Source: Magnetospirillum sp. SS-4 (GTDB lineage: Bacteria > Pseudomonadota > Alphaproteobacteria > Rhodospirillales > Magnetospirillaceae). From it: a DNA stretch of 64,000 bases. Each line of letters starts with the position of its first letter. The stretch's first letter is position 1. The notes below the pieces were generated by a model that had not been told where the DNA came from, ran no database searches, and saw only the letters and a program-made list of their open reading frames with translations. Below are positions 1 through 64,000 of the stretch, piece after piece. The DNA lies in contig NZ_CACVCH010000001.1 of assembly GCF_902729425.1 (NCBI RefSeq), forward strand, positions 255,501 through 319,500, written 5' to 3'. The position numbers and the translations under genes were made by a program.

Positions 1-175
1 CGTCCATGCGGATGTCCAGCACCAGACAGCCGCATCGCTGCGCCGACCAGCCCGCCAGGAAGGTCTCGGCCGAGGCGAAGGTCTCGACCGTCACGCCGCG
101 CGACTGGAACAGCCAGGCCAGCGCGTCCCGGATCGCCTCGTCGTCATCGACGATGTAGACCACCCCTGAACTCAT
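1..175 (-). CDS. dctR: FixJ-family response regulator DctR, N-terminal part (runs off window)
   Basis: Only the first 58 codons are in the window. The translation starts MSSGVVYIVDDDEAIRDAL, a receiver-domain opening with the acidic DDD cluster of the phosphorylation pocket. It reaches LVLDIRMD, where D is the expected phospho-acceptor. The start codon overlaps the stop of the sensor kinase gene (ATGA), so the two are translationally coupled. A FixJ/NarL-type regulator beside a PAS sensor kinase and divergent from dctPQM matches the Rhodobacter dctSR layout. The DNA-binding output domain is outside the window, so the FixJ class rests on the receiver and the neighbours. Likely role: switching on the dicarboxylate TRAP transporter. 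Confidence 0.8.
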   Translation of the reverse strand, partial: MSSGVVYIVDDDEAIRDALAWLFQSRGVTVETFASAETFLAGWSAQRCGCLVLDIRMD

Positions 176-2124
176 GGCCGCTTCTCCGGCAAGGTGAACA
201 GAAAGGCGCTGCCGCCGTCGGGATTGGGCTCGAACCACAACCGCCCCCGATGGGATTCGATGATGGAGCGGCAGATGTTCAGGCCCATGCCCATGCCATC
301 CTCCTTGGTGCTGAAGAACGGGGTGAACAGGCTGTCGGCCACCTCCGGCGGAATGCCGCAGCCGGTATCGGCGATGCGGACCAGCGCCTGCCCGTCCTCG
401 GCGGAGACCCGGACGGACAATATCCGTTCGGGCCGGGGCGATTGCCCCATGGCCTCCATGGCGTTGCGGGTCAGGTTCAGCACCACCTGCTCGATCAGGA
501 TGCGGTCGGCCATCACCCGCGGCGATGGATTGTCCAGGTCAAGATCGACGTGGATGCAGCGCTTGCGGGCCTCGGCCTCCAGGAAGCCGACGGCGCCCTC
601 GACCACGTCGTTGAGGGCGCAATTGACCGCCGCGGGCTCGCTCTTGCGCACGAAATCGTGGATGCGGCGGATGATCTTGCCGGCACGGCGCGCCTGCTCG
701 CCCAGCTTGGCGATGGGGGGGGTCAGCTCGGCGGCGTCGACATCGCCGGCGGCCAGACGGTTGAGGCAGCCGGTGGCGTAGCTGGCGATGGCCGACAGCG
801 GCTGGTTCAATTCGTGGGCCAGGGTCGAGGCCATCTCGCCCATGGTGATCAGCCGGGCGGTGCGTTGCAGCTTGTCCTGCTGCTGGCGCGCCATCTCTTC
901 CGAGTGCTTGCGCTCGGTGATGTCGAGGACCGAGGCCATCCAGCCGGTATGGCGGCCGTCGGAATCGATCAGCGGCGCCTCGTAGATCAGGGCGTGGAAG
1001 CGTTCGCCGTCCTTGCGCCGGAACACGATCTCGAACCCGTCGGGCGGCGCGTCGCCGCGCAGCACCGCCTGATGCAGGGCCAGGGTCCGCTCGATATCCT
1101 CCGGCACCCAGTACGGCATGGGCGGCATCGCCCCCACCAGTTCGTCGGCCGACCATCCCACCATGCGGCAGAACGCCGGATTGACATAGGTGATGCGTCC
1201 CTGAAGGTCGCGGGCCCGCATGCCGACGGTCAGCGAATCCTCCATGGCCTTGCGGAAGGCGTGTTCGGTTCTCAGCGCCTGTTCGGCCTGCTGGCGTCGC
1301 ATGACGTGGCGGCGCAGCGCCCACAGGCTCCACACCGCCGACAGGGCCAGCGCCAGGATGGCGGCCGCCAGGACGTTGCGGGCCAGATGGGGGTTGACGC
1401 GGTGGACGGTGGCGAGCAGTTGCAGCCCCTGGCCGGGCGGCTCGAAACGGACCTGATAGCTGAGCCCGCCTCCGGTGGTCGGCACCTGGGCCTTGGCCGC
1501 GAGCACGGTTCCGTTGCCGTCGATCACCTCCAGGCGGTAGGTCTGGGTGAACCACCACGGCACATGATGGGTCAGCATGTCGTCCAGGGAGAATATTCCG
1601 GCGACGGTTCCGGCGAATCTGCCGGAGACGAAGATCGGCACATGGGTCTCGAAGACGCTGCCGCGTCCATCCAGCAGGAAGGGCGGTCCGTAGACCGGAT
1701 GGCCGATGGTTCGGGCCAGGGTGAAGGTGTCGTGCCAGACCGGATCGACGCCGCCGTCCTGGCCCTCGGCCGGGGGCGAGGTCCGAAGGACGGTTCCGCC
1801 GGCGTCGCGCACGATGATGCGCTCGATCTCCGGGGCATTGGCGATCATGGTCCCGGCCTGAAGCGGGAACGCCCCGGATTCCAGTCCCTCGCGCCCCAGC
1901 AGGTCGGCCAGATGGCGCAGCTTCTCGGCGTTGGAGGTCAGGTTGAAATGCAGGTTCTGCTCGACCCACAGCACGTCCTGGATCAGGGAGCGGGTCTCGT
2001 CCTCCACCTCGTTGCGATGCAGCAGCCACAGCAGCACCCCCAGCAGCATCACCACCATGCCCATGGCGAGCAGCGGCATGACCTGGATGGCGTCGCGACT
2101 GCGCAGCGGCGAAAAAGAGGTCAT
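172..2124 (-). CDS. dctS: DctS-like membrane sensor histidine kinase with PAS domain
   Basis: 650 aa. A transmembrane helix near residues 16-36, a periplasmic sensing region to about residue 245, a second helix near 250-270, a PAS domain around 285-405, a HisKA domain with H-box AHELNQPL (His437), and a HATPase domain with the GCGIPPEVADSLFTPFFST lid and GMGMGLNICRS. The Q in ELNQPL is typical of DctB/FixL-type kinases. It overlaps dctR and is divergent from dctPQM, so it most likely senses external C4-dicarboxylates and phosphorylates DctR. The ligand is inferred from context only. Confidence 0.88.
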   Translation of the reverse strand: MTSFSPLRSRDAIQVMPLLAMGMVVMLLGVLLWLLHRNEVEDETRSLIQDVLWVEQNLHFNLTSNAEKLRHLADLLGREGLESGAFPLQAGTMIANAPEIERIIVRDAGGTVLRTSPPAEGQDGGVDPVWHDTFTLARTIGHPVYGPPFLLDGRGSVFETHVPIFVSGRFAGTVAGIFSLDDMLTHHVPWWFTQTYRLEVIDGNGTVLAAKAQVPTTGGGLSYQVRFEPPGQGLQLLATVHRVNPHLARNVLAAAILALALSAVWSLWALRRHVMRRQQAEQALRTEHAFRKAMEDSLTVGMRARDLQGRITYVNPAFCRMVGWSADELVGAMPPMPYWVPEDIERTLALHQAVLRGDAPPDGFEIVFRRKDGERFHALIYEAPLIDSDGRHTGWMASVLDITERKHSEEMARQQQDKLQRTARLITMGEMASTLAHELNQPLSAIASYATGCLNRLAAGDVDAAELTPPIAKLGEQARRAGKIIRRIHDFVRKSEPAAVNCALNDVVEGAVGFLEAEARKRCIHVDLDLDNPSPRVMADRILIEQVVLNLTRNAMEAMGQSPRPERILSVRVSAEDGQALVRIADTGCGIPPEVADSLFTPFFSTKEDGMGMGLNICRSIIESHRGRLWFEPNPDGGSAFLFTLPEKRP

Positions 2125-2240
2125 CGGTGGTCCATGGCTCCCGGACGGACCGATTGTGGATTACCGCAATGGTCGCCGCGACAAGTTTCGATGTAGTCTC
2201 CAACCATAGCCTAATACGAAATTCCTGGGAGGAAACCACT

Positions 2241-3251
2241 ATGAAATTGGGCACTTTCATCGCCGGATTCGCCGCCGCCGTCATGATGACCGGTTCCGCC
2301 ATGGCGCAGCAGGCACCGATCGTCATCAAGTTCAGCCATGTGGTGGCCCCCGACACGCCCAAGGGCAAGGGAGCCGAGTTCTTCAAGAAGCTGGCCGAGG
2401 AACGCACCAAGGGCAAGGTCAAGGTCGAGGTCTATCCCAGCAGCCAGCTCTACAAGGACAAGGAGGAGATGGAGGCCCTGCAACTGGGCGCCGTCCAGAT
2501 GCTGGCCCCGAGCCTGGCCAAGTTCGGCCCGCTGGGCGTCAAGGAATTCGAGGTCTTCGACCTGCCCTTCATCTTCCCGTCCAAGGACGTGCTGCGCTCC
2601 GTCACCGAAGGCGGCGTCGGCCGCGGCATGCTGAAGAAGCTGGAGACCAAGGGCATCATCGGCCTGGCCTATTGGGACAACGGCTTCAAGATCATGAGCG
2701 CCAACAAGCCGCTGAAGACCCCCGACGACTTCAAGGGCGTCAAGATGCGCATCCAGTCCTCCAAGGTGCTGGACGCCCAGATGCGGGCGCTGGGCGCCCT
2801 GCCGCAGGTGATGGCCTTCTCGGAAGTCTATCAGGCGTTGCAGACCGGCGTGGTCGACGGCACCGAGAACCCGCCGTCCAACATGTTCACCCAGAAGATG
2901 CATGAAGTGCAGAAGCACGCCACCATCTCCAACCACGGCTATCTCGGCTACGCCGTCATCGTGAACAAGAAGTTCTGGGAAGGCCTGCCGGCCGACATCC
3001 GCGCCACCCTGGAAGGCGCCATGAACGAGGCGACCGCCTTCGCCAATTCCATCGCCCAGACCGAGAACGACGACGCGCTGAAGGCCATGAAGGCCGCCGG
3101 CAAGACCGAGTTCTACACCCTGACCGCCGACGAGGCCGCCGCCTGGCGCAAGGCCCTGCTGCCGGTCCACCAGGACATGGAAAAGCGGGTCGGCAAGGAC
3201 CTGATCGACGCTTTCTACAAGGAATCGGCCAAGTTCGGCTTCAAGAACTAG
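2241..3251 (+). CDS. dctP: TRAP transporter periplasmic dicarboxylate-binding protein DctP
   Basis: 336 aa. Start chosen at 2241 because GGGAGG lies just upstream and the protein then begins with a signal peptide (MKLGTFIAGF..., cleavage probably after AMA near residue 22). The mature part has the DctP-family course: IKFSHVVAPDTPKGKGAEFF, the Q-L-G-A segment, and R-I-Q-S-S around residue 170, where an arginine normally grips the substrate carboxylate. It captures C4-dicarboxylates in the periplasm and delivers them to DctQM. It is separated from dctQ by 89 bp containing a strong hairpin, which would allow more DctP than membrane subunits. Family assignment is secure, exact substrate less so. 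Confidence 0.93.
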   Translation: MKLGTFIAGFAAAVMMTGSAMAQQAPIVIKFSHVVAPDTPKGKGAEFFKKLAEERTKGKVKVEVYPSSQLYKDKEEMEALQLGAVQMLAPSLAKFGPLGVKEFEVFDLPFIFPSKDVLRSVTEGGVGRGMLKKLETKGIIGLAYWDNGFKIMSANKPLKTPDDFKGVKMRIQSSKVLDAQMRALGALPQVMAFSEVYQALQTGVVDGTENPPSNMFTQKMHEVQKHATISNHGYLGYAVIVNKKFWEGLPADIRATLEGAMNEATAFANSIAQTENDDALKAMKAAGKTEFYTLTADEAAAWRKALLPVHQDMEKRVGKDLIDAFYKESAKFGFKN

Positions 3252-3263
3252 CCAGTCCTCTCC

Positions 3264-3307
3264 GGCCCGCGTGGACGCCTTCGCCCGGCGAAGCGCCCAC
3301 GCGGGCC
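3264..3307 (+). promoter_or_regulatory. Intercistronic hairpin between dctP and dctQ
   Basis: An inverted repeat with 11-bp outer arms (GGCCCGCGTGG at 3264 and its complement ending at 3307) plus inner pairing of GCCTTCG with CGAAGC. No U-tract follows, so it is unlikely to be a full terminator. Such hairpins after binding-protein genes commonly protect the upstream mRNA or partly terminate, which raises binding protein over permease. Confidence 0.6.
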
Positions 3308-3340
3308 TCTTCACCCTAATCGGCCGCATCGGGGGGCCCC

Positions 3341-4042
3341 ATGCTGAAAATCCTTGACCACCTCGAGGAGTGGCTTGTCACCATCCTCATGGGACTGGCG
3401 ACGGTCATCATCTTCGTCGCCGTCGTCCATCGCTACGCCTCCGGCGTATCCTTCCTGTACGACATGGTCGGACATCTGGATTTCGGCTGGGCCCAGGAGC
3501 TGTGCATCATCATGTTCGTATGGATGGCCAAGTTCGGCGCCGCCTATGGCGTGCGCACCGGCATCCACGTGGGCGTCGACGTGGCCATCAACCGCATGCA
3601 GCCCGGATTGCGCGGCAAGTTCATCATCTTCGGCCTGCTGGCCGGCGCCGGCTTCACCGGCATCATCAGCGCCCTCGGCGGCCACTTCGTCTGGGAGAAC
3701 GGCGCCCAGTACGCCATCTACACCTCGTTCGGCATCCCCACCGGCGACCTCTTCGAGGGACCGGTGACCCCCGACCTGGAATGGCCGACCTGGATCGTCT
3801 ACAGCGCCATCCCGTTCGGGTCCGCCCTGATGTGCTTCCGCTTCCTGCAAGTCTGCGCCGCCTTCGTCCGCACCGGCGAGCTGCCGCACCACGACCATGG
3901 CCACGTCGAGGGCCTGGAAGAGGATCAGGCCGACCCGCAGCGCGCCGGCCAGGACATCAACTGGTTCGCCAGCGACGGCGACATGCATCCCAAGGACATC
4001 GCCCACCACGAAGGCCGCAAGGACAAGGAGAACGGGCAATGA
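3341..4042 (+). CDS. dctQ: TRAP transporter small membrane subunit DctQ
   Basis: 233 aa with four hydrophobic segments, the usual DctQ topology (helices near residues 13-35, 55-75, 90-115 and 150-170). It ends in an unusually long charged, His/Asp-rich cytoplasmic tail from about residue 185 (HHDHGHVEGLEEDQ and HHEGRKDKENGQ). DctQ forms the permease with DctM and is needed for Na+-driven uptake. The stop codon overlaps the dctM start (ATGA). The acidic, histidine-rich tail looks metal-binding or solubilising; its purpose is not known. Confidence 0.9.
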   Translation: MLKILDHLEEWLVTILMGLATVIIFVAVVHRYASGVSFLYDMVGHLDFGWAQELCIIMFVWMAKFGAAYGVRTGIHVGVDVAINRMQPGLRGKFIIFGLLAGAGFTGIISALGGHFVWENGAQYAIYTSFGIPTGDLFEGPVTPDLEWPTWIVYSAIPFGSALMCFRFLQVCAAFVRTGELPHHDHGHVEGLEEDQADPQRAGQDINWFASDGDMHPKDIAHHEGRKDKENGQ

Positions 4043-5322
4043 GCGCCGCCATCATCTTCGGCCTGCTGTTGGCGCTGATGCTGACCGGCATGCCCGTTTC
4101 CATCTCGCTGGGCCTCACGGTTCTGACCTTCCTATTCACCATGACCCAGGTGCCGATTGAGGCGGTGGCGCTCAAGCTGTTCACCGGCATCGAGAAATTC
4201 GAGATCATGGCGATCCCGTTCTTCATCCTGGCCGGCAACTTCCTGACCCATGGCGGCGTCGCCAAGCGCATGATCAACTTCGCCACCGCCATGGTCGGGC
4301 ATTGGCACGGCGGTCTCGGTCTCGGCGCCGTTCTGGCCTGCGCCCTGTTCGCCGCCGTGTCGGGCTCCAGCCCCGCCACGGTGGTGGCCATCGGCTCGAT
4401 CATGATCCCGGCCATGGCCAAGCACGGCTTTCCAATGAAGTTCGGCACCGGCGTGGTGGCGTCGGCCGGCGGTCTCGGCATCCTGATCCCGCCCTCCATC
4501 GTCATGGTGATGTACGCCGTCACCACCAACAGCTCGATCGGCGCCCTGTTCATCGCCGGCGTGATTCCCGGCCTGCTGCTGGCCATCGCCCTGGGCGGCA
4601 CCACCTGGTTCATCGCCTTCCGCAACAACTATCCGCGCCTGAAGCCCGCCAGTTGGCGCGAACGCATCCGCACCTTCCGCGAGGCGATCTGGGGGCTGCT
4701 GCTGATCGTCATCGTCATCGGCGGCATCTACGCCGGCATCTTCACCGCCACCGAGGCGGCGGCGATGAGCGCGGTCTACGCCTTCATCATCGCGGTGTTC
4801 GTCTACAAGGACATGCCGCTCCGGGGCGTGCCCAAGGTGCTGCTGTCCTCGGCCAACATGGCGGCGATGCTGCTCTACATCATCACCAACGCGGTACTGT
4901 TCTCGTTCCTGCTCACCAACGAGAACATCCCCCACGCCATCGCCGACTGGATCGTCGCCAAGGACATGGGCGTGATCGGCTTCCTGATCGTGGTCAACAT
5001 CCTGCTGCTGGTCGCCGGCAATTTCATGGAGCCGTCGTCGATCATCCTGATCCTGGCGCCGATCCTGTTCCCGGTCGCCATGAAGCTGGGAATCGATCCG
5101 GTCCATTTCGGCATCATGGTCACCGTCAACATGGAAATCGGCATGATAACGCCGCCGGTCGGCCTCAACCTCTACGTGGCCAGCGGCATATCCAAACTGG
5201 GAATGACCGACACCACCAAGGCGGCGGCGCCCTGGCTGCTGACCATGCTGGCCTTCCTGATGCTGATTACCTATGTCCCGGAAATCTCCCTGTGGCTGCC
5301 CCGGACGCTGGGCATGCTGTAG
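4039..5322 (+). CDS. dctM: TRAP transporter large membrane subunit DctM
   Basis: 427 aa, highly hydrophobic with about 12 membrane segments. It carries DctM landmarks: GMPVSISLGL near the N-terminus, AVSGSSPATVVAIGSIMIPAM around residue 110, GGLGILIPPSI around 150, and MITPPVGLNLYV near the C-terminus. It is the ion-coupled permease of the TRAP system, and the start overlaps the dctQ stop. An intrinsic terminator follows directly, so dctPQM forms one unit. Confidence 0.95.
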   Translation: MSAAIIFGLLLALMLTGMPVSISLGLTVLTFLFTMTQVPIEAVALKLFTGIEKFEIMAIPFFILAGNFLTHGGVAKRMINFATAMVGHWHGGLGLGAVLACALFAAVSGSSPATVVAIGSIMIPAMAKHGFPMKFGTGVVASAGGLGILIPPSIVMVMYAVTTNSSIGALFIAGVIPGLLLAIALGGTTWFIAFRNNYPRLKPASWRERIRTFREAIWGLLLIVIVIGGIYAGIFTATEAAAMSAVYAFIIAVFVYKDMPLRGVPKVLLSSANMAAMLLYIITNAVLFSFLLTNENIPHAIADWIVAKDMGVIGFLIVVNILLLVAGNFMEPSSIILILAPILFPVAMKLGIDPVHFGIMVTVNMEIGMITPPVGLNLYVASGISKLGMTDTTKAAAPWLLTMLAFLMLITYVPEISLWLPRTLGML

Positions 5323-5340
5323 GAGACATCGCCGACCCTC

Positions 5341-5379
5341 CGGCAGGCCGCCCAGCGATGGGGGCCTGCCGTTTTTTTT
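5341..5379 (+). terminator. Rho-independent terminator of dctPQM
   Basis: A 9-bp GC stem, CGGCAGGCC (5341) pairing with GGCCTGCCG, is followed by eight T residues. It lies 18 bp after the dctM stop and separates this operon from the gamma-glutamyltransferase gene. Confidence 0.92.
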
Positions 5380-5471
5380 GGCCCGGCGGAAAGGGCGGCG
5401 GCTTGCCCCCACTGGACGGCGGCCGGCAATTTCGCAACAATCCCCCCTGGTCGTTCAAGGATCGCCGCGAG

Positions 5472-7058
5472 ATGCTGCATTCCCCCATGGCCCGCCGAGG
5501 CATGGTCACCTCTCCCCATCACCTCGCCTCCCAGGCGGGGCTGGCGGTGCTGCGCGACGGCGGCACCGCCATCGAGGCGGCCATCGCCGCCGCCGCCGCC
5601 CTGACGGTGGTCTATCCCCACATGACCGGCCTGGGCGGCGACGCCTTCTGGCTGATCGCCGAGCCGGGCAAGCCGCCGCTGTCCATCGACGGCTCCGGCG
5701 CCGCCGGGGCCAGGGTGGACGCGGCGCTGTACCGGGACATGGCCGCCGTTCCGACCCGGGGTCCGCTGGCCGCCAACACGGTGGCCGGCGCGGTTTCAAG
5801 CTGGCAGCTGGCCCTGGATGTTTCCGCCCACTGGGGGGGGCGGCTGCCGCTGGCCCGGTTGTTCGCGGACGCAATCGCCGCCGCCCGCGACGGCTTCGCC
5901 GTCAGCCGCCATCAGGCCCAGGCGACCGGGCGCGGCCTGGCGGCGCTGAAAGGCCAGCCAGGCTTCGCCGATCACTTCCTGAGCCGGCGCAAGCCGCCCC
6001 AGCCCGGCGCGGTCATGACCCGGCCGGCCCTGGCGGCGACGCTGGAACGCCTCGCCGCCGTCGGGCTCGACGATTTCTATCGCGGCGAGGTGGGGCGGTC
6101 CATCGCCGCCGGACTGGCCGAGGCCGGCAGCCCCCTGCGCGCCGAGGATCTGGCCCGGCATCGCGGCATGCGCCGCCGGCCACTGTCGCTGGGCCTGCCC
6201 GGCGCCACCTTGTTCAACACCGCGCCGCCGACCCAGGGCCTGGCCTCGCTGATCCTGCTGGGGCTGTTCCAGCGGCTGGGAGTGGCCGAGGCCGAGGGAT
6301 TCGACCATGTCCACGGCCTGATCGAATCGGCCAGGATCGCCCAGCGCATCCGCGACGCCCATGTCAGCGACCCGGCCCGCATGTCGGTTCACGCCACCAC
6401 CTATCTGACCGACGGCATGCTGGACCGGCTGGCCGGCGACATCGACCGCCAACGCGCCTCGGCCGCAAGCGGCGCCGCCGATCCGGGCGATACCGTCTGG
6501 CTGGGGGTGATCGACGGCCACGGCCGCGCCGTCAGCCTGATCCAAAGCCTGCATCACGCCTTCGGCTCGGGCGTGACCCTGGCCGAAACCGGCGTCACCT
6601 GGCATTGCCGGGGGGCTTCGTTCAGCCTGGACCCGGACCACCGCAATTTCCTTGAACCACGCCGCCGGCCGCTTCATACCCTGTCGCCGGGACTGGCGCG
6701 GCTGCGCGACGGCCGCACCATGGTCTACGGCACCATGGGCGGCGACGCCCAGCCCATCGTCCAGGCGCAGATCTTCACCCGCGCCGCCCTGTTCGGCCAG
6801 GGGTTGCAGCAGGCGGTGTCGGCGCCGCGCTGGGCGCTGGGCCGGGCGCCGGACGGCGGGCGGGCGGGTGGCGTCCAGGTGGAAAGCCGGCTGGGGGCCG
6901 GAATCATCGGGCAATTGCGCCAGGCCGGCCACGCCGTCGAGGACGTGGGGGAGTGGAATTCGCTGCTGGGCCATGCCGGCGCCCTGTGCCGGCGGGCCGA
7001 CGGCATGATCGAGGGCGCGGCCGATCCCCGGTCGGACGGCGCGGTAGCCGGCTTCTAG
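5472..7058 (+). CDS. ggt: Gamma-glutamyltransferase family protein
   Basis: 528 aa, close to the usual size of the family (about 530-580). The N-terminal part has the GGT pattern MVTSPHHLASQAGLAVLRDG and GGTAIEAAIAAAAALTVV, followed by MTGLGGDAFWLI. The autoproteolysis and nucleophile position is probably Thr341 in GDTVWLGVID, where classical enzymes have TTH; FGSG follows as expected. No clear signal peptide is visible, so it may act in the cytoplasm, unlike periplasmic glutathione-degrading GGTs. The TAG stop lies inside the CTAG target site of the adjacent MITE. Substrate could be glutathione or another gamma-glutamyl amide. Confidence 0.85.
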   Translation: MLHSPMARRGMVTSPHHLASQAGLAVLRDGGTAIEAAIAAAAALTVVYPHMTGLGGDAFWLIAEPGKPPLSIDGSGAAGARVDAALYRDMAAVPTRGPLAANTVAGAVSSWQLALDVSAHWGGRLPLARLFADAIAAARDGFAVSRHQAQATGRGLAALKGQPGFADHFLSRRKPPQPGAVMTRPALAATLERLAAVGLDDFYRGEVGRSIAAGLAEAGSPLRAEDLARHRGMRRRPLSLGLPGATLFNTAPPTQGLASLILLGLFQRLGVAEAEGFDHVHGLIESARIAQRIRDAHVSDPARMSVHATTYLTDGMLDRLAGDIDRQRASAASGAADPGDTVWLGVIDGHGRAVSLIQSLHHAFGSGVTLAETGVTWHCRGASFSLDPDHRNFLEPRRRPLHTLSPGLARLRDGRTMVYGTMGGDAQPIVQAQIFTRAALFGQGLQQAVSAPRWALGRAPDGGRAGGVQVESRLGAGIIGQLRQAGHAVEDVGEWNSLLGHAGALCRRADGMIEGAADPRSDGAVAGF

Positions 7059-7322
7059 GGCGTAAACTCATAAATGGCGCGAGACGCGCTGCTGGAGAAA
7101 ATGGCGGAATGGCAGGAGAAACGTGATGGGCATAGTGGAGCTATGGACGAGCGTTTCGACGCTCCAGTCCGCCATTTTCTCCGCAGCCGGAACGGACACG
7201 TCGATTTTGGCCCCCGGCTGCGTTGCCCGCCCCTTGTGGACCGCCAGTCCACAGCGGGCCGGCCGCCTGTCCAGGCACCAAAATCGTCAGTGTCGCGGCC
7301 ACGCCATTTATGAGTTTACGCC
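7059..7322. mobile_element. 264-bp MITE (non-autonomous, IS5-like ends) with CTAG target duplication
   Basis: Terminal inverted repeats of 21 bp are perfect (left 7059-7079, right 7302-7322, both reading GGCGTAAACTCATAAATGGC inward). The whole is bracketed by CTAG at 7055-7058 and 7323-7326, a 4-bp target duplication of the kind made by IS5-group transposases. No transposase is encoded. The interior is strongly structured: 15-bp arms GGAGAAAATGGCGGA near 7096 and its complement near 7169, a GAGCGT-TTCG-ACGCTC hairpin at 7149-7164, and GTGGAC/GTCCAC near 7234-7250. Removing the element and one CTAG restores the same ggt stop codon. Confidence 0.85.
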
Positions 7323-7344
7323 CTAGAACAAGGAAACAGGCATA

Positions 7345-7563
7345 ATGGTCGATATCGTTCTCAAGGTGGTGGCGGACGCCTTCATAAATGGCCGCGAGAT
7401 CATGGATACCGGCGTCTCCATGATCGGGCTGGACGGCGACAACGCCTTTTGCGGCAATTGCGGCCGCGAGATGATGCATGACGTCCCCTTCCGCGACATG
7501 AAATCGGACCTGCTGTTCCGGTGCAGCTGCGGCTCGGTCAACGAGGCGCCCCGCAACTCCTGA
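7345..7563 (+). CDS. Small zinc-ribbon-like hypothetical protein
   Basis: 72 aa, preceded by AGGAAACAGG at 7331-7340. It contains a CGNC pair near residue 33 and a CSC pair near residue 60, a possible four-cysteine metal site. No known family could be named. The gene begins 22 bp after the MITE, so its original promoter may have been displaced and the element may now supply its leader. It is followed 50 bp later by ubiE. Confidence 0.6.
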   Translation: MVDIVLKVVADAFINGREIMDTGVSMIGLDGDNAFCGNCGREMMHDVPFRDMKSDLLFRCSCGSVNEAPRNS

Positions 7564-7613
7564 CGTCACATCCCCCTCGCGCGGCCCGCCCAGTTCGGCT
7601 AAGGTGCGCGGCC

Positions 7614-8372
7614 ATGACGACCGATCGCGCCCAGCCCGCCGGCACCACCCATTTCGGCTTTCGCACCGTCGCCGAGGACGAGAAGGTTTCGCTTGTCCGC
7701 GACGTGTTCGATTCGGTGGCGTCCCGCTACGACCTGATGAACGACCTGATGAGCGTCGGCGTGCATCGCCTGTGGAAGTCGGCCTTCCTCGACGCGCTGC
7801 GCCCCCGGCCGGACCAGAGCCTGCTGGACGTGGGCGGCGGCACCGGCGACATCGCCTTCGGCTGGAGACGGCGCGGCGGCGGGCCGGCGACGGTGTGCGA
7901 CATCAACCGGGAAATGCTGGGAATCGGCCGCGACCGCAAGATCGACCGCAACATTTCCGGCCATATCGGCTGGGTGTGCGGCAACGCCGAATCCCTGCCC
8001 GTTCCGGATCGCAGCGTCGACCGCTACACCATCGCCTTCTGCCTCAGGAACGTCACCCACTGGGACCGCGCCATCAAGGAGGCCTATCGGGTGCTGAAAC
8101 CCGGCGGCCGCTTCATGTGCCTGGAATTCAGCCATGTCGTCGCTCCGGGGCTGAGGCAGGCCTACGAGGCCTATTCCTTCAACGTCCTGCCCAAGGTCGG
8201 CGAGATGGTCACCGGCAACCGCGACGCCTACCAATATCTGGTGGAAAGCATCCGCAAGTTCCCGCCGCAGGAGGAATTGGCCGCCATGATCGAAGACGCG
8301 GGCTTCGGACAGGTCAGTGTCCGCAACCTGTCGGCCGGCATCGCCGCCATTCATTCGGGCTGGCGACTGTGA
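7614..8372 (+). CDS. ubiE: Demethylmenaquinone/ubiquinone C-methyltransferase UbiE
   Basis: 252 aa, class I SAM-dependent methyltransferase. Motif I is LLDVGGGTGDIAFG; the UbiE-specific VFDSVASRYDLMNDLMS stretch lies near residue 40, and the C-terminal LKPGGRFMCLEFS and ALTxxN-equivalent strands are present. It methylates the quinone ring in ubiquinone synthesis, at the inner membrane. It overlaps ubiB by 4 bases. The start ATG at 7614 is preceded by a weak Shine-Dalgarno (AAGGTG). Confidence 0.93.
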   Translation: MTTDRAQPAGTTHFGFRTVAEDEKVSLVRDVFDSVASRYDLMNDLMSVGVHRLWKSAFLDALRPRPDQSLLDVGGGTGDIAFGWRRRGGGPATVCDINREMLGIGRDRKIDRNISGHIGWVCGNAESLPVPDRSVDRYTIAFCLRNVTHWDRAIKEAYRVLKPGGRFMCLEFSHVVAPGLRQAYEAYSFNVLPKVGEMVTGNRDAYQYLVESIRKFPPQEELAAMIEDAGFGQVSVRNLSAGIAAIHSGWRL

Positions 8373-9910
8373 TCCGATCGCTCAGGAACCTTCACCGGCT
8401 GCTGACCATCGGACGGGTCCTGGCGCGCCACGACGCCCTGTTCCTGCTGGAAGAGCATCTGCCGCTGACCCGCCACCTGTCGGCGCTGCTGCGCGGCGGC
8501 CGCCCGCCGGTCGGCACCGGCCGGCCGGGCGAACGGCTAGCCGAGGCGCTGACCGAGCTTGGCCCCTCGTTCATCAAGCTGGGCCAGGCGCTGTCGACCC
8601 GCGCCGACCTGCTGGGCGAGGAGATGGCGGCCGACCTGTCGGGATTGCAGGACAAGCTGCCGCCGTTTCCGGCGGACGAGGCCCGGCGCATCATCGATGA
8701 GGAACTGGACGGCGGCCTGGAGCGCCACTTCAGCAGCTTCGACGACGTGCCGGTGGCGGCGGCCTCCATCGCCCAGGTCCATTTCGCCGTCACCGCCGAC
8801 GGCCGCGAGGCGGCGGTCAAGATCCTGCGCCCCGGCGTCGAGGCCAAGTTCCGCCAGGACATCGACCTGATGTACTGGCTGGCGGAGTGGGCCGAGCTGA
8901 CCATGCCGCGCCTGCGCCGCCTGAAGCCGGTCGAAACCGTCAAGACCTTCGAGGATTCCGTCACCCTGGAGATGGACCTGCGGTTCGAGGCGGCGGCGGC
9001 GGCCGAGCTGGCCGAGAATTTCCAAGGCGACGACAACTTCAAGGTGCCCGAGGTCGACTGGCTGCGCACCGGGCGGCGCGTCCTGACCCTGGAGCGGGTC
9101 CACGGCATTCCCGTCGACGAGGTCGACCGGCTGAGAGAAGCCGGCTTCGACCCGGTCGACATCCTGGCGAAGGCCGCCGAGGCCATGTTCAACCAGGTGT
9201 TCCGCGACGGCTTCTTCCACGCCGACATGCATCCCGGCAACCTGTTCATCGGCGAAAGCGGCAACCTGATCGCGGTGGATTTCGGCATCATGGGCCGGGT
9301 CGACAAGAACACCCGCCGCTTCCTGGGCGAAATGCTGCTGGGCTTCCTGTCGGGCGATTACCGCAAGGTGGCCGAGGTTCATTTCGCCGCCGGCTACGTG
9401 CCGGCCGACCAGTCCATCGATTCCTTCACCCAGGCCTGCCGCTCCATCGCCGAACCGATCCTGGGCCGGCCGCTGCACGAGATTTCCATCGCCAAGCTGC
9501 TGGGACAGCTGTTCCAGGTCACCGAGACCTTCGCCATGGAAACCCAGCCGCAATTGCTGCTGTTGCAAAAAAGCATGCTGGTGGCCGAGGGCGTCGGCCG
9601 CATCCTCGACCCCCACATCAACATGTGGCAACTGGCCCAGCCGCTGATCGAGGGATGGATGCGGTCCAATCTCGGCCCCGAGGCCCGCGTCAAGGACGTG
9701 GTCGGCAACGTGGTCGGCTCGCTGGAGCGGCTGCCGCGCCTGCTGGCCGAGACCGAGAAGACCTATTCCATGCTGGTCGGCCAGGGATTGAAGCTGCACC
9801 CCGATACCGTCAAGTCCATCCTGGGCGACCGTCGACGCGGCCGGCCGTCATCGGCCATGCTGGCCTGGGGCCTGGCCCTGGTGCTGGCGGTCCTGCTGGT
9901 GCTGAAGTAG
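8369..9910 (+). CDS. ubiB: Ubiquinone biosynthesis regulatory protein kinase UbiB
   Basis: 513 aa. GTG start at 8369 overlapping the ubiE TGA. It has the family's signature K-x-G-Q segment (IKLGQALSTRADLL), the VKILRPGV lysine strand, the catalytic-loop HADMHPGNLFI and AVDFGIMG in place of DFG. The C-terminus carries a hydrophobic helix pair (AMLAWGLALVLAVLLVL), as expected for a membrane-bound ADCK/UbiB ATPase that supports the CoQ-synthesis complex. Confidence 0.94.
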   Translation: MIRSLRNLHRLLTIGRVLARHDALFLLEEHLPLTRHLSALLRGGRPPVGTGRPGERLAEALTELGPSFIKLGQALSTRADLLGEEMAADLSGLQDKLPPFPADEARRIIDEELDGGLERHFSSFDDVPVAAASIAQVHFAVTADGREAAVKILRPGVEAKFRQDIDLMYWLAEWAELTMPRLRRLKPVETVKTFEDSVTLEMDLRFEAAAAAELAENFQGDDNFKVPEVDWLRTGRRVLTLERVHGIPVDEVDRLREAGFDPVDILAKAAEAMFNQVFRDGFFHADMHPGNLFIGESGNLIAVDFGIMGRVDKNTRRFLGEMLLGFLSGDYRKVAEVHFAAGYVPADQSIDSFTQACRSIAEPILGRPLHEISIAKLLGQLFQVTETFAMETQPQLLLLQKSMLVAEGVGRILDPHINMWQLAQPLIEGWMRSNLGPEARVKDVVGNVVGSLERLPRLLAETEKTYSMLVGQGLKLHPDTVKSILGDRRRGRPSSAMLAWGLALVLAVLLVLK

Positions 9911-10066
9911 CCGCGCCCCGGTCCCGTCAATTCCGGGACTCGACGCGGGACTATGTCCTTGGCACTATCGGCCCCGGCCATCCATGGCTTTGGTCGTGGC
10001 TGGCCTAGGCAAACGCCCGCCAAGAACACATGGTTCAAGAACAATGAACTGGGGAGCACGGGGACG

Positions 10067-13000
10067 ATGTGGAAGCCGCGTCTGGGGCTACAGGTCAGCA
10101 TCGTTCTCATCATCGCCTTCGTGGTCGCCTGCCTGACCATCGCCACCGCCGTCAGCATATATTTCACCAGCACCCGCGCCGCCCAGGAAAGCGCCCAGCG
10201 CCTGTTCGGCGAGATCACCGAGCGGGTCTCCGACCGCGTCGACGATCAGATCAACGTCCTGCTCGACCTGGCCGGGCTGGGGGCGGCGCTGCCCGCCGCC
10301 GCCGCGCCGGTCGAGGGTTCGGCCGAGGGCCATGCGCTGCTGCCGTTCCTGCTCCGGGCGCTGGACCAGAACCGCGACCTCTACTCCATCTATGTCGGAC
10401 AGGCAGACGGCAGCTTTCTCCAGATGATCGCCACCCGTGGCGATGGCCGCGTCCTGGCCGCCAACAAGGCGCCGGACGGAACGGCGTTCATCCTGCGCGC
10501 CATCGCCACCGCCGGGGACGGCATCCGCCGCGAGACCTGGACCTTCCTGGACGCGACCATGACCCGGCTGGGCGGCATGGCCAAGGATTCGCCGCCCTAC
10601 GACCCGCGCCAGCGCCCCTGGTACGCCGCCGCCCTGACCAATCCCGGCAACGCCTTGTCCGAACCCTACGTCTTCAGTTCGCTGCAAGAGCCCGGCCTGA
10701 CCGCGTCGCGGCAACTGGCCGGCGGGACCGGCGTGTTCGGGGTCGACGTCACCTTGCGCGGCCTGTCCGACTTCATCGGCCGACAGGAGATTTCCCCCCA
10801 TGGCGGCATCGTCCTGGTCGATCAGAAGCGGCGCCTGCTGGCGATATCGCCGGCGCTGCTGGCCGGCCTGGGCCAGGACGTGGGACCACTGACCGGACTG
10901 GCCGAGATCGGCGCTCCCATTCTTCGCGCCATCGACGGCGCCACCGCCACCGCCGCCACGCTGGTCGAGGCCGGCAGGACCGAGATCCTGGCCCAGGCCA
11001 CCGAATGGACCGACCGCAACGGCCAGACCATCACCATCGGCATCGTGTCTCCCTTCATCGATTTCACCGGCCCCATCAAGGAGATGCAGTCCCGGATTCT
11101 CAAGGTCGCCCTGCTGGTCTTGCTGGTGGTGGTGCCGCTGTCGACCCTGCTGGCGCGCAACATCGCCCGGTCGGTGCGCGATCTGGTGGCCGAGGCGGAC
11201 CGGGTCCGCCACTTCGATTTCAGCGGCGAGCCCCCCGCCGGCTCCTTCATCCGCGAGTTCCACGACCTGGGCGAGGCCTTCGGGCTGATGAAGCACACCC
11301 TGTCCGCCCGGTCGGACGAACTGGCGCAGGCGCAGCAGCGGCTGGAACGGCTGGTCGACCTGGGCATCGCCCTGTCTTCGGAACGCGACACCGGCCGGCT
11401 GATGGACATGATCTTGCTGGGCGCCAAGGAATTGACCAACGCCGACGGCGGAACCCTGTACATTCTGGACGAGGATCAGCTTCGCTTCCAGATCATCCGC
11501 AACGACACCCTGGGCATCACGATGGGGGGCGAAGGCGAACCGCCGCCGTCGCTGCCGCCGGTCCGGCTGAAATCGCCCGAGGGACAGCCCAACCACAAGA
11601 ATGTGGTCAGCCATGCCGTGCACCAGCAGATCACCATCAATATCGCCGACGCCTATGACGATGCCCACTTCGATTTTTCCGGCACCAAGGCCTTCGACAT
11701 GGCCAACGGCTATCGTTCGACCTCGTTCCTGACCGTGCCGCTGAAGCCGCGCGGCGGCGACGTCATCGGCGCGGTGCAGTTGATCAACGCCCGCCCCCCC
11801 GGCTCGTCCGACATCATCGCGTTCTCGCCCCAGCTCCAGCGCTTCGTCGAGGCGCTGTCGGCCCAGGCCGCCACCGCCCTTTACAATCGCGACCTGCTGG
11901 ACGCCCAGGAACGGCTGATGGACGCGATGATCCAGATCCTGGCCGGAGCCATCGACGCCAAGAGCCCCTATACCGGCGGTCATTGCGAACGTGTCCCCGA
12001 ACTGTCGCTGATGCTGGCCGAGGAGGCCTGCAAGGTCACCGAGGGACCGCTGGCCGAGTTCGCCTTCCACACCCCGGAGGAATGGCGCGAATTCAAGATC
12101 GGCGCGTGGCTGCACGATTGCGGCAAGGTCACCACCCCGGAATACGTGGTCGACAAGGCCACCAAGCTGGAGACCATCTACAACCGCATCCACGAGGTCC
12201 GGACCCGGTTCGAGGTGCTGCTGCGCGACGCCCGCATCGAGATGCTGGAGGCGGTCGCCGCCGGCATGCCGGCGGACGAGGCCGAAGCCGGTTTCGAAGC
12301 CCGCAAGGCTGAACTGGTGGACGATTACGCCTTCATCGCCGAATGCAATCTGGGCGGCGAGTTCATGGCCCCGGAACGGGTCGAGCGCCTGAAGTCCATC
12401 GCGACGCGAACCTGGGTGCGCCATTTCGACGACCGTCTGGGCCTGTCGCAGGAGGAATTGCGCCGCCTGGACTCGATCCCATCCGGGACGCTGCCGGCGG
12501 TCGAGGCCATCCTCGCCGACAAGCCCAACCACGTCATTCCCCGTCCCGCCGATTCGGCGCTGTTCGATCCCGCCTACGGCTTCAAGACCAGGATTCCAGA
12601 GAACCTCTACAACTTCGGCGAGCTTTACAACCTGTCGATCGGACGCGGCACCCTGACCGAGGAAGAGCGCTTCAAGATCAACGAGCACATCATCCAGACC
12701 ATCATCATGCTGAAGCGGATGCCGTTCCCCAAGCAGATGCAGCGCGTCATCGAATATGCCGGCACCCATCACGAAACCCTGATCGGCACCGGCTATCCAC
12801 GCTGCCTGACCGGCGCGGAACTGTCGGTTCCGGCCCGCATCACCGCCATCGCCGACATCTTCGAGGCGCTGACCGCGTCGGACCGCCCCTACAAGAAGCC
12901 GAAAACCCTGTCGGAATGCGTCAAGATTCTCAGCTTCTTCAAGAAGGACAAGCATATCGACGCCGACCTGTTCGATCTGTTCCTGTCGTCGGGCGTCTAT

Positions 13001-13072
13001 CTACGCTATGCCGAACGCTACCTGAGACCCGAGCAGCTCGACGAGGTCGATGTGTCCAGGTATATCGGCTGA
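10067..13072 (+). CDS. Membrane Cache-GAF-HD-GYP protein (probable c-di-GMP phosphodiesterase)
   Basis: 1001 aa. TM1 near residues 10-32, an extracytoplasmic double-Cache-like domain (contains RPWYAAAL, typical of dCache) to about 340, TM2 near 345-365, a HAMP-like linker, a GAF domain around 430-620, then the HD-GYP domain. Key residues are HD at 683-684 (LHDCGKVTTP), a histidine at 874, HH at 901-902 and GYP at 909-911, followed by ARITAIADIFEALTASDRPY. The HD and later histidines are separated by about 190 residues instead of roughly 30, so a large insert splits the domain. It likely hydrolyses c-di-GMP in response to an external ligand; activity is inferred from conserved metal ligands. 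Confidence 0.88.
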   Translation: MWKPRLGLQVSIVLIIAFVVACLTIATAVSIYFTSTRAAQESAQRLFGEITERVSDRVDDQINVLLDLAGLGAALPAAAAPVEGSAEGHALLPFLLRALDQNRDLYSIYVGQADGSFLQMIATRGDGRVLAANKAPDGTAFILRAIATAGDGIRRETWTFLDATMTRLGGMAKDSPPYDPRQRPWYAAALTNPGNALSEPYVFSSLQEPGLTASRQLAGGTGVFGVDVTLRGLSDFIGRQEISPHGGIVLVDQKRRLLAISPALLAGLGQDVGPLTGLAEIGAPILRAIDGATATAATLVEAGRTEILAQATEWTDRNGQTITIGIVSPFIDFTGPIKEMQSRILKVALLVLLVVVPLSTLLARNIARSVRDLVAEADRVRHFDFSGEPPAGSFIREFHDLGEAFGLMKHTLSARSDELAQAQQRLERLVDLGIALSSERDTGRLMDMILLGAKELTNADGGTLYILDEDQLRFQIIRNDTLGITMGGEGEPPPSLPPVRLKSPEGQPNHKNVVSHAVHQQITINIADAYDDAHFDFSGTKAFDMANGYRSTSFLTVPLKPRGGDVIGAVQLINARPPGSSDIIAFSPQLQRFVEALSAQAATALYNRDLLDAQERLMDAMIQILAGAIDAKSPYTGGHCERVPELSLMLAEEACKVTEGPLAEFAFHTPEEWREFKIGAWLHDCGKVTTPEYVVDKATKLETIYNRIHEVRTRFEVLLRDARIEMLEAVAAGMPADEAEAGFEARKAELVDDYAFIAECNLGGEFMAPERVERLKSIATRTWVRHFDDRLGLSQEELRRLDSIPSGTLPAVEAILADKPNHVIPRPADSALFDPAYGFKTRIPENLYNFGELYNLSIGRGTLTEEERFKINEHIIQTIIMLKRMPFPKQMQRVIEYAGTHHETLIGTGYPRCLTGAELSVPARITAIADIFEALTASDRPYKKPKTLSECVKILSFFKKDKHIDADLFDLFLSSGVYLRYAERYLRPEQLDEVDVSRYIG

Positions 13073-13129
13073 CCGGTTGCTCTTTGTCCGGTCCTCTCCT
13101 ACCTATAGAGCCAGGATCGGAGAGCCCGC

Positions 13130-13699
13130 ATGATCAGACCCCTGTCGAAAACCCTTGCCGCCATCGCCGTCTGCCTGGGGGCCGCGGCGCCGGCCGCCGC
13201 CGACGCCCCCCGCCTGGACTGGCGCGCCCTGCCGCTTCCCGCCATCGACGGCCGGTCCCTGGACCCGGCCCAATTGGCCGGCAAGGTGGTGCTGGTGGTC
13301 AACACCGCCTCGCAATGCGGTTTCACCCCCCAGTACAAGGGGCTTCAGGCCCTGTGGCGCGAGTATCGCGACAAGGGGGTGGTGATCCTTGGGATACCGT
13401 CCAATGATTTCGGCGCCCAGGAACCCGCCTCCAACGCCGAGGTCGCCAAATTCTGCGAGATCAATTACGGCGTCGATTTCCCGCTGATGGCCAAGCAGGT
13501 GGTGTCGGGCAAGGACGCCCATCCGCTGTATCGCTGGGCGGCCGAGCGCACCGGCCCGCTGGGGGTGCCGCGCTGGAACTTCCACAAGCTACTCATCGGC
13601 AGCGACGGACGCCTGCTGGACTGGTTCGCCAGCACCACGGCGCCCGACTCGGCCAAGCTGCGCGCCGCCCTGGACAAGGCGGTCATGAGGCGGCAGTGA
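13130..13699 (+). CDS. Exported glutathione peroxidase
   Basis: 189 aa. It begins with a signal peptide (about residues 1-24, ending APAAADA). The peroxidase fold has the catalytic cysteine in NTASQCGFTPQYKG, the glutamine in the PSNDFGAQEP region and the tryptophan in RWNFHK, which complete the Cys-Gln-Trp centre. It reduces peroxides, probably in the periplasm and probably with thioredoxin-like donors rather than glutathione. It is convergent with the FKBP gene, with only 4 bp between stops. Confidence 0.9.
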   Translation: MIRPLSKTLAAIAVCLGAAAPAAADAPRLDWRALPLPAIDGRSLDPAQLAGKVVLVVNTASQCGFTPQYKGLQALWREYRDKGVVILGIPSNDFGAQEPASNAEVAKFCEINYGVDFPLMAKQVVSGKDAHPLYRWAAERTGPLGVPRWNFHKLLIGSDGRLLDWFASTTAPDSAKLRAALDKAVMRRQ

Positions 13700-13703
13700 C
13701 GGA

Positions 13704-14180
13704 TCAGTGACCGGTCACGCCGGCGACTCCAGCCGAGATTTCCGACTGGTTGGCGGGACGGATGGCGGCGACGGTGCAGGAGAAATTCAGCGTCACCCCG
13801 GCCAGCGGATGGTTGCCGTCCAGCACCACCTGCCCCTCCTCGATGTCGGTCACCCGGAACAGGCGGACCTCGTCGCCCCCTTCCTGCATGCCCTCGAACA
13901 CCGATCCGATCTCGGTGCCGTCGGGAAAGGATTCGAGGGGCTCGACCTGGACGAGATCGGCGCTGTACTCGCCGAACGCCTCGCCGGGATCCAGGCGGAC
14001 GGAGACCTTGGCCCCCACGGCCTTGCCGTCCAGTTCGGCCTCCAGCTTGGGGAAGATGCCGTCGTAGCCGCCGTGGAGATAGCTCAGCGGCTCGGGGCCG
14101 TCATCGACCAGCTGACCGTCGGAATCCGTGACCCGGTAGTCGAGGGTGACGACGGTGTCCTTGGAGATGGTGGCGCTCAT
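13704..14180 (-). CDS. FKBP-type peptidyl-prolyl cis-trans isomerase (SlyD-like)
   Basis: 158 aa, starting at MSATISKDTVVTLDYRVTD. It has the SlyD/FkpB pattern: LDYRVTDSDGQLVDDG, PLSYLHGG followed by the AELDGKAVGAKVSVRLDPGEAFGEY flap region, and DGNHPLAG then LNF. No signal peptide, and no His-rich metal tail. It would act as a cytoplasmic folding helper. Its start overlaps the plsY stop, so it is the last gene of the pyrB-pyrC'-plsY unit. Confidence 0.92.
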   Translation of the reverse strand: MSATISKDTVVTLDYRVTDSDGQLVDDGPEPLSYLHGGYDGIFPKLEAELDGKAVGAKVSVRLDPGEAFGEYSADLVQVEPLESFPDGTEIGSVFEGMQEGGDEVRLFRVTDIEEGQVVLDGNHPLAGVTLNFSCTVAAIRPANQSEISAGVAGVTGH

Positions 14181-14830
14181 GAGGGGGATTCTCCGGATTT
14201 CTTGCCGCCGATACGGGGTTCCTCGCCCCGGATCAGCCGGACGATGTTGGCCTTGTGGCGATAAAAGCCCATCACCGCCAGCCCGGCGGCCATGGCCGCG
14301 TAGTCGGGGCCGGCGAAGACGAGCGCGAAGGCCGGGGACAGCGCCAGCCCGACCAGGGCCGACAGCGAGGAATAGCGGAAGAGGGCCGCCGTCACCAGCC
14401 AGGCGGCGCAGCAGGCCAGTCCCACCGGCCAGGATGCCGCCATCAGGGTTCCGAAGGTGGTGGCGACGCCCTTGCCACCCTTGAACCGCAGCCAGACCGG
14501 GAAATTGTGCCCCAGCACGGCGGCGAAGCCGGCGACCGGCACGGTATCGTGGCCCAGCCCCCACCACGCCAGTCCGACGGCGATGGCGCCCTTGCCGCCG
14601 TCCAGCAGCAAGGTGGCCAGGGCAAGCCCCTTGCGGCCGGTGCGCAGCACGTTGGTGGCGCCGATATTGCCCGAGCCGATCTGGCGGATGTCGCCCAGCC
14701 CGGCCAGCCGGGTCAGCACCAGGCCGAACGGAATCGAGCCCAGCAGATAGCCGAACAGGGCGGCGGCGATGGTGGCGATCAGGGGAACGATGGCGGGAAC
14801 CTGCCAGATCTGCTCATGCATCATGGGCAT
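14177..14830 (-). CDS. plsY: Glycerol-3-phosphate acyltransferase PlsY
   Basis: 217 aa with about five membrane segments. The three PlsY motifs are present: GSGNIGATNVLR, GHNFPVWLRFKGGKGVAT-type core and a later N-x-R-L-I-R-G-E segment. It acylates glycerol-3-phosphate from acyl-phosphate in phospholipid synthesis. Possible starts are 14830, 14824 and 14821, and all overlap the end of the upstream dihydroorotase-like gene. No clear ribosome site decides between them, which suggests re-initiation. Confidence 0.93.
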   Translation of the reverse strand: MPMMHEQIWQVPAIVPLIATIAAALFGYLLGSIPFGLVLTRLAGLGDIRQIGSGNIGATNVLRTGRKGLALATLLLDGGKGAIAVGLAWWGLGHDTVPVAGFAAVLGHNFPVWLRFKGGKGVATTFGTLMAASWPVGLACCAAWLVTAALFRYSSLSALVGLALSPAFALVFAGPDYAAMAAGLAVMGFYRHKANIVRLIRGEEPRIGGKKSGESPS

Positions 14831-16124
14831 ACACGGTGCGGCCGTCGATGACGGTGCGCATCACCAGCCCCTGGACCGGACGGTCGTCGAACGGCGAGTT
14901 CTTGGACTTGGCGCGAAACTTCTTGGCGTCGACCTTCCAGGCGCGGTCGGGGTCGAACAGCACCAGGTCGGCCGAGGCGCCGACCCGGAGCCGTCCCGCC
15001 GGCAGGCCAAGGATGCCCGCGGGGGCGCAGGTCACCAGCCGGAGCGCGTCGAGCAGGCCGATATGGCCGTTATGGGCCAGTTCCAGGGTAATGGCCAACA
15101 GGGTCTCCAGCCCGACGCCGCCGAACTCGGCCGCCGCGAACGGCACCCGCTTGGAATCCTGGTCCTGCGGCGCGTGGTCCGAGGCGACGGCGTCGATGGT
15201 GCCGTCCTTAAGGCCCGCCACCACCGCCTGGCGGTCGGTCTCGGCCCGCAGCGGCGGGCTCAGCTTGGCGAAGGTGCGGTAGTCGCCCACCGACATCTCG
15301 TTGAGGGCGAAATAAGGCGGCGCGGTGTCGCAACTGACCGGCAGGCCGGCGGCCTTGGCCTTGCGGATGATCTCGATGCCCTCGGCGGTGGAGACGTGGG
15401 CGGCGTGATAGCGGCCGCCGGTGAGGGCCACCAGCCGCATGTCGCGCTCCAGCATGATGGCCTCCGCCGCCGCCGGAATGCCGGAAAGGCCCATGCGGGT
15501 CGCCAGCTCACCCTCGTTCATCATGCCGTTCTCGGCCAGCGACGGTTCCTCCGGATGCTGAACGATCATCAGGCCGAAGGTGGCGGCGTAGGACAGGGCG
15601 CGGCGCATCAGCTGGGCGCTGCGGATGGCCTTGACCCCATCGGTGAAACCAAGCGCGCCGGCCTCGGCCAGCATGCCCATCTCCGACAGCTCCTTGCCCT
15701 CCAGTTGCTTGGAGGCGGCAGCGTAGGGATAGACCTTGGCCAGCCCGATCTTGCGGGCGCGCCGGGCGACGAATTCCACCGTGGCGACCTCGTCGATCAC
15801 CGGATTGGTGTTGGGCAGGCAGACCATGGAGGTAACCCCGCCGGCCACCGCCGCCTCGCCCGCTGATTTCAGCGTTTCCTTGTGTTCCTCGCCGGGCTCG
15901 CGCAGTTGCACCCGCATGTCCACCAGACCGGGGGCAAGGCACAGCCCGTGGCAATCCACCACCTCCATCCCCGCCGGCACGCCGCCCTGGAACAGGCCCG
16001 GCCCCACATCGGCGACGATCTCGCCGTTGGTCAGCAGCGCCCCCCTGGAATCCAGGCCAGAGGCCGGGTCCAGCAGGCGGGCGTTGACATAGGCCACCAG
16101 GCCCGAGGTGCTGCGGGGGGCCAT
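14814..16124 (-). CDS. Dihydroorotase-like protein PyrC', probably non-catalytic
   Basis: 436 aa, type I dihydroorotase/amidohydrolase fold adjacent to pyrB. The metal-binding H-x-H normally found after PGLVD reads R71-V-Q73 (PGLVDMRVQLREPGEE). The later CEVTPHH-type segment is CDTAPPYF, and DHAPH is DHAPQ. Loss of these ligands is the hallmark of the PyrC' partners that hold ATCase together in pseudomonads without making dihydroorotate. It overlaps pyrB by one base. A separate active dihydroorotase would be needed elsewhere in the genome. Annotating it as an active enzyme would be misleading. Confidence 0.85.
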   Translation of the reverse strand: MAPRSTSGLVAYVNARLLDPASGLDSRGALLTNGEIVADVGPGLFQGGVPAGMEVVDCHGLCLAPGLVDMRVQLREPGEEHKETLKSAGEAAVAGGVTSMVCLPNTNPVIDEVATVEFVARRARKIGLAKVYPYAAASKQLEGKELSEMGMLAEAGALGFTDGVKAIRSAQLMRRALSYAATFGLMIVQHPEEPSLAENGMMNEGELATRMGLSGIPAAAEAIMLERDMRLVALTGGRYHAAHVSTAEGIEIIRKAKAAGLPVSCDTAPPYFALNEMSVGDYRTFAKLSPPLRAETDRQAVVAGLKDGTIDAVASDHAPQDQDSKRVPFAAAEFGGVGLETLLAITLELAHNGHIGLLDALRLVTCAPAGILGLPAGRLRVGASADLVLFDPDRAWKVDAKKFRAKSKNSPFDDRPVQGLVMRTVIDGRTVYAHDA

Positions 16125-17095
16125 CAGGCGGCTCCTGCGGAAGAGTGATCGGAAGCCGAACGGGGCAGGTCGCGGGTCAGCAGGTCCAGGCAGGCCATGC
16201 GCACCGCCACGCCCATCTCCACCTGCGAGCGGATCAGCGAGCGCTCGACATCGTCGGCCACGTCGGAATCGATCTCGACGCCGCGATTCATCGGGCCGGG
16301 ATGCATGATCACCGCGTCGGGCTTGGCCAGGCCGAGCTTGTCGTGATCCAGACCGAAGAAATGGAAGTACTCCCGGATGGAGGGGATAAAATTCCCCCGC
16401 ATCCGTTCGTTCTGGATGCGCAGCATCATGATGACGTCGACGTCCGCCAGCCCCTTCCTCATGTCGTGGAACACCTCGACCCCCAGCCGGTCGACGCCGG
16501 ACGGCAGCAAGGTGCGCGGCCCGATCAGCCGCACGCTGGCGCCCATGGCATTCAGCAGGTAGATGTTGGAGCGCGCCACCCGGGAATGCAGCACGTCGCC
16601 GCAGATGGCGACGGTCAGCCCCGACAGCTTGCCCTTGCGCCGGCGGATGGTCAGCGCGTCCAGAAGCGCCTGGGTCGGATGCTCGTGGCTGCCGTCGCCG
16701 CCGTTGATGACGGCGCAATTGACCTTCTCCGACAGCAGCTTGACCGCGCCCGAATCGGGGTGGCGCACCACCAGCACGTCCAGGTGCATGGCGTTCAGCG
16801 TCATGGCGGTGTCGATCAGGGTCTCGCCCTTCTGGACGCTGGAGCCGGCCGACTGCATGTTGATGACGTCGGCGCCGAGGCGCTTGCCGGCCAGCTCGAA
16901 GCTGGTACGGGTGCGGGTCGAGTTCTCGAAGAACAGATTGATGACGGTGCGGCCGCGCAGCAGGTTCTTGCGCTTGTCGTTGGAGCGGTTCTGCTCGACA
17001 TAGCCTTCGGCCAGATCGAGCAAAGTGGTGATCTCGGTCGGCCCCAGACCCTGGATGCCGAGGAGATGCCGGTGCGGGAAGCGGGCGTCTGTCAT
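16124..17095 (-). CDS. pyrB: Aspartate carbamoyltransferase catalytic subunit PyrB
   Basis: 323 aa. It carries the carbamoyl-phosphate site [13 protein letters not shown], the [11 protein letters not shown] segment and the later [12 protein letters not shown]. It makes carbamoyl-aspartate, the second step of pyrimidine synthesis. No pyrI is nearby; instead the inactive dihydroorotase-like gene follows with overlap, consistent with a PyrB-PyrC' dodecamer. First gene of the minus-strand pyrB-pyrC'-plsY-FKBP unit. Confidence 0.96.
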
Positions 17096-17145
17096 GGTGA
17101 GCGAACTATAGGGCGACGCGCCTCGCTGGGCAAGCCGCCGCGATC

Positions 17146-19170
17146 CTAGAACGTATAGCCCGGCATGGTGGGCAGGCCGGCGGCCCAGGCGGGTTCGGAA
17201 CCACCCTTGATCCAATCCCTGGCGGCGGAGAATATCTCGCGGGTTTCCTGGGCCATGTCCTGGTGGATGGCGCGGTATTCGGCGACGAAATCCTCGAACA
17301 CCTTGCGGCGCTTGACCGGGTCCTCGATGCGGTTGAGGAAGACGCAGCCGCTCTTGGCCATGCCGAAGCTCGGCCCCTGAAGCACCGAATAGGCGCGGAC
17401 ATAGTCGCTGCCGCCCAGGTTGTGATGAATCTCGGTAAGACGGCGCAGCATCCAGCGGAATTCGTCCGCCTCCAGCAGCGCCTGGTCGCAGATGTCGTTG
17501 ATCATCGCCTCGTAGGTATCGATCTCGGCGATGAACGCGTCGAAATCGAAGCGCGACAGATAGCTGCCCCGCTCCATCCAGGTGGCATCCTCCCGCACCC
17601 GCTTGAACACCGCCTCGCGGTCCAGCGGCGGACCGGTGAATTCGATGGTCTCGGACAGCTTGGGCACCGCCCCCTTGATCAGGGCGCCGTCGCTGCAATT
17701 GTAGGCGCGCAGGCGGAAGGTGTTGACCTTGGCCTCCAGCATGTCCCGCGTCCAGCCCAGGATCATGGTCGACTGGATGGTGCCTCCGAAATTACCGGGA
17801 AAGGTGTAGTCGCCCTCGACCTTGGCGGTCTTGAACTCCTTGGAGGTGTAGTAGGCGGTATCCTTGGAATGATGGGATTCGCCGTCGCGCCAGCCGCAAT
17901 CCATGCCGAACATGTAGACGTGGCGAAAGCCGATACGGGCCGCCACCGCCATGATGGTGTTGGCGACATTGGGGCCGATGGCCGACATCAGCGGAATCTG
18001 GTCGGCGAAGCAGATGCTGGAACTGACGCTGTCGCGAAAGAAATAATAGGTTTCGTCGAACAGGGGCGTGACGCGGGGATTGAGGGTAACCGAGGCGATC
18101 AGCTTGATTCCGGTGAAGCGGCCGTCGGGAAACTTGTCGGCATTGAGTGCCAGGATGTGCTGGAGGAAGTCCCACACCTGGACGACGTTCTCCAACTCGA
18201 CGTGGTAATCCGGAATGATGCCGTGAGCCAGCAGCACCTGAAGCGACGAGCCGCCCGAGAAGATGATGGCGTGATCGCGCCATTTCCGGATGTATTCGAT
18301 GTCGTAATCGACCGACGGCCCCGAGGTCACCAGGAAGGCGGGAACCAGGATGGGGAACTGGAACGCGCCCGACAGCATGCGGCAATCGTATTTTTGCAGA
18401 TTGCTGACGGCGTTCCACAGCATCTTGCGTTCGTCTTCGTAATATCCCCGCTGAATCATCCGCATGGGGACGTTGTTGACCACGTCCTCGAACATCCGGT
18501 TCAGCGGCCATGACGGATAGTGGCGGTAATAGAAGGAACCGTCGATGCCCAGCTCGCCCTGTTCCGAGATGACCTCGCTGACCCTTTCGTTCATCAGGGC
18601 CGGGGTCTCCTCGCAGAACAGCGACAATTTGGTGTCGTGGGCATCGCAGTACTCGGCCAGCGCCGTCCAGTCGACGGTGGACAGGGAATGCAGCACGAAC
18701 TCGTCGATGGTCTCCACCACCACCACCCAGTCCACCTCCAGGCTTCGCACCAGCGGGTCCAGATGGTGGCCAAGGCCAAGCCCGAACACGAACAGGAATC
18801 CGGCCCGTCCCACCGGGGCGCCGGTCAGGACCTCGGCCCCATGCTCGCGCACGCTGTTGAGGATGCGCAGGAACATGCGCTGCGACACCGGGCTGTCGCC
18901 CGACATGGCGTTGCTGACCTGATAGCCGACCCGGCGGGGGGTCTCGATGAAGTCCTCCGCCTGCCGCAGCGACAGGGCGCGTCCGTCCTCCTTGTAGAGA
19001 CGGCCGCAGCCCAGGTCGATGTCGACGGCGACGCCGTCCTCCTCGATGATCCGGCTCACCGGCTGGGTGATGGCGGCGACCCGGGCATGCAATTCGGGAA
19101 AGCGTTCCCGGAACAGATCCAGATTGCGCCGGCGAAGATCGTCTCCGGTCGCGGCGGCGCCGCCCGTCAT
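17146..19170 (-). CDS. maf: Maf-family (DUF115) flagellin glycosyltransferase
   Basis: 674 aa. The central region has the motility-accessory-factor/MptE-like signature: [36 protein letters not shown] and the [20 protein letters not shown] segment. Maf enzymes attach nonulosonic acids (pseudaminic or legionaminic type) to flagellin in the cytoplasm, and a Maf has been characterised in Magnetospirillum. The start overlaps the stop of the TPR-glycosyltransferase gene (ATGA), and flaF is two genes upstream, so it belongs to a flagellin-modification operon. The donor sugar cannot be read from sequence. Confidence 0.87.
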
Positions 19171-21083
19171 GCCTGGGACCGCTCCAGGGCGGCGATGGCG
19201 GTATCCTCGATCATGCGGGCGAAGCCCTTGGCGGTGGCGGCGGGAACCTGGGCGATGGCGGCGGGAAGCCGGCCGCGCAAGGCTTCCAGCGCCCCGATAT
19301 CGGCGGCAAGGCCGGTGGCGAGCGCCACATAGGCGTCGGGGTCGGCGGCGACCAGGGCATCGCCCAGGCCGGCGGCGGCGAGGAAGGCCCCCAGGTCGGC
19401 GCCGGCATCGCAGCCGGTCATGGCCACCGCCGGCACGCCATGGCGCAGGAATTCGCCATAGGCCAGCACGTTGCCGGCCGGAAACGGCAGCAGGGCGACA
19501 TCGATGCTGGCGGCGAATTCGGCGCGGCCGACATTCTTGACCACATCGATGCGGTGCGCCACGCCGGCATTGCCGAACAGCGAGATCAAGGCCTCGACGT
19601 TGGCCGGTTCGGAGAACATGCCGCTGTCGCGCAGCACCAGCATGGATTTCGGCACCGCCTGGAGAATGCGCCCCCATACCATGGCAAGGCGCGGATTGAG
19701 TTCGGCCCGGGTCAATTCGGCGCCGAAGGCAACCACACCCGCCGCCGCCGCCGGACCGGGGCCGGTGGACGGATGCCTGCCGCCGGCATCGCCCAGGAAA
19801 TAGCGACCGGCCGGCAGGGCGAGTTCGCCCTCGCCGGCCTCGGACGCGCAGGGAACCAGGGCGAGGTAGTTGCCGGGAATCCGGCCGGCCACCGGCTGGT
19901 TGAGCCAGGCGAGCTGAAGCGGGGCGGTATTGCGCATGAACAGGCCCCGCCGGGCGGGGGCCAGGCTGCCGTCGGCATCGATGACCACATGGATGCCCTC
20001 GCCGCGGATCAGGGCGCCCAGCGTGGTGACGTCGAGGCTGGAAACATCGCGCCACACATCGAACGAGCCGCGCGCCCACTCGTTGGCGGGATGATCGATC
20101 TCGCCCCGCCCGAATCCGACCACCGAAACCCGGGAACGGTCATGGGAACGGGCGACGGCGCCCATCATGGCGCGGGCGTCCTCGCTCTCCAGGGCGGAGC
20201 AAAGATAGCAGACGCGAACCGGCTGGGCGCCGGCATACTTGGGGGCCGGCCGGACGGTCCGGGGGGCCGAGGCCGCCACCTGGGCGGTCCAGGCATCGAT
20301 CAGCCCCGACGCCTGGGCCTCGGCGCGGCCGAAATACCTGAGATCGGCGATGGCCGCGCCCAGGATCGGCAGCGATGTCGGCGCGCGGGCCACCGCCTCC
20401 TGATGGCAGGCCAGGCCCTCGTGGAACTGGCCGGTCTGAATCAGGCATCCGCCCAGACGCGACAGCAAGGTGGCCGACGGGCCGATCAGGGTGGCGATGG
20501 AGCGCAGCATGCCGACGGCCTCGGCGACGCATCCCATCTGGATCTTGATCTGGGCATGGGCGTCGAGCGCCTCGACGTCGTCGGGCAGCAGGGACAGGTG
20601 CTGCTCCACCGAGAACAGGGCCTGATCCAGGTTGCCCGCCGCCAGCAGGGCGATGCCGTTGCTGAGCAGCGGCTTGGGACGGATGTGCGAGAACGCATCC
20701 GAGAACTTGGGGAATTTCGGCCCCAGCATGTCCAGCAGCCGGCCCTCCCTGGCCTCGGTGGTGGCCAGCTTGGCGTAATAGAGGGCGTCGGACAGACAGC
20801 CCGCCTGACTGTACATCACCGCCAGCACCTCGGAGAGGTCGGCGGGATGATCCGGCTGATCCATCTGCGCCGCCAGCAGCCTGATGGCATAGCCCAGCGC
20901 TCCGGCCCGGTAGTAGATCACCGCCATGGCGCAGCTGGCGTCGCGGCACAGCCCGGGGTCCTGCAACGCCTCTTCGGCGATTTCCAGGGCCTGCTGGTCG
21001 GCGCCGGCCTTCAACAAGGCATCGATGCGGCGATAGAATGCCTCCACCGAGGCATCGCCCTGGTCACGTTCTGTGCTGGTCAC
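19167..21083 (-). CDS. TPR-GT41 glycosyltransferase (FlmG/SPINDLY-like), probable flagellin glycosylation
   Basis: 638 aa, GTG start (GTG ACC AGC). Residues about 10-270 are helical TPR-like repeats. The C-terminal half is a GT-B, OGT-like domain with VRVCYLCSALESEDARA, IDADGSL, ELNPRLAMVWGRIL, IDVALLPFPAGN and a late GVPAVAMTGCDAG loop. It resembles Caulobacter FlmG, which recognises flagellin through its TPRs. It is sandwiched between flaF and the Maf gene. A role on flagellin is inferred from this context; another protein target is possible. Confidence 0.78.
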   Translation of the reverse strand: MTSTERDQGDASVEAFYRRIDALLKAGADQQALEIAEEALQDPGLCRDASCAMAVIYYRAGALGYAIRLLAAQMDQPDHPADLSEVLAVMYSQAGCLSDALYYAKLATTEAREGRLLDMLGPKFPKFSDAFSHIRPKPLLSNGIALLAAGNLDQALFSVEQHLSLLPDDVEALDAHAQIKIQMGCVAEAVGMLRSIATLIGPSATLLSRLGGCLIQTGQFHEGLACHQEAVARAPTSLPILGAAIADLRYFGRAEAQASGLIDAWTAQVAASAPRTVRPAPKYAGAQPVRVCYLCSALESEDARAMMGAVARSHDRSRVSVVGFGRGEIDHPANEWARGSFDVWRDVSSLDVTTLGALIRGEGIHVVIDADGSLAPARRGLFMRNTAPLQLAWLNQPVAGRIPGNYLALVPCASEAGEGELALPAGRYFLGDAGGRHPSTGPGPAAAAGVVAFGAELTRAELNPRLAMVWGRILQAVPKSMLVLRDSGMFSEPANVEALISLFGNAGVAHRIDVVKNVGRAEFAASIDVALLPFPAGNVLAYGEFLRHGVPAVAMTGCDAGADLGAFLAAAGLGDALVAADPDAYVALATGLAADIGALEALRGRLPAAIAQVPAATAKGFARMIEDTAIAALERSQA

Positions 21084-21125
21084 GCCCGTATCCCCCTCGA
21101 CTTGATGAATTTCCGCCCAAGGCGG

Positions 21126-21554
21126 TCAGATCACTTCGTTGGCCGACGTCGCGGCCGGCTGGGTGGCTTCGACGGCATCCTTGGACGGGATGACCACGAA
21201 CAACCCGCCCGCCAGTTGACGGTTGATGTTGATCAGCGCCGTGGCCATGTCGCGATTGCGCGACGAGATGATCTCGACCGAGCGCTTGTCGACGAAATTG
21301 GCCAGGGACAGCATGTTCTGGCGAAGTTCCAGGGGCACCTCGCATTCGGGGGTGGACAGGTCGGCCTGGAAGATGGTCCACAGTCGCCAGTTCAGCCGGA
21401 CGGCCGCCAGGAACTCCTCGATATCCACGGAATCCGACTGCGCCATCATCATCCGCCGGGCCGTCTCGGTCAGTGCCCAGGCCTCGGTCTCGCGCGGGTT
21501 GCCGCCCGCCGGTATGGACCGGTACTTGCCCTGATCGGCATTGGGATAGGCCAT
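21126..21554 (-). CDS. flaF: Flagellar biosynthesis regulator FlaF
   Basis: 142 aa. It has the FlaF pattern: an N-terminal short tyrosine-rich stretch, then PRETEAWALTETARRM, LAAVRLNWRLWTIFQADL, and ELRQNMLSLANFVDKRS near residue 90. FlaF is the alphaproteobacterial chaperone/secretion factor that works with FlbT on flagellin. The extra C-terminal tail after residue 110 is not part of the core. It is preceded by a good ribosome site (CTGGAGAT) and starts the FlaF-FlmG-like-Maf set. Flagellin itself is not in the window. Confidence 0.85.
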   Translation of the reverse strand: MAYPNADQGKYRSIPAGGNPRETEAWALTETARRMMMAQSDSVDIEEFLAAVRLNWRLWTIFQADLSTPECEVPLELRQNMLSLANFVDKRSVEIISSRNRDMATALININRQLAGGLFVVIPSKDAVEATQPAATSANEVI

Positions 21555-21641
21555 GAGTGCAAATCTCCAGAAACACTGTCATCCAGCCATGAATACTGAC
21601 CGCCCATTGGTTAATGTTGAGTTGATGGGCAGGCCGAATGT

Positions 21642-22352
21642 TCAGCCCCGGCCCAGCAGGGCCGCCACCTCCGGCAGCGCCTCGGGGGTGCCGACATGAT
21701 ACCAGCCCCCATCATGGACCAGGGCGGCCAGACGGCCGGTGGCCAGTGCCCGGTCGTAAAGGACGTTCAGCGAGAACTTGCCGGCCGGACAGCCTTCGAA
21801 CAGCCTCGGATGGAGGATCTGGATGCCGGAGAACAGCAGCGGCGACGTTTCGGGATCGCGGCGCCGCCGCGGAACGCCGGCCTCCCCGTTCAGGTGGAAA
21901 TCCCCCCTGCCCTCGTAGCCGACGGCGCGGTTCACCGGCACCAGCAGCAGCAGGGCGTCCATCGTGGCGTCGTCCCAGGCCCCGGCCAGCCGGGCCAGGG
22001 TCGGCAAACCGCCGCCATCGGTCCAGATGATATCGCCGTTGACCACGTAGAACGGACCGTTCCCCAGCAACGGCAGGGCCTTGGCGACGCCACCGCCGGT
22101 CTCCAGCACCTCGGCCTCGAACGACAGGGTGATGCCGGGCCGGCCGGCCAGATGGGCGGCGATGCGCTCGGCCAGCCAATGGCTGTTGACCACCACGTCC
22201 TCGACCCCGGCGGCGTCCAGGCGATCCAGCGCCCGATCCAGCATGGAGCGCCCCGCCACCTGGATCAGGGGCTTGGGAATGCTCAGCGTGATCGGACGCA
22301 TGCGCACGCCCAACCCGGCGGCCAGGACCATGCCGCGACGAATGGCGGTCAT
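21642..22352 (-). CDS. murU: N-acetylmuramate-1-phosphate uridylyltransferase MurU
   Basis: 236 aa nucleotidyltransferase. It begins RGMVLAAGLGVRMRPIT, with the G-x-G-x-R loop and the later SIPKPLIQVAGRSML. D in NGDIIW is the metal ligand. It makes UDP-MurNAc from MurNAc-1-phosphate in the anabolic peptidoglycan-recycling route. Its start overlaps the stop of amgK, the kinase that supplies its substrate; this pairing supports MurU over a general sugar nucleotidyltransferase. Confidence 0.9.
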   Translation of the reverse strand: MTAIRRGMVLAAGLGVRMRPITLSIPKPLIQVAGRSMLDRALDRLDAAGVEDVVVNSHWLAERIAAHLAGRPGITLSFEAEVLETGGGVAKALPLLGNGPFYVVNGDIIWTDGGGLPTLARLAGAWDDATMDALLLLVPVNRAVGYEGRGDFHLNGEAGVPRRRRDPETSPLLFSGIQILHPRLFEGCPAGKFSLNVLYDRALATGRLAALVHDGGWYHVGTPEALPEVAALLGRG

Positions 22353-23341
22353 GGCGCCGGAACCCCGCGTGTTTCCGGGGGAATGTTGCGGTCCAGCCAG
22401 CGGGCCAGCTCGCCCATGACCGGATGGCGGAGCGCGTCTTCCAGCAGCCGCCAGACGCGGGGAATGTGGACCAGATAGCCGGGCTTGCCGTCGCGGCGGC
22501 ACAGCCGGGTGAAGATGCCGATCACCTTGGCGTGGCGCTGCGCCGCCATCACCGCCCACGACGCCTCGAACACGGTGCGGTCCAGGGTGGGAAAGCGGGC
22601 CAGCCAGCGCTGTTTCATGCGCTCGGCCATCACCTTGTCGATGTCGCGCCGGGCATCCTCCAGCAGGCTCATCAGGTCGTAGGTGGCCGGCCCCGCCACC
22701 GCGTCCTGGAAGTCGAGCAGGCCGCAGGCGGCAAGGCCGGGACGGTCCAGCAGCAGCAGGTTGTCGACGTGGAAGTCGCGCAGCACCAGGGTATCGGGCA
22801 CCAGGCGGGCCACCGGGAACAGCCGGCGCCAGATGTCCGCGTAGGCTTCGCGGGATTCGGCGGCGATGTCCCGGCCGGTCATGGCCGGCATGTACCAGTC
22901 GGTCAGCAGGCAGGCCTCGGCCAGCAGCCGTTCGTCGTCATAGGGCGGCAGGCCGGCGGGAATGGCGTCCGGCCGCGACGCGATTCCCGCCAGCACGTCG
23001 GTGGCCAGCGCATACAGCGCCTCCTCGTCATGGCCCGCCGCCAGCAACCTCGTATAGGTGTCGTCGCCCAGGTCTTCCAGCAGCAGCAGGCCGGCCTCCT
23101 CGTCGGCCGCCAGCAGCCGGGGCGCAGACAGGCCCAGCACGCCGAGATGGCGGGCGATGGCGACGAAGGGGCGCACATCCTCCTTGGGTGGCGGCGCATC
23201 CATCAGCACGGCGCGCCCGTCCGACCGTTCCAGCCGGTCGTAATGGCGGAAGCTGGCGTCGCCGGCCAGCCGGCCGCGGGCGGCGTCGCCCCAGCCGGCG
23301 GTCTTCAGGAAATTCCGGATAAGCCCTTCGCGGGGGGTCAT
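22349..23341 (-). CDS. amgK: N-acetylmuramate/N-acetylglucosamine kinase AmgK
   Basis: 330 aa, aminoglycoside-phosphotransferase fold. It shows RDFHVDNLLLL (catalytic Asp and Asn) and LLDFQDAVAGPATYDLMSLL (metal-binding Asp). AmgK phosphorylates recovered amino sugars at C1 for MurU, which bypasses de novo MurA and gives intrinsic fosfomycin tolerance in species that have it. Overlaps at both ends (tsaE start side and murU) show an operon. Confidence 0.9.
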   Translation of the reverse strand: MTPREGLIRNFLKTAGWGDAARGRLAGDASFRHYDRLERSDGRAVLMDAPPPKEDVRPFVAIARHLGVLGLSAPRLLAADEEAGLLLLEDLGDDTYTRLLAAGHDEEALYALATDVLAGIASRPDAIPAGLPPYDDERLLAEACLLTDWYMPAMTGRDIAAESREAYADIWRRLFPVARLVPDTLVLRDFHVDNLLLLDRPGLAACGLLDFQDAVAGPATYDLMSLLEDARRDIDKVMAERMKQRWLARFPTLDRTVFEASWAVMAAQRHAKVIGIFTRLCRRDGKPGYLVHIPRVWRLLEDALRHPVMGELARWLDRNIPPETRGVPAP

Positions 23342-23811
23342 GACGCAAGATCTCCGATGCGGTCGGCCCAAGGCCCGGTGGCGGACAGGCCGGCCCGCCG
23401 CGAGCCCTCGGCATCGCCCGCTTCCAGCGTCACGTCAAGCCGCCGCCGGGGCAGGTGAGGCCCCAGCCGGTCGGGCCATTCGATCAGACAGATGCCGTCG
23501 GCGAAGGCCTCCTCGATGTCGAGTTCCAGCACGTCGTCGGGCTTTTCCAGCCGGTAGAGGTCGAAATGCCAGATCAGGCCGGCCTCGGAATCGTATTGCT
23601 GCACCAGGGTGAAGGTCGGGCTTGGCACCTCCTCGTCGGCCGAGGTCAGGGCACGGATGAAGGCCCTGGCCAGGGTGCTCTTGCCGGTGCCCAGGGTGCC
23701 GGTCAGCGCGATCACGTCGCCGGGGCGGGCGCGGACAGCCAATTGCCCGCCCAGCCGGCGGGTGGCGGCTTCGTCGGCGAGGTCGATGGCGATGGATGCG
23801 GTCCTGCTCAT
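23338..23811 (-). CDS. tsaE: tRNA threonylcarbamoyladenosine ATPase TsaE
   Basis: 157 aa. P-loop GTLGTGKSTLARAF near residue 40, switch segment SPTFTLVQQY, and the HFDLYRL and EWPDRLG motifs typical of TsaE. It powers the TsaBD complex that makes t6A in ANN-decoding tRNAs. It overlaps both xerC and amgK by ATGA. The tsaE-amgK-murU order is widespread in alphaproteobacteria. Confidence 0.95.
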   Translation of the reverse strand: MSRTASIAIDLADEAATRRLGGQLAVRARPGDVIALTGTLGTGKSTLARAFIRALTSADEEVPSPTFTLVQQYDSEAGLIWHFDLYRLEKPDDVLELDIEEAFADGICLIEWPDRLGPHLPRRRLDVTLEAGDAEGSRRAGLSATGPWADRIGDLAS

Positions 23812-24752
23812 GATCCGGCCCTCGGATGGGCATTGCGATAGATCTCGGTCAGCCGGGCGGCGTCGATCTCGGTATAGCGCTGGGTGGTGGACAGCGACGA
23901 ATGCCCCAGCAATTCCTGAATGGTGCGCAGATCGCCGCCGCCGGCCAGCAGGTGGGTGGCGAAGCTGTGGCGAAGCGCGTGCGGCGTCGCGGTCTCGGCC
24001 AGCCCCAGCGCCTGGCGCAGCCGGCGCATCTGGCGCTGGACCACGCCGGGATTGAGGGCGCCGCCCCTGGCCCCCAGGAACATCGGCTGGTCCGGCGCGG
24101 CGGAAAACGGCATCAGGCGCAGATAATCGGCGATGGCGTCCCTCACCACCGGCAAGACCGGCACGACCCGCTGCTTTTTCCCTTTGCCGGTGATCATCAG
24201 GGTATCGCCGTGGGGAGCATCCCGCCGCCGCAGGGCCAGCGCCTCGCCCAGGCGCAGGCCGCAGCCGTAAAGCAAGGTGAACAGGGCCACGTCGCGGGCG
24301 GCGAGCCAGGGCTCGTCATGCAGTTCGGCGGCGTTGTTCAGGGCCTCCATCGCCTCGTCGGCGGCCAGCGGCTTGGGCACCGAGCGGGGCGGACGGGGCG
24401 ATTTCACCGCCTTCAGCGCCGGATTGTGGACCAGGTCGTGACGGTCGAGAAAACGGAAGAAACCGCGCAGCGTCGACATGGCCCGCGCCAGCGACGCCCG
24501 CCCGAGTCCATCGCCCGAGCGTCGCGCCAGATAGGCGCGGAAGTCGCCGACCCCCAGCCCGGCCAGGGCGGCCAGATCGGGTTCCCCCCCCAGATGCTCG
24601 GCGAGAAAGCTCAGGAACGCCGCCAGATCGCGGCCATAGGCATCCAGGGTATGGACCGAAGCCCGTTTCTCGTCGGCCAGCCACTGCCGCCACGCCCCCA
24701 CCGCCCGCGCCAGATCGGGACACGCCATGAAATGGATGGGGATAGCCGCCAT
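23808..24752 (-). CDS. xerC: Site-specific tyrosine recombinase XerC
   Basis: 314 aa. N-terminal SAM-like DNA-binding domain (about residues 15-100) and a C-terminal catalytic domain with all expected residues: R in GCGLRLGEAL, K in GKGKKQRVVPV, H-x-x-R in ALRHSFATHLL, H in LLGHSSLSTTQ and nucleophile Y in QRYTEI. With XerD it resolves chromosome dimers at dif. An alternative start is 24728. It lies in a housekeeping operon, so it is not a phage integrase. Confidence 0.93.
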   Translation of the reverse strand: MAAIPIHFMACPDLARAVGAWRQWLADEKRASVHTLDAYGRDLAAFLSFLAEHLGGEPDLAALAGLGVGDFRAYLARRSGDGLGRASLARAMSTLRGFFRFLDRHDLVHNPALKAVKSPRPPRSVPKPLAADEAMEALNNAAELHDEPWLAARDVALFTLLYGCGLRLGEALALRRRDAPHGDTLMITGKGKKQRVVPVLPVVRDAIADYLRLMPFSAAPDQPMFLGARGGALNPGVVQRQMRRLRQALGLAETATPHALRHSFATHLLAGGGDLRTIQELLGHSSLSTTQRYTEIDAARLTEIYRNAHPRAGS

Positions 24753-24766
24753 TCAAAGGACGCGGA

Positions 24767-25525
24767 TCAGCGGTTCATGGCCTTGACGCCGCTGCCGATG
24801 TCCAGCCCGGCGATCCAGTCGATGAAACGCCGGACGTCGTCGCCCCGGAAGATCAGGCCGTGCTGCGGCGCCAGCATGTCGATGTCCAGCTTCGAGACCT
24901 GGGCGACCCAGGCGTCGCGCGCCCGCGTCGACGCCAGCCAGCGGCGGTGGAAGCCGTCCATGTACTGGACATGGGCGGCGAAGTCGGTGACGAACATGGA
25001 CCCGTCGAGCCGGTCCCGGGGAACCAGCGCCGCCCCCATGTCGCCCGAGAACAGGATGCGGGCCTTGGCGTCGTAGACGTTGAAATTGCCGGCGGAGTGC
25101 AGGTAATGGGCCGGGATGAAACGCAGCTTGACGTCATGGGACAGCGACACCTCCATCCCCTCGTCGGGAATGTTGGTGAAGGCGGCCTCGCGGTCGAAAT
25201 GGGAAACGAAGCCCCCCCACAGCCACGACAGGTAGACCTTGACGTCCGGCCTGCATACCCGGCGCCACAGCGGCAGCGACGATCCGATGTCGGGGTCCTG
25301 GTGCGACAGGAACAGCGCCTTGATGTCGTCCACCGATATCTCGCGGGTCAGCGCCGCCAGCATGGCGGGAAACACTTCCATCCCGCCGGGATCGAGCACG
25401 ATGGCCGAACCGCCCGAACGGATCACGTACTGGTTGGTGTCGATGATGTTGTCCGGCCGGTCCGGGTCCTGTCCGAACGCCTGCCAGCAGTGATCGTCCT
25501 GATGGTAGATGGTGACGCACTTCAT
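24767..25525 (-). CDS. Diiron metallo-beta-lactamase-fold protein, ODP-like oxygen sensor core
   Basis: 252 aa. The fold and spacing match the diiron half of flavodiiron proteins without the flavodoxin domain: H75-x-D77-x-D79 (SHQDPD), H143 (YLHSAGN), D162 (SGDMGA) and H222 (PQHGLI). The second ligand is Asp instead of the usual Glu. Stand-alone proteins of this kind (oxygen-binding diiron protein, ODP) pair with chemoreceptors. Here the gene overlaps by ATGA with a small chemoreceptor-like gene, which supports an O2 or iron sensing role over hydrolase or NO reductase activity. The biochemical role is inferred. Confidence 0.75.
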   Translation of the reverse strand: MKCVTIYHQDDHCWQAFGQDPDRPDNIIDTNQYVIRSGGSAIVLDPGGMEVFPAMLAALTREISVDDIKALFLSHQDPDIGSSLPLWRRVCRPDVKVYLSWLWGGFVSHFDREAAFTNIPDEGMEVSLSHDVKLRFIPAHYLHSAGNFNVYDAKARILFSGDMGAALVPRDRLDGSMFVTDFAAHVQYMDGFHRRWLASTRARDAWVAQVSKLDIDMLAPQHGLIFRGDDVRRFIDWIAGLDIGSGVKAMNR

Positions 25526-26265
25526 TGAATCGCTCGCTGGAAGTTGTCTTCGAGTTCGCCGAGACTGTCCAGGCCCAGCCGCCGCAGCGACTCGCCCTTT
25601 TCCGAGGCGCGGCGAACGGCGTCCGAGGCTTCGTCGATCATCTGGCGCAGATCGTCCACGTAGTGGCGCATGGTGTCGGAGACCGTGCGGAACTCCTTTT
25701 CATGCACGCCGGCGGCGGCGGCCTCGATGGCGATGTTGGTGGCGATGGAATCGGACTGGCTCACCACCTCCTCGACGCCATGGGCGCGCCGGGCCAGTTC
25801 GTTCACCGAATTGGCCATGGTGTCGAGCGTGTCCACCAGCATGCGCATGATCTCGGAAAAAGCGCGGTCGGCGGCGGAACTGGCCCCCGCGTCATGTTCG
25901 CCGTCACCGATCAGGCCGCAGGCCCGCTCGAACAGCGACATCTGGAACAAGCCGCGCAGGATGGTCGACGACAGCGCGAAGGTCCGCCCGCGCAGCACGT
26001 TCATCTCGCCCTGGATCTGGGCGAGGCGATTGACCAGCTCGCGGGTGTACTGGGTCAGCGCCCGGACGGCGCGCCCCTTGTCGCCGGCGCGGCCGGCGGC
26101 CAGTTCGGCGTTCAGCGACAGGATGCGGAGGTTCTCGGCCAGTTCGTCCAGCTCGCCGAAGGCATGAAAGGCCCGCCGGCAGTCGCTCAGCAGGCCATCG
26201 GCCCGCGCTCCGATGCGGTCGGTGCGCTGAGTGTGGCGACGCGCCGGAATCGACTCTTGCTCCAT
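25522..26265 (-). CDS. Small soluble chemoreceptor-like protein with two signalling-tip motifs
   Basis: 247 aa, no membrane segment, mainly helical. Two stretches resemble the MCP hairpin tip: about residues 41-82 (LRILSLNAELAAGRAG then KGRAVRALTQYTREL) and about 168-206 (SDSIATNIAIEAAAAGVHEKEF then RTVSDTMRHYV). Start chosen at 26265 (MEQESIPARR) with GGGGGTG upstream; a longer start at 26373 has no support. It overlaps the diiron protein gene, so the two proteins probably form one sensory unit feeding chemotaxis proteins. Whether it binds CheA/CheW is unknown. Confidence 0.72.
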   Translation of the reverse strand: MEQESIPARRHTQRTDRIGARADGLLSDCRRAFHAFGELDELAENLRILSLNAELAAGRAGDKGRAVRALTQYTRELVNRLAQIQGEMNVLRGRTFALSSTILRGLFQMSLFERACGLIGDGEHDAGASSAADRAFSEIMRMLVDTLDTMANSVNELARRAHGVEEVVSQSDSIATNIAIEAAAAGVHEKEFRTVSDTMRHYVDDLRQMIDEASDAVRRASEKGESLRRLGLDSLGELEDNFQRAIQ

Positions 26266-26398
26266 GCCCGTGACACCCCCTGGAAGCCCGATGACGGTGG
26301 AAAGCCGCCAGATCATAACGTTTTTCCCAGGACGCGACAGGGGGAAATTTGGCCGGGGCGGCCTCCGGAACAAAATAAAAACTTATCAAAGGAATTTG

Positions 26399-26426
26399 TT
26401 GACATCGTCGGCGATTATGCCATAAA
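26399..26426 (+). promoter_or_regulatory. Candidate sigma-70 promoter upstream of capsid gene
   Basis: Perfect -35 TTGACA (26399-26404), 16-bp spacer and CATAAA as a 4/6 -10 match, in a locally AT-rich patch. It lies in the 367-bp gene-free interval 26266-26632, 206 bp before the capsid start. The rest of that interval holds nothing else I can recognise. Confidence 0.4.
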
Positions 26427-26632
26427 TATTCCTATCAGCGCCACAGCCGCGCCCATGGCGAACCGGCGGCGTCCCCCCACTTTCCTTCGCTTGCGGGAGA
26501 ACCGGTCGCCTTGGCCGGCCCCAACGGCATTTGCGCCCTCTCTTCCGGCGGCGGGACAACCCGGCCGGCCCCAGCCAGAACCGAAGGAACGCGCCCATCC
26601 CGACAACATCAGCCGCTACAAAGGAACAAAAC

Positions 26633-27451
26633 ATGTCCACGAGCGTCGTCAACGCCTACTCGAAACAGTACGGCCACGAGGTCCACGCCGCCTACCAGCG
26701 CATGGGCACAAAGCTGCGCAACACGGTGCGGGTGCGCAACAACGTCACCGGCGCCATCGCCGTCTTCCAGAAGGTCGGCAAGGGCACCGCCGGCACCAAG
26801 GCCCGTCACGGCAAGGTGCCGGTGATGAATGTCGAGCACAACGCGGTCGAATGCCAGTTGTACGACTATTACGCCGGCGACTGGCTGGACAAGCTGGACG
26901 ACCTCAAGATCGAGCACGACGAGCGCCAGGTCCTGACCAATGCCGGTGCCTATGCTCTGGGCCGCAAGACCGACGAGCTGATCATCGCCGAACTGGACAA
27001 GTCCACCAACCACGCCCAGGACGGCACCACCGGCCTGACCAAGGCCAAGGTGCTGGAAGCCTTCGAGATGCTGGGCGACGCCGACGTTCCCGACGACGGC
27101 GAGCGCTATGCCATCGTCGGCTGGAAACAGTGGTCGGACCTGCTGGCCATCGACGAGTTCTCCAACGCCGATTACGTCGGCGAGAGCGAGCTGCCGTGGA
27201 AGGGTACCCAGGCCAAGAAGTGGCTGGGCACCCTGTGGATGCCCCATTCCGGCCTGACCAAGAGCGGCGGCGTCCGCCATTGCTACTGGTACCACAAGAC
27301 CGCCATCGGCCACGCCTGCGGCGCCGAGGTCAAGACCGAGATCACCTACCAGGGCGACCGCGCCGCCTGGTTCATCAACAACTTCATGTCCCAGGGCAGC
27401 GCGCTGGTCGATGCCGCCGGCATCGTCTCGATGCGCTGCCTGGAATCCTAG
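26633..27451 (+). CDS. Phage major capsid protein (Phage_capsid_2-like)
   Basis: 272 aa, start preceded by AAAGGA. It has the pattern of small podophage-type capsids: an N-terminal helical arm (YGHEVHAAYQRMGTKLRNTV), a conserved segment around DWLDKLDDLKIEHDERQVL, then AYALGRKTDELII near residue 110 and a C-terminal WFINNFMSQGSALV. It builds the icosahedral shell. No maturation protease or scaffold gene is adjacent. I considered an encapsulin and rejected it because the sequence motifs and tail-gene neighbours are phage-like. Confidence 0.78.
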   Translation: MSTSVVNAYSKQYGHEVHAAYQRMGTKLRNTVRVRNNVTGAIAVFQKVGKGTAGTKARHGKVPVMNVEHNAVECQLYDYYAGDWLDKLDDLKIEHDERQVLTNAGAYALGRKTDELIIAELDKSTNHAQDGTTGLTKAKVLEAFEMLGDADVPDDGERYAIVGWKQWSDLLAIDEFSNADYVGESELPWKGTQAKKWLGTLWMPHSGLTKSGGVRHCYWYHKTAIGHACGAEVKTEITYQGDRAAWFINNFMSQGSALVDAAGIVSMRCLES

Positions 27452-27461
27452 GGAGGACACC

Positions 27462-27731
27462 ATGGCCTATCAGTCCAAGGACCTCAGCGTGCTGGCCTAT
27501 GCCAACGGCTTCACCCTGTGGCACTACACCACCGTCGATTCCGCCGACACGGTGGACGCCGGCGGCTATTTCAACGCCGCCTCGACCATGCTGCGGGTCG
27601 GCGACATCATCGTCGCCAACGTGGATGCCGCCGGCACCCTGAAGGGCGGCCTGTTCCTGGTCTCGTCCAACAGCGCCGGCACCGTCGACGTCAACGACAT
27701 GACCCAAATCGGCGCCGCCGATACGCGGTAG
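27462..27731 (+). CDS. Small phage structural-type protein, unknown function
   Basis: 89 aa, 10 bp after the capsid gene, with GGGAGG ribosome site. Composition is beta-rich with many Thr, Ala and Gly residues. No cysteine or membrane segment. Position next to the capsid suggests a head decoration or head-completion role, which is inference only. A 9-bp GC hairpin at 27763-27790 follows in the 171-bp gap before the tail gene; it lacks a T-run. Confidence 0.6.
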   Translation: MAYQSKDLSVLAYANGFTLWHYTTVDSADTVDAGGYFNAASTMLRVGDIIVANVDAAGTLKGGLFLVSSNSAGTVDVNDMTQIGAADTR

Positions 27732-27902
27732 CCGCGCCGCCCCCTCCTTCGGCCCCGGCGCTGGGGCGAGGCTCCCCCCTCCCTCGCCCCGACCAGCGCT
27801 GGCCGCCGCCCCGCCCTTCGCGCGCGTTCCCTTCCGCGGCGCGGGGGGCGGGGATTGGAATTGGTTGACCGCACCGCCTCCCCCATCCCCAGGAGAACCG
27901 TC

Positions 27903-28472
27903 ATGGCCATGTCCGCCATCGCGCTCTGTTCGCGCGCCCTGCTGCGCATCGGAGCCAACACCATCGCCAGTTTCGACGAAGGCACCGCCGAATCGGAGGT
28001 GGCCGCCAACCTGTATCCCTGCCTGCGCGACGCGGTGCTGTCGTCGCATCCGTGGAGCTTCGCCACCGCCCAGGTCACCCTGCCGCGCCTGGCCGGCGAG
28101 CCGCTGGCCGATTTCGCCCGCGCCTACCAATTGCCGGCCGATTTCCTGCGGGTGCTGTCGGCCGGCCCCGGCGGACGCGGGCGCGGCCTTACCTTCCGCA
28201 TCGCCGGCTCGCGCCTGCTGTGCGATGCCGACGAGGTGGTGCTGACCCATGTCTACCGCCCGGCCGAAAGCGCCTTTCCGCCCTATTTCGACCAGATGCT
28301 GATCGCCCGGCTGACCGCCGAGTTCTGCATTCCCATCACCGAAAGCACCACGCGGGCCCAGTTCCTGTTCCGGCTGGCCGAGGACGAGTTCCGCCGCGCC
28401 AAGCTGATCGACGGCCAGCAGCACACGCCGCAGGCGATCACCGACTTTCCCCTGGTGGAGGCGCGGTCATGA
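27903..28472 (+). CDS. T7 gp11-like tail tubular protein A
   Basis: 189 aa. It has the gp11/adaptor pattern: an N-terminal SAIALCSRALLRIGANTIASF, LYPCLRDAVLSSHPWSFA around residue 40, FARAYQLPADFLRVL around residue 75 and a C-terminal FLFRLAEDEFRRAK. These proteins form the ring that joins the head portal to the nozzle. The stop overlaps the start of the nozzle gene (ATGA), as expected for stoichiometric partners. Confidence 0.82.
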   Translation: MAMSAIALCSRALLRIGANTIASFDEGTAESEVAANLYPCLRDAVLSSHPWSFATAQVTLPRLAGEPLADFARAYQLPADFLRVLSAGPGGRGRGLTFRIAGSRLLCDADEVVLTHVYRPAESAFPPYFDQMLIARLTAEFCIPITESTTRAQFLFRLAEDEFRRAKLIDGQQHTPQAITDFPLVEARS

Positions 28473-30373
28473 GCGGCCTGACGACGATCAACAAGACCAG
28501 CTTCACGGCGGGAGAGCTGGACATGGAAATGATCGGGCGCGAGGACCTCGGCGCCTTCGCCAACGGCGCCCGGCGCCTGCGCAACGTCGTCATCGCGCCC
28601 ACCGGCGGCGTCAGCCGCCGCGCCGGACTGCGCTATGTGGACACCGCCAGGGGGCCGGGCCGCCTGATCGGCTTCGAGTTCAACACCGAGCAGACCTACC
28701 TGATGGTGCTGACCGACGGCCAGTTGGACATCTATGCCGGCGACGCCCGGGTGGGCGGACTGGCGACGCCATGGAACGCGGCGCAGATTTCCCAGCTGGC
28801 CTGGACCCAGAGCGCCGACACCCTGCTGGTGGTCCATCCCGACGTGGCGCCCCGCAAGATCACCCGCACCGGCCCGGACACCTGGACCCTGACCGAGTGG
28901 TCGTTCCTGGAGCGGGACGGGGTGATCTTCGCGCCACACCATAAATTCGCCGGAGACGACGTCACCCTGACGCCCGGCGGCACCGGCGGCACCATCGCTC
29001 TGACCGCCTCGGCCGAGGTGTTCCAGGCCGGCCACGCGGGCCTGCGCTTCCGCCTGGGCGGCAAGCAGGTGCTGATCACCGCCGTCGCCTCCGCCACCTC
29101 CGCCACCGCCGAGGTCAGGCAGACCCTGACCGGCACCCAGCCCACCCGCGATTGGGAGGAACAGTCGTTCTCCGCCCTGCGGGGCTGGCCGGTCTCGGTC
29201 TGCTTCCACCAGGGCCGCCTGGTGATCGGCGGCAGCCGCGACCTGCCCAACCGGCTGTGGCTGTCCAAGTCCATGGACCTGTTCAACTTCGACCTTGGAA
29301 CCGGCCTCGACGACGAGAGCATCGAGTTCTCCATGCTGTCCGATCAGGTCAACGCCATTCGGGCGGTGTTCTCGGGCCGGCATCTCCAGGTGTTCACCTC
29401 GGGCGCCGAATACATGGTCACCGGTTCGCCCCTGACGCCCACCAGGATACAGGTCAACCGCCAGACCCGCATCGGCTCGCCCACCGACCGCATGGTGCCG
29501 CCGCGCGACGTGGACGGCGCCACCCATTTCATCTCGCGCAACGGCCGCGACCTGCGCGAATTCCTCTATGCCGACGTCGAGCAGGCCTATCAGTCCGCCG
29601 ATCTCGCCATGCTGGCCAAGCATGTGATGAAGCGGCCGCTGGACCAGGACTACGACGCCCACCACCGCCTGTTCCATGTGGTCATGGACGACGACACCCT
29701 GGCGACGCTGACCGTCTACCGGTCCGAGAAGGTCGCCGCCTGGACGGTACAGGAAACCGCCGGACGCTTCCTGGCGGTGGCGGTGGTCGACGACGACGTC
29801 TATGTGCTGGTGGAGCGGGGGGATGGCGTGTTCATCGAACGCTTCGACGACGACCTCAACCTTGACTGCGCCCTGACCGGCGTCCGCCATCCCGCCGCCG
29901 CCGCGTGGAGCGGCCTCGGCCACCTGGACGGCCGGACCATCAGGGTACTGGCCGATGGCGGCGCCGTCGCCGACCTTGCCGTCGCGGATGGCGCCATCGC
30001 CCTGGCCGAACCGGCCTCCGCCATTCAGGCCGGCCTCGCCTACACCCACCGGATCGAGCCGCTGCCGCCGGTGGCCGGGATGGGACAGGCCATGGCCCCC
30101 GGCCGGATGGCCCGCATGGTCCAGGCCCGCTTTCGCGTGCTCGACACCAAGGCGCTGCATATCGACACCGGCCGGGGCGCCACCCCGATTCCATTCCGCC
30201 GGTTCGGCAAGGCGTCGTTCGATGCCGAGCCGCCGGCATTTTCCGGCGACGTCCAGGTCCGCGCCATCGGCTGGAACCGCAACGTCATGCAACCTCTGTG
30301 GCGCATCGTCCAGGATGTGCCCATGCCCTGCACCGTCCTGTCCGTCTCCACCCAGATGAAGATGGCGAACTAG
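28469..30373 (+). CDS. T7 gp12-like tail tubular protein B (nozzle)
   Basis: 634 aa. The N-terminus reads TTINKTSFTAGELDMEMIGR and RRLRNVVIAPTGGVSRRAGLRYV, a hallmark of podophage nozzle proteins, followed by EFNTEQTYLMVLTDG. The middle has VSVCFHQGRLVIGG and LFNFDLG. The C-terminal part is beta-rich. Length is a little below T7 gp12 (794 aa). It forms the tail tube through which DNA would leave the capsid. Confidence 0.82.
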   Translation: MSGLTTINKTSFTAGELDMEMIGREDLGAFANGARRLRNVVIAPTGGVSRRAGLRYVDTARGPGRLIGFEFNTEQTYLMVLTDGQLDIYAGDARVGGLATPWNAAQISQLAWTQSADTLLVVHPDVAPRKITRTGPDTWTLTEWSFLERDGVIFAPHHKFAGDDVTLTPGGTGGTIALTASAEVFQAGHAGLRFRLGGKQVLITAVASATSATAEVRQTLTGTQPTRDWEEQSFSALRGWPVSVCFHQGRLVIGGSRDLPNRLWLSKSMDLFNFDLGTGLDDESIEFSMLSDQVNAIRAVFSGRHLQVFTSGAEYMVTGSPLTPTRIQVNRQTRIGSPTDRMVPPRDVDGATHFISRNGRDLREFLYADVEQAYQSADLAMLAKHVMKRPLDQDYDAHHRLFHVVMDDDTLATLTVYRSEKVAAWTVQETAGRFLAVAVVDDDVYVLVERGDGVFIERFDDDLNLDCALTGVRHPAAAAWSGLGHLDGRTIRVLADGGAVADLAVADGAIALAEPASAIQAGLAYTHRIEPLPPVAGMGQAMAPGRMARMVQARFRVLDTKALHIDTGRGATPIPFRRFGKASFDAEPPAFSGDVQVRAIGWNRNVMQPLWRIVQDVPMPCTVLSVSTQMKMAN

Positions 30374-30414
30374 CGTTCGCGCATCCGCTCGTTCCCCACC
30401 TCGGGAGTCCCATC

Positions 30415-31719
30415 ATGCCCGATCATATCCAGGTCGGCGACGCCGTGCCACGCGCGCAATACGTGGCCAACGGCAGCCAGACCGCCTTCACCTTCCTGTT
30501 TCCCATCTTCACCGCCGCCGACATGGACGTGTGGCTGGATGCCGCCAGGCAATCGCCGCCGGCCTATTCCATCTCGGGAATCGGCGTCTCGGCCGGCGGG
30601 TCGGTGCTGTTCGCGACGCCACCCGCCGACGGAGTGCTGGTCACGCTGCGCCGCCGCCTCGCCATCGCCCGGACCGGCGACTACCAGGAGGACGGCATCA
30701 TCCGCGCCAAGGTGCTGAACGACGAACTGGACTACCAGACCGCCGCCATCCAGCAGGTGGCCGAGGAAGCCGGCCGCGCCGTCCGGCGCTCGCTGGTCAG
30801 CCCCGGCACCGCCGACCTCACCCTGCCCGAGCCCGAGGCCGGCAAGGCCATCGGCTGGAATGCCGCCGGCGATGGCCTTGCCAACGATCCGGCCGGATTC
30901 GCCGCCACCGTCATCACCGTGACCAGTCAGGCCGCCGCCGCCGCCGCTTCGGCCAGCGCCGCCGCCGCCTCGGCCGCCAGCCTGCCCAACGGCCCCGTCA
31001 CCGGAACCGGCAAGGTGCCGCTGTGGAACGGTTCCGCCTGGGTCGGCATCGATGCCGGCACCGGCGACATGGTGGGGGCCAACAACCTCGCCGACGTGGC
31101 CGACGCGGTGGCGGCGCGGGGCAATCTGGGCGCGGCGGCGGCCAGCCATGGTCACACCAGCGCCGACATCACCGACTTCACCGAAGCCGCCCAGGACGTG
31201 GTCGAGGCCATGGTGGCGGCGGCCGGCGGCGGGGGCGGCGGCTGGACCCATGTCGGCACCGCCAGCCCGTCCGGCGCGACCGTGGTCGATTTCACCGGCC
31301 TCGAAGCCGGCCACGATTACATGATCGAATATTCCGACGTGTTCAGCAGCGCCACCGACTGGTGGGCATTCCGCTACAGCACCGACAACGGCGCCAGCTT
31401 TTCCACCTCGTCGTACCGCTACAAGGCCGTGGTCTGGGACAGCGGTTCCGGCTCCGCGCTGACCGAGGCCGCGACAGCCAACGCCCTGCATTTCGGCCTG
31501 TGGGGGCCGGACTACCCGGCGGCGGGGCACATCGTGATCGCCAACCCGGCCCAAAACACCCACACGGTCGGTTACGGCCAGGGGGCGGGGCACAACCACG
31601 CGGGTATCTTCGCCGGCCTGCGCAATACCGCCGAAACCGTCAACGCGGTCAGGATCGTCAACGGCAGCGGTTACACCGTCACCGGGACCTTCCTGCTTTA
31701 CAAGCGAGCGAGGAGCTGA
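30415..31719 (+). CDS. Tail fibre-like protein, copy 1
   Basis: 434 aa. The N-terminal domain (residues about 1-165) contains YVANGSQTAFTFLFPIFTAADM, a fibre-attachment-type beta domain, ending in the LTLPEPEAGKAIGWNAAGDG segment. An Ala-rich helical linker follows (AAAAAASASAAAASAASL), then Gly-rich and beta-rich receptor-binding-like sequence. The same N-terminal layout recurs in the gene at 32098. It would be the host-recognition fibre. The host receptor is unknown. Confidence 0.7.
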   Translation: MPDHIQVGDAVPRAQYVANGSQTAFTFLFPIFTAADMDVWLDAARQSPPAYSISGIGVSAGGSVLFATPPADGVLVTLRRRLAIARTGDYQEDGIIRAKVLNDELDYQTAAIQQVAEEAGRAVRRSLVSPGTADLTLPEPEAGKAIGWNAAGDGLANDPAGFAATVITVTSQAAAAAASASAAAASAASLPNGPVTGTGKVPLWNGSAWVGIDAGTGDMVGANNLADVADAVAARGNLGAAAASHGHTSADITDFTEAAQDVVEAMVAAAGGGGGGWTHVGTASPSGATVVDFTGLEAGHDYMIEYSDVFSSATDWWAFRYSTDNGASFSTSSYRYKAVVWDSGSGSALTEAATANALHFGLWGPDYPAAGHIVIANPAQNTHTVGYGQGAGHNHAGIFAGLRNTAETVNAVRIVNGSGYTVTGTFLLYKRARS

Positions 31720-31721
31720 TC

Positions 31722-32015
31722 ATGCACGCGACGATCCTTGACGCCGCCACCGGCGAGACGATGGCGGCGGACCTGCCCGAGGCCCACCGGCTGGCACTGG
31801 CGGCGGAAGCCGCCGCCACCCGCCCCGGACGCGAGCGGATGGCCCGCAATGCCCCCATCCTGGCCGCCCTGGCCGCCATCGACGCCAGGACGGTGCGGCC
31901 GTTGCGCGCCATTCTGGCCGCCCAGGCGGCGGGGCTCCCGCCCGGCGACGACGTCGCCCGCCTTGCCGCCTTGCAGGCCGAGGCCGATTCGCTGCGCGCC
32001 GGACTGGCGTCGTAA
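31722..32015 (+). CDS. Small protein downstream of tail fibre, possible fibre chaperone
   Basis: 97 aa, 2 bp after the fibre stop, with AGGAG ribosome site. Ala/Arg-rich and helical; a repeated ARxxRPLRAIL-type amphipathic pattern lies around residues 45-60. Short helical proteins directly after fibre genes are often assembly chaperones. No recognised family, so function is inferred from position. A terminator follows. Confidence 0.6.
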   Translation: MHATILDAATGETMAADLPEAHRLALAAEAAATRPGRERMARNAPILAALAAIDARTVRPLRAILAAQAAGLPPGDDVARLAALQAEADSLRAGLAS

Positions 32016-32046
32016 TCCGCCTTTCCTCTCGCCGAGAGGAATCCCC

Positions 32047-32078
32047 GCCCGCCGGTCGTCATGACCCGCGGGCTTTTT
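32047..32078 (+). terminator. Rho-independent terminator after first fibre unit
   Basis: Stem GCCCGCCGGTC at 32047-32057 pairs with GACCCGCGGGC ending at 32072 (10 of 11 pairs), followed by five T residues. It splits the module transcriptionally just before the second fibre gene. Confidence 0.75.
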
Positions 32079-32097
32079 CGTGTCCAAGGAGACCGAC

Positions 32098-33378
32098 ATG
32101 ACCACCCATATCCGTATTCCCGACATTTCCCCGGTGAGCCAGGCCGTCGCCGACGGCTCCCGGAAGGTGTTCGATTTTCCGTTTCCGATCTTCCAGGATT
32201 CCGATCTGGAGGTTCGGGTCGACGGCGAACCGGCGACCGGCGGCGTCGTCAGCGGGGCCGGTTCGTCCAGCGGCGGCGCCGTCCGCTTGGCCGTCGCCCC
32301 GGCGGCCGGCTCCCGCGTCACCCTGCGCCGTCGCCAGACCTATGCCCGCGTCGGCGACTTCGCGGACGAGCGCGCCCCGACCCCGCACGAACTGAACGAT
32401 GCGGTGGACCAGACCGTCGCCGCCCTTCAGGAACTGGCGGAAGAGACCTCGCGCTCGCTGAAGCGGCCGCTGTCGGCCGACCTGTCGCAGCCGGTCGACC
32501 TGACCCTGCCCGCGCCCGAGGCCGGCAGATTGCTGGGCTGGAACGGCGCGGCCAACGCCCTGGTCAACATCACCCAGGTCGGCACCTCCGACGTCCTGCT
32601 CAAGAGCCAGAATCTGGCCGACCTGCCCGACACGGCGCAGGCGCGGCTGAACCTGGGCCTGGCCCCGGTGGCCGCCTCGGGCGATTACGCCGACCTGACC
32701 GGCGCCCCGGTTCTGGGCAGCGCCGCTTCGCTCGACGCCGACACCGACCCGACCCTGGCCGCCGACAGCGACGCGCGGGTCGCCAGCCAGAAGGCGGTGA
32801 AGGCGTACATTGCGACCCAGACTGCCGGAGCCTCTCCCACCCTCCATCACCAGGTATTCACCAGTTCCGGGACCTTCACGGTTCCGGCCAACGCCACCGC
32901 CGGCACCGTCTTCAAGTTCACCGTGGTTGGCGGCGGCGGCGGCGGCTATCAGGGCTACACGGGAGGCGGTGGCGGTGGAACGGCCGTCTACTACACCTCC
33001 GGATTGACCAATGGGCAAACCTGCGCCGTCACGGTCGGCTCCGGCGGGGGCAACGGTACTCCCGGAACCGCCGGAGGGGTGTCCAGCGTCGTAATCGGCG
33101 CCAGCACCGTCACGGGCAATGGCGGCTTGGCGGGCACATCGTCGGCCGGCATCGCCACTCCAGGCGGCAGCGCCTCTGGAGGCACGCTCAACATCGCCGG
33201 CAGCGCAAGCGCCAGCGGCTATGGAAACGGCAGCTACTACTCCGGCGGCAGCAGTCACATGGGATTCGGAGCGACCAACAACAGCTATGCCACCGGCTAT
33301 GGCGGCGGCGGTTCTTGGAACGGCGGCAGCTACGGAAATGGCACCGCCGGCATCGTGATCGTCGAGTGGATTGCGTAA
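32098..33378 (+). CDS. Tail fibre-like protein, copy 2, with glycine-rich C-terminus
   Basis: 426 aa. The N-terminal 165 residues are paralogous to copy 1: VADGSRKVFDFPFPIF against VANGSQTAFTFLFPIF, and LTLPAPEAGRLLGWN against LTLPEPEAGKAIGWN. The C-terminal third (about residues 285-420) is a Gly/Ser/Tyr-rich domain beginning at FKFTVVGGGGGGY, like receptor-binding tips of other phage fibres. It has relaxed codon choice compared with neighbours. Good AAGGAG ribosome site. Two fibres may give alternative host specificity. Confidence 0.7.
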   Translation: MTTHIRIPDISPVSQAVADGSRKVFDFPFPIFQDSDLEVRVDGEPATGGVVSGAGSSSGGAVRLAVAPAAGSRVTLRRRQTYARVGDFADERAPTPHELNDAVDQTVAALQELAEETSRSLKRPLSADLSQPVDLTLPAPEAGRLLGWNGAANALVNITQVGTSDVLLKSQNLADLPDTAQARLNLGLAPVAASGDYADLTGAPVLGSAASLDADTDPTLAADSDARVASQKAVKAYIATQTAGASPTLHHQVFTSSGTFTVPANATAGTVFKFTVVGGGGGGYQGYTGGGGGGTAVYYTSGLTNGQTCAVTVGSGGGNGTPGTAGGVSSVVIGASTVTGNGGLAGTSSAGIATPGGSASGGTLNIAGSASASGYGNGSYYSGGSSHMGFGATNNSYATGYGGGGSWNGGSYGNGTAGIVIVEWIA

Positions 33379-33444
33379 TGCGTTCCCGCCCCGCCCCTCG
33401 CCGGGCGGGGCGCCCTTTCCCTGGATTCTGCGAGGAGATGTTTC

Positions 33445-33750
33445 ATGGCCGACGATCTCGCCCATTTGCGGCTGCGGCTGGCCGGAATCCTGCCCGAGCG
33501 CATCATGGCGGCGATGGCGGACTACGAGGATTTCGCCAACTCGGAACCGCCCGCCGATTCCAAGGGCTTCGCCGCCTGGCACGCGGCGGCCAAGGCGGCG
33601 CTGTCCCATGCGGACCTGCTGGTCAGGCTGGCCCGCTGGGCCGAGGGCTCGCCCGATGCCGCCGAATCGTCCGGCGACAGCGTCGGGCGCCTGCTGTCCC
33701 AGGCCCGCGCCGCCCTGGGCGCCATCGACGACGGGGAGGAGGGGGAATGA
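33445..33750 (+). CDS. Putative small terminase subunit
   Basis: 101 aa, acidic and helical (RLRLAGILPERIMAAMADYEDF at the start, GDSVGRLLSQARAALGAI near the end). The stop overlaps the large terminase start (ATGA). In T7 the small subunit (gp18) occupies the slot before gp19. No sequence motif confirms DNA packaging, so the call rests on position and size. The 66-bp gap before it contains only the ribosome site (GAGGAG). Confidence 0.55.
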   Translation: MADDLAHLRLRLAGILPERIMAAMADYEDFANSEPPADSKGFAAWHAAAKAALSHADLLVRLARWAEGSPDAAESSGDSVGRLLSQARAALGAIDDGEEGE

Positions 33751-35231
33751 CGGCCGTCGATTTTCCCGAGTTCGTCTGGGTGTGGAACCAGCGCCTGGGG
33801 CTCGGCACGCCCGGCCATCAGTTGCGCATGGCGCGCTGGCTGGCGGGGCGCTGGCACGGCCGCGACCGGGAATTGCTGCTGATGGCGTTCCGGTCTTCCG
33901 GCAAGTCCACCGTCGTCGGGCTGTTCTCGGCCTGGGTGCTGGCGCGCGACCCCAATCTGCGCATCATGGTGCTGGCCGCCGATTTCGCCCTGGCCAAGAA
34001 GATGGTCAGAAACGTCAAGCGCATCGTCGAGCGCCATCCCCTGACCCAGGGGCTGAAGCCCAAACGCCGCGAGCAATGGGCCGCCGACCAGTTCACCGTC
34101 AACCGCCCCGGCGAGCTGCGCGATCCCTCGATGGTCGCCAAGGGCATCGGCGCCAACATCACCGGCTCGCGGGCCGAGATCATCATCTGCGACGACGTCG
34201 AGGTGCCCAACACCTGCGATTCGGCGCCCAAGCGGGCCGATTTGCGCGACCGGCTGGGCGAGATCGAATACGTCATGGTGCCGGGCGGCACCCAGCTTTA
34301 CGTCGGCACGCCGCACAGCTACTACACCATCTACGCCGACAGCCCCCGGCTGGAGGCCGGCGAGACCCGCCCGTTTCTCGACGGGTTCCGGCGGCTGGAG
34401 ATTCCGCTGGTCGACGCCGGGGGCCGCAGCGCCTGGCCCGAACGCTTCCCGCCCGAGCGCATCGGCTCGTTACGCAAGCGTTCCGGCCCAAACAAGTTCG
34501 ACAGCCAGATGATGCTGCGCCCGGTCAATATCGCCGACGGCCGCCTGGACCCGGACCGCCTGCGCTTCTACGAAAGCGAACTGGTCCATGCCGAGGGCAA
34601 TGGCCAGCCGCTGCTGACCATCGGCGGACGGCGCATGGTGGCCGCGTCCTGCTGGTGGGACCCGTCCTACGGCGCGCCCGGCAAGGGCGACGCCTCGGTG
34701 GTGGCGGCGGTGTTCACCGACGAGGACGGCCTCTACTGGCTGCACCGCCTCCGCTATCTGGAACACGACCCGGAGCGGACCGACGTGGACGAGGCCACCC
34801 AGCTCTGCCGCCAGGTGGCCGGCTTCGCCGCCGAGTTGCACCTGCCGGCGATCTCGCTGGAGACCAACGGGCTGGGCCGCTTCCTGCCCGGCCTGCTGCG
34901 CCGCGAACTGGCCGCCGCCGGCATCGGCTGCGCCGTCATCGAGGCGGCATCCAGGCGGGCCAAGGACCAGCGCATCGTCGACGCCTTCGACGCGGTGCTG
35001 GCGGCCGGCGCGCTGCACGCCCACCGCGGCGTCTGGACCACGCCGTTCATCGGCGAGATGCGCGAGTGGCGGCCCGGCGGCAAGGGCCGCGACGACGGCC
35101 TGGACGCGGTCGCCGGCTGCCTGCTGTCGCAGCCGGTGCGGTTGTCGCGGCGTTTCGCCGTTCCCGGTCTCCGTCCCGACTGGCGGCCCGGCGGCGGCGC
35201 GGTGCTCGCCCGGACCGATTTCGACATATAG
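33747..35231 (+). CDS. Phage terminase large subunit
   Basis: 494 aa. ATPase domain with Walker A MAFRSSGKSTVV near residue 50 and Walker B IIICDDVE near residue 150. The C-terminal nuclease domain has WWDPSYGAPGKGDASVV, SLETNGLGRFLPGLL and GRDDGLDAVAG, supplying the acidic metal ligands. It would translocate and cut DNA during packaging. Without a portal gene nearby, it has no visible docking partner. The catalytic residues look intact, so the gene is not obviously decayed. Confidence 0.88.
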   Translation: MTAVDFPEFVWVWNQRLGLGTPGHQLRMARWLAGRWHGRDRELLLMAFRSSGKSTVVGLFSAWVLARDPNLRIMVLAADFALAKKMVRNVKRIVERHPLTQGLKPKRREQWAADQFTVNRPGELRDPSMVAKGIGANITGSRAEIIICDDVEVPNTCDSAPKRADLRDRLGEIEYVMVPGGTQLYVGTPHSYYTIYADSPRLEAGETRPFLDGFRRLEIPLVDAGGRSAWPERFPPERIGSLRKRSGPNKFDSQMMLRPVNIADGRLDPDRLRFYESELVHAEGNGQPLLTIGGRRMVAASCWWDPSYGAPGKGDASVVAAVFTDEDGLYWLHRLRYLEHDPERTDVDEATQLCRQVAGFAAELHLPAISLETNGLGRFLPGLLRRELAAAGIGCAVIEAASRRAKDQRIVDAFDAVLAAGALHAHRGVWTTPFIGEMREWRPGGKGRDDGLDAVAGCLLSQPVRLSRRFAVPGLRPDWRPGGGAVLARTDFDI

Positions 35232-35250
35232 GCCAAAGGAGGCCCCGATC

Positions 35251-35550
35251 ATGGACCATACCGCTTTCGATCCCGGCTGGTGGATCACCGCCGTGGAACT
35301 GCCCGTCCTGGGCGGTCTCGCCCTGACGATCTGGCGCACCCGCCACGAGGCCGACAGCCGGGTGGACGCGCTGGAGCATCGCCTGGAGATCGGCCTGGGC
35401 CAGACCCGCGAGGCCCTGTCCGCCTACAAGCTGGAGGTGGCCAAAAGCTATGCCACCACCGGCTATCTCAAGGATGTGGAACAGCGCCTGACCGAGCATC
35501 TGGTGCGCATCGAGGCCAAGCTGGACACCGTCCAGGGCCTGGCCAAATAG
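35251..35550 (+). CDS. Small membrane-anchored coiled-coil phage protein (spanin-like position)
   Basis: 99 aa. One transmembrane helix near residues 15-32, then a charged helical region with heptad spacing (DSRVDALEHRLEIGLGQTREAL and YLKDVEQRLTEHLVRIEAKL). This is the shape of an inner-membrane spanin or a phage lysis accessory protein. It has a good AAGGAG ribosome site and follows the terminase by 19 bp. Spanin assignment is by shape only. Confidence 0.5.
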   Translation: MDHTAFDPGWWITAVELPVLGGLALTIWRTRHEADSRVDALEHRLEIGLGQTREALSAYKLEVAKSYATTGYLKDVEQRLTEHLVRIEAKLDTVQGLAK

Positions 35551-35561
35551 GAGACGTCGCC

Positions 35562-36134
35562 ATGGACCCCATCACCGTCGCCCTGGGCCTCGCCCAGGTG
35601 GTGCCCGGCCTGATCCGCTGGATCGGCGGCGACGAATCCTCGCGGGCGACCCGAATCGCCGAGCAGGCGGTAAACCTCGCCAGGACCGTCGCCGGCACGG
35701 AATCCGGCGAGGAATCGGTGGCCGCCGTCCGGGCCGATCCCGCCCTGGCGCTCCGCCTGCAACAGGCCTGGCTGGCCCATGAACTGGCCTTGACCCAGGA
35801 AGAGAACCGCCAACTGGCCGAGATCAACGCCACCATGCGGGCCGAGGCGGCCAGTCGCGACGCCTTCGTCCGGCGCTGGCGCCCCACCTTCGGCTATGCG
35901 GTGGCGTTGACCTGGACCGCCACCATGGGGGCCGTGTCCTGGGCCATCGTCGCGACCCCGGCCAAGGCGGCCGAGATCATCGCCGCCCTGGTCAACACCT
36001 CGCCCATCTGGGGCGTCGCCCTGGCGGTGCTGGGGGTCTCGGTGGTCAAGCGCAGCCACGACAAGGCGACGACCAGCGGCTCCTCCTTGCCGGAGGGACC
36101 GCTGGCCGCGATAAGAACGGCGATTCGACGATAG
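35562..36134 (+). CDS. Three-TM phage holin-family protein
   Basis: 190 aa. The central segment RDAFVRRWRPTFGYAVALTWT is characteristic of the 3TM holin family, followed by hydrophobic helices near residues 110-130 and 145-165. The N-terminal half is helical and soluble (LAQVVPGLIRWIGGDE). Holins make membrane holes to release an endolysin, but no endolysin gene was found in the window. It is convergent with the ferritin-like gene. Confidence 0.72.
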   Translation: MDPITVALGLAQVVPGLIRWIGGDESSRATRIAEQAVNLARTVAGTESGEESVAAVRADPALALRLQQAWLAHELALTQEENRQLAEINATMRAEAASRDAFVRRWRPTFGYAVALTWTATMGAVSWAIVATPAKAAEIIAALVNTSPIWGVALAVLGVSVVKRSHDKATTSGSSLPEGPLAAIRTAIRR

Positions 36135-36142
36135 ACGGGCGG

Positions 36143-36643
36143 TCAGTCGACCGACTGGGCCGGGTCGGCGTCTTCCTGCCAGGTGATGGACGGACGCGGC
36201 GTCTTGGCGATCCACTTGTCCAGCGCCTCGACATGCTCGCGCTCTTCCTCGGCGAAATCGGCGCCCAGGCGCTTGACCTCGGCGTCATCGCTGTCGGCGG
36301 CGGCGGAACGGTAGTACTCCATTCCCCTGATCTCGTTGTCGCGGGCGTAGCGCAGGGCGTGATACGGCGTCATCAGATAGTGGATGTCGTTGTCGTCGCC
36401 CACTTCCGGCGGCGTCTTCCAACGATACTGCCACGACATCAGCTTGGGCAGTTCCAGGGCGCGGGCGCGCTGCTTGATCTCGTCGCCGTGCATGGTGGAA
36501 AACCGGGACATGTCGCGGAACACCGCCGCGGTCTCGGTGTTGTTGTGCGCCTCCATCATGTCGGCCAGCTCGGCATAGCGCTCCGCCGCCTCCTGTTCGA
36601 GCGCGATCGCGTGTGCCAGAAATTCTGCCAGGGTATAGCCCAT
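36143..36643 (-). CDS. Ferritin-like diiron protein (rubrerythrin-type)
   Basis: 166 aa, four-helix bundle with two E-x(n)-E/H helix pairs: EQEAAERYAE, FSTMHGDEI, DNEIRGMEYY and EEEREHVEAL, all expected diiron ligands. No rubredoxin CxxC tail. It could store or oxidise iron, or remove peroxide. It lies on the opposite strand inside the phage module, between the holin-family gene and dodecin, and shares a 162-bp divergent promoter region with dodecin that contains a perfect palindrome. Confidence 0.75.
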   Translation of the reverse strand: MGYTLAEFLAHAIALEQEAAERYAELADMMEAHNNTETAAVFRDMSRFSTMHGDEIKQRARALELPKLMSWQYRWKTPPEVGDDNDIHYLMTPYHALRYARDNEIRGMEYYRSAAADSDDAEVKRLGADFAEEEREHVEALDKWIAKTPRPSITWQEDADPAQSVD

Positions 36644-36713
36644 CTGCGCCTCTTAACTTGCTGATCCGGGAGGATTGGAAGGGTACTGATCGGGTGGCGG
36701 CGCGTCAATGGCT

Positions 36714-36737
36714 AAATCGGTATTGCAATACCGATTT
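36714..36737. promoter_or_regulatory. Perfect 24-bp palindrome, probable operator
   Basis: AAATCGGTATTG at 36714 is followed directly by its exact complement ending at 36737, so both arms are perfect over 12 bp. It is AT-rich against a GC-rich background and sits between the divergent ferritin-like and dodecin genes. A dimeric repressor that controls both is the simplest reading. No regulator gene lies next to it. Confidence 0.6.
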
Positions 36738-36760
36738 GTGACGGTTCGCCACGGGTTCAT

Positions 36761-36789
36761 ACTTGCCCCTTATCCCCTCCGGGGCAAGT
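36761..36789 (+). promoter_or_regulatory. Hairpin in dodecin leader
   Basis: ACTTGCCCC (36761-36769) pairs perfectly with GGGGCAAGT (36781-36789) across an 11-nt C-rich loop. It ends just before the dodecin ribosome site (GAGGAG), so it may affect translation or RNA stability. Confidence 0.5.
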
Positions 36790-36805
36790 ACCGAGGAGAC
36801 CGTCC

Positions 36806-37018
36806 ATGGGCAATCACACCTACAAGATCATCGAACTGGCCGGCAGTTCCGACAAAAGCTACGAAGACGCCATCCGCAACGCCGTCGCCAAGGCGTCCAA
36901 GACCCTTCACAACCTGCGCTGGTTCGAGGTCACCGAAACCCGCGGCCATATCGACAAGGGCCAGGTGGCCCATTGGCAGGTGGTGATGAAGGTCGGGTTC
37001 ACCCTCGACGGGGAATGA
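36806..37018 (+). CDS. Dodecin, flavin-binding storage protein
   Basis: 70 aa, the usual length. It has the beta-alpha-beta-beta pattern ([18 protein letters not shown], then [20 protein letters not shown]) with the tryptophan in LRWFEV that stacks on flavin dimers, and a final [12 protein letters not shown] strand. Dodecins form 12-mers that store or buffer FMN and related flavins. It is divergent from a ferritin-like gene and embedded in the phage module. Confidence 0.92.
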
Positions 37019-37048
37019 CGGCGACCACCAGCCGGCCCGCCCCTCACA

Positions 37049-37078
37049 ACGGCCCGTCTCCCTGTCGAGACGGGCCGT
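37049..37078 (+). terminator. Hairpin after dodecin, probable terminator
   Basis: A perfect 12-bp stem (ACGGCCCGTCTC at 37049 and its complement ending at 37078) with a 6-nt loop, followed by a weak T/C-rich run. It would separate dodecin from the gp14-like gene 31 bp on. Confidence 0.55.
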
Positions 37079-37109
37079 TCCCGTTCCCCCACAGCAAGGA
37101 GACCGCATC

Positions 37110-37532
37110 ATGAGTGGATTCGAAGCCGTCGCCATTCCCATGGCCATCGGAGTGGCCAAGGAAGCGATTTCGTCACAACGGCGGCAGGGCGCCGCCAAGG
37201 CGGCCGCCGACGCCCAGAACCAGGCGGCGGAGCAGCACAACCAGATCATCGCCGCCCAGCAGGCCCAGGAGGAAAAACGGCAACGCAACCTGCTGGCGCG
37301 GCAGCAGGCCTCGGTCACGGCCCGGATGAGCGCCTGGGGAGTGGGCGGCGGCGGCTCCGCCGACGCCATCCTTCAGGGCATGGCCCGGCAGACCGCCGAA
37401 TCCCTGGCCGAAAACGCACAGACCACCGCCTTGAGGCGGCCGGCCGGCCGGAAAAGCCTGCTGGACGACGGCGGCGCGGACATGGTCGGCCAGGGGCTCG
37501 ACGTGTTCACCAGCTTCTATCGCGGCATGTGA
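37110..37532 (+). CDS. T7 gp14-like internal core protein
   Basis: 140 aa, helical and rich in Ala/Gln (AAKAAADAQNQAAEQHNQI, then LLARQQASVTARMSAWGVGG). This matches the pattern of podophage internal virion proteins such as gp14, which are ejected to build a channel in the host envelope. GTG-free ATG start with AAGGAG. The companions gp15 and gp16 are missing. If correct, it is the distal end of the module, cut off from the rest by two cellular genes. Confidence 0.55.
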   Translation: MSGFEAVAIPMAIGVAKEAISSQRRQGAAKAAADAQNQAAEQHNQIIAAQQAQEEKRQRNLLARQQASVTARMSAWGVGGGGSADAILQGMARQTAESLAENAQTTALRRPAGRKSLLDDGGADMVGQGLDVFTSFYRGM

Positions 37533-37575
37533 CCCCGGGATCGGAAACCCCTCGTCAAGCCGGCGGTTTTTTGCC

Positions 37576-38250
37576 ATGGTGCCGGCCATGACCGAACAGG
37601 GTTCCTCGATCTTTTCCGGAAGCGGCCTGGCCTGCGTGCGCGGCGGCCGGGTGGTGTTCGCCGGGCTGGACTTCACCCTGGCCTCGGGCGGCGCCCTGGT
37701 GCTGCTGGGGCCGAACGGGTCGGGCAAATCCAGCCTGTTGCGGGTGCTGTCCGGATTGCTGCGCCCGGCCCACGGCCAGTTGGCCTGGAACGGCGAGCCG
37801 GTGGCCGACGACCCCGAGGCCCATGCCGCCCGCACCCATTACCTGGGGCATCACGACGCGGTGAAGCCGGTGCTCAGCGTCGCCGAGAACCTGCGGTTCT
37901 GGGCCCGCCTGCATGATTCCCACGCCGGCCGCGCCGACCGGGCGGTGGAGACGGCGCTGGAGCGGTTCGGCCTGTCGCACCTGTCGTCCATTCCCGGCAA
38001 GATGCTGTCGGCCGGACAGAAACGGCGGACCAATCTGGCCCGCCTGCTGGCGGCGCCCAGCCCGCTCTGGCTGCTGGACGAACCCACCACCGCGCTCGAC
38101 CGCGCCTCCATCGCGGCGCTGGAGGCGGTTCTGGCCGAGCACCGCGCCGGCGGCGGCATGGTCGTTCTGTCCACCCACGCCGACATCGCCATGCCCGGCG
38201 CCGTCGAAATGCATCTCGACCGGTATTCGGTGGCGGAGGACCTGCCATGA
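37576..38250 (+). CDS. ccmA: Cytochrome c maturation ABC transporter ATP-binding protein CcmA
   Basis: 224 aa. Walker A GPNGSGKSSLL, ABC signature LSAGQKRRTNLARLL and Walker B LWLLDEPTTALD, with the STH switch near the C-terminus. CcmA powers release of haem-loaded CcmE from CcmCD. It overlaps ccmB by ATGA. The start could also be the ATG at 37588; neither has a clear ribosome site. The rest of the ccm genes are not in the window. Confidence 0.92.
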   Translation: MVPAMTEQGSSIFSGSGLACVRGGRVVFAGLDFTLASGGALVLLGPNGSGKSSLLRVLSGLLRPAHGQLAWNGEPVADDPEAHAARTHYLGHHDAVKPVLSVAENLRFWARLHDSHAGRADRAVETALERFGLSHLSSIPGKMLSAGQKRRTNLARLLAAPSPLWLLDEPTTALDRASIAALEAVLAEHRAGGGMVVLSTHADIAMPGAVEMHLDRYSVAEDLP

Positions 38251-38912
38251 CCCGTTTTCTCGAAGTGGTGCGCCGCGACCTGCGCCTGGCGCTTCGCCAG
38301 GGGTCCGACAGCGTCATGGTGGTGACCTTCTTCGTGCTGACCGTGGTGCTGTTTCCGTTCGGCATCGGCCCCGAGGCCAACGTGCTGGAACGGGTTTCGG
38401 CCGGCGTGCTGATGGTCACCGCCCTGCTGGCCTCGATGCTGTCGCTGGACCGGCTGTTCCAGGCCGATTACGAGGACGGCTCGCTGGAGCTGCTGGTGCT
38501 GACCCCCGCCCCCCTGGGAATGGTGGTGGCGGCCAAGATGCTGGCCCACTGGCTGACCACCGGCCTGCCGCTGATGATCGCCGCGCCGGTGCTGGCGGTG
38601 CTGCTGCACATGCATGCCGACGGCTTCGTCATCCTGTTGGCGGCCATGGCGCTGGGAACCCCCATCCTGTCGCTGATCGGCGGCATCGGCGCCGCCCTGG
38701 TGCTGGGGGCACGGCGCGGCGGCGTGCTGCTGTCGCTGCTGATCCTGCCGCTTTACGTACCGGTGCTGATCTTCGGCGTCGGCGCCATCGACGCCGCCGT
38801 CCAGGGCATGTCGGCCAAGCCCCACCTGCTGATCCTGGCCGGCATCCTGACTGGCGCCCTGGTGCTGGCGCCATGGGCCAGCGCCGCAGCCCTGCGCCAG
38901 GCGCTGGAATAG
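38247..38912 (+). CDS. ccmB: Cytochrome c maturation membrane protein CcmB
   Basis: 221 aa with six membrane helices. It has the CcmB landmarks FFVLTVVLFPFGIGP, DRLFQADYEDGSLELL and the LPLYVPVLIFGVGA segment. It forms the membrane part of the CcmAB complex. Its stop is 2 bp from the convergent histidine-kinase stop, so no terminator separates them. Confidence 0.94.
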   Translation: MTRFLEVVRRDLRLALRQGSDSVMVVTFFVLTVVLFPFGIGPEANVLERVSAGVLMVTALLASMLSLDRLFQADYEDGSLELLVLTPAPLGMVVAAKMLAHWLTTGLPLMIAAPVLAVLLHMHADGFVILLAAMALGTPILSLIGGIGAALVLGARRGGVLLSLLILPLYVPVLIFGVGAIDAAVQGMSAKPHLLILAGILTGALVLAPWASAAALRQALE

Positions 38913-38914
38913 GC

Positions 38915-40099
38915 TCACGCCGGCAGCGACACCGTGACGGTGGTGCCGTTCTCCTGATCGCTGTCGACCTCGATGCGGCCGCCATGGGCCAGGACGATGC
39001 GCTGGCAGATATGCAGCCCCAGGCCTGTACTATCCTCGCCCGCCGTGCCGCGCTTGCCCGAGCGGGAAAACGGCTCGAACAGCGACGCCAGTTCCCCCGC
39101 CGACATGCCGACGCCGGCATCGCTTACCCGCAGCCGGGCCTCGCCGCCCACCACATCCGCCCATATCCGGATCCGGCCGCCGGCATGGCTGAACTTGACG
39201 GCGTTGCCGATCAGATTGTGCAGAACCTGTTCCATCCGGGTGGCGTCGATGTCGAGGTGGAGCGGCCCATCGGGAACCTGGGCGACCAGGGCGATGCCCT
39301 TGCGTTCGGCCGGCAGGCTCAGCAAGCCGGCGACGCGGACCACCATGGCGCCGAAATCCACCTGCCGCCGCTCCAGGTGCAGGCGTCCCGCCTCGATCGC
39401 CGACATGGACAAGGTGTCTTCCACCAGCGCCAGCATGTAGCTGGCCGAGGTATGGATGTTGTCCAGGTAGGACATCTCCTTGTCGCCGATACGCCCCTCC
39501 AGCACCATCTTCAGCAATTCGGCGAACCCCGACACCACGCCCAGCGGGCTGCGCAGGTCGTGGGCCAGGATACCGAACAGCCGGTTCTTGACCTCGTTGG
39601 CCGCCTTCAGGGTGGCGTTGGCCTTGGCCAGGTCCCGCTGGGTGTTGAGCAGCTCGTTGTTGAGCTGGGTCATGGACTCGAAAAACGCCGCATCGGGCGG
39701 CGGGACGGCGGTGCGGCGCTCCTTGAACAACTGGCGCAGCACGGTGACGTGGCTGCTGTTGATCCGGGCCAGTTCCTCGATCAGGGTATCGACCCGCCCG
39801 TCGGTGGGGACGACGGCGACGATCATGCCGTCGCCGTCCACCGCGCCGGAAAAGCGGAAGGATTCGACGCCGCCGGCGGTGACGACGTTCATCTCCCAGT
39901 TATAGGCGTTGGCCTGCCGGCGCAGGTCGGCGACGAAATCCAGCGCCTTGGTGAAGCTGGACTCCTCCACCAGGGCGGCGAGCGGCCGCCCCCGCCGGGC
40001 TAGGCCGGCCAGGGCCGCCCCTTCATGGAGAATCTCCACCACCACGCCGTCTCCGTCGCAGCGCAGGATCAGCCCCGCCCCGCCTTGCCCTCCGGTCAT
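38915..40099 (-). CDS. Soluble sensor histidine kinase coupled to the B12-binding protein
   Basis: 394 aa, no membrane helix. The N-terminal region (about 1-110) is a compact PAS-like sensor domain, then a coiled coil (FESMTQLNNELLNTQRDLAKANATLK) leads to HisKA with H180 in ILAHDLRSPLG. The HATPase domain shows NLIGNAVKFSHAGG, DAGVGM and STGLGLHICQRIV. The start overlaps the stop of the cobalamin-binding gene, so the kinase is probably controlled by it. No response regulator is adjacent, so the output is unknown. Confidence 0.85.
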   Translation of the reverse strand: MTGGQGGAGLILRCDGDGVVVEILHEGAALAGLARRGRPLAALVEESSFTKALDFVADLRRQANAYNWEMNVVTAGGVESFRFSGAVDGDGMIVAVVPTDGRVDTLIEELARINSSHVTVLRQLFKERRTAVPPPDAAFFESMTQLNNELLNTQRDLAKANATLKAANEVKNRLFGILAHDLRSPLGVVSGFAELLKMVLEGRIGDKEMSYLDNIHTSASYMLALVEDTLSMSAIEAGRLHLERRQVDFGAMVVRVAGLLSLPAERKGIALVAQVPDGPLHLDIDATRMEQVLHNLIGNAVKFSHAGGRIRIWADVVGGEARLRVSDAGVGMSAGELASLFEPFSRSGKRGTAGEDSTGLGLHICQRIVLAHGGRIEVDSDQENGTTVTVSLPA

Positions 40100-41139
40100 C
40101 GTTCCGCCTCGATGGCGGCGACGGCATCGACGGCGCGGTCGGCGCGGTCGGCCATGCCGTCCGCCCCCAGGCGCCGCCACAGCAGCGGATCGGTGTTGAA
40201 CGGAAAGCCGCCCACCAGGATGATCAGGTCCCCTCCCAGGGCATCGCGGGCCATGGCGATCAGTTCGGCCGCCTGCCCCAGATGGGCGGCGATGGTCACC
40301 GACAGCCCCAGCACCGACGCCTTGCGCTCCTTCAGGGTGCCGACCACGTCGGCCGGGGGGACGTTGGCCCCCAGGTAATGGCTGTCCCATCCCGCCATCT
40401 CGAAGAAATCCGCCACCATACGCAGGCCGACCTCGTGCAGGTCGCCGCTGACGCAGGACGCCACCATGCTCCGGCCACGCGACTCGCCGGTGAAGACATA
40501 GGGATAAAGCTGCGACATGATCGCCTGGGTGGCGGCGGTCACGAAATGCTCGTGCGCCACGGTGATCCGGTTGAGCTGCCACAGGCGGCCGGTCTCGCGC
40601 AGCGCCGGCTGGAACACGTCCAGATAGACCTGCCGCACCGGCAATCCCGCCGCGACCCGGTCCAGCACCAGCCGCGAGGCGGTCCGGCGGTCGCCGGCCA
40701 GCAGCGCGTCCAGATAGGCGCGGGCCATGTCCGCCAGCGGATTGTCGGCCAGGATGAAGCCGGGGGGCTCGGCCGGGAAATGATCGAGATCGCCGATGGC
40801 GCGGCGCAGCATGGCGCGGACCCGCCGGGATTCGGGTCCCGGCAACTTCTCGCCCAGCACCTCCATCAGGGTCTCCAGGGCGCCGCTGACCTCGGCCATG
40901 TCGACGGCGCGGCCGACCGACACCACCTTCAGCCAGGCGACATAGGCGGAAAACAGCGCGTAACTCTCGTTATCCACCGCCTCGCGCAGGAACAGCAGGG
41001 TCTGGCGGATGTCGTCTTGGTACCGGGCCCGGTCAGAGGCGCCATGGCGCTCCGCCAGATCCGGTTCGTGGGCATAACGCCTCGCCACCACTTCGGCGGC
41101 GAGGTCGGAACGGTCTGAACCGGTCAGGGCGATGGTCAT
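40096..41139 (-). CDS. Cobalamin-binding photoreceptor-like protein (W-x9-EH)
   Basis: 347 aa. Residues about 130-210 form the helical cap domain with W187 and E197-H198 in the exact W-x9-EH spacing of CarH-type adenosylcobalamin light sensors. The B12 domain follows: D-L-H235-E-V-G, SVTIAAH and ILVGGFPF. The lower-ligand histidine (H235) is present. CarH's MerR DNA-binding domain is absent; the N-terminal 125 residues are a helical region of unknown role. Overlap with a histidine kinase suggests light or B12 state is passed to phosphorylation. AerR/PpaA-type SCHIC regulators are the nearest alternative. Confidence 0.82.
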   Translation of the reverse strand: MTIALTGSDRSDLAAEVVARRYAHEPDLAERHGASDRARYQDDIRQTLLFLREAVDNESYALFSAYVAWLKVVSVGRAVDMAEVSGALETLMEVLGEKLPGPESRRVRAMLRRAIGDLDHFPAEPPGFILADNPLADMARAYLDALLAGDRRTASRLVLDRVAAGLPVRQVYLDVFQPALRETGRLWQLNRITVAHEHFVTAATQAIMSQLYPYVFTGESRGRSMVASCVSGDLHEVGLRMVADFFEMAGWDSHYLGANVPPADVVGTLKERKASVLGLSVTIAAHLGQAAELIAMARDALGGDLIILVGGFPFNTDPLLWRRLGADGMADRADRAVDAVAAIEAER

Positions 41140-41242
41140 GGCAGACCAGTCTGTGATGGCGACAACGGTACCCCATGCCGAGGGCCTATGCTAAAGATAA
41201 TAAGATGCCGCCATCCTTCAAGGTCTTCAAGAGCAAACCGCC

Positions 41243-41950
41243 CTATCGGCGGCGATAGAGGAAGAAGGTCGGTTCGCGGCCGGCCAGGCATTTCAGCTCG
41301 TAGCGGGTCGCGGGCCAGTCGGCCGGCAGGCTGGCGCGGTCGGTGGTGGCCAGGATCTTGTCGAAGGCGGAATGCCCGGCCAGATGGCGGCGCGCCCATT
41401 CCACATAGACCGGATCGTCGCTGGCCACCCGCAATTCGCCGCCGGGGACCAGAACGCGGGCGATGGCGTCCAGGTTCTCGGGACAGACGAAGCGGCGCTC
41501 GGCATGGCGGGCCTTGGGCCAGGGATCGGGAAACAGCACGAACACCCGCGACAGCGAGCCTTCGGGCAAGGCCGGCAGCAGCAGCCGCACGTCCTCGGGA
41601 AAGACGCGGACATTGTCCAGCCCGCGGGCCTGGACGTGGCCCAGCAGGCTGGCGATGCCGTTGCGGAAAACCTCGCAGCCGATCAGGCCGATGCCGGAAT
41701 CCGCCTCGGCCAGGTCGGCGAGGTGCTCGCCGCCGCCGAATCCGACTTCCAGCCAGACCTGACGGACCGGCGGGGAAAACAGGGCGGCGGGCTCGACGGA
41801 TTGTCCCGGCCCCGGCACGGCGATGGCGAGGCGGGGCAGCAGGCCGTCCAACAGCCCCAGGGCGTTGCGGCGCAAGGCCTTGCCGCGCCTGCGACCGAAA
41901 AAGCGCGGCCGGTCGCCGGCCGCGCTTTCCGTATCATCGTGATGGCTCAT
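41243..41950 (-). CDS. trmB: tRNA (guanine-N7-)-methyltransferase TrmB
   Basis: 235 aa. SAM motif LEVGFGGGEHLADLA, then FVLFPDPWPKARHAERRFV, the conserved TrmB active-site region, and a C-terminal TRYELKCLAGREPTFFL. It makes m7G46 in tRNA. It follows metK, which supplies its SAM, with 7 bp between them. The N-terminal 25 residues are Arg-rich. Confidence 0.95.
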   Translation of the reverse strand: MSHHDDTESAAGDRPRFFGRRRGKALRRNALGLLDGLLPRLAIAVPGPGQSVEPAALFSPPVRQVWLEVGFGGGEHLADLAEADSGIGLIGCEVFRNGIASLLGHVQARGLDNVRVFPEDVRLLLPALPEGSLSRVFVLFPDPWPKARHAERRFVCPENLDAIARVLVPGGELRVASDDPVYVEWARRHLAGHSAFDKILATTDRASLPADWPATRYELKCLAGREPTFFLYRRR

Positions 41951-41957
41951 GAGGGTC

Positions 41958-43124
41958 TCAGAAGGCCTTCTTGAGCTGCTCCACCAGATCGGTCCGTTCC
42001 CACGAGAACCCGCCATCGGCCTCGGGAGTGCGGCCGAAATGGCCATAGGCGGCGGTACGGGCATAGATGGGCTTGTTGAGGCCCAGATGGGTGCGGATGC
42101 CGCGCGGGCTGAGATCCATCAGCTGCTGCAACACGTCGGACAGCCGGTCCTCATCCACCTTGCAGGTGCCGGAGGTGTCGACATAGACCGACAGCGGCTT
42201 GGAAACGCCGATGGCGTAGCTGAGCTGGATGACGCACTTGTCGGCCAGACCCGAGGCGACCACGTTCTTGGCCAGATAGCGGGCGGCATAGGCGGCGGAA
42301 CGGTCGACCTTGGTGGGGTCCTTGCCCGAGAAGGCACCGCCGCCGTGGGGCGCGGCGCCGCCATAGGTGTCGACGATGATCTTGCGCCCGGTCAGGCCGC
42401 AATCGCCGTCCGGACCGCCGATGACGAAGCGGCCGGTGGGATTGACGTAGAACTGGGCCTCGTCGCACATCCAGCCGTCGGGCAGGCAGTTGACCACATG
42501 CGGACGCACGATCTCGCGCACGTCGGCCTGGGACAGGCTGGCGTCGTGCTGGGTCGAAATGACCACCGAGGTGGCGCGAACCGGCTTGCCGTCGCGGTAT
42601 TCCAGGGTGACCTGGCTCTTGGAATCGGGGCCGAGCAGCGGGGAGGCGCCGGAATGGCGGGCCTCGGCCAGCGACTTCAGCATGGAATGGGCGAGATGGA
42701 TCGGGGCCGGCATCAGGGTGTCGGTCTCGTTGACGGCGTAGCCGAACATGATGCCCTGGTCGCCGGCGCCCTCGTCCTTCTCCGCGGCGGCGTCGACGCC
42801 GACGGCGATGTCGGCGGACTGCGAGTGGACGTGAACCTCGACCTTGGCGTTCTTCCAGTGAAAGCCGTCCTGTTCGTAGCCGATGTCCTTGATGGCGTGC
42901 CGGGCGGTCTCTTCCATCAGTTCCCTGGTGATCGAGGCGGGGCCGCGGACTTCGCCGGCCAGGACGACCAGATTGGTGGTGCACAGGGTCTCGACGGCGA
43001 CGCGGGCATGGGGGTCGGCCCCCAGGAAGGCGTCGACGACGGCATCGGAGATGCGGTCGGACACCTTGTCGGGATGACCTTCGGAAACCGATTCACTGGT
43101 GAAAAGAAAATTCTTCTTGGACAC
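41958..43124 (-). CDS. metK: S-adenosylmethionine synthetase MetK
   Basis: 388 aa. Canonical [25 protein letters not shown] and the [16 protein letters not shown] loop. The start is GTG at 43124: the strong GAGGAGGG then lies about 8 bases upstream, whereas the TTG at 43130 would be too close to it. It makes SAM from methionine and ATP. A 200-base leader with a hairpin precedes it, and an XRE regulator lies upstream, a frequent neighbour of metK in this group. Confidence 0.96.
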
Positions 43125-43160
43125 GGGCAAGCCCTCCTCGATCCAATCTGCATGGGACCA

Positions 43161-43199
43161 GGGGCATCAGAAGCCGGGAAACGCCATCGTGATGCACCC
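43161..43199 (-). promoter_or_regulatory. Hairpin in metK leader
   Basis: On the minus strand GGGTGCATCA pairs with TGATGCCCC (one bulged base), enclosing a 20-nt loop with GGC, TTTCCC and GGC. It ends about 37 bases before the start codon. It could be part of a SAM-responsive element, but it does not match the SAM-II or SAM/SAH layouts well enough to name. Confidence 0.35.
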
Positions 43200-43335
43200 A
43201 CTTAGCCGGATTTTACGTGGCGGCAAGCGGTCAAAATCTCCACGGGAGCGGGAGCCCCACTCCGGGAGGTTCTTCTGACAGGCGGAAGGGCGCCCCGTCA
43301 AGACATATCGCCGAACCGGGCGCGTCCCGCCGGAA

Positions 43336-43845
43336 TCAGGGCTGTTTCCCGCTCTCGGCGCTGGCGGCCAGCGCCTTGGCCAGGTCGTAGACCCGCCTGC
43401 GGATATGGGGGTCGGCGATGGCGTAGTAGGCGCGGACCAAGTCCAGGGTCTCGCGCCGGGTCAGGGGATCGTTCTCGAAGCCGGCGGGTTCCTCGGCCAG
43501 CCCGACGGCGTCGCCCCGCGCCACCGCCAGCGGGCTCTGCTGCCGGATGGCGTCGGACATGTCGTCGAAGAAGAACGACACCGGCACGTCCAGCACGCGC
43601 CCCAGGTCGAACAGGCGCGAGGCGCCGATGCGGTTGGCGCCGCGCTCGTATTTCTGGACCTGCTGGAACGTCAGCCCAAGGGCGGCGCCCAGCTTTTCCT
43701 GGGACAGCCCCATCAGGGTCCGGCGCAGGCGCACCCTGGCACCGACATGGATGTCGATGGGGTTGGGCAGGCCGGACGGCAGGCGGCCCCGCCGCGACGA
43801 TTTCCTTGGACTGGGGGGGGAATCGGGTGATCGCGGTCTGGCCAT
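43336..43845 (-). CDS. XRE-family helix-turn-helix transcriptional regulator
   Basis: 169 aa. Residues about 30-90 form a Cro/CI-type HTH: VGARVRLRRTLMGLSQEKLG, then LTFQQVQKYERGANRIGASRL. The C-terminal part (LTRRETLDLVRAYYAIADP) is a helical dimerisation region common to the alphaproteobacterial regulators found upstream of metK. The N-terminus is Arg/Pro/Ser-rich and basic. Targets are unknown; a short inverted repeat in its own promoter suggests self-regulation. Confidence 0.85.
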   Translation of the reverse strand: MARPRSPDSPPSPRKSSRRGRLPSGLPNPIDIHVGARVRLRRTLMGLSQEKLGAALGLTFQQVQKYERGANRIGASRLFDLGRVLDVPVSFFFDDMSDAIRQQSPLAVARGDAVGLAEEPAGFENDPLTRRETLDLVRAYYAIADPHIRRRVYDLAKALAASAESGKQP

Positions 43846-43901
43846 GCTATCGTCCTGACGATGAGAGGCGGCGAAAGCGCACTAACTGAAAGTTGCGCAC
43901 C

Positions 43902-43931
43902 ACCATAAAGCCGCTATCATATGCATGTCAA
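43902..43931 (-). promoter_or_regulatory. Candidate promoter of the XRE regulator gene
   Basis: Minus-strand TTGACA (43931-43926), 18-bp spacer and TATGGT (43907-43902). Just downstream, AACT-GAA-AGTT at 43884-43894 is an inverted repeat, flanked by direct repeats GCGCAC at 43877 and 43895; this arrangement could be a self-binding operator. Confidence 0.45.
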
Positions 43932-43991
43932 CACGCGAAGCGGGTGCCGTAGCGTCGAAATGTTGCGGTCTGGAACGTCTTGGGTCATGCG

Positions 43992-45539
43992 TCACCCCGG
44001 ACGCCGCGCCGCCAGCGACAGCCCCAGGCAGACCAGCAGCAGCAGCAGGGCCACGCCGTTGCCATGACGTCCGAAGAGGGTGGGGCCGGCCGGCCGGGGC
44101 AGCGGCGCGTCGACGATTCCCTTCTCGCCCAGACCCAGGCGGGCGATGACCCGGCCATGGCCGTCGATCACCGCCGAGATGCCGGTATTGGCGGCGCGGA
44201 CCAGCGGCAGCCCCTCCTCGATGGCACGCATGCGCGCCGCCGCCAGATGCTGATGCGGTCCGCTCGATATGCCGAACCAGCCGTCGTTGGTGACGTTCAG
44301 CAGCCAGTCCGGCCGCGTCTGGTCCGGGGCCACCAGGGCGCCGGGAAAGATCGCCTCGTAGCAGATCAGCGGGCCGACCGGCGGCAGGCCGGGCAGGTCC
44401 AGGGTCCGCGGTCCCGGCCCGGCCGAGAAATCGGTCCCGCCATGGGTGATCTTGGCGATGGGCAGGATGGCGCGAAACGGCACGTACTCGCCGAACGGCA
44501 CCAGATGGACCTTGTCGTAGACCCCCGCCACCTTGGCGCCCGAGGTGATGGCGAACAGGCTGTTCCACACCTGGAAGGGCTGGACGTCGCGGGGGGTGAC
44601 GCGGGGCGCGCCGGTCAGCACCATGCCGCCGGGCGGGGCCGCCGCCGCCACCATCTCGCGGCGCAGCGTGTCGAGATCGAGGAAGTATGATGCCGCCGTC
44701 TCCGGCCACACCACGGTGGTGACGGCCTCGAAACCGGCCGAGCGCGACAGGTCCACATGCTCGCGCAAATTGGCCTCGCGCAGGTCGTCGCGCCACTTGT
44801 TGGCCTGGGGCAGCGACGCCTGGACCAGCCGCAGCCGGACGCCGGGAACCATCTCGGCGGCGGGGGCCGCCGCCAGCCGCGCCTGTCCATATCCCCACAG
44901 GGCCAGCGGAATTCCGGCGACCATGGCCAGCACCGCCATGCGTCCGCGCGGCGACAGCGGTTCCGCCAGCAGGGCGGGCGCCATCACCGCCAGCGCGGTC
45001 AGCAGGCCGAGCCCCCAGATTCCCGCCACCGAGCCGAATTGCAGCATGGGCAGGAAGATGTCCCATACCGAGCCCAGCGGATTCCACGGAAACCCGGTCA
45101 GAACCCACGACCGCAGCCACTCGGCCACCGTCCAGGCCGAGGCCAGCAGCAGGATGCGGCCAAGCCCGCGAAAGCGGCTGAGATGCACCGCCAGGGTCGC
45201 CAGCCCGACGAAGGCGGCCAGCAGGCCCGACAATCCGAAGATGGCGAAGGGGATCATCCAGCCGAAGCGGGCGGCGTCGGTCAGCAGGGCGTTGCTGATC
45301 CAGTACAGCCCCACCGAGAACCACCCCATGGCCCACCACCAGCCGGTCCCGAAGGCGGCGCGGCGGCTGGCCGAGGCGTCCAGCATCCACACCAGGGCGG
45401 GAAAGGCCAGCAGCAGCAGCGGCAGTATGTGCAGCGGCGGCAGCGCCAGGGCGGCAAGGCCGCCCAGCAGCAGCAGGCAAAGCCGCCGCCGCCAGCCGGT
45501 CAAGGACTGGAGGCGGACGGCGGCGGCATGCAACGTCAC
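43992..45539 (-). CDS. lnt: Apolipoprotein N-acyltransferase Lnt
   Basis: 515 aa. GTG start at 45539 overlapping the degP stop (GTGA). About six N-terminal membrane helices, then a nitrilase-fold periplasmic domain with the triad E in WPETAASYF, K in DKVHLVPFGEY and C in LICYEAIFPG, and a final membrane helix. It adds the third acyl chain to lipoproteins. Last gene of the hflK-hflC-degP-lnt operon. Confidence 0.95.
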   Translation of the reverse strand: MTLHAAAVRLQSLTGWRRRLCLLLLGGLAALALPPLHILPLLLLAFPALVWMLDASASRRAAFGTGWWWAMGWFSVGLYWISNALLTDAARFGWMIPFAIFGLSGLLAAFVGLATLAVHLSRFRGLGRILLLASAWTVAEWLRSWVLTGFPWNPLGSVWDIFLPMLQFGSVAGIWGLGLLTALAVMAPALLAEPLSPRGRMAVLAMVAGIPLALWGYGQARLAAAPAAEMVPGVRLRLVQASLPQANKWRDDLREANLREHVDLSRSAGFEAVTTVVWPETAASYFLDLDTLRREMVAAAAPPGGMVLTGAPRVTPRDVQPFQVWNSLFAITSGAKVAGVYDKVHLVPFGEYVPFRAILPIAKITHGGTDFSAGPGPRTLDLPGLPPVGPLICYEAIFPGALVAPDQTRPDWLLNVTNDGWFGISSGPHQHLAAARMRAIEEGLPLVRAANTGISAVIDGHGRVIARLGLGEKGIVDAPLPRPAGPTLFGRHGNGVALLLLLVCLGLSLAARRPG

Positions 45540-47056
45540 TTCCTGCCCTTGGCTTCGGCCAGGGACAGCGCCACGTAGCGCAGGGTCTGCGGATTCTCGA
45601 CGCGCAGCAGCAGCGACTTGGAACCGGCCTTGCGGGCCTCGTCGATCAGCTTGGCCAGATCCTGCGGCGCCCGCACCGGCTTGTGGTCGGCCTCGATGAT
45701 CATGTCGCCGGGGCGCAGGCCCTTCTCGGCGGCGGCGGATTCCGCCTTGACCTCGGTGACCAGAATCCCCTTGGCCTCGTCGTCGATGCCGAAACGCTCG
45801 CGCAATTGCGGCGTCGGCGTCGCCACGGTCAGGCCGGTGCCGGGAATGGCCATGGAACCATCCTTGGCGACGCCGGGCTTGGGCTTGTCGGACTTGCCCC
45901 CCTTGGCCGACTGGTCGGCGGGGTCCTCGGGCATCTCGCCGACGGTGGCGGCGATGGTCTGCTTCTTGCCGTTGCGCCAGATCACCACGTCCACCGTCCG
46001 GCCGATGGCGGTGCCGGCGACATGGCGCGGCAGGCGGCGCATCTCGGTGATGTCCTTGCCGTCGAACTTCAGCACCACGTCGCCGTCCTTCAGGCCGGCC
46101 TTGTGGCCGGGGCCGTCGGGATCGACCTTGGCGATCAGGGCGCCGTGCTGGTCGGGCAGGCCGATGTTCTCGGCCATGTCGGCATCCAGCGACTGGATGC
46201 GGATACCCAGCCAGCCGCGCCGGACCTTGCCGTGCTTGCGCAGGTCGTCCAGCACCGGCATCGCCAGCGAGGACGGGATGGCGAAACCGATGCCGATCGA
46301 CCCGCCCGACGGCGAGATGATGGCGGAATTGATGCCGATGACCTCGCCCTTCAGGTTGAACATCGGACCGCCGGAATTGCCGCGGTTGATGGGTGCGTCG
46401 GTCTGGAGGAAGTCGTCATAGGGGCCGGCGTTGATGTCGCGGGCCCGCGCCGAGACGATGCCGGCGGTGACGGTGCCGCCGAAACCGAACGGATTGCCGA
46501 TGGCCAGCACCCAGTCGCCGACCCGGGCCTCGTCGGAATTGCCGAACGGCACCGCCATCAGGGTCTTCTTGCCGGGATCGATCCGGAGCAGGGCCAGATC
46601 CACCTTGGGGTCGCGCCCGACCACGGTGGCGGTGAACACCGAATCGTCATGCAGCTTGACGCTGATCTCGTCGGCGTCGGCGATGACGTGGTTGTTGGTC
46701 ACGATCAGGCCCGAGGCGTCGATGATGAAACCGGAGCCCAGCGATGTCGCCTTGCGCGACGGCGCGTCGGGGCGTCCTCCCCCCTGCTGGCGCTCCAGGA
46801 ATTCCTTGAAGAACTCCTCCAGCGGCGAGCCAGGCGGAAATTGCGGCATCTCCAGCCCGCCCTGGGGATTGCGGATGGTCTGGGTGGTCGAGATGTTGAC
46901 GACGCTGGGCAGCAGCCGTTCCGCCAGATCGGCGAAGCTGTCGGGCGGCGCCGCCGCCTGGGACGCGGCGGACGAGAACACCACGGTGAACAGCGCCGCA
47001 ACCGCCATCACGACGCGCGGCACGGCGGGACGTATGTCGATCTTCGAGATGAACAC
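45536..47056 (-). CDS. degP: Periplasmic serine protease DegP/MucD (HtrA)
   Basis: 506 aa. GTG start at 47056 with GGAGGATT spaced 7 bases upstream. Signal peptide about residues 1-35 (ends SQAAA). Trypsin-fold triad: H in TNNHVI, D in VDLALLRI, S in GNSGGPMF. Two PDZ domains (about 285-375 and 410-500) flank a Lys/Pro-rich linker. It degrades misfolded envelope proteins. Operon context with hflKC links it to membrane quality control. Confidence 0.95.
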   Translation of the reverse strand: MFISKIDIRPAVPRVVMAVAALFTVVFSSAASQAAAPPDSFADLAERLLPSVVNISTTQTIRNPQGGLEMPQFPPGSPLEEFFKEFLERQQGGGRPDAPSRKATSLGSGFIIDASGLIVTNNHVIADADEISVKLHDDSVFTATVVGRDPKVDLALLRIDPGKKTLMAVPFGNSDEARVGDWVLAIGNPFGFGGTVTAGIVSARARDINAGPYDDFLQTDAPINRGNSGGPMFNLKGEVIGINSAIISPSGGSIGIGFAIPSSLAMPVLDDLRKHGKVRRGWLGIRIQSLDADMAENIGLPDQHGALIAKVDPDGPGHKAGLKDGDVVLKFDGKDITEMRRLPRHVAGTAIGRTVDVVIWRNGKKQTIAATVGEMPEDPADQSAKGGKSDKPKPGVAKDGSMAIPGTGLTVATPTPQLRERFGIDDEAKGILVTEVKAESAAAEKGLRPGDMIIEADHKPVRAPQDLAKLIDEARKAGSKSLLLRVENPQTLRYVALSLAEAKGRK

Positions 47057-47090
47057 CTGACCAAATCCTCCGGAATACTTAAGGGCCGGA

Positions 47091-47969
47091 TCAGCGACCG
47101 CGCGAGGCGGGGCCGACTCCGAAAGCCTTCAGGAAATCGTTGTCCGGCGACAGCACCAAGGTGGTGTTGCCGTCGCCCAGCGCGCTGCGATAGGCCTGAA
47201 GCGACCGGTACAGCGCGAAGAATTGCGGGTCCTTGCCGAACGCCTCGGCGAAGATGCGGTTGGCCTCGGCGTCGCCCTGGCCTCGTTCGATCTGCGCCTG
47301 CTTTTGCGCCTCGGCCAGGATGACGGTGCGCTCGCGGTCGGCGCGGGCGCGAATCTGCTGGCCCCATTCATAGCCCTGGGCGCGGGCCTCCTTGGCCTGA
47401 CGCTCGCGTTCCGACTTCATGCGGTCGTAGATGGACTGGCTGGTCTCCTCCGGCAGGTCGGCGCGGCGCAGCCGCACGTCCACCACCTGGATGCCCAGTT
47501 CGCGGGCGGCCCGCTCGGCGACGTCCTGCTGGACCTGGCTCATGATGCCGGCACGCTCGTCCGACAGGATGGCGGGCAGCATCGCCTGTCCCATCACCCG
47601 GCGCATGGCCGACGAGACGATCTGGGCCAGCTGGGCGCGGGCCAGGGTCTCGTTGCGGACGGCCTGGTAGAACTTCAGCGGATCGGCGATGCGGAAGCGG
47701 GTGAAGGTGTCGACGACGATGCGCTTCTGGTCGCCCAGGATGATCTGCTCCTCGGGCGGGTCGAGCGGCAGCAGGCGGAGGTCGTAGCGGACCACGTCCT
47801 CGATGAACGGCATCTTGAGGTGGAGGCCGGGTTCCTTGATGGTGGCGCGATGGGCGCCGAAGCGCAGCACCAGGGCCTGTTCCGCCTGATTGACGATGAA
47901 CAGGGACGAACCGCCCAGCACCAGGGTCACCAGGGCGAGGACGGCGACGACGATCAGGCCGCGATTCAT
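47091..47969 (-). CDS. hflC: FtsH modulator HflC (SPFH/band 7)
   Basis: 292 aa. One N-terminal membrane helix, then a band-7 domain (VVRYDLRLLPLDPPEEQIIL) and the long helical Ala/Glu/Gln-rich segment ending in AFGKDPQFFALYRSLQAY. It forms a cage with HflK around FtsH. It overlaps hflK by ATGA. Confidence 0.95.
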   Translation of the reverse strand: MNRGLIVVAVLALVTLVLGGSSLFIVNQAEQALVLRFGAHRATIKEPGLHLKMPFIEDVVRYDLRLLPLDPPEEQIILGDQKRIVVDTFTRFRIADPLKFYQAVRNETLARAQLAQIVSSAMRRVMGQAMLPAILSDERAGIMSQVQQDVAERAARELGIQVVDVRLRRADLPEETSQSIYDRMKSERERQAKEARAQGYEWGQQIRARADRERTVILAEAQKQAQIERGQGDAEANRIFAEAFGKDPQFFALYRSLQAYRSALGDGNTTLVLSPDNDFLKAFGVGPASRGR

Positions 47970-49114
47970 TTGGCACCTCCCGCGCTCTTCTTGAGTTCGG
48001 GGAGCGGCAGATAGGGCACCACGCCCTGGGCTCCCTTGGCCGAGGGATCGATGATGATCTTGGCTGCGCCCTTCAGGATCTCCTCCATGGTCTCGATGTA
48101 GAGCCTGCGCGCGGTGACGTCCTCGGCCTGCTTGTAGGCGCCGTAGATGGCGGTGAAGCGCTGCGCGTCGCCCTGGGACAGGTTGACCACCTGTTCGCGG
48201 TAGGCCTGGGCCTCCTGGACGATGCGCTCGGCCTCGCCGCGGGCGCGGGGGATGATGTCGTTGCGGTAGGCCTCGGCCTCGTTGCGGGCGCGCTCCTGGT
48301 CAGCGCGGGCGCGCTGCACGTCGTTGAAGGCGTCGATCACTGCGCCGGGCGGATCGACCTTCTGCAACTGGACCTGCTGCACATGGATGCCGGCGCCGTA
48401 ATCGTCCAGCAGCTTCTGCAATTCCTCCTGGGCCTGGATGGCGATCTGCTCGCGCTTGTCGGACAGCGCCGCCTGGATGGGATTGCGGCCGATCACCTCG
48501 CGCAGCGAGCTTTCCGCCGCCACCTTGACGGTGGCCTCGGGATCGCGGACGTTGAACAGGAACTTGCCGGCGTCCTTGATGCGCCAGAACACGGCGGCAT
48601 CGGCCTCGACGATATTTTCGTCGCCGGTCAGCATGCGGCTTTCCTCGGGAACGTTGCGGGTCGAGGCTGCGCGGTCGCCCCGGCTTTCGCCCACCGAGCG
48701 ATAGCCCAGCTGCAACTGGTTGACCTTGGTGACCTTGGGCAGCAGCACGGTCTCGATGGGATAGGGCAGGCGGTAATGCAGCCCCGGCTCGGTGGTGTCG
48801 ACCCACTTGCCAAAGCGCAGCACCACGCCCTGTTCGTCCGGGCTGACCTTGTAGATGCCGGTCAGGCCCCAGACCACCACGGCGACCACCGCCAGCGCGA
48901 TCACGCCGCGGGCGCCGCCGCCGCCGAAGCCGCCGCCCGGCATGGCGCGGCGCAACTGTTCCTGGCCCTTGCGGATGAAATCCTCGATATCGGGGCCGCC
49001 CGGCATGCCGCCATTGCCGCCGCCGCCCGGCGGACGGCCCCACGGGCCGTTGCCGCCGCCACCGCCGCCGCCCCAAGGACCGCCACCGCCGCCACCGCGA
49101 GGATTCCAAGCCAT
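47966..49114 (-). CDS. hflK: FtsH modulator HflK (SPFH/band 7)
   Basis: 382 aa. The first about 45 residues are glycine-rich (repeated GGGG blocks with W and P), as usual for HflK, then a membrane helix near residues 68-88 and the band-7 domain with VSPDEQGVVLRFGKW and TEPGLHYRLPYPIE. It pairs with HflC to control FtsH. First gene of the operon; the 230-bp divergent gap to mrp holds both promoters. Confidence 0.95.
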   Translation of the reverse strand: MAWNPRGGGGGGPWGGGGGGGNGPWGRPPGGGGNGGMPGGPDIEDFIRKGQEQLRRAMPGGGFGGGGARGVIALAVVAVVVWGLTGIYKVSPDEQGVVLRFGKWVDTTEPGLHYRLPYPIETVLLPKVTKVNQLQLGYRSVGESRGDRAASTRNVPEESRMLTGDENIVEADAAVFWRIKDAGKFLFNVRDPEATVKVAAESSLREVIGRNPIQAALSDKREQIAIQAQEELQKLLDDYGAGIHVQQVQLQKVDPPGAVIDAFNDVQRARADQERARNEAEAYRNDIIPRARGEAERIVQEAQAYREQVVNLSQGDAQRFTAIYGAYKQAEDVTARRLYIETMEEILKGAAKIIIDPSAKGAQGVVPYLPLPELKKSAGGAK

Positions 49115-49317
49115 CAAGCGTCCCCTATCGTAGTCCGTCCGCGTCTGAAAAATTTCCGTCCCCGGAACATAGGGCAGGTTTCCCCCCGGCGCAACGCGGC
49201 CCGGCAATAATGTCCGTTTTCCGGCCGTCCCGCCAGCAAACGACTTTGCAAACCGGATCGGGCGTCATATATGAGATGATGCTTGTGGTTGTCTGGCACC
49301 GGAAAAACCACAGTTTT

Positions 49318-49323
49318 TATAAT
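49318..49323 (+). promoter_or_regulatory. -10 box of the mrp promoter
   Basis: A perfect TATAAT 24 bases before the mrp start in an AT-rich patch. The -35 region (GGCACC at 17 bp, TGGCAC at 18 bp) is weak, so an activator or extended recognition is possible. The ribosome site GAGAGGA follows. Confidence 0.5.
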
Positions 49324-49346
49324 GCTTTCCACCTGAGAGGACGCCC

Positions 49347-50465
49347 ATGGCCGAGGTCACCGAGCAGCAGATCATCGAGGCGCTGAAGCGTATCAACGAC
49401 CCCGACCGCAAGGCCGACATCGTCAGCCTGGGCATGGTTTCGGGCATCGCCGTCAAGAGCGGCCACGTCGCCTTCGCCATCGAGGTCGAGGCGAGCCGCG
49501 GCCCCCACCTGGAACCGCTGCGCAAGGCGGCCGAACAGGCGGTTCACGCCCTGCCGGGCGTTTTGTCCGTGTCGGCGGTGCTGACCGCCGAGCGCAACGT
49601 CCAGGGCGGCCCCAAGGGCGGACACGGTCACGGTCATGATCACGGCCAGGGCGCCGAGAAGCCGCTGCTGCCCCACGTCAAGGCGATCATCGCGGTGGCG
49701 TCGGGCAAGGGCGGCGTCGGCAAGTCCACCACCGCCACCAATCTCGCCATGGCGCTGTCCCAGATGGGGCTGAAGACCGGCCTGTTCGACGCCGACATCT
49801 TCGGCCCCAGCATGCCGCGCATGCTGGGCATCGCCGGCGAGCCGGTCAGCCCCGACGGCCAGACCCTGATGCCCATGGAGAATTACGGCGTCAAGTGCAT
49901 GTCCATGGGCTTCCTGGTGCCCGAGGATTCGCCGGTGATCTGGCGCGGCCCCATGGTGATGGGGGCGCTGGAGCAATTGCTGCGCGACGTCCATTGGGGC
50001 GAGCTGGACGTGATGGTGATCGACATGCCGCCCGGCACCGGCGACACCCAGCTGACCATGACCCAGCGGGTGCCGCTGACCGGCGCGGTGATCGTGTCGA
50101 CGCCGCAGGACATCGCCCTGCTGGACGCCGCCAAGGGCCTCAACATGTTCCGCAAGGTCGACGTGCCGGTGCTCGGCATCATCGAGAACATGAGCTATTA
50201 CATCTGCCCCAAATGCGGCGACGAGGCCCACATCTTCGGCCACGGCGGCGCCAAGGCCGAGGCCGCCCGGCTGTCGGCCGACTTCCTGGGCGAGATTCCG
50301 CTCGACATCGCCATCCGCCAGACCGCCGACGCCGGCGAGCCGATCGTGGTATCCAGGCCCAACAGCCCGCACGCCAAGGCCTATCGCGACATCGCCGCCA
50401 AGATCTGGGAAAAGGTCCAGGCCATCCAGGGCGGCCGCAAGGGACCGCGCATCGTGATGGAATAG
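49347..50465 (+). CDS. mrp: Fe-S cluster carrier ATPase Mrp/ApbC
   Basis: 372 aa. N-terminal DUF59/MIP18-like domain (about 1-85, ALKRINDPDRKADIVSLGMV), then a His-rich linker (HGHGHDHGQG around residues 95-105), then the ATPase with SGKGGVGKSTTATNLA near residue 119 and the C-x-x-C pair in YICPKCGDE near 287, which binds the cluster at the dimer interface. It delivers Fe-S clusters to target enzymes. The His-rich linker is an addition not seen in the shortest homologues. Confidence 0.95.
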   Translation: MAEVTEQQIIEALKRINDPDRKADIVSLGMVSGIAVKSGHVAFAIEVEASRGPHLEPLRKAAEQAVHALPGVLSVSAVLTAERNVQGGPKGGHGHGHDHGQGAEKPLLPHVKAIIAVASGKGGVGKSTTATNLAMALSQMGLKTGLFDADIFGPSMPRMLGIAGEPVSPDGQTLMPMENYGVKCMSMGFLVPEDSPVIWRGPMVMGALEQLLRDVHWGELDVMVIDMPPGTGDTQLTMTQRVPLTGAVIVSTPQDIALLDAAKGLNMFRKVDVPVLGIIENMSYYICPKCGDEAHIFGHGGAKAEAARLSADFLGEIPLDIAIRQTADAGEPIVVSRPNSPHAKAYRDIAAKIWEKVQAIQGGRKGPRIVME

Positions 50466-50494
50466 CGTCCCGCTGCCCTGCCCCGCCCCGCCCC

Positions 50495-50530
50495 GCCCCT
50501 TCTCCGGTTCATCCGGGGAAGGGGCTTTTT
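50495..50530 (+). terminator. Rho-independent terminator of mrp
   Basis: GCCCCTTCTCCGG at 50495-50507 pairs with the run ending GAAGGGGC at 50525 (one wobble pair), followed by five T residues. It lies 30 bp after the mrp stop. Confidence 0.9.
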
Positions 50531-50552
50531 CATGGCCGCCGCGCGCACAAAA

Positions 50553-50576
50553 CAGCCCCGGCCAGGACCGGGGCTG
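50553..50576. terminator. Second hairpin in the mrp-symporter gap
   Basis: CAGCCCCGG and CCGGGGCTG form a perfect 9-bp stem with a 6-nt loop. On the minus strand it is followed by TTTT, so it may be a backup terminator for leftward transcription from the symporter operon. Confidence 0.5.
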
Positions 50577-50728
50577 CTATCAAGGTATGGGTCAAAGCAA
50601 AAACTCTAGGAAACACAGTCGCAATTCACGACATGACCGAGACTATGGTTAAACTCCAAACCATGTCAACAAGCAATACTATACACTATACTGACAATCC
50701 AAAAATATAACCCTACCCATTGGAATGG
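50577..50728. other. AT-rich gene-free spacer
   Basis: The 319-bp gap 50466-50784 has terminators at both sides. Its centre is unusually AT-rich for this genome (for example around 50665-50710) and encodes no plausible protein. I see no promoter-like pair or repeat in it. An independent small RNA or an old insertion scar is possible but unsupported. Confidence 0.4.
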
Positions 50729-50772
50729 AAAAACCCCACCCCCGATGGAATATGCTTCCATCAAGGGTGGGG
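50729..50772 (-). terminator. Rho-independent terminator of the symporter operon
   Basis: On the minus strand a stem of CCCCACCC with GGGTGGGG (plus inner GATGGAA/TTCCATC pairing) is followed by TTTTT. It begins 13 bp after the symporter stop. Confidence 0.9.
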
Positions 50773-50784
50773 CGTTCAGTCAGA

Positions 50785-52851
50785 TCAGGCCCTCTTCAGG
50801 TTGGGATACCGGACATCCTCGACCATGTGCTGAACCTCTTCCGACGGAGCGGGAGTGAACATGCTGACGACGATGATGACCAGGAAGCCGAGCGGGATGC
50901 CGAACAGGCCGGCGGAGATCGGCTGGATATCCCACCACAGATTGGCCGGGACCGCGCGCGGGATTCCGAAGAACATCTCGCGCAGCCAGGGCTGGGTGGC
51001 CGCCATGTAGTAGAAGGTGATGCTGACGCCGGCCATCATGCCCAGGGTGGCGGCGATGCCGGTGGCACGCTTCCAGAAGATGCCGCAGGTGAGAGCCGGG
51101 AAGAACCCGGCCGCCGCCAGCGAGAAGGCCGCGCCGACCAGGAACAGGATGTCGGCGGGCTTCTGCGCCGCCACCAGGGCCGCCAGCACGGCGACGACCA
51201 GCAGCAGCGTCTTCGACAGCATGACGCGGCGGGCCACCGGCGCGTTCGGATCGATCATCTTGTAATAGAGATCGTGCGACAGCGCGTTGGCGATGGTCAG
51301 CAGCAGACCATCGGCGGTGGACAGCGCGGCGGCGAGACCGCCGGCGGCCACCAGGCCCGAAACCACGTAGGGCAGACCACCGATTTCCGGAGTGGCGAGC
51401 ACGACGATGTCGCCGCCGATGGCGATCTCGGCACGTTGAACGATGCCGTCGCCATTGATATCGGACAAAGACAGCAGGGCCGGATCAACCGCCTGCCAAT
51501 TGGCCACCCAGGCGGGCAAGGCCGTGAAGGCGGTGCCGACCACGTCGTTGTAGACCACGAACTTCACCAGCACCGCCAGCGACGGGGCGGTGAAGTACAG
51601 CAGGAAGATGAAGAACAGCGACCACGTCACCGAGAGGCGGGCTTCCTTCACCGAAGGCGTGGTGTAGTAGCGCATCAGGATGTGCGGCAGCGCGGCGGTG
51701 CCGACCATCAGGCAGAAGATCAGCGCCAGGAAGTTCTTCTTGGCGATGCCCCGGGCCGTCTCGTCCTTGGCGGCGAAAGCCTCGCCATGCGCCGCGATCG
51801 GGGCGGCCCTGGCCGCCAGGGCGGCTTCCTTGGACCAGGCGGCCTTGGCGGCGACCTCGTCCTTGGGGAACTTGGCGATGGCGTCCTCGGCCGACTTGAT
51901 GGCGGCGGCGTCGTTGGCGGCCTTGGCGTCGGCCAGCTTCTTGTCCAGGGCCATCTTGCCGTCGGCCATGGACTTGGGAATATCCTTCAGCTTGGCCTTG
52001 GCGTCGTCGGAACGCTGCTTGAAGATGCCGCGAACCTCCAGTTCCTTGGGATCGGCGTTGAGCTTCTTCTCCAGTTCGGTGACCTTCTGGAGCTGGAAGC
52101 CGTAGACCGCCTGCGGAATCGGAATACCGGTCTGCTTGACCGACAGCCACACCACCGGGGTCATGTAGGCGATGATCAGGATGATGTACTGCGCCACCTG
52201 GGTCCAGGTGACGGCGCGCATGCCGCCCAGGAACGAGCACACCAGGATGCCGCCCAGGCCGACGAAGATGCCCAGCGTGAAGTCGACGCCCGACAGACGG
52301 GTGGTGATCAGGCCGACGCCGTAGATCTGCGCCACCACGTAGGTGAACGAGCACAGGATGGCGATGAACAGGCCGACGAAGCGCGGAGCGTTGCCGCCGT
52401 AGCGGGCGCCCAGGAAGTCGGGAATGGTGAAGGCGCCGAACTTGCGCAGATAGGGCGCCAGGAACAGGGCCACCAGGCAGTAGCCGCCGGTCCAGCCCAT
52501 GATGAAGGCGAGGCCGGAATAGCCGGTGAGGTACAGCGTGCCGGCCATGCCGATGAACGACGCCGCGCTCATCCAGTCGGCGCCGGTGGCCATGCCGTTG
52601 AACAGGGCCGGAACCCGGCGTCCCGCGACATAGTATTCGTCGGCGTCGTTGGTGCGGCTCATGATGCCGATGCCGGCGTAGAGCAGCACGGTCATGACCA
52701 GGAAGATATAGCCGATCCACGCCCTGGGCAGGCCCATGGCCTCGCCGATGGCCAGCAGCAGCACCACCGCCAGGAAGCCGCCGGTGTAGAAACCGTAGAC
52801 CTTGGTCAGGTGTTGGGTGAACTGCTTCGAGGTTTGATTTTCTCCGAACAT
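50785..52851 (-). CDS. Sodium/solute symporter (VC_2705 subfamily) with EF-hand-like loop
   Basis: 688 aa, SSS family with about 13 membrane helices; early GRRVPALFNGMATGADWMS and FIGMAGTLY are typical of the acetate-permease-like subfamily that works with a DUF4212 partner. Two inserts are notable: a Lys/Ala-rich helical stretch at about residues 235-350, and D464-I-N-G-D-G-I-V-Q-R-A-E475, a complete 12-residue EF-hand loop. Substrate is probably a short monocarboxylate (acetate, pyruvate or similar), which is inferred. The start overlaps the DUF4212 gene stop. Confidence 0.88.
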   Translation of the reverse strand: MFGENQTSKQFTQHLTKVYGFYTGGFLAVVLLLAIGEAMGLPRAWIGYIFLVMTVLLYAGIGIMSRTNDADEYYVAGRRVPALFNGMATGADWMSAASFIGMAGTLYLTGYSGLAFIMGWTGGYCLVALFLAPYLRKFGAFTIPDFLGARYGGNAPRFVGLFIAILCSFTYVVAQIYGVGLITTRLSGVDFTLGIFVGLGGILVCSFLGGMRAVTWTQVAQYIILIIAYMTPVVWLSVKQTGIPIPQAVYGFQLQKVTELEKKLNADPKELEVRGIFKQRSDDAKAKLKDIPKSMADGKMALDKKLADAKAANDAAAIKSAEDAIAKFPKDEVAAKAAWSKEAALAARAAPIAAHGEAFAAKDETARGIAKKNFLALIFCLMVGTAALPHILMRYYTTPSVKEARLSVTWSLFFIFLLYFTAPSLAVLVKFVVYNDVVGTAFTALPAWVANWQAVDPALLSLSDINGDGIVQRAEIAIGGDIVVLATPEIGGLPYVVSGLVAAGGLAAALSTADGLLLTIANALSHDLYYKMIDPNAPVARRVMLSKTLLLVVAVLAALVAAQKPADILFLVGAAFSLAAAGFFPALTCGIFWKRATGIAATLGMMAGVSITFYYMAATQPWLREMFFGIPRAVPANLWWDIQPISAGLFGIPLGFLVIIVVSMFTPAPSEEVQHMVEDVRYPNLKRA

Positions 52852-53111
52852 TATTCCTCTCCCTCCTCGACGCCGTATTCAATGTCCAGGTTGTTCATGT
52901 ACCTGGCGTAATACCAGATGATCCAGACATAGACGACGAGGGCGCCCTGGGCGCCAACCCAGAAGCTGAAGGGCCACCCCATGAAGGTGAAGCTGAGTTC
53001 GCGGGCGAACCAAGCCACGACGAAGGTCACAACGAACCAGATTCCCAGCAGAATTGCGGTTATCCTAAGGTTCTTTGACCAGTATTCTTTATGTTTTTCT
53101 GTAAGCTGCAT
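52851..53111 (-). CDS. DUF4212 small subunit of sodium/solute symporter
   Basis: 86 aa with two membrane helices near residues 17-38 and 48-68. The start HKEYWSKNLRITAIL and FTFMGWPFSFWVGAQGALVVY are DUF4212 signatures. The family is almost always adjacent to a VC_2705-type symporter and is thought to be its small subunit. It overlaps the symporter by one base. Confidence 0.93.
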   Translation of the reverse strand: MQLTEKHKEYWSKNLRITAILLGIWFVVTFVVAWFARELSFTFMGWPFSFWVGAQGALVVYVWIIWYYARYMNNLDIEYGVEEGEE

Positions 53112-53181
53112 GAGTCCTCCCCTATTTCGCCCCCGAAGGTTTCGGGTTTATTTGGACTTGGTTAAACGGGACCTCTTCAAA

Positions 53182-53775
53182 TCAGAATATCCCTGTCGGC
53201 CGGGCGGCGCCCGCCTTGATCCCCGTCTCCTGTTCCAGTTGGAGTGCGACCTTGGGCTCGAACTTGGCGAGCCGGTGGATCACGCTTTCGGCCTTGTCGC
53301 GCTGGCCGAGGCGGAGATAGGCATGGGCAAGCTGGTACCAGCCATAGGGACTCATGGGCTGAAGCTCGGTGTTGCGCTTCAGCGCCGCCACCGCCTCTTC
53401 CATCTTGCCGCATTTGATCAGCGACAGCGCCAGTCCGTACCAGGCGCGGTCAAGCTTGCCGTCGAGGTCGAGGGCATGCCGGAAGGCCACGGCGGCCTCC
53501 TCGTGCTCGCCCATGTCGTCGAGGACATAGCCCAGATTGAACCAGTTGCCCGGCTGGGCCGGGTCGATGTCGAGGGCCTGCCGGAACAAGGCGATCGCCT
53601 CGGCCCGATGCCCCAGGCCGACCTTGGTGTGGGCGATGGACGCCACCACGGTTGCGTCGCCGGGGGTCAGAACGCGGATGCGTTCCCAGTATTCGACGGC
53701 CTGGGCGTCCCGCTTCAGCAGCAGGCACCAGATGGCCATCTGGCGATAGAACCAGAGATCGAGTTTCTTTCCCAT
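53182..53775 (-). CDS. TPR-repeat protein in the symporter operon
   Basis: 197 aa, about four to five TPR units (for example AVEYWERIRVLTPGDATVV, PGNWFNLGYVLDDMGEHEEA, RAWYGLALSLIKCGKMEEA). No signal peptide; the first 20 residues are mildly hydrophobic (LWFYRQMAIWCLLL) and might tether it. It lies between a small membrane protein (2-bp gap) and DUF4212. A scaffold role for the transporter is a guess. Confidence 0.75.
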   Translation of the reverse strand: MGKKLDLWFYRQMAIWCLLLKRDAQAVEYWERIRVLTPGDATVVASIAHTKVGLGHRAEAIALFRQALDIDPAQPGNWFNLGYVLDDMGEHEEAAVAFRHALDLDGKLDRAWYGLALSLIKCGKMEEAVAALKRNTELQPMSPYGWYQLAHAYLRLGQRDKAESVIHRLAKFEPKVALQLEQETGIKAGAARPTGIF

Positions 53776-53777
53776 TC

Positions 53778-54059
53778 TTATGCGCTTCCCTGCATCAGTT
53801 CGTGCCGGACCATGATCAGGAAGACCCAGGCCCAGAACACCAGGAAGAAGGAGACCACCGGCACATGCCGGTCGGCGACCTTGGCCGGGGTGATCAGCCG
53901 CACCAGCCTGACCACCGGAGAGGTGAGGAAGCGGAAGGTCTTGTAGATCGGATTACGCTCGTGCCGCCCGAAACTCATCACGAAAACCAACCCCTGTCCG
54001 ATAAGCAGCAACCCGATGAATTTCACCACTTCATGAAGAACGGCGAGTCCAAACTCCAT
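53778..54059 (-). CDS. Small membrane protein of unknown function
   Basis: 93 aa with a hydrophobic helix near residues 8-28 and another near 67-88, and a basic loop between (RHERNPIYKTFRFLTSPVVRLVRLITP). Ribosome site GGGGATG. It is the first gene of the operon leading to the symporter. I recognise no family. Confidence 0.65.
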   Translation of the reverse strand: MEFGLAVLHEVVKFIGLLLIGQGLVFVMSFGRHERNPIYKTFRFLTSPVVRLVRLITPAKVADRHVPVVSFFLVFWAWVFLIMVRHELMQGSA

Positions 54060-54125
54060 CTACGTAGCATCCCCTATGAAACAACCCGCCGCCAAAGGCC
54101 GGATATCCTGAAAAACAAGTCTTAT

Positions 54126-54138
54126 GTTGCGTCGCAAC
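54126..54138. promoter_or_regulatory. 13-bp inverted repeat upstream of the symporter operon
   Basis: GTTGCG-T-CGCAAC is a perfect inverted repeat about 67 bp before the first gene of the leftward operon, in the AT-rich 220-bp gap 54060-54279. A related site, TTGCA-A-TGCAA, lies at 54241-54251. Both could be binding sites of a dimeric regulator. Confidence 0.4.
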
Positions 54139-54213
54139 AAAAGCTATTCTTGCATTCTTCCAGTATCAAAGTCAGGCCAACCGGCAGCTACGGTATACGA
54201 CAAAGACCCGATA

Positions 54214-54292
54214 CGCAAGTTTCTGAGTTTGGCAGTTATGTTGCAATGCAAAACAGTAACTCGAAGGTATAATTCAGACTCAGAAACTTGCG
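54214..54292. repeat. 15-bp perfect inverted repeat at the end of the exonuclease gene
   Basis: CGCAAGTTTCTGAGT at 54214-54228 is the exact complement of 54278-54292. The right arm contains the last codons and stop of the exonuclease gene; the 49-nt interval also has AGTTA/TAACT pairing. Without a T-run it is not a standard terminator. It could stabilise the mRNA end or be a duplication scar. Confidence 0.65.
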
Positions 54293-56397
54293 CCGGCATG
54301 CCGCATCTCTGCCGCCATGTTGGACGCGGCCATGACTTGGGCGAGCGTGTGGACGCCCTGGGATTCCAGCCGCTCGATCAGCCGGACGAACAATTCGGCC
54401 GTGGCCATGGAATCGCCGATGGCGGTGTGGCGGTTGGGCACGCTGATGCCGAAGCGGCCCAGGACGGCGTCCAGGGAATGGGCGGCCTCGTCGCCGTCGA
54501 CCAGCACCGACAGCAGCAAGGTGTCGATCACCGGGTTGCGGAAGGCGACGCCGCTGGCCGTCTCCTTCATCTTCAGGAAGGCGATGTCGAAGGCGGCGTT
54601 GTGGGCCACCAGCACGGCGTCGCCGACGAAGGTCTTGAACTGGGGCAGCACCACCTCGATAGGCGGCCGGTCGGCGACCATGTCGTCGGTGATGCCGTGG
54701 AACCGGATGGACGAGCGGGGAATCTTGCGCTGGGGATTGATCAGGCGCTCGAAGCGCTCGCCCGACAGGATGCGGCCGTTGACCACCCGGATTCCGGCCA
54801 GCGAGATGATCTCGTCGCCGTCCGAGGGTTTCAGGCCGGTGGTCTCGGTGTCGAAGACCACGTAGTCCAGATCCCGCAGCCGCCGCTCGGCCAGCGACGC
54901 CGGCAGCGACTGGGCGTCGGTCAGGCCGAAATCGTAGAATTCCGGACGCGGCGGCAGCGGCGCCGGCGGCGCCACCGGCTCGGACGTCACTGCCAGCGGC
55001 AGCGGCAGCCGCATCACCGCCCGGCCGTCCGACCGTTCCAGGCACCACAGGTCGCTGCCGTGGCGATCCAGCACGTCGCGCATGGTCAGATGGGTGAAGC
55101 TGGCGTCGAGTTCGTCCTCCATCCAGGATTCGATCGCCCCCACCGGAATCACCGGCCCGGCCCAGGACAGATCCACATAGGCCTGACGCGGCGCCAGCCG
55201 GGTTTCGGCGTCGAACGTCGCCGCGCCGGTGGCGCGGTGGACGCGCAGCAGCACCTCCTTGATAAGCAGCACCAGCGAATAGGAATCGCCGCGCAGCCAT
55301 TGCGGAATTCCCACCGCGATCACCGCGATCTCGCAATCCTCGCGCAGGATGCGCGAGACGCAGTTGACCAGATCGGCCCCGTAGATGTCGCCCATGGGCC
55401 AGCGCAGCAATTCGTGGCCGCGATATTCCGACGACAGGACCTCGATCTGGCGGGCGATCTCGGTGCCCTCGGCCAGGATGACCTGCTCGAAGGCGGCGCG
55501 CTGCTCCGGGCTCATGCCGGGAAAGCCGGTCAGGGTCTCGGCGGCGGCGCGCAAATTGGCCGCCGGCCCCCTCAGCCCGGTGCTGAGCGTCCGCCGCAGC
55601 ACGTTCATGCGGGTAAGGTCGGCGATTTCGGCGCGGATGTCGGTCAGGGTGACGGCATAGCCGTTGACCTCGCGCACCGGCCCCAGGATCAACGACATCC
55701 GGCCGTGCAGCATCGCCCGCGAATCCACGGTGGCGCAGACGAACGGCGACACCAGGTCGGCCGCCGCCACCCCCTCGGCCCGCCGGTATTCCAGCCGCTC
55801 CAGGGCGTGCAGCAGCGGCTCGCGGGTCAGCAGGTTGAGCAGGGAACGCCCGAGCCCCAGCGATTCCGGCGATTGCAGCAGGCGGGCCGCGTTGGGATTG
55901 TAAAGCAGGATCTGGTGATTGGGGCCGCACACCACCACGCCGTCGGAGAAGTCGAGCAAGATGGCTTCCAGCCATTCCTTCTGGCGCGCCACCTCGGTGG
56001 TGGCGGTCTCCATCGCCCGCACCATGTCGCGCCGGGCCTCGCGCAGCGACTGGGCCAGGGCGACGGTGGCGTCGGGCAGCGGCCCCAGGCGATGATGGGG
56101 CGGGGCCTCGATGGCGTGGTCGGCCAGCCTGGACTGGGCCAGACGGCGGGCCTGGCGCCCCAGCACCGCCGCCGGCCGCAGCAGCCAGCGGTCCAGCAGC
56201 AGGAACAGGACCAGCATCGCCAGCCCGCCGGCCGCCCCGGCGGCGCCGGCGGCCAGCATGCCGTCGGCCAGCAGGGCCGGGTCGGCGATTCCCGCCGCCG
56301 TCATGGCCCGGCGGACGGCCACCGCCCCACTCAGATAGACCAGCAGGGCGATGGCCGCGCACAGAACCGCGATCAATTGCCTGTTGGTCATGACCAT
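54280..56397 (-). CDS. Membrane PAS/pseudo-histidine-kinase protein fused to a DnaQ-type 3'-5' exonuclease
   Basis: 705 aa. Two N-terminal helices (about 7-25 and 48-68), a HAMP-like linker, a PAS domain (about 140-265), then a HisKA/HATPase-like region at about 268-480. In it the H-box reads LSTGLRGPAANL, with no phospho-histidine, and the ATP lid motifs are absent. The C-terminal 190 residues form a DEDDh exonuclease: D516-T-E-T-T-G, HNAAFD and HTAIGDS. It would be a membrane-anchored nuclease controlled by a dead-kinase sensor. Its target (DNA, RNA or a nucleotide signal) is unknown. It is 6 bp from the nucleotidyltransferase gene. Confidence 0.8.
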   Translation of the reverse strand: MVMTNRQLIAVLCAAIALLVYLSGAVAVRRAMTAAGIADPALLADGMLAAGAAGAAGGLAMLVLFLLLDRWLLRPAAVLGRQARRLAQSRLADHAIEAPPHHRLGPLPDATVALAQSLREARRDMVRAMETATTEVARQKEWLEAILLDFSDGVVVCGPNHQILLYNPNAARLLQSPESLGLGRSLLNLLTREPLLHALERLEYRRAEGVAAADLVSPFVCATVDSRAMLHGRMSLILGPVREVNGYAVTLTDIRAEIADLTRMNVLRRTLSTGLRGPAANLRAAAETLTGFPGMSPEQRAAFEQVILAEGTEIARQIEVLSSEYRGHELLRWPMGDIYGADLVNCVSRILREDCEIAVIAVGIPQWLRGDSYSLVLLIKEVLLRVHRATGAATFDAETRLAPRQAYVDLSWAGPVIPVGAIESWMEDELDASFTHLTMRDVLDRHGSDLWCLERSDGRAVMRLPLPLAVTSEPVAPPAPLPPRPEFYDFGLTDAQSLPASLAERRLRDLDYVVFDTETTGLKPSDGDEIISLAGIRVVNGRILSGERFERLINPQRKIPRSSIRFHGITDDMVADRPPIEVVLPQFKTFVGDAVLVAHNAAFDIAFLKMKETASGVAFRNPVIDTLLLSVLVDGDEAAHSLDAVLGRFGISVPNRHTAIGDSMATAELFVRLIERLESQGVHTLAQVMAASNMAAEMRHAGASF

Positions 56398-56403
56398 GCA
56401 CTC

Positions 56404-57852
56404 CTATACGGAAGACAGCGCGTTCTGCATCACCCAGTTCAAGGCGTTGATGGTCTTGAAGGCCTGCTTCAGCCGGTCGCGGTCGCGCGGCTGCAACCGC
56501 TTGGGGTCGATCCGGTTGGACAGGGGCAGGCCATCGGCCAGATCGGCCCGCTGCTGTTCCAGCAGGACGCGGACCATCAGGCCGTGGCTTTCGCGGAACG
56601 AGGCGGCATCGGCGGCCGACATGTGCCCGCCCTCGGCCAGCAGCCGCAGCCGGTCGCCGGTGCCGGTGGCCAGGACGCGATGCTTCATCGCCAGGATGCG
56701 CGCCGCCGAGGTCAGCGGCAGCAACCCCGACATCTTGAGGTCCAGCCGCCCGTCCTTGGTGATGAACTGGCCCAGAACCCCGATGGGCGCCCGGATGTCG
56801 CCGGCCGCCTGGGCCATGGCGTGAAGGAAGCGGGGAGAGCGGGCGGCCTGCTCGCTGAAGAAGGCCCGCAATCCGTCCGCCAGGTCGATGTCGCCGTAGA
56901 CCGGGCGGAAATCGACGAAGATGTGGACGTTCAGCAATTCCTTGCCGTCGGCCTCCTTGATCCAGTGCTGGATGCGGTCTTCCCAGCCGGCGACGGTGTG
57001 GCGCCAGTCGGCGTTGCAGGCCATGACCCCGCCGGTGCAGAACGGAATTCCCGCCGCGTCCAGGGTGTCGCATATGCGCTTGCCCATCTCGGCGAACCAG
57101 GGATCGTCGTCGCGGCCGCCGGCATGGACGATGGCGTTGTCCTGATCGGAACCGAACAGGCTTTCCCGCCGGCCGCCGGACCCCAGCAGCAGCAGGCACC
57201 AGCGGGCCGGCGCCTCGCCCCAGCCGCGCTCGATCATGGCGCGCTCGGCCAGCCGGGCCGCCCGCTCGGTCATGGCGCGCAGCACAGAACTGGTCACCGC
57301 CGCCACCCCCAGCGGCTCGACCCGCTCGGCCATCAGCTCGGCCGCCAGACGGGGAAGCTTCTGCTTGGCCGCCAGCATCTCCTCGGCGGAATTGGCGGAT
57401 TCGACCTCGTCGCCGACCAGCAGGGCATAGGACGAGCGCATGTGCATCAACCCGCGCAGGGTGACGGCGCCGATGCCGATGCCGCGCTCGTCCACCGCCA
57501 CCAGATGGCGCAGCTTCAGCCGGTCCATGCGGCCCATGGCCACATAGGCGAAGGCATCGCTGCGGATGGTGGCGACCGGACTGGACATGATGGTCCCCAG
57601 CGGCACGTCGGCCGCATCGCGGCGATGGGCGGCCACCGCCTTCAGCACGTCGCGCTCGGTCAGGATTCCGACCGGCCGGCCGTGCTCGTCGGCCACCACC
57701 AGCGAACTGATCCCCTTGGTGCTCATGGTGCGGGCAGCCTCGGCCACGGTGGTGCCGGGACGCGCGGTGACCAGCGGCGTCCCCATCACCTCGGCGACCC
57801 GGTGGCGGTAGGCGAAACTGTCGATCTTCTCCAGCGTCGATTCCTCGGTCAT
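56404..57852 (-). CDS. CBS-domain DUF294 putative nucleotidyltransferase
   Basis: 482 aa. Two CBS domains (about residues 18-130), a helical linker, then a GlnD-like nucleotidyltransferase domain with GSGGRRESLFGSDQDN, matching GSxGR...D-x-D, and the DUF294 C-terminal helical domain. CBS pairs usually bind adenine nucleotides, so activity may follow energy charge. It lies between two sensor-exonuclease genes and overlaps one of them by ATGA. Substrate unknown; the same domain set occurs beside VC_2705-type symporters in other proteobacteria. Confidence 0.82.
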   Translation of the reverse strand: MTEESTLEKIDSFAYRHRVAEVMGTPLVTARPGTTVAEAARTMSTKGISSLVVADEHGRPVGILTERDVLKAVAAHRRDAADVPLGTIMSSPVATIRSDAFAYVAMGRMDRLKLRHLVAVDERGIGIGAVTLRGLMHMRSSYALLVGDEVESANSAEEMLAAKQKLPRLAAELMAERVEPLGVAAVTSSVLRAMTERAARLAERAMIERGWGEAPARWCLLLLGSGGRRESLFGSDQDNAIVHAGGRDDDPWFAEMGKRICDTLDAAGIPFCTGGVMACNADWRHTVAGWEDRIQHWIKEADGKELLNVHIFVDFRPVYGDIDLADGLRAFFSEQAARSPRFLHAMAQAAGDIRAPIGVLGQFITKDGRLDLKMSGLLPLTSAARILAMKHRVLATGTGDRLRLLAEGGHMSAADAASFRESHGLMVRVLLEQQRADLADGLPLSNRIDPKRLQPRDRDRLKQAFKTINALNWVMQNALSSV

Positions 57853-59339
57853 CGGCGATCCCCCATCTGACTGTCCTCGTCCCAGCCCATTTCCTGGTGG
57901 CGCTTGATCTGTTCCCGCGCCTGCCGCGAGAAGGCGCGGGCCTCGCCCAGGGTGCGGATGCCCCGGCGTTCCAGTTGCGGGATCAGGCGCACCCATATCT
58001 CGGCGGTCACCAGGCTGTCCCCCAGCGCGGTATGGCGGCCGCTGACGTTGATGCCCATGCGGCCGGCCTGATCGTCGATCTCCAGCGCCGCCTCGTCCGG
58101 AGAGAGGGCGGCCGCCAGCAGCAGGATGTCAAGCCGGGGCGGCGGAGTCCAGGCATGACCGGTGACCCGGGCGGCATTCTGGAGCAGCGCCAGATCGAAG
58201 CCGATATTATGGCCGACCAGGACGGTTCCGGCCATCATCGCCAGAATCTCGGGCAGGACCCGGTCGATCCCGGGCTTGCCGGCGACCATGGCGTCGTCGA
58301 TGCCGTGAACCGCGGTGGCGCGGGCCGGAATGCGCCGCCCCGGGTCCACCAGCAGGTCGAGGACGGTCGAGCGGTAGATGCGGTTGCCGTGGCAGCGCAC
58401 CGCCCCGACCGAGACGATGGCGTCGCGGGCGGCGTTGAGGCCGGTGGTCTCGGTGTCGAGCACCAGCGACGGCAGTTCCGACAGCAAGGTGGCATCCACC
58501 GGCGGCGGGGCCGGCGGCGGGTGGTCGTGCAGGTCCAGCGCCAGTTCCACCTCGCTGCCGGCGGCCGGTCCGGTGGCCGAGAAGGTGATGACCGAGCCGC
58601 GATGCTCGCCCAGGTCAAGGACCCGCACTGCATGGTGCGAACCGTCCAGCAAGGCGAGGTCGGCATCCACCGGCTTGCCCTCGGACCGGCTGGCCCGCTG
58701 CACCGCGGCCAGCAGGCTGTCGCGGTCGACGGCGGCGTAGATGGAACCGCCGATGGTGGCGTGGTCGCCGCCCAGCAGGGCCTTGGCCGGACCGTTGATC
58801 AGGCTGACCAGACCGCTTTCGGTCATCACCACCACGCCGTCGTGAAGGGCGCGAAGAACCACCGCCAGCCGCTGGTCCGGCTTCGCCGACTGGCGATGAC
58901 GGGTTTCGGCGAGACCGCCGATCAGCCGCGCCATTTCCCCCAGCGGCCCCCGGTCGGTGTCGAACCGTTCCGCGATGGCCTGGGGGAACAGCTGCCCCAG
59001 CGCCGCCGCCTCCAGGCCGGACCCCAGCAGGCGGAGCTTTTCGAGATGGCCGCGCACCACCTCGTGCAGGGCGATCAGCGACAGCCACGCCGCCACCAGG
59101 ACCATCCCCACCAGCCAGGCCGGCGGCGCCACACCCTCGGCGAAATGGGGGATCAGGGCCAGCAACGCCAGGGCCAGGGCGATGCCGGCGAAACCGCCGA
59201 ACACCAGGCTGACCCGGAAATAGCGGACCGGACTCATGGGCGGAGGCCCGGGAACGCTGGCGCGCGGTTCCGGATCGAGGGCCGCGCGTCGCCCGGTCGT
59301 GTCTGTTTCCGCACGGTTCCCCCCCGCTGCCGAATCCAT
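57849..59339 (-). CDS. Second membrane-anchored DnaQ-type exonuclease with PAS-like region
   Basis: 496 aa. Two membrane helices near residues 42-65 and 75-95, a helical linker, a PAS-like domain (about 155-265), and a DEDDh exonuclease with D295-T-E-T-T-G, GHNIGFDLALL and HTALGDSLVTAE. Unlike its neighbour it has no kinase-like region. A shorter start at residue 36 (MSPVRYFRV) is possible; the first 35 residues are Gly/Arg-rich. Together with the nucleotidyltransferase it forms a three-gene set. Confidence 0.8.
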   Translation of the reverse strand: MDSAAGGNRAETDTTGRRAALDPEPRASVPGPPPMSPVRYFRVSLVFGGFAGIALALALLALIPHFAEGVAPPAWLVGMVLVAAWLSLIALHEVVRGHLEKLRLLGSGLEAAALGQLFPQAIAERFDTDRGPLGEMARLIGGLAETRHRQSAKPDQRLAVVLRALHDGVVVMTESGLVSLINGPAKALLGGDHATIGGSIYAAVDRDSLLAAVQRASRSEGKPVDADLALLDGSHHAVRVLDLGEHRGSVITFSATGPAAGSEVELALDLHDHPPPAPPPVDATLLSELPSLVLDTETTGLNAARDAIVSVGAVRCHGNRIYRSTVLDLLVDPGRRIPARATAVHGIDDAMVAGKPGIDRVLPEILAMMAGTVLVGHNIGFDLALLQNAARVTGHAWTPPPRLDILLLAAALSPDEAALEIDDQAGRMGINVSGRHTALGDSLVTAEIWVRLIPQLERRGIRTLGEARAFSRQAREQIKRHQEMGWDEDSQMGDRR

Positions 59340-59384
59340 CGAAGCATAGTACGAGGCGTTTCGCCCTGAAAAGCAATTCGTCGT

Positions 59385-61736
59385 TCAATTGCCGCCGGGC
59401 GCCGCCTCCGCGCACAGGCGATAGGCGTTCTTGCCGCCGGTCTTGGCGGCATACATGGCCGCGTCCGCGCCCTTCAGCAGGGTTTCGCCGTCGTCGCCGT
59501 GATCGGGGTAAAGGGCGATGCCGATCGAGGTTCCCACCCGCGCCGAATGCTCGCCGAACGCCAGGGGCTGGTTGATGATGGCGATGACCCGCTCGGCCAC
59601 ATGGACCACCTCGGCCGGGTCGGCAGGATTGTCCAGCAGGATGACGAATTCGTCGCCGCCCAGCCGGGCCACCGTGTCGGTATCGCGCAACAGCCCCTGA
59701 AGGCGGCTGGCGACGCCGCGCAGCACCTGGTCGCCGATGTCGTGGCCCAAGGTGTCGTTGACCACCTTGAACCCGTCCAGGTCGAGGAACAGCACCGCCA
59801 TGCGGCGCCGTTCGCGCTGGGCCACCGCCAGGGCATGGTGGATGCGGTCCATCAGCAGCGAGCGGTTGGCCAGGCCGGTGAGGGCATCGTGAAAGGCGAG
59901 GTGGCGGATACGTTCGTCCTTGCGGTGCATCTCGGTGATGTCGCTGAACACGGCGACGAAGCGGTACGGCCGCCCGTCGTCGCCACGGATCATGTTGATG
60001 GTCTGGCGTTCCAAAAAGGCCTCGCCGGTCTTGCGGCGGTTCCATATCTCGCCCTGCCAGTGGCCGGATTCGACGATGGCCCGCCACATGGCGTCGTAGA
60101 AGGCGTGGTCATGGTGATCGGATTTCAAGATGCGCGGCGTCCGCCCCAGCGCCTCGTCGGCGGCAAAGCCGGTGATGTCGGTGAAGGCCGGATTCACCGC
60201 CAGGATGGTGCCCTCGACATCGGTGATGATGATGCCCTCGGAGGTGTTGTGAAACACGCTGGCCGCCAGTTTCTGGTTGGCCTCGGCCAGACGGCGGGCG
60301 GTGATGTCGCGAACGATGCCGGTGAAGAGACGCTTGCCCTCCACCATCATCTCGGACACCCCCAGTTCCATGGGAAAGACGGTGCCATCCTTGCGCAAGC
60401 CCACCACCTCACGGCCGATGCCGATCACCTTGGCCTGGCCGGTGCGGCGGAACCGCTCGACATAGCCGTCGTGACCGCTCCGATAGGGCTCGGGCATCAG
60501 CATGCTGACGTTGCGGCCGACCACCTCGCCGGCGGTCCAGCCGAAGGTCCGCTCGGCCGACGGGGTATACCACTGGACGATTCCCCGCTCGTCGATGGTG
60601 ATCAGGGCATCGACGACATTGTCGACGATGGCCCGGGTGCGCGCTTCGCTGGCGACCACGACCCTGGTCATGCGGCGGGCGAGATCGATCGCCCGAAGCC
60701 GCGACCGGGCAAGGGACTGAAGCACGACGAACAGCAGCACGCTGATGAGGCCGCCCGCGATCAGGATGAAACGGGCGTCGGCGCCGGCCGCCGTCCGGGA
60801 AAACCGGCTGGTGCCGCTGAATTCCAGGGTCCAGCGATGATTGGCGATCTCGACGGTCTCGACCTGCCGGAAATCGCCTCGCACCGTCCCGGAGCTGGCT
60901 CCGCGGTGGGAATCGAACATCAGCGCGCCCTTGCCGGCCTCGGCGCCGTCGAAGATGCGCAGGGCGATCAGGTCGAACTCGCGGCCCAGGATGCCGTTCA
61001 TCAGGTCGTTCATGCGAAAGGGGGCGAAGACGAAGCCCCGGATGGCGGCGCGGCGTTCCGCGACGGTCGAGGGCGACACCCCTCCGACATAGACCGGCAG
61101 GTACATCAAGGTGCCGGCCTGGTATTCGCCCTCGGCCTCCTGGACCAGGACGACCTTGCCCGACAGGCTGGGCAGGCCGGTGTCGCGGGCCATGTCCATG
61201 GCGGCGCGCCGCACCGCCTCGGAATACATGTCGTAGCCGAACGCCCGCAGATTGGCGCCCGAGAACGGTTCCAGGTAGAGGATGGACGAGTACGGATCGC
61301 GGTCGCCGGCGGGATGGATCGCATAATCGGGAAAGCCCTCGGCGCGGACCGAACGGTGGTGCCTCTCCATCTGGCCTGGGCCGAGCAGAACGCTCCAGCC
61401 CACGCCCTGGATGCCGGGAAACAGCCGGTTGACCTGCATGCCGTCGATGAAGCTCTTCCACTCGCCGCGGGTCACCGCCTCGGAGGCCCCGAACAGGGCG
61501 ACGCCCCCCCGCAGGATCTGCTCGTAATTGACCATGCGCGACAAGATGCGCTCGCGGTTCTCGGCGACCGCGACCGCGAAGCGGGATTCGGCCTCGGCCA
61601 TCGCCTCGTTCTCGGCGTCGCGCCATCCCAGCCAGGTGATGAACAGCCCCAGAAGCAGGACGGTGACCGACAGCAGGATGGAAACCCCGCCCGCGGCCCC
61701 GTCTCCCCCGTCGTCCGGCTGCCGCCCGACCTCCAT
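59385..61736 (-). CDS. CHASE-PAS-PAS-GGDEF diguanylate cyclase
   Basis: 783 aa. TM1 near residues 18-38, a periplasmic CHASE domain (about 75-290; GVGWSVLLGPGQM and PFRMNDLMNGIL), TM2 near 322-345, two PAS domains (about 365-485 and 495-610), then GGDEF with RLGGDEFVILL and FLDLDGFKVVNDTLGH. The active site is intact, so it should make c-di-GMP. Conserved arginine upstream in the inhibitory site (RxxD) is not obvious. Input ligand unknown. Confidence 0.9.
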   Translation of the reverse strand: MEVGRQPDDGGDGAAGGVSILLSVTVLLLGLFITWLGWRDAENEAMAEAESRFAVAVAENRERILSRMVNYEQILRGGVALFGASEAVTRGEWKSFIDGMQVNRLFPGIQGVGWSVLLGPGQMERHHRSVRAEGFPDYAIHPAGDRDPYSSILYLEPFSGANLRAFGYDMYSEAVRRAAMDMARDTGLPSLSGKVVLVQEAEGEYQAGTLMYLPVYVGGVSPSTVAERRAAIRGFVFAPFRMNDLMNGILGREFDLIALRIFDGAEAGKGALMFDSHRGASSGTVRGDFRQVETVEIANHRWTLEFSGTSRFSRTAAGADARFILIAGGLISVLLFVVLQSLARSRLRAIDLARRMTRVVVASEARTRAIVDNVVDALITIDERGIVQWYTPSAERTFGWTAGEVVGRNVSMLMPEPYRSGHDGYVERFRRTGQAKVIGIGREVVGLRKDGTVFPMELGVSEMMVEGKRLFTGIVRDITARRLAEANQKLAASVFHNTSEGIIITDVEGTILAVNPAFTDITGFAADEALGRTPRILKSDHHDHAFYDAMWRAIVESGHWQGEIWNRRKTGEAFLERQTINMIRGDDGRPYRFVAVFSDITEMHRKDERIRHLAFHDALTGLANRSLLMDRIHHALAVAQRERRRMAVLFLDLDGFKVVNDTLGHDIGDQVLRGVASRLQGLLRDTDTVARLGGDEFVILLDNPADPAEVVHVAERVIAIINQPLAFGEHSARVGTSIGIALYPDHGDDGETLLKGADAAMYAAKTGGKNAYRLCAEAAPGGN

Positions 61737-61820
61737 GCCGCAGGCCTTTCCGCTGAATGCGTACCGTGCAGACTATAATGGGGAAGAGAGTCCCCCCTGC
61801 CAAGGACTTGCCGTGCCGGG

Positions 61821-62516
61821 CTACCCGCCGCCGCCCTCGCCCTCGGCTCCCAGGGCGTTCCAGATCAGCGCCACGGTGCCGGCCGTCAGCGCCAGCCCCA
61901 GATAGCGCGCCAGGGTCAGCGCCACCGTCTGGAGGACCGGCTGGTCCGGCAGGGCCCGAACCCCGTCCATCAGCAGGTTGATCGGCAGCCAGGCCAGGAA
62001 TACGGCGATGCTGACGGCAAGGCCGCCCCGGATCACCAGATCGGGCAGGCGCCAGCTGATGGTGCCGGTGACCTTTTCCAGCGCCGCCTCGGCCGGCAGC
62101 AGGAAGACCACCCCCAGCAGCAGATGCGACAGGCCCAGCGTCAGCATGATGGCGTCCTGGAGGCTGGTTCCGGTCGCCATGGCGATGGAGGCGGCGACCA
62201 CCTGGGCCGGCATGACGACGAACATCTCGGCCATCATCCAGCCGAAGGCGGCGAGAAGCTCGCGGCGGCCAAGCCGGAAAAAGGCCGGGCCCGGCGGATT
62301 CTCGTCCAGCGCCACCAGCCGCAGCCACGCCACCACGAAGACGCCCCGCGCCAGCAGGTCGACGATTCCGGCGGCGACGGCATGCCGCTCGGACACGCCG
62401 GCGCTGATCAGGCTGACCGCCATGCACACCCAGGACAGGCGCAGGAAGACCGGGAACCGCCCGATCAGGATGGAGAAGCTGCCAAGGGCAAGGCGGCAGA
62501 ACCGGAAGAGGCCCAT
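61821..62516 (-). CDS. Membrane protein of unknown function
   Basis: 231 aa with about five to six hydrophobic segments (for example around residues 5-40, 52-70, 95-115, 128-145, 165-185 and 200-220). It ends in an acidic-glycine tail. I recognise no family. It lies between the GGDEF gene and a response regulator, 24 bp from the latter, so it may be co-transcribed with it. Confidence 0.6.
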   Translation of the reverse strand: MGLFRFCRLALGSFSILIGRFPVFLRLSWVCMAVSLISAGVSERHAVAAGIVDLLARGVFVVAWLRLVALDENPPGPAFFRLGRRELLAAFGWMMAEMFVVMPAQVVAASIAMATGTSLQDAIMLTLGLSHLLLGVVFLLPAEAALEKVTGTISWRLPDLVIRGGLAVSIAVFLAWLPINLLMDGVRALPDQPVLQTVALTLARYLGLALTAGTVALIWNALGAEGEGGGG

Positions 62517-62540
62517 GATACGCCCTCCCTCAATCCGGCC

Positions 62541-63266
62541 TCAGCGGCCGGTTTCGAAATGTCCCCGCACCAGATTGATCTGGCGGATCAGTTCGTCGGC
62601 GCCGATGGGCTTGGTCAAGACCTTGGAGGCCCCCACCTGGCGGGTGATCTCGTGGGCCTGTTCCGACTTGTCGCCGGTCAGGATCAGGACCGGCTTGCGG
62701 CTGTTGACGTTGCCCTTGTCGGCCCGGAGCGTGCGCAGGAATTCGATGCCGTTCATGTTGTCCATGTGCAGGTCGCAGATGATGACGTCGGGATCGACAT
62801 CGCCCGAACGCAGCATCTCCAGCGCCTTGACGCCGTCGCCGGCCTCGAAGATCTGGGCGGGACTGGTCTTGGCCAGCAGCTTCTTGATGATGGAGCGCAT
62901 CACCTCCTGGTCGTCGATGATCATCACCTGAAGCCCGCTGCTGCCGATCAGCATGGTCAGCGCCGCGCCGTCCTTGAACTTCTCGATCTGCTTCTCGGCG
63001 CTCTTGGGCAGCGGCACCCGGTGCTCGCGGCAATAGATGGTCAGGGCCTGGCCGACATCGTCGCGGCTGAACACGAAATCCTTGGCCGAGCCGCCGGCGA
63101 AGATCGCGGGAAAACGGATGGTGAGCGCGATGTCCTGGGACGGGTCGAAGCTGAGCAGGTCGGGGGCGGTGTCGGGCAGGTGCTTGCCGATCCGCTCGCC
63201 ATAGCGCCGCATGGCGTCAAGAAAGTCCGCCCTGGGAAACACGATGACGCGGCGTTCGACGATCAT
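62541..63266 (-). CDS. Response regulator with an N-terminal domain of unknown type
   Basis: 241 aa. Residues about 1-108 form an unrecognised domain (VIVFPRADFLDAMRRYG and FPAIFAGGSAKDFVFSRDDVG). Residues 110-238 are a receiver domain with IIDD around 116-119, phospho-acceptor D165 in VIICDLHMDN, T in LILTGDKS and K in LTKPIGADEL. The receiver is C-terminal, the reverse of most regulators, so the N-terminal domain may be an input or adaptor. No partner kinase is adjacent. Confidence 0.8.
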   Translation of the reverse strand: MIVERRVIVFPRADFLDAMRRYGERIGKHLPDTAPDLLSFDPSQDIALTIRFPAIFAGGSAKDFVFSRDDVGQALTIYCREHRVPLPKSAEKQIEKFKDGAALTMLIGSSGLQVMIIDDQEVMRSIIKKLLAKTSPAQIFEAGDGVKALEMLRSGDVDPDVIICDLHMDNMNGIEFLRTLRADKGNVNSRKPVLILTGDKSEQAHEITRQVGASKVLTKPIGADELIRQINLVRGHFETGR

Positions 63267-63372
63267 TGGACCTGTTGGCCTGGAAAAACGGGGCGGGTTG
63301 GGGAAACAGGTCCCGCCACGCGACTGATTGCCTTCTAATTACCCTGCCGCGACCGGCCGGTAAAGCGCGGCG

Positions 63373-63912
63373 CTACTTCTTCTCGACCAGCGGCAGATTC
63401 GACTTGAGGCTGAGCCCCAGCGGACAGGACTCGGGCTCCTGCTCGCCCTTGGCGCATTTGAGCGGCGGCCAGCCGAACTCGCCGGTGGGAACGAGGCGCA
63501 GCTGGACGGCGCCCAGCGCGCACGAGAACAGCCGGGTGGTCTGGCCGCCGACGGCCAGCGAGCCGATTGAAATCACCCAGTTGTCGGTCACCTCGTCCTT
63601 GTCGTTGAGGGCGGAGGCCAGCGCCCCCATGGCGATGGCGGCGGTGGAATAGTTGTTGACGATGAAGTTCATCCGGCATTTCCCGGCGCCGGCCCCGGCC
63701 ATCATGGTGGCGGTGACGGCGACGTTGCCGATGCTGTCGCTGGCCTGATCGGTGGGAATGAACAGTTCGCGCGGGCCGGCATGGCCGGAGGCGATGGGGG
63801 CCACCGCGCTGCCGCCGCTCTCGCCCGAGCCTTCCTTCTTGCCGGCGGCCTCGGCCGCCCCGGCCACCAGCAGCGCCACCAGTCCCGCAAGCGCCGGCAG
63901 ATAGGGGGGCAT
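63373..63912 (-). CDS. Exported protein of unknown function
   Basis: 179 aa, start chosen at 63912 because GAGGGAGAG lies upstream and the protein then begins with a signal peptide (MPPYLPALAGLVALLVAGAAEAA, cleavage near residue 22). A charged Gly/Ser/Lys linker follows. The rest is beta-rich with four cysteines (in KCRMNF, FSCALGA, LKCAKGE and ESCPLG), which could form two disulfides. No known family. Confidence 0.65.
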   Translation of the reverse strand: MPPYLPALAGLVALLVAGAAEAAGKKEGSGESGGSAVAPIASGHAGPRELFIPTDQASDSIGNVAVTATMMAGAGAGKCRMNFIVNNYSTAAIAMGALASALNDKDEVTDNWVISIGSLAVGGQTTRLFSCALGAVQLRLVPTGEFGWPPLKCAKGEQEPESCPLGLSLKSNLPLVEKK

Positions 63913-64000
63913 GGCGTCTCTCCCTCGTGATCGGGTCCCGCTCAAGGCTAGTGCAAACCCGGCCGCATGTCACGGCCAGGCAATTGCACATAACTTAGGC

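Follow-up and report, generated by a model that had tools for sequence, protein, structure and literature searches.

A predicted inverted-order photocobilin encoded with a histidine kinase in Magnetospirillum sp. SS-4: a probable light-sensing gene pair

Can a B12-type light sensor that has no DNA-binding domain of its own act through a histidine kinase? The question is raised by two overlapping genes in the window (the whole stretch of 64,000 nucleotides of Magnetospirillum sp. SS-4 DNA analysed here), which an initial annotation had described as a CarH-type B12 photoreceptor core coupled to a soluble histidine kinase. We consider it probable, with good though not full confidence, that the two genes form a light-sensing pair in which a photocobilin with its globin ahead of its B12 domain switches the kinase. 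Light can thus probably feed a phosphate relay, beyond switching a repressor, because the pairing of sensor and kinase recurs in many phyla. The features referred to below are as follows.

40096–41139, minus strand: predicted inverted-order photocobilin (photoglobin plus B12-binding domain), 347 aa
40780–41121, minus strand: predicted photoglobin (phycobiliprotein-like) domain, residues ~7–120, from profiles of 12 or 43 sequences
41020–41022, minus strand: Tyr40, in the position of the phycobiliprotein-type Cys (39/96 loci have Cys)
41011–41013, minus strand: Asp43, aligned with the biliverdin-contacting Asp270 of SasPcob (Asp in 88/96 loci)
40933–40935, minus strand: Trp69, aligned with the D-ring Trp296 of SasPcob (Trp in 93/96 loci)
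40507–40722, minus strand: four-helix cap, B12-binding_2, residues 140–211 (Pfam 8.5e-16)
40579–40581, minus strand: Trp187, aligned with the adenosyl-stacking Trp61 of SasPcob
40546–40551, minus strand: Glu197-His198 motif, from conservation and direct reading
40120–40467, minus strand: Rossmann B12-binding domain, residues 225–340 (Pfam B12-binding 2.8e-22)
40435–40437, minus strand: His235, aligned with the lower axial ligand His108 of SasPcob
40096–40099, minus strand: ATGA start/stop overlap of the sensor and kinase genes, four bases
38915–40099, minus strand: histidine kinase partner, 394 aa, from Pfam, structure model and hydropathy
39800–40075, minus strand: PAS-like N-domain of the kinase, residues ~9–100, from hhalign to the PpsR N-domain and the model
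39590–39691, minus strand: conserved coiled coil LNNEL..QR.LAK.N, residues ~137–170, from the motif and the model
39386–39589, minus strand: HisKA, phospho-acceptor His180 in HDLR (Pfam)
38921–39247, minus strand: HATPase_c (Pfam)

The sensor ORF is intact over its 347 codons, and its translation gave direct readings of G184, W187, E197, H198, G232, H235, G257 and P261, within the motifs GRLW-x9-EH, GDLH and GANVP. The protein thus carries all four elements (GxxW, EH, GxxH and GxxxP) of the light signature given for B12 photoreceptors in PMC11796333. Across all six frames of the window (127,996 codons) the spacing W-x9-EH turns up twice, and the fuller GxxW-x9-EH a single time, in the sensor. 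Of 96 loci (98 including the window minus two duplicates), all 96 have W187, 95 have E197, 94 have H198 and 95 have H235; the glycine of GxxH is kept in 80/96, and the remaining light-signature elements are near invariant. Pfam searches at E ≤ 0.001 matched the sensor to B12-binding_2 and B12-binding and to no other family, with no recognised DNA-binding domain. The W-x9-EH spacing, the lower-ligand histidine and the missing MerR domain were therefore all as first annotated, and together they support an adenosylcobalamin light-sensor core that lacks a MerR domain. The genome also encodes a cobalamin adenosyltransferase (PF02572).

The CarH label needs qualifying: the light-sensor core held up, but by sequence photocobilins are nearer than CarH. 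Searching the PDB with phmmer, the best matches were the photocobilins 8j2x (5.8e-24), 8j2w (6.5e-24) and 8j2y (1.8e-18), followed by the B12 protein 4jgi (1.8e-14) and a light-responsive CtMerR domain (8jbs, 2e-14); to judge from these scores photocobilins are the closest solved proteins of the sensor, ahead of CarH. CarH and the sensor have in common the adenosylcobalamin cap, the Rossmann fold and the light signature, whereas the MerR domain is found only in CarH and the sequence similarity is lower than to the photocobilins (about 1e-8). CarH (NF052513) is the best-ranked NCBIfam model for the sensor, but at 56.9 bits against a cut-off of 400, and we rejected membership of CarH on this score and on the missing MerR domain. 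The AlphaFold model of the sensor is confident (mean pLDDT 91.6, pTM 0.87). Foldseek placed the CtMerR B12 domain (8jbs/8jbt) first at 2.5–3.0 Å and, ranked below it, superposed the B12 part on photocobilins at 1.7–2.1 Å over 204–211 columns; the top 50 listed B12-domain matches, CarH-type and corrinoid-protein domains among them.

The first ~125 residues, which had been left as of unknown type, can now be assigned: since profiles of the window protein and its relatives match the bilin domain of SasPcob and phycobiliproteins, this stretch is, as far as such profiles tell, a photoglobin placed before the B12 domain, i.e., in inverted order. As a single sequence, residues 41–98 matched the C-terminal bilin domain of SasPcob weakly by phmmer (8.9 bits, i-E 7.6). 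A 12-sequence profile of the window protein and relatives matched the whole SasPcob chain at 2.4e-53 and its bilin stretch at i-E 1.1e-6, and allophycocyanin beta at 1e-4, while a 43-sequence profile of the N-domain matched the SasPcob bilin domain (8.8e-8), allophycocyanin beta (1.5e-7), AbPcob (7.6e-6) and many phycobiliproteins. PF00502 (Phycobilisome) matched 30 of the 43 single N-domains at E ≤ 0.1 (best 2.5e-9), and gave no match at that threshold to the window's own N-domain taken alone. The modelled N-domain is all-helical, with pLDDT of 82–95 per ten residues beyond residue 10.

This composition places the sensor beside the photocobilins SasPcob (8J2W/8J2X) and AbDPcob (8J2Y), with which it shares the B12 cap and Rossmann domain, W-x9-EH, the lower histidine and a bilin-type globin in the same chain; the two biliverdin-pocket residues of SasPcob, Asp and Trp, are kept, the residue numbering being that of PMC10979010 (section 7) and the equivalences Asp270 to D43 and Trp296 to W69 resting on a chain offset of six derived by hand from W61 and E71-H72. 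The bilin domain of SasPcob is C-terminal, whereas the globin here is N-terminal and the output lies in a separate histidine kinase. Zhang et al. 2024 (PMC10979010, section 9) described photocobilin groups in which the B12 domain is N-terminal or C-terminal, so photocobilins with a C-terminal B12 domain are already published, as are photoreceptors of this kind that act by protein–protein contacts (section 8). Bilin-type globins associated with B12-binding proteins are likewise known from the BBAG globins and photoglobins of PMC10151467; BBAGs are separate proteins, whereas the globin here is fused into the sensor chain.

The start and stop codons of the sensor and kinase genes share four bases, ATGA (the sequence across the overlap reads ...CGATGACC...), as originally described. 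The kinase matched HisKA and HATPase_c and no other Pfam family; it has the HisKA histidine and the ATPase boxes of a histidine kinase, and H180, N295, N299, D327, G329, G359, L360 and G361 are invariant in 20 aligned proteins. It is probably soluble, as had been claimed, since its most hydrophobic 19-residue stretch averages only 1.24 on the Kyte–Doolittle scale. The structure model (pLDDT 80.5, pTM 0.49) shows a helix at 137–200 and an N-domain of strand-strand-helices-three strands. No response regulator was found beside the kinase within the window, so that its regulator probably lies elsewhere in the genome.

How widely the pair is kept was judged from relatives collected by a scan of one genome per species, which returned 555, the best 80 being taken. 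These 80 come from Alphaproteobacteria (Magnetospirillum, Azospirillum), Chloroflexi, Bacteroidota, Planctomycetes, Verrucomicrobia, Firmicutes (Heliobacterium, Paenibacillus), Gammaproteobacteria such as Thiomargarita, and others. By tblastn with the window kinase, a kinase homolog lies just downstream of the sensor in 77 of 95 related loci, and in 70 of the 78 from the best-80-of-555 set (window left out of both totals; loci L056 and L059 dropped as copies of L039 and L040); as the query was built mostly from kinase-linked members and only the best 80 of 555 were taken, this share describes the near subfamily. One locus missed by this count, L074, nevertheless carries HATPase_c. The first claim of a coupling to a soluble histidine kinase is thus reinforced by recurrence across phyla and, once, by a fusion: L103 is a single chain of sensor, a TNNELANLQRE coil, PAS and HATPase_c, with no HisKA listed at E ≤ 1e-5. 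On these observations we regard the kinase link of the sensor as real.

Separate partner ORFs, the window's included, were obtained from 89 of the 98 loci; L051, L055, L073 and L103 gave none, and L054 (AerR-PpsR), the copies L056 and L059, and L076 and L131 (N runs or wrong frame) were dropped. An overlap of exactly four bases is found in 41/89, and a spacing of -30 to +20 in 74/89. The outputs vary: four partners (L045–L048) are of the LuxR-HTH type, with GerE in 4/4, one (L117) has GGDEF, and hybrid kinases add REC, or REC and Hpt (L078, L089, L104; L108). Three partners (L110, L130, L135) extend no further than the coiled coil and match no Pfam output, and L050, L052 and L053 have short partners without Pfam output, that of L053 matching only a coiled-coil family below its cut-off. 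Ten third genes, hand-picked for a receiver-like start from 53 third ORFs in the 98 loci, all matched Response_reg (10/10). The distance matrices of sensors and partners correlate (r 0.65, n 75, against a best of 0.18 in 1000 permutations), a result that shared ancestry also yields.

What the partners have in common lies ahead of their outputs. The coiled-coil motif N[ND]x[LIM]x3[QHRK] is present in 74/89 partners, and the N-domain before it resembles that of PpsR: comparing profiles by hhalign, the partner N-domain (26 sequences) matched the PpsR N-domain (9 sequences) with a probability of 93 and an E-value of 2.9e-7 over 107 columns. With eight PpsR sequences the E-value was 3e-7, as against 0.0044 for PAS1 and 0.019 for PAS2, and the score of 49 compares with at most 18.4 in 40 column shuffles. 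A single PpsR sequence against the partner profile reached a probability of only 36.5, and the LuxR-type partners alone did not match PpsR (E 0.025, n 4). A profile of the partner N-domain run against the PDB returned four matches, all of them coiled-coil or unrelated proteins and none a PAS or PpsR chain. The 26 partner N-terminal stretches matched 24 Pfam families, none of them a PAS model, and the Foldseek top 50 for the kinase model, in which histidine kinases predominated beside phytochromes and other sensors, included no PpsR. It is thus the profile comparison by itself that carries the link to PpsR. By eye, the partners of L043, L049, L069, L102 and L106 have no PAS-like N-domain, so this domain cannot be the sole contact to the sensor.

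One related locus shows the PpsR arrangement itself. The partner at L054 is PpsR by TIGR02040 (520.8 bits, the cut-off being 275.4, which 3/3 PpsR sequences tested also pass), and the gene just upstream is AerR-like by its match to PDB 7te2 (5.1e-20), with no NCBIfam match. L054 and the window thus both have a sensor without a DNA-binding domain just upstream of a partner with a related N-domain. The AerR-like protein of L054 has no globin and no EH, whereas the window sensor has both. PpsR itself carries an additional two PAS domains plus a DNA-binding HTH, the latter where the window partner has its kinase. The window's own genome has no PpsR homolog at E ≤ 1e-20.

For AerR and PpsR a contact has been modelled that may serve as a guide. 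The SCHIC domain of AppA binds the linker helix that follows the N-domain of PpsR, and AerR has been modelled at the same place with Gln112 as a proposed contact to the linker of CrtJ (PMC9144470). Sensor Gln205 (W187+18) aligns with this Gln112 by an offset set by hand, and is kept in 94/96 loci. N147/L150/Q154/N161 of the kinase, set against CrtJ Gln133/Leu136/Gln140/Tyr147, share a pattern read by eye that may be ordinary coiled-coil spacing. Given the PpsR-type N-domain, the AppA SCHIC and AerR contacts and Gln205, an AerR/PpsR-like contact is our best guess for the route from cap to kinase, and by this analogy the sensor would control the kinase through the kinase's coiled coil.

The sequence, the residues, the predicted fold, the conserved pairing and the kinship of the partner N-domain with that of PpsR are shown by the analysis; cofactor binding, physical contact, light control and the sign of its effect we infer along the following lines. 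In the dark, adenosylcobalamin would lie between the four-helix cap, with W187 and E197-H198, and the Rossmann domain, with H235 below the cobalt. Light would break the Co–C bond, the adenosyl group would leave and the cap would shift, a sequence of events already known from CarH and SasPcob. With a bilin in the globin, the response could extend toward red light. The shifted cap would alter its hold on the kinase, most likely at the coiled coil and the PAS-like N-domain, a hold modelled on that of AerR or the AppA SCHIC domain, which are thought to grip the linker helix of PpsR/CrtJ. Kinase or phosphatase activity would then be switched toward a response regulator encoded elsewhere in the genome.

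The bilin part of this scheme is doubtful, and a narrower form of the same reading, in which the globin has lost its bilin in this lineage and is a structural or docking piece of a sensor that detects light by B12 alone, seems to us only just short of an even chance; the two readings are not exclusive, and their likelihoods are not to be added. Position 40 is Tyr in 3/96 loci, the window included, and in the window's lineage the pocket seems to be eroding: besides Tyr40 here, the same-genus relative L041 has Asp40/Glu43, and L043 lacks the globin altogether, as its partner lacks the N-domain (position 43 is unaligned in L043, L052 and L054). A precedent exists in AbDPcob, where biliverdin occupancy is about 20% (PMC10979010). 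Neither PF01126 nor PF14518 detected a heme oxygenase in the genome, which is 100% complete by estimate; one same-genus heme-oxygenase protein used as query gave no match better than E 0.2, and a profile of four heme-oxygenase sequences gave none, an empty answer that comes without a positive control. PF01126 was found in 8 of 12 genomes with a full-length sensor compared with 31 of 187 others (Fisher p 3e-4, kinship ignored, the 12 having been hand-chosen as full-length matches), and the window genome is among the four without it. However, both D43 and W69 persist here, SasPcob has no such Cys and still binds biliverdin (PMC10979010, section 7), and a bilin could be external or made by an oxygenase of another family. 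PF01126 also failed to flag the genome of L040 despite a heme-oxygenase relative there (7419–7949, divergent from the sensor ORF at 8119–9219), and absence from the window genome is therefore not proof. With Tyr40 in place of the bilin-type Cys and no heme oxygenase found, the bilin half may be idle; that the pocket is filled in this host is doubtful, which counts against dual-colour sensing here.

Whether light matters at all is the next point to weigh, as the sensor might instead respond chemically to adenosylcobalamin or to cobalamin or redox state, with light playing no part in vivo. Some LitR/AerR-type B12 sensors respond to cofactor level too, and neither of the two light-related families searched for, the reaction centre (PF00124) and PHY of phytochromes (PF00360), was found in the genome. 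The four light-signature elements are nevertheless present and, except for the GxxH glycine, near invariant, and a bilin-type domain stands beside the B12 part in most of the examined loci, so we regard a purely chemical sensor as unlikely. Far less probable still, to the point that we rejected it, is an MtaC/MtbC-type protein for corrinoid methyl transfer that has the kinase as a chance neighbor: the weak matches to MtbC and MtgC models that would speak for it are all far under cut-off (MtbC 53 against 350 bits), W-x9-EH is present, no corrinoid methyltransferase is found among the scanned neighboring ORFs, and the kinase pairing is conserved.

Returning to the light-sensing pair, what we consider new is the combination of an inverted photocobilin with a dedicated kinase through a PpsR-type adaptor. 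The discoverers of photocobilins called the function of the standalone proteins less clear (PMC10979010, section 8), and included a Magnetospirillum species among the four chosen for gene-neighborhood analysis (section 21). Neither PMC10979010 nor PMC11796333 uses the word kinase in its main text, and the term histidine kinase is absent from that of PMC10151467. A photocobilin–kinase operon was not named in the titles and abstract openings that we searched; the 2022 photoglobin paper of Schneider et al. may already describe the pairing. More tentatively, and with the odds somewhat against it, we speculate that there is a two-gene module across phyla in which a bilin- and B12-binding photosensor works through one conserved PAS-like/coiled-coil adaptor on interchangeable outputs (a kinase, hybrid kinase, GGDEF, LuxR-HTH or none), with AerR-PpsR as a cousin specialised for photosynthesis and akin to it in sensor and partner alike. 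If the light-sensing pair is as proposed, standalone photocobilins would gain a concrete partner and output, and B12 light sensing would be tied to phosphorelays, here in a genome with no reaction centre by PF00124; the pair would also suggest an evolutionary route to AerR-PpsR control of bacterial photosynthesis, and offer a swappable optogenetic adaptor.

Around the pair, the genes upstream on the same strand encode a Methyltransf_4 protein, which we take to be TrmB-like, a SAM synthetase, an HTH protein and an apolipoprotein N-acyltransferase, and ccmA and ccmB run toward the kinase gene from its other side.

Among relatives of the photocobilin in other genomes, a locus from Verrucomicrobiales (L103, 7950–10550) carries a single ORF of 866 residues that combines a photoglobin, a B12-binding domain, a coiled-coil motif, a PAS domain and a HATPase domain in one chain. 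At L043, a locus of the same-genus genome G005 (G005:C25), the sensor is shortened and has no globin, and the adjoining kinase has no PAS-like N-terminal domain; both are missing from this one operon, as if the globin of the sensor and the PAS-like domain of the kinase functioned jointly. Elsewhere, however, partners without the N-terminal domain occur next to globin-bearing sensors, so L043 is a single case and does not make a rule. The sensor relatives at L050, L052 and L053 have short partners (175, 176 and 183 residues, respectively) that lack a known output domain. In a Telmatospirillum-like genome (L040), a heme-oxygenase relative (7419–7949, minus strand) lies directly upstream of the photocobilin gene and is divergent from it.

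Within the genus the sensor has a patchy distribution, which suggests transfer or loss, since the full-length protein was listed for only four of 17 genomes (G000, G005, G007 and G010 of G000–G016). In the window, the plus-strand region 32061–36134, adjoining ccmA/ccmB, includes a terminase large subunit gene (PHROG 38, 3.9e-80) with a GTA-type holin gene (PF11351) nearby; these genes would be a prophage remnant or a gene-transfer-agent-like cluster.
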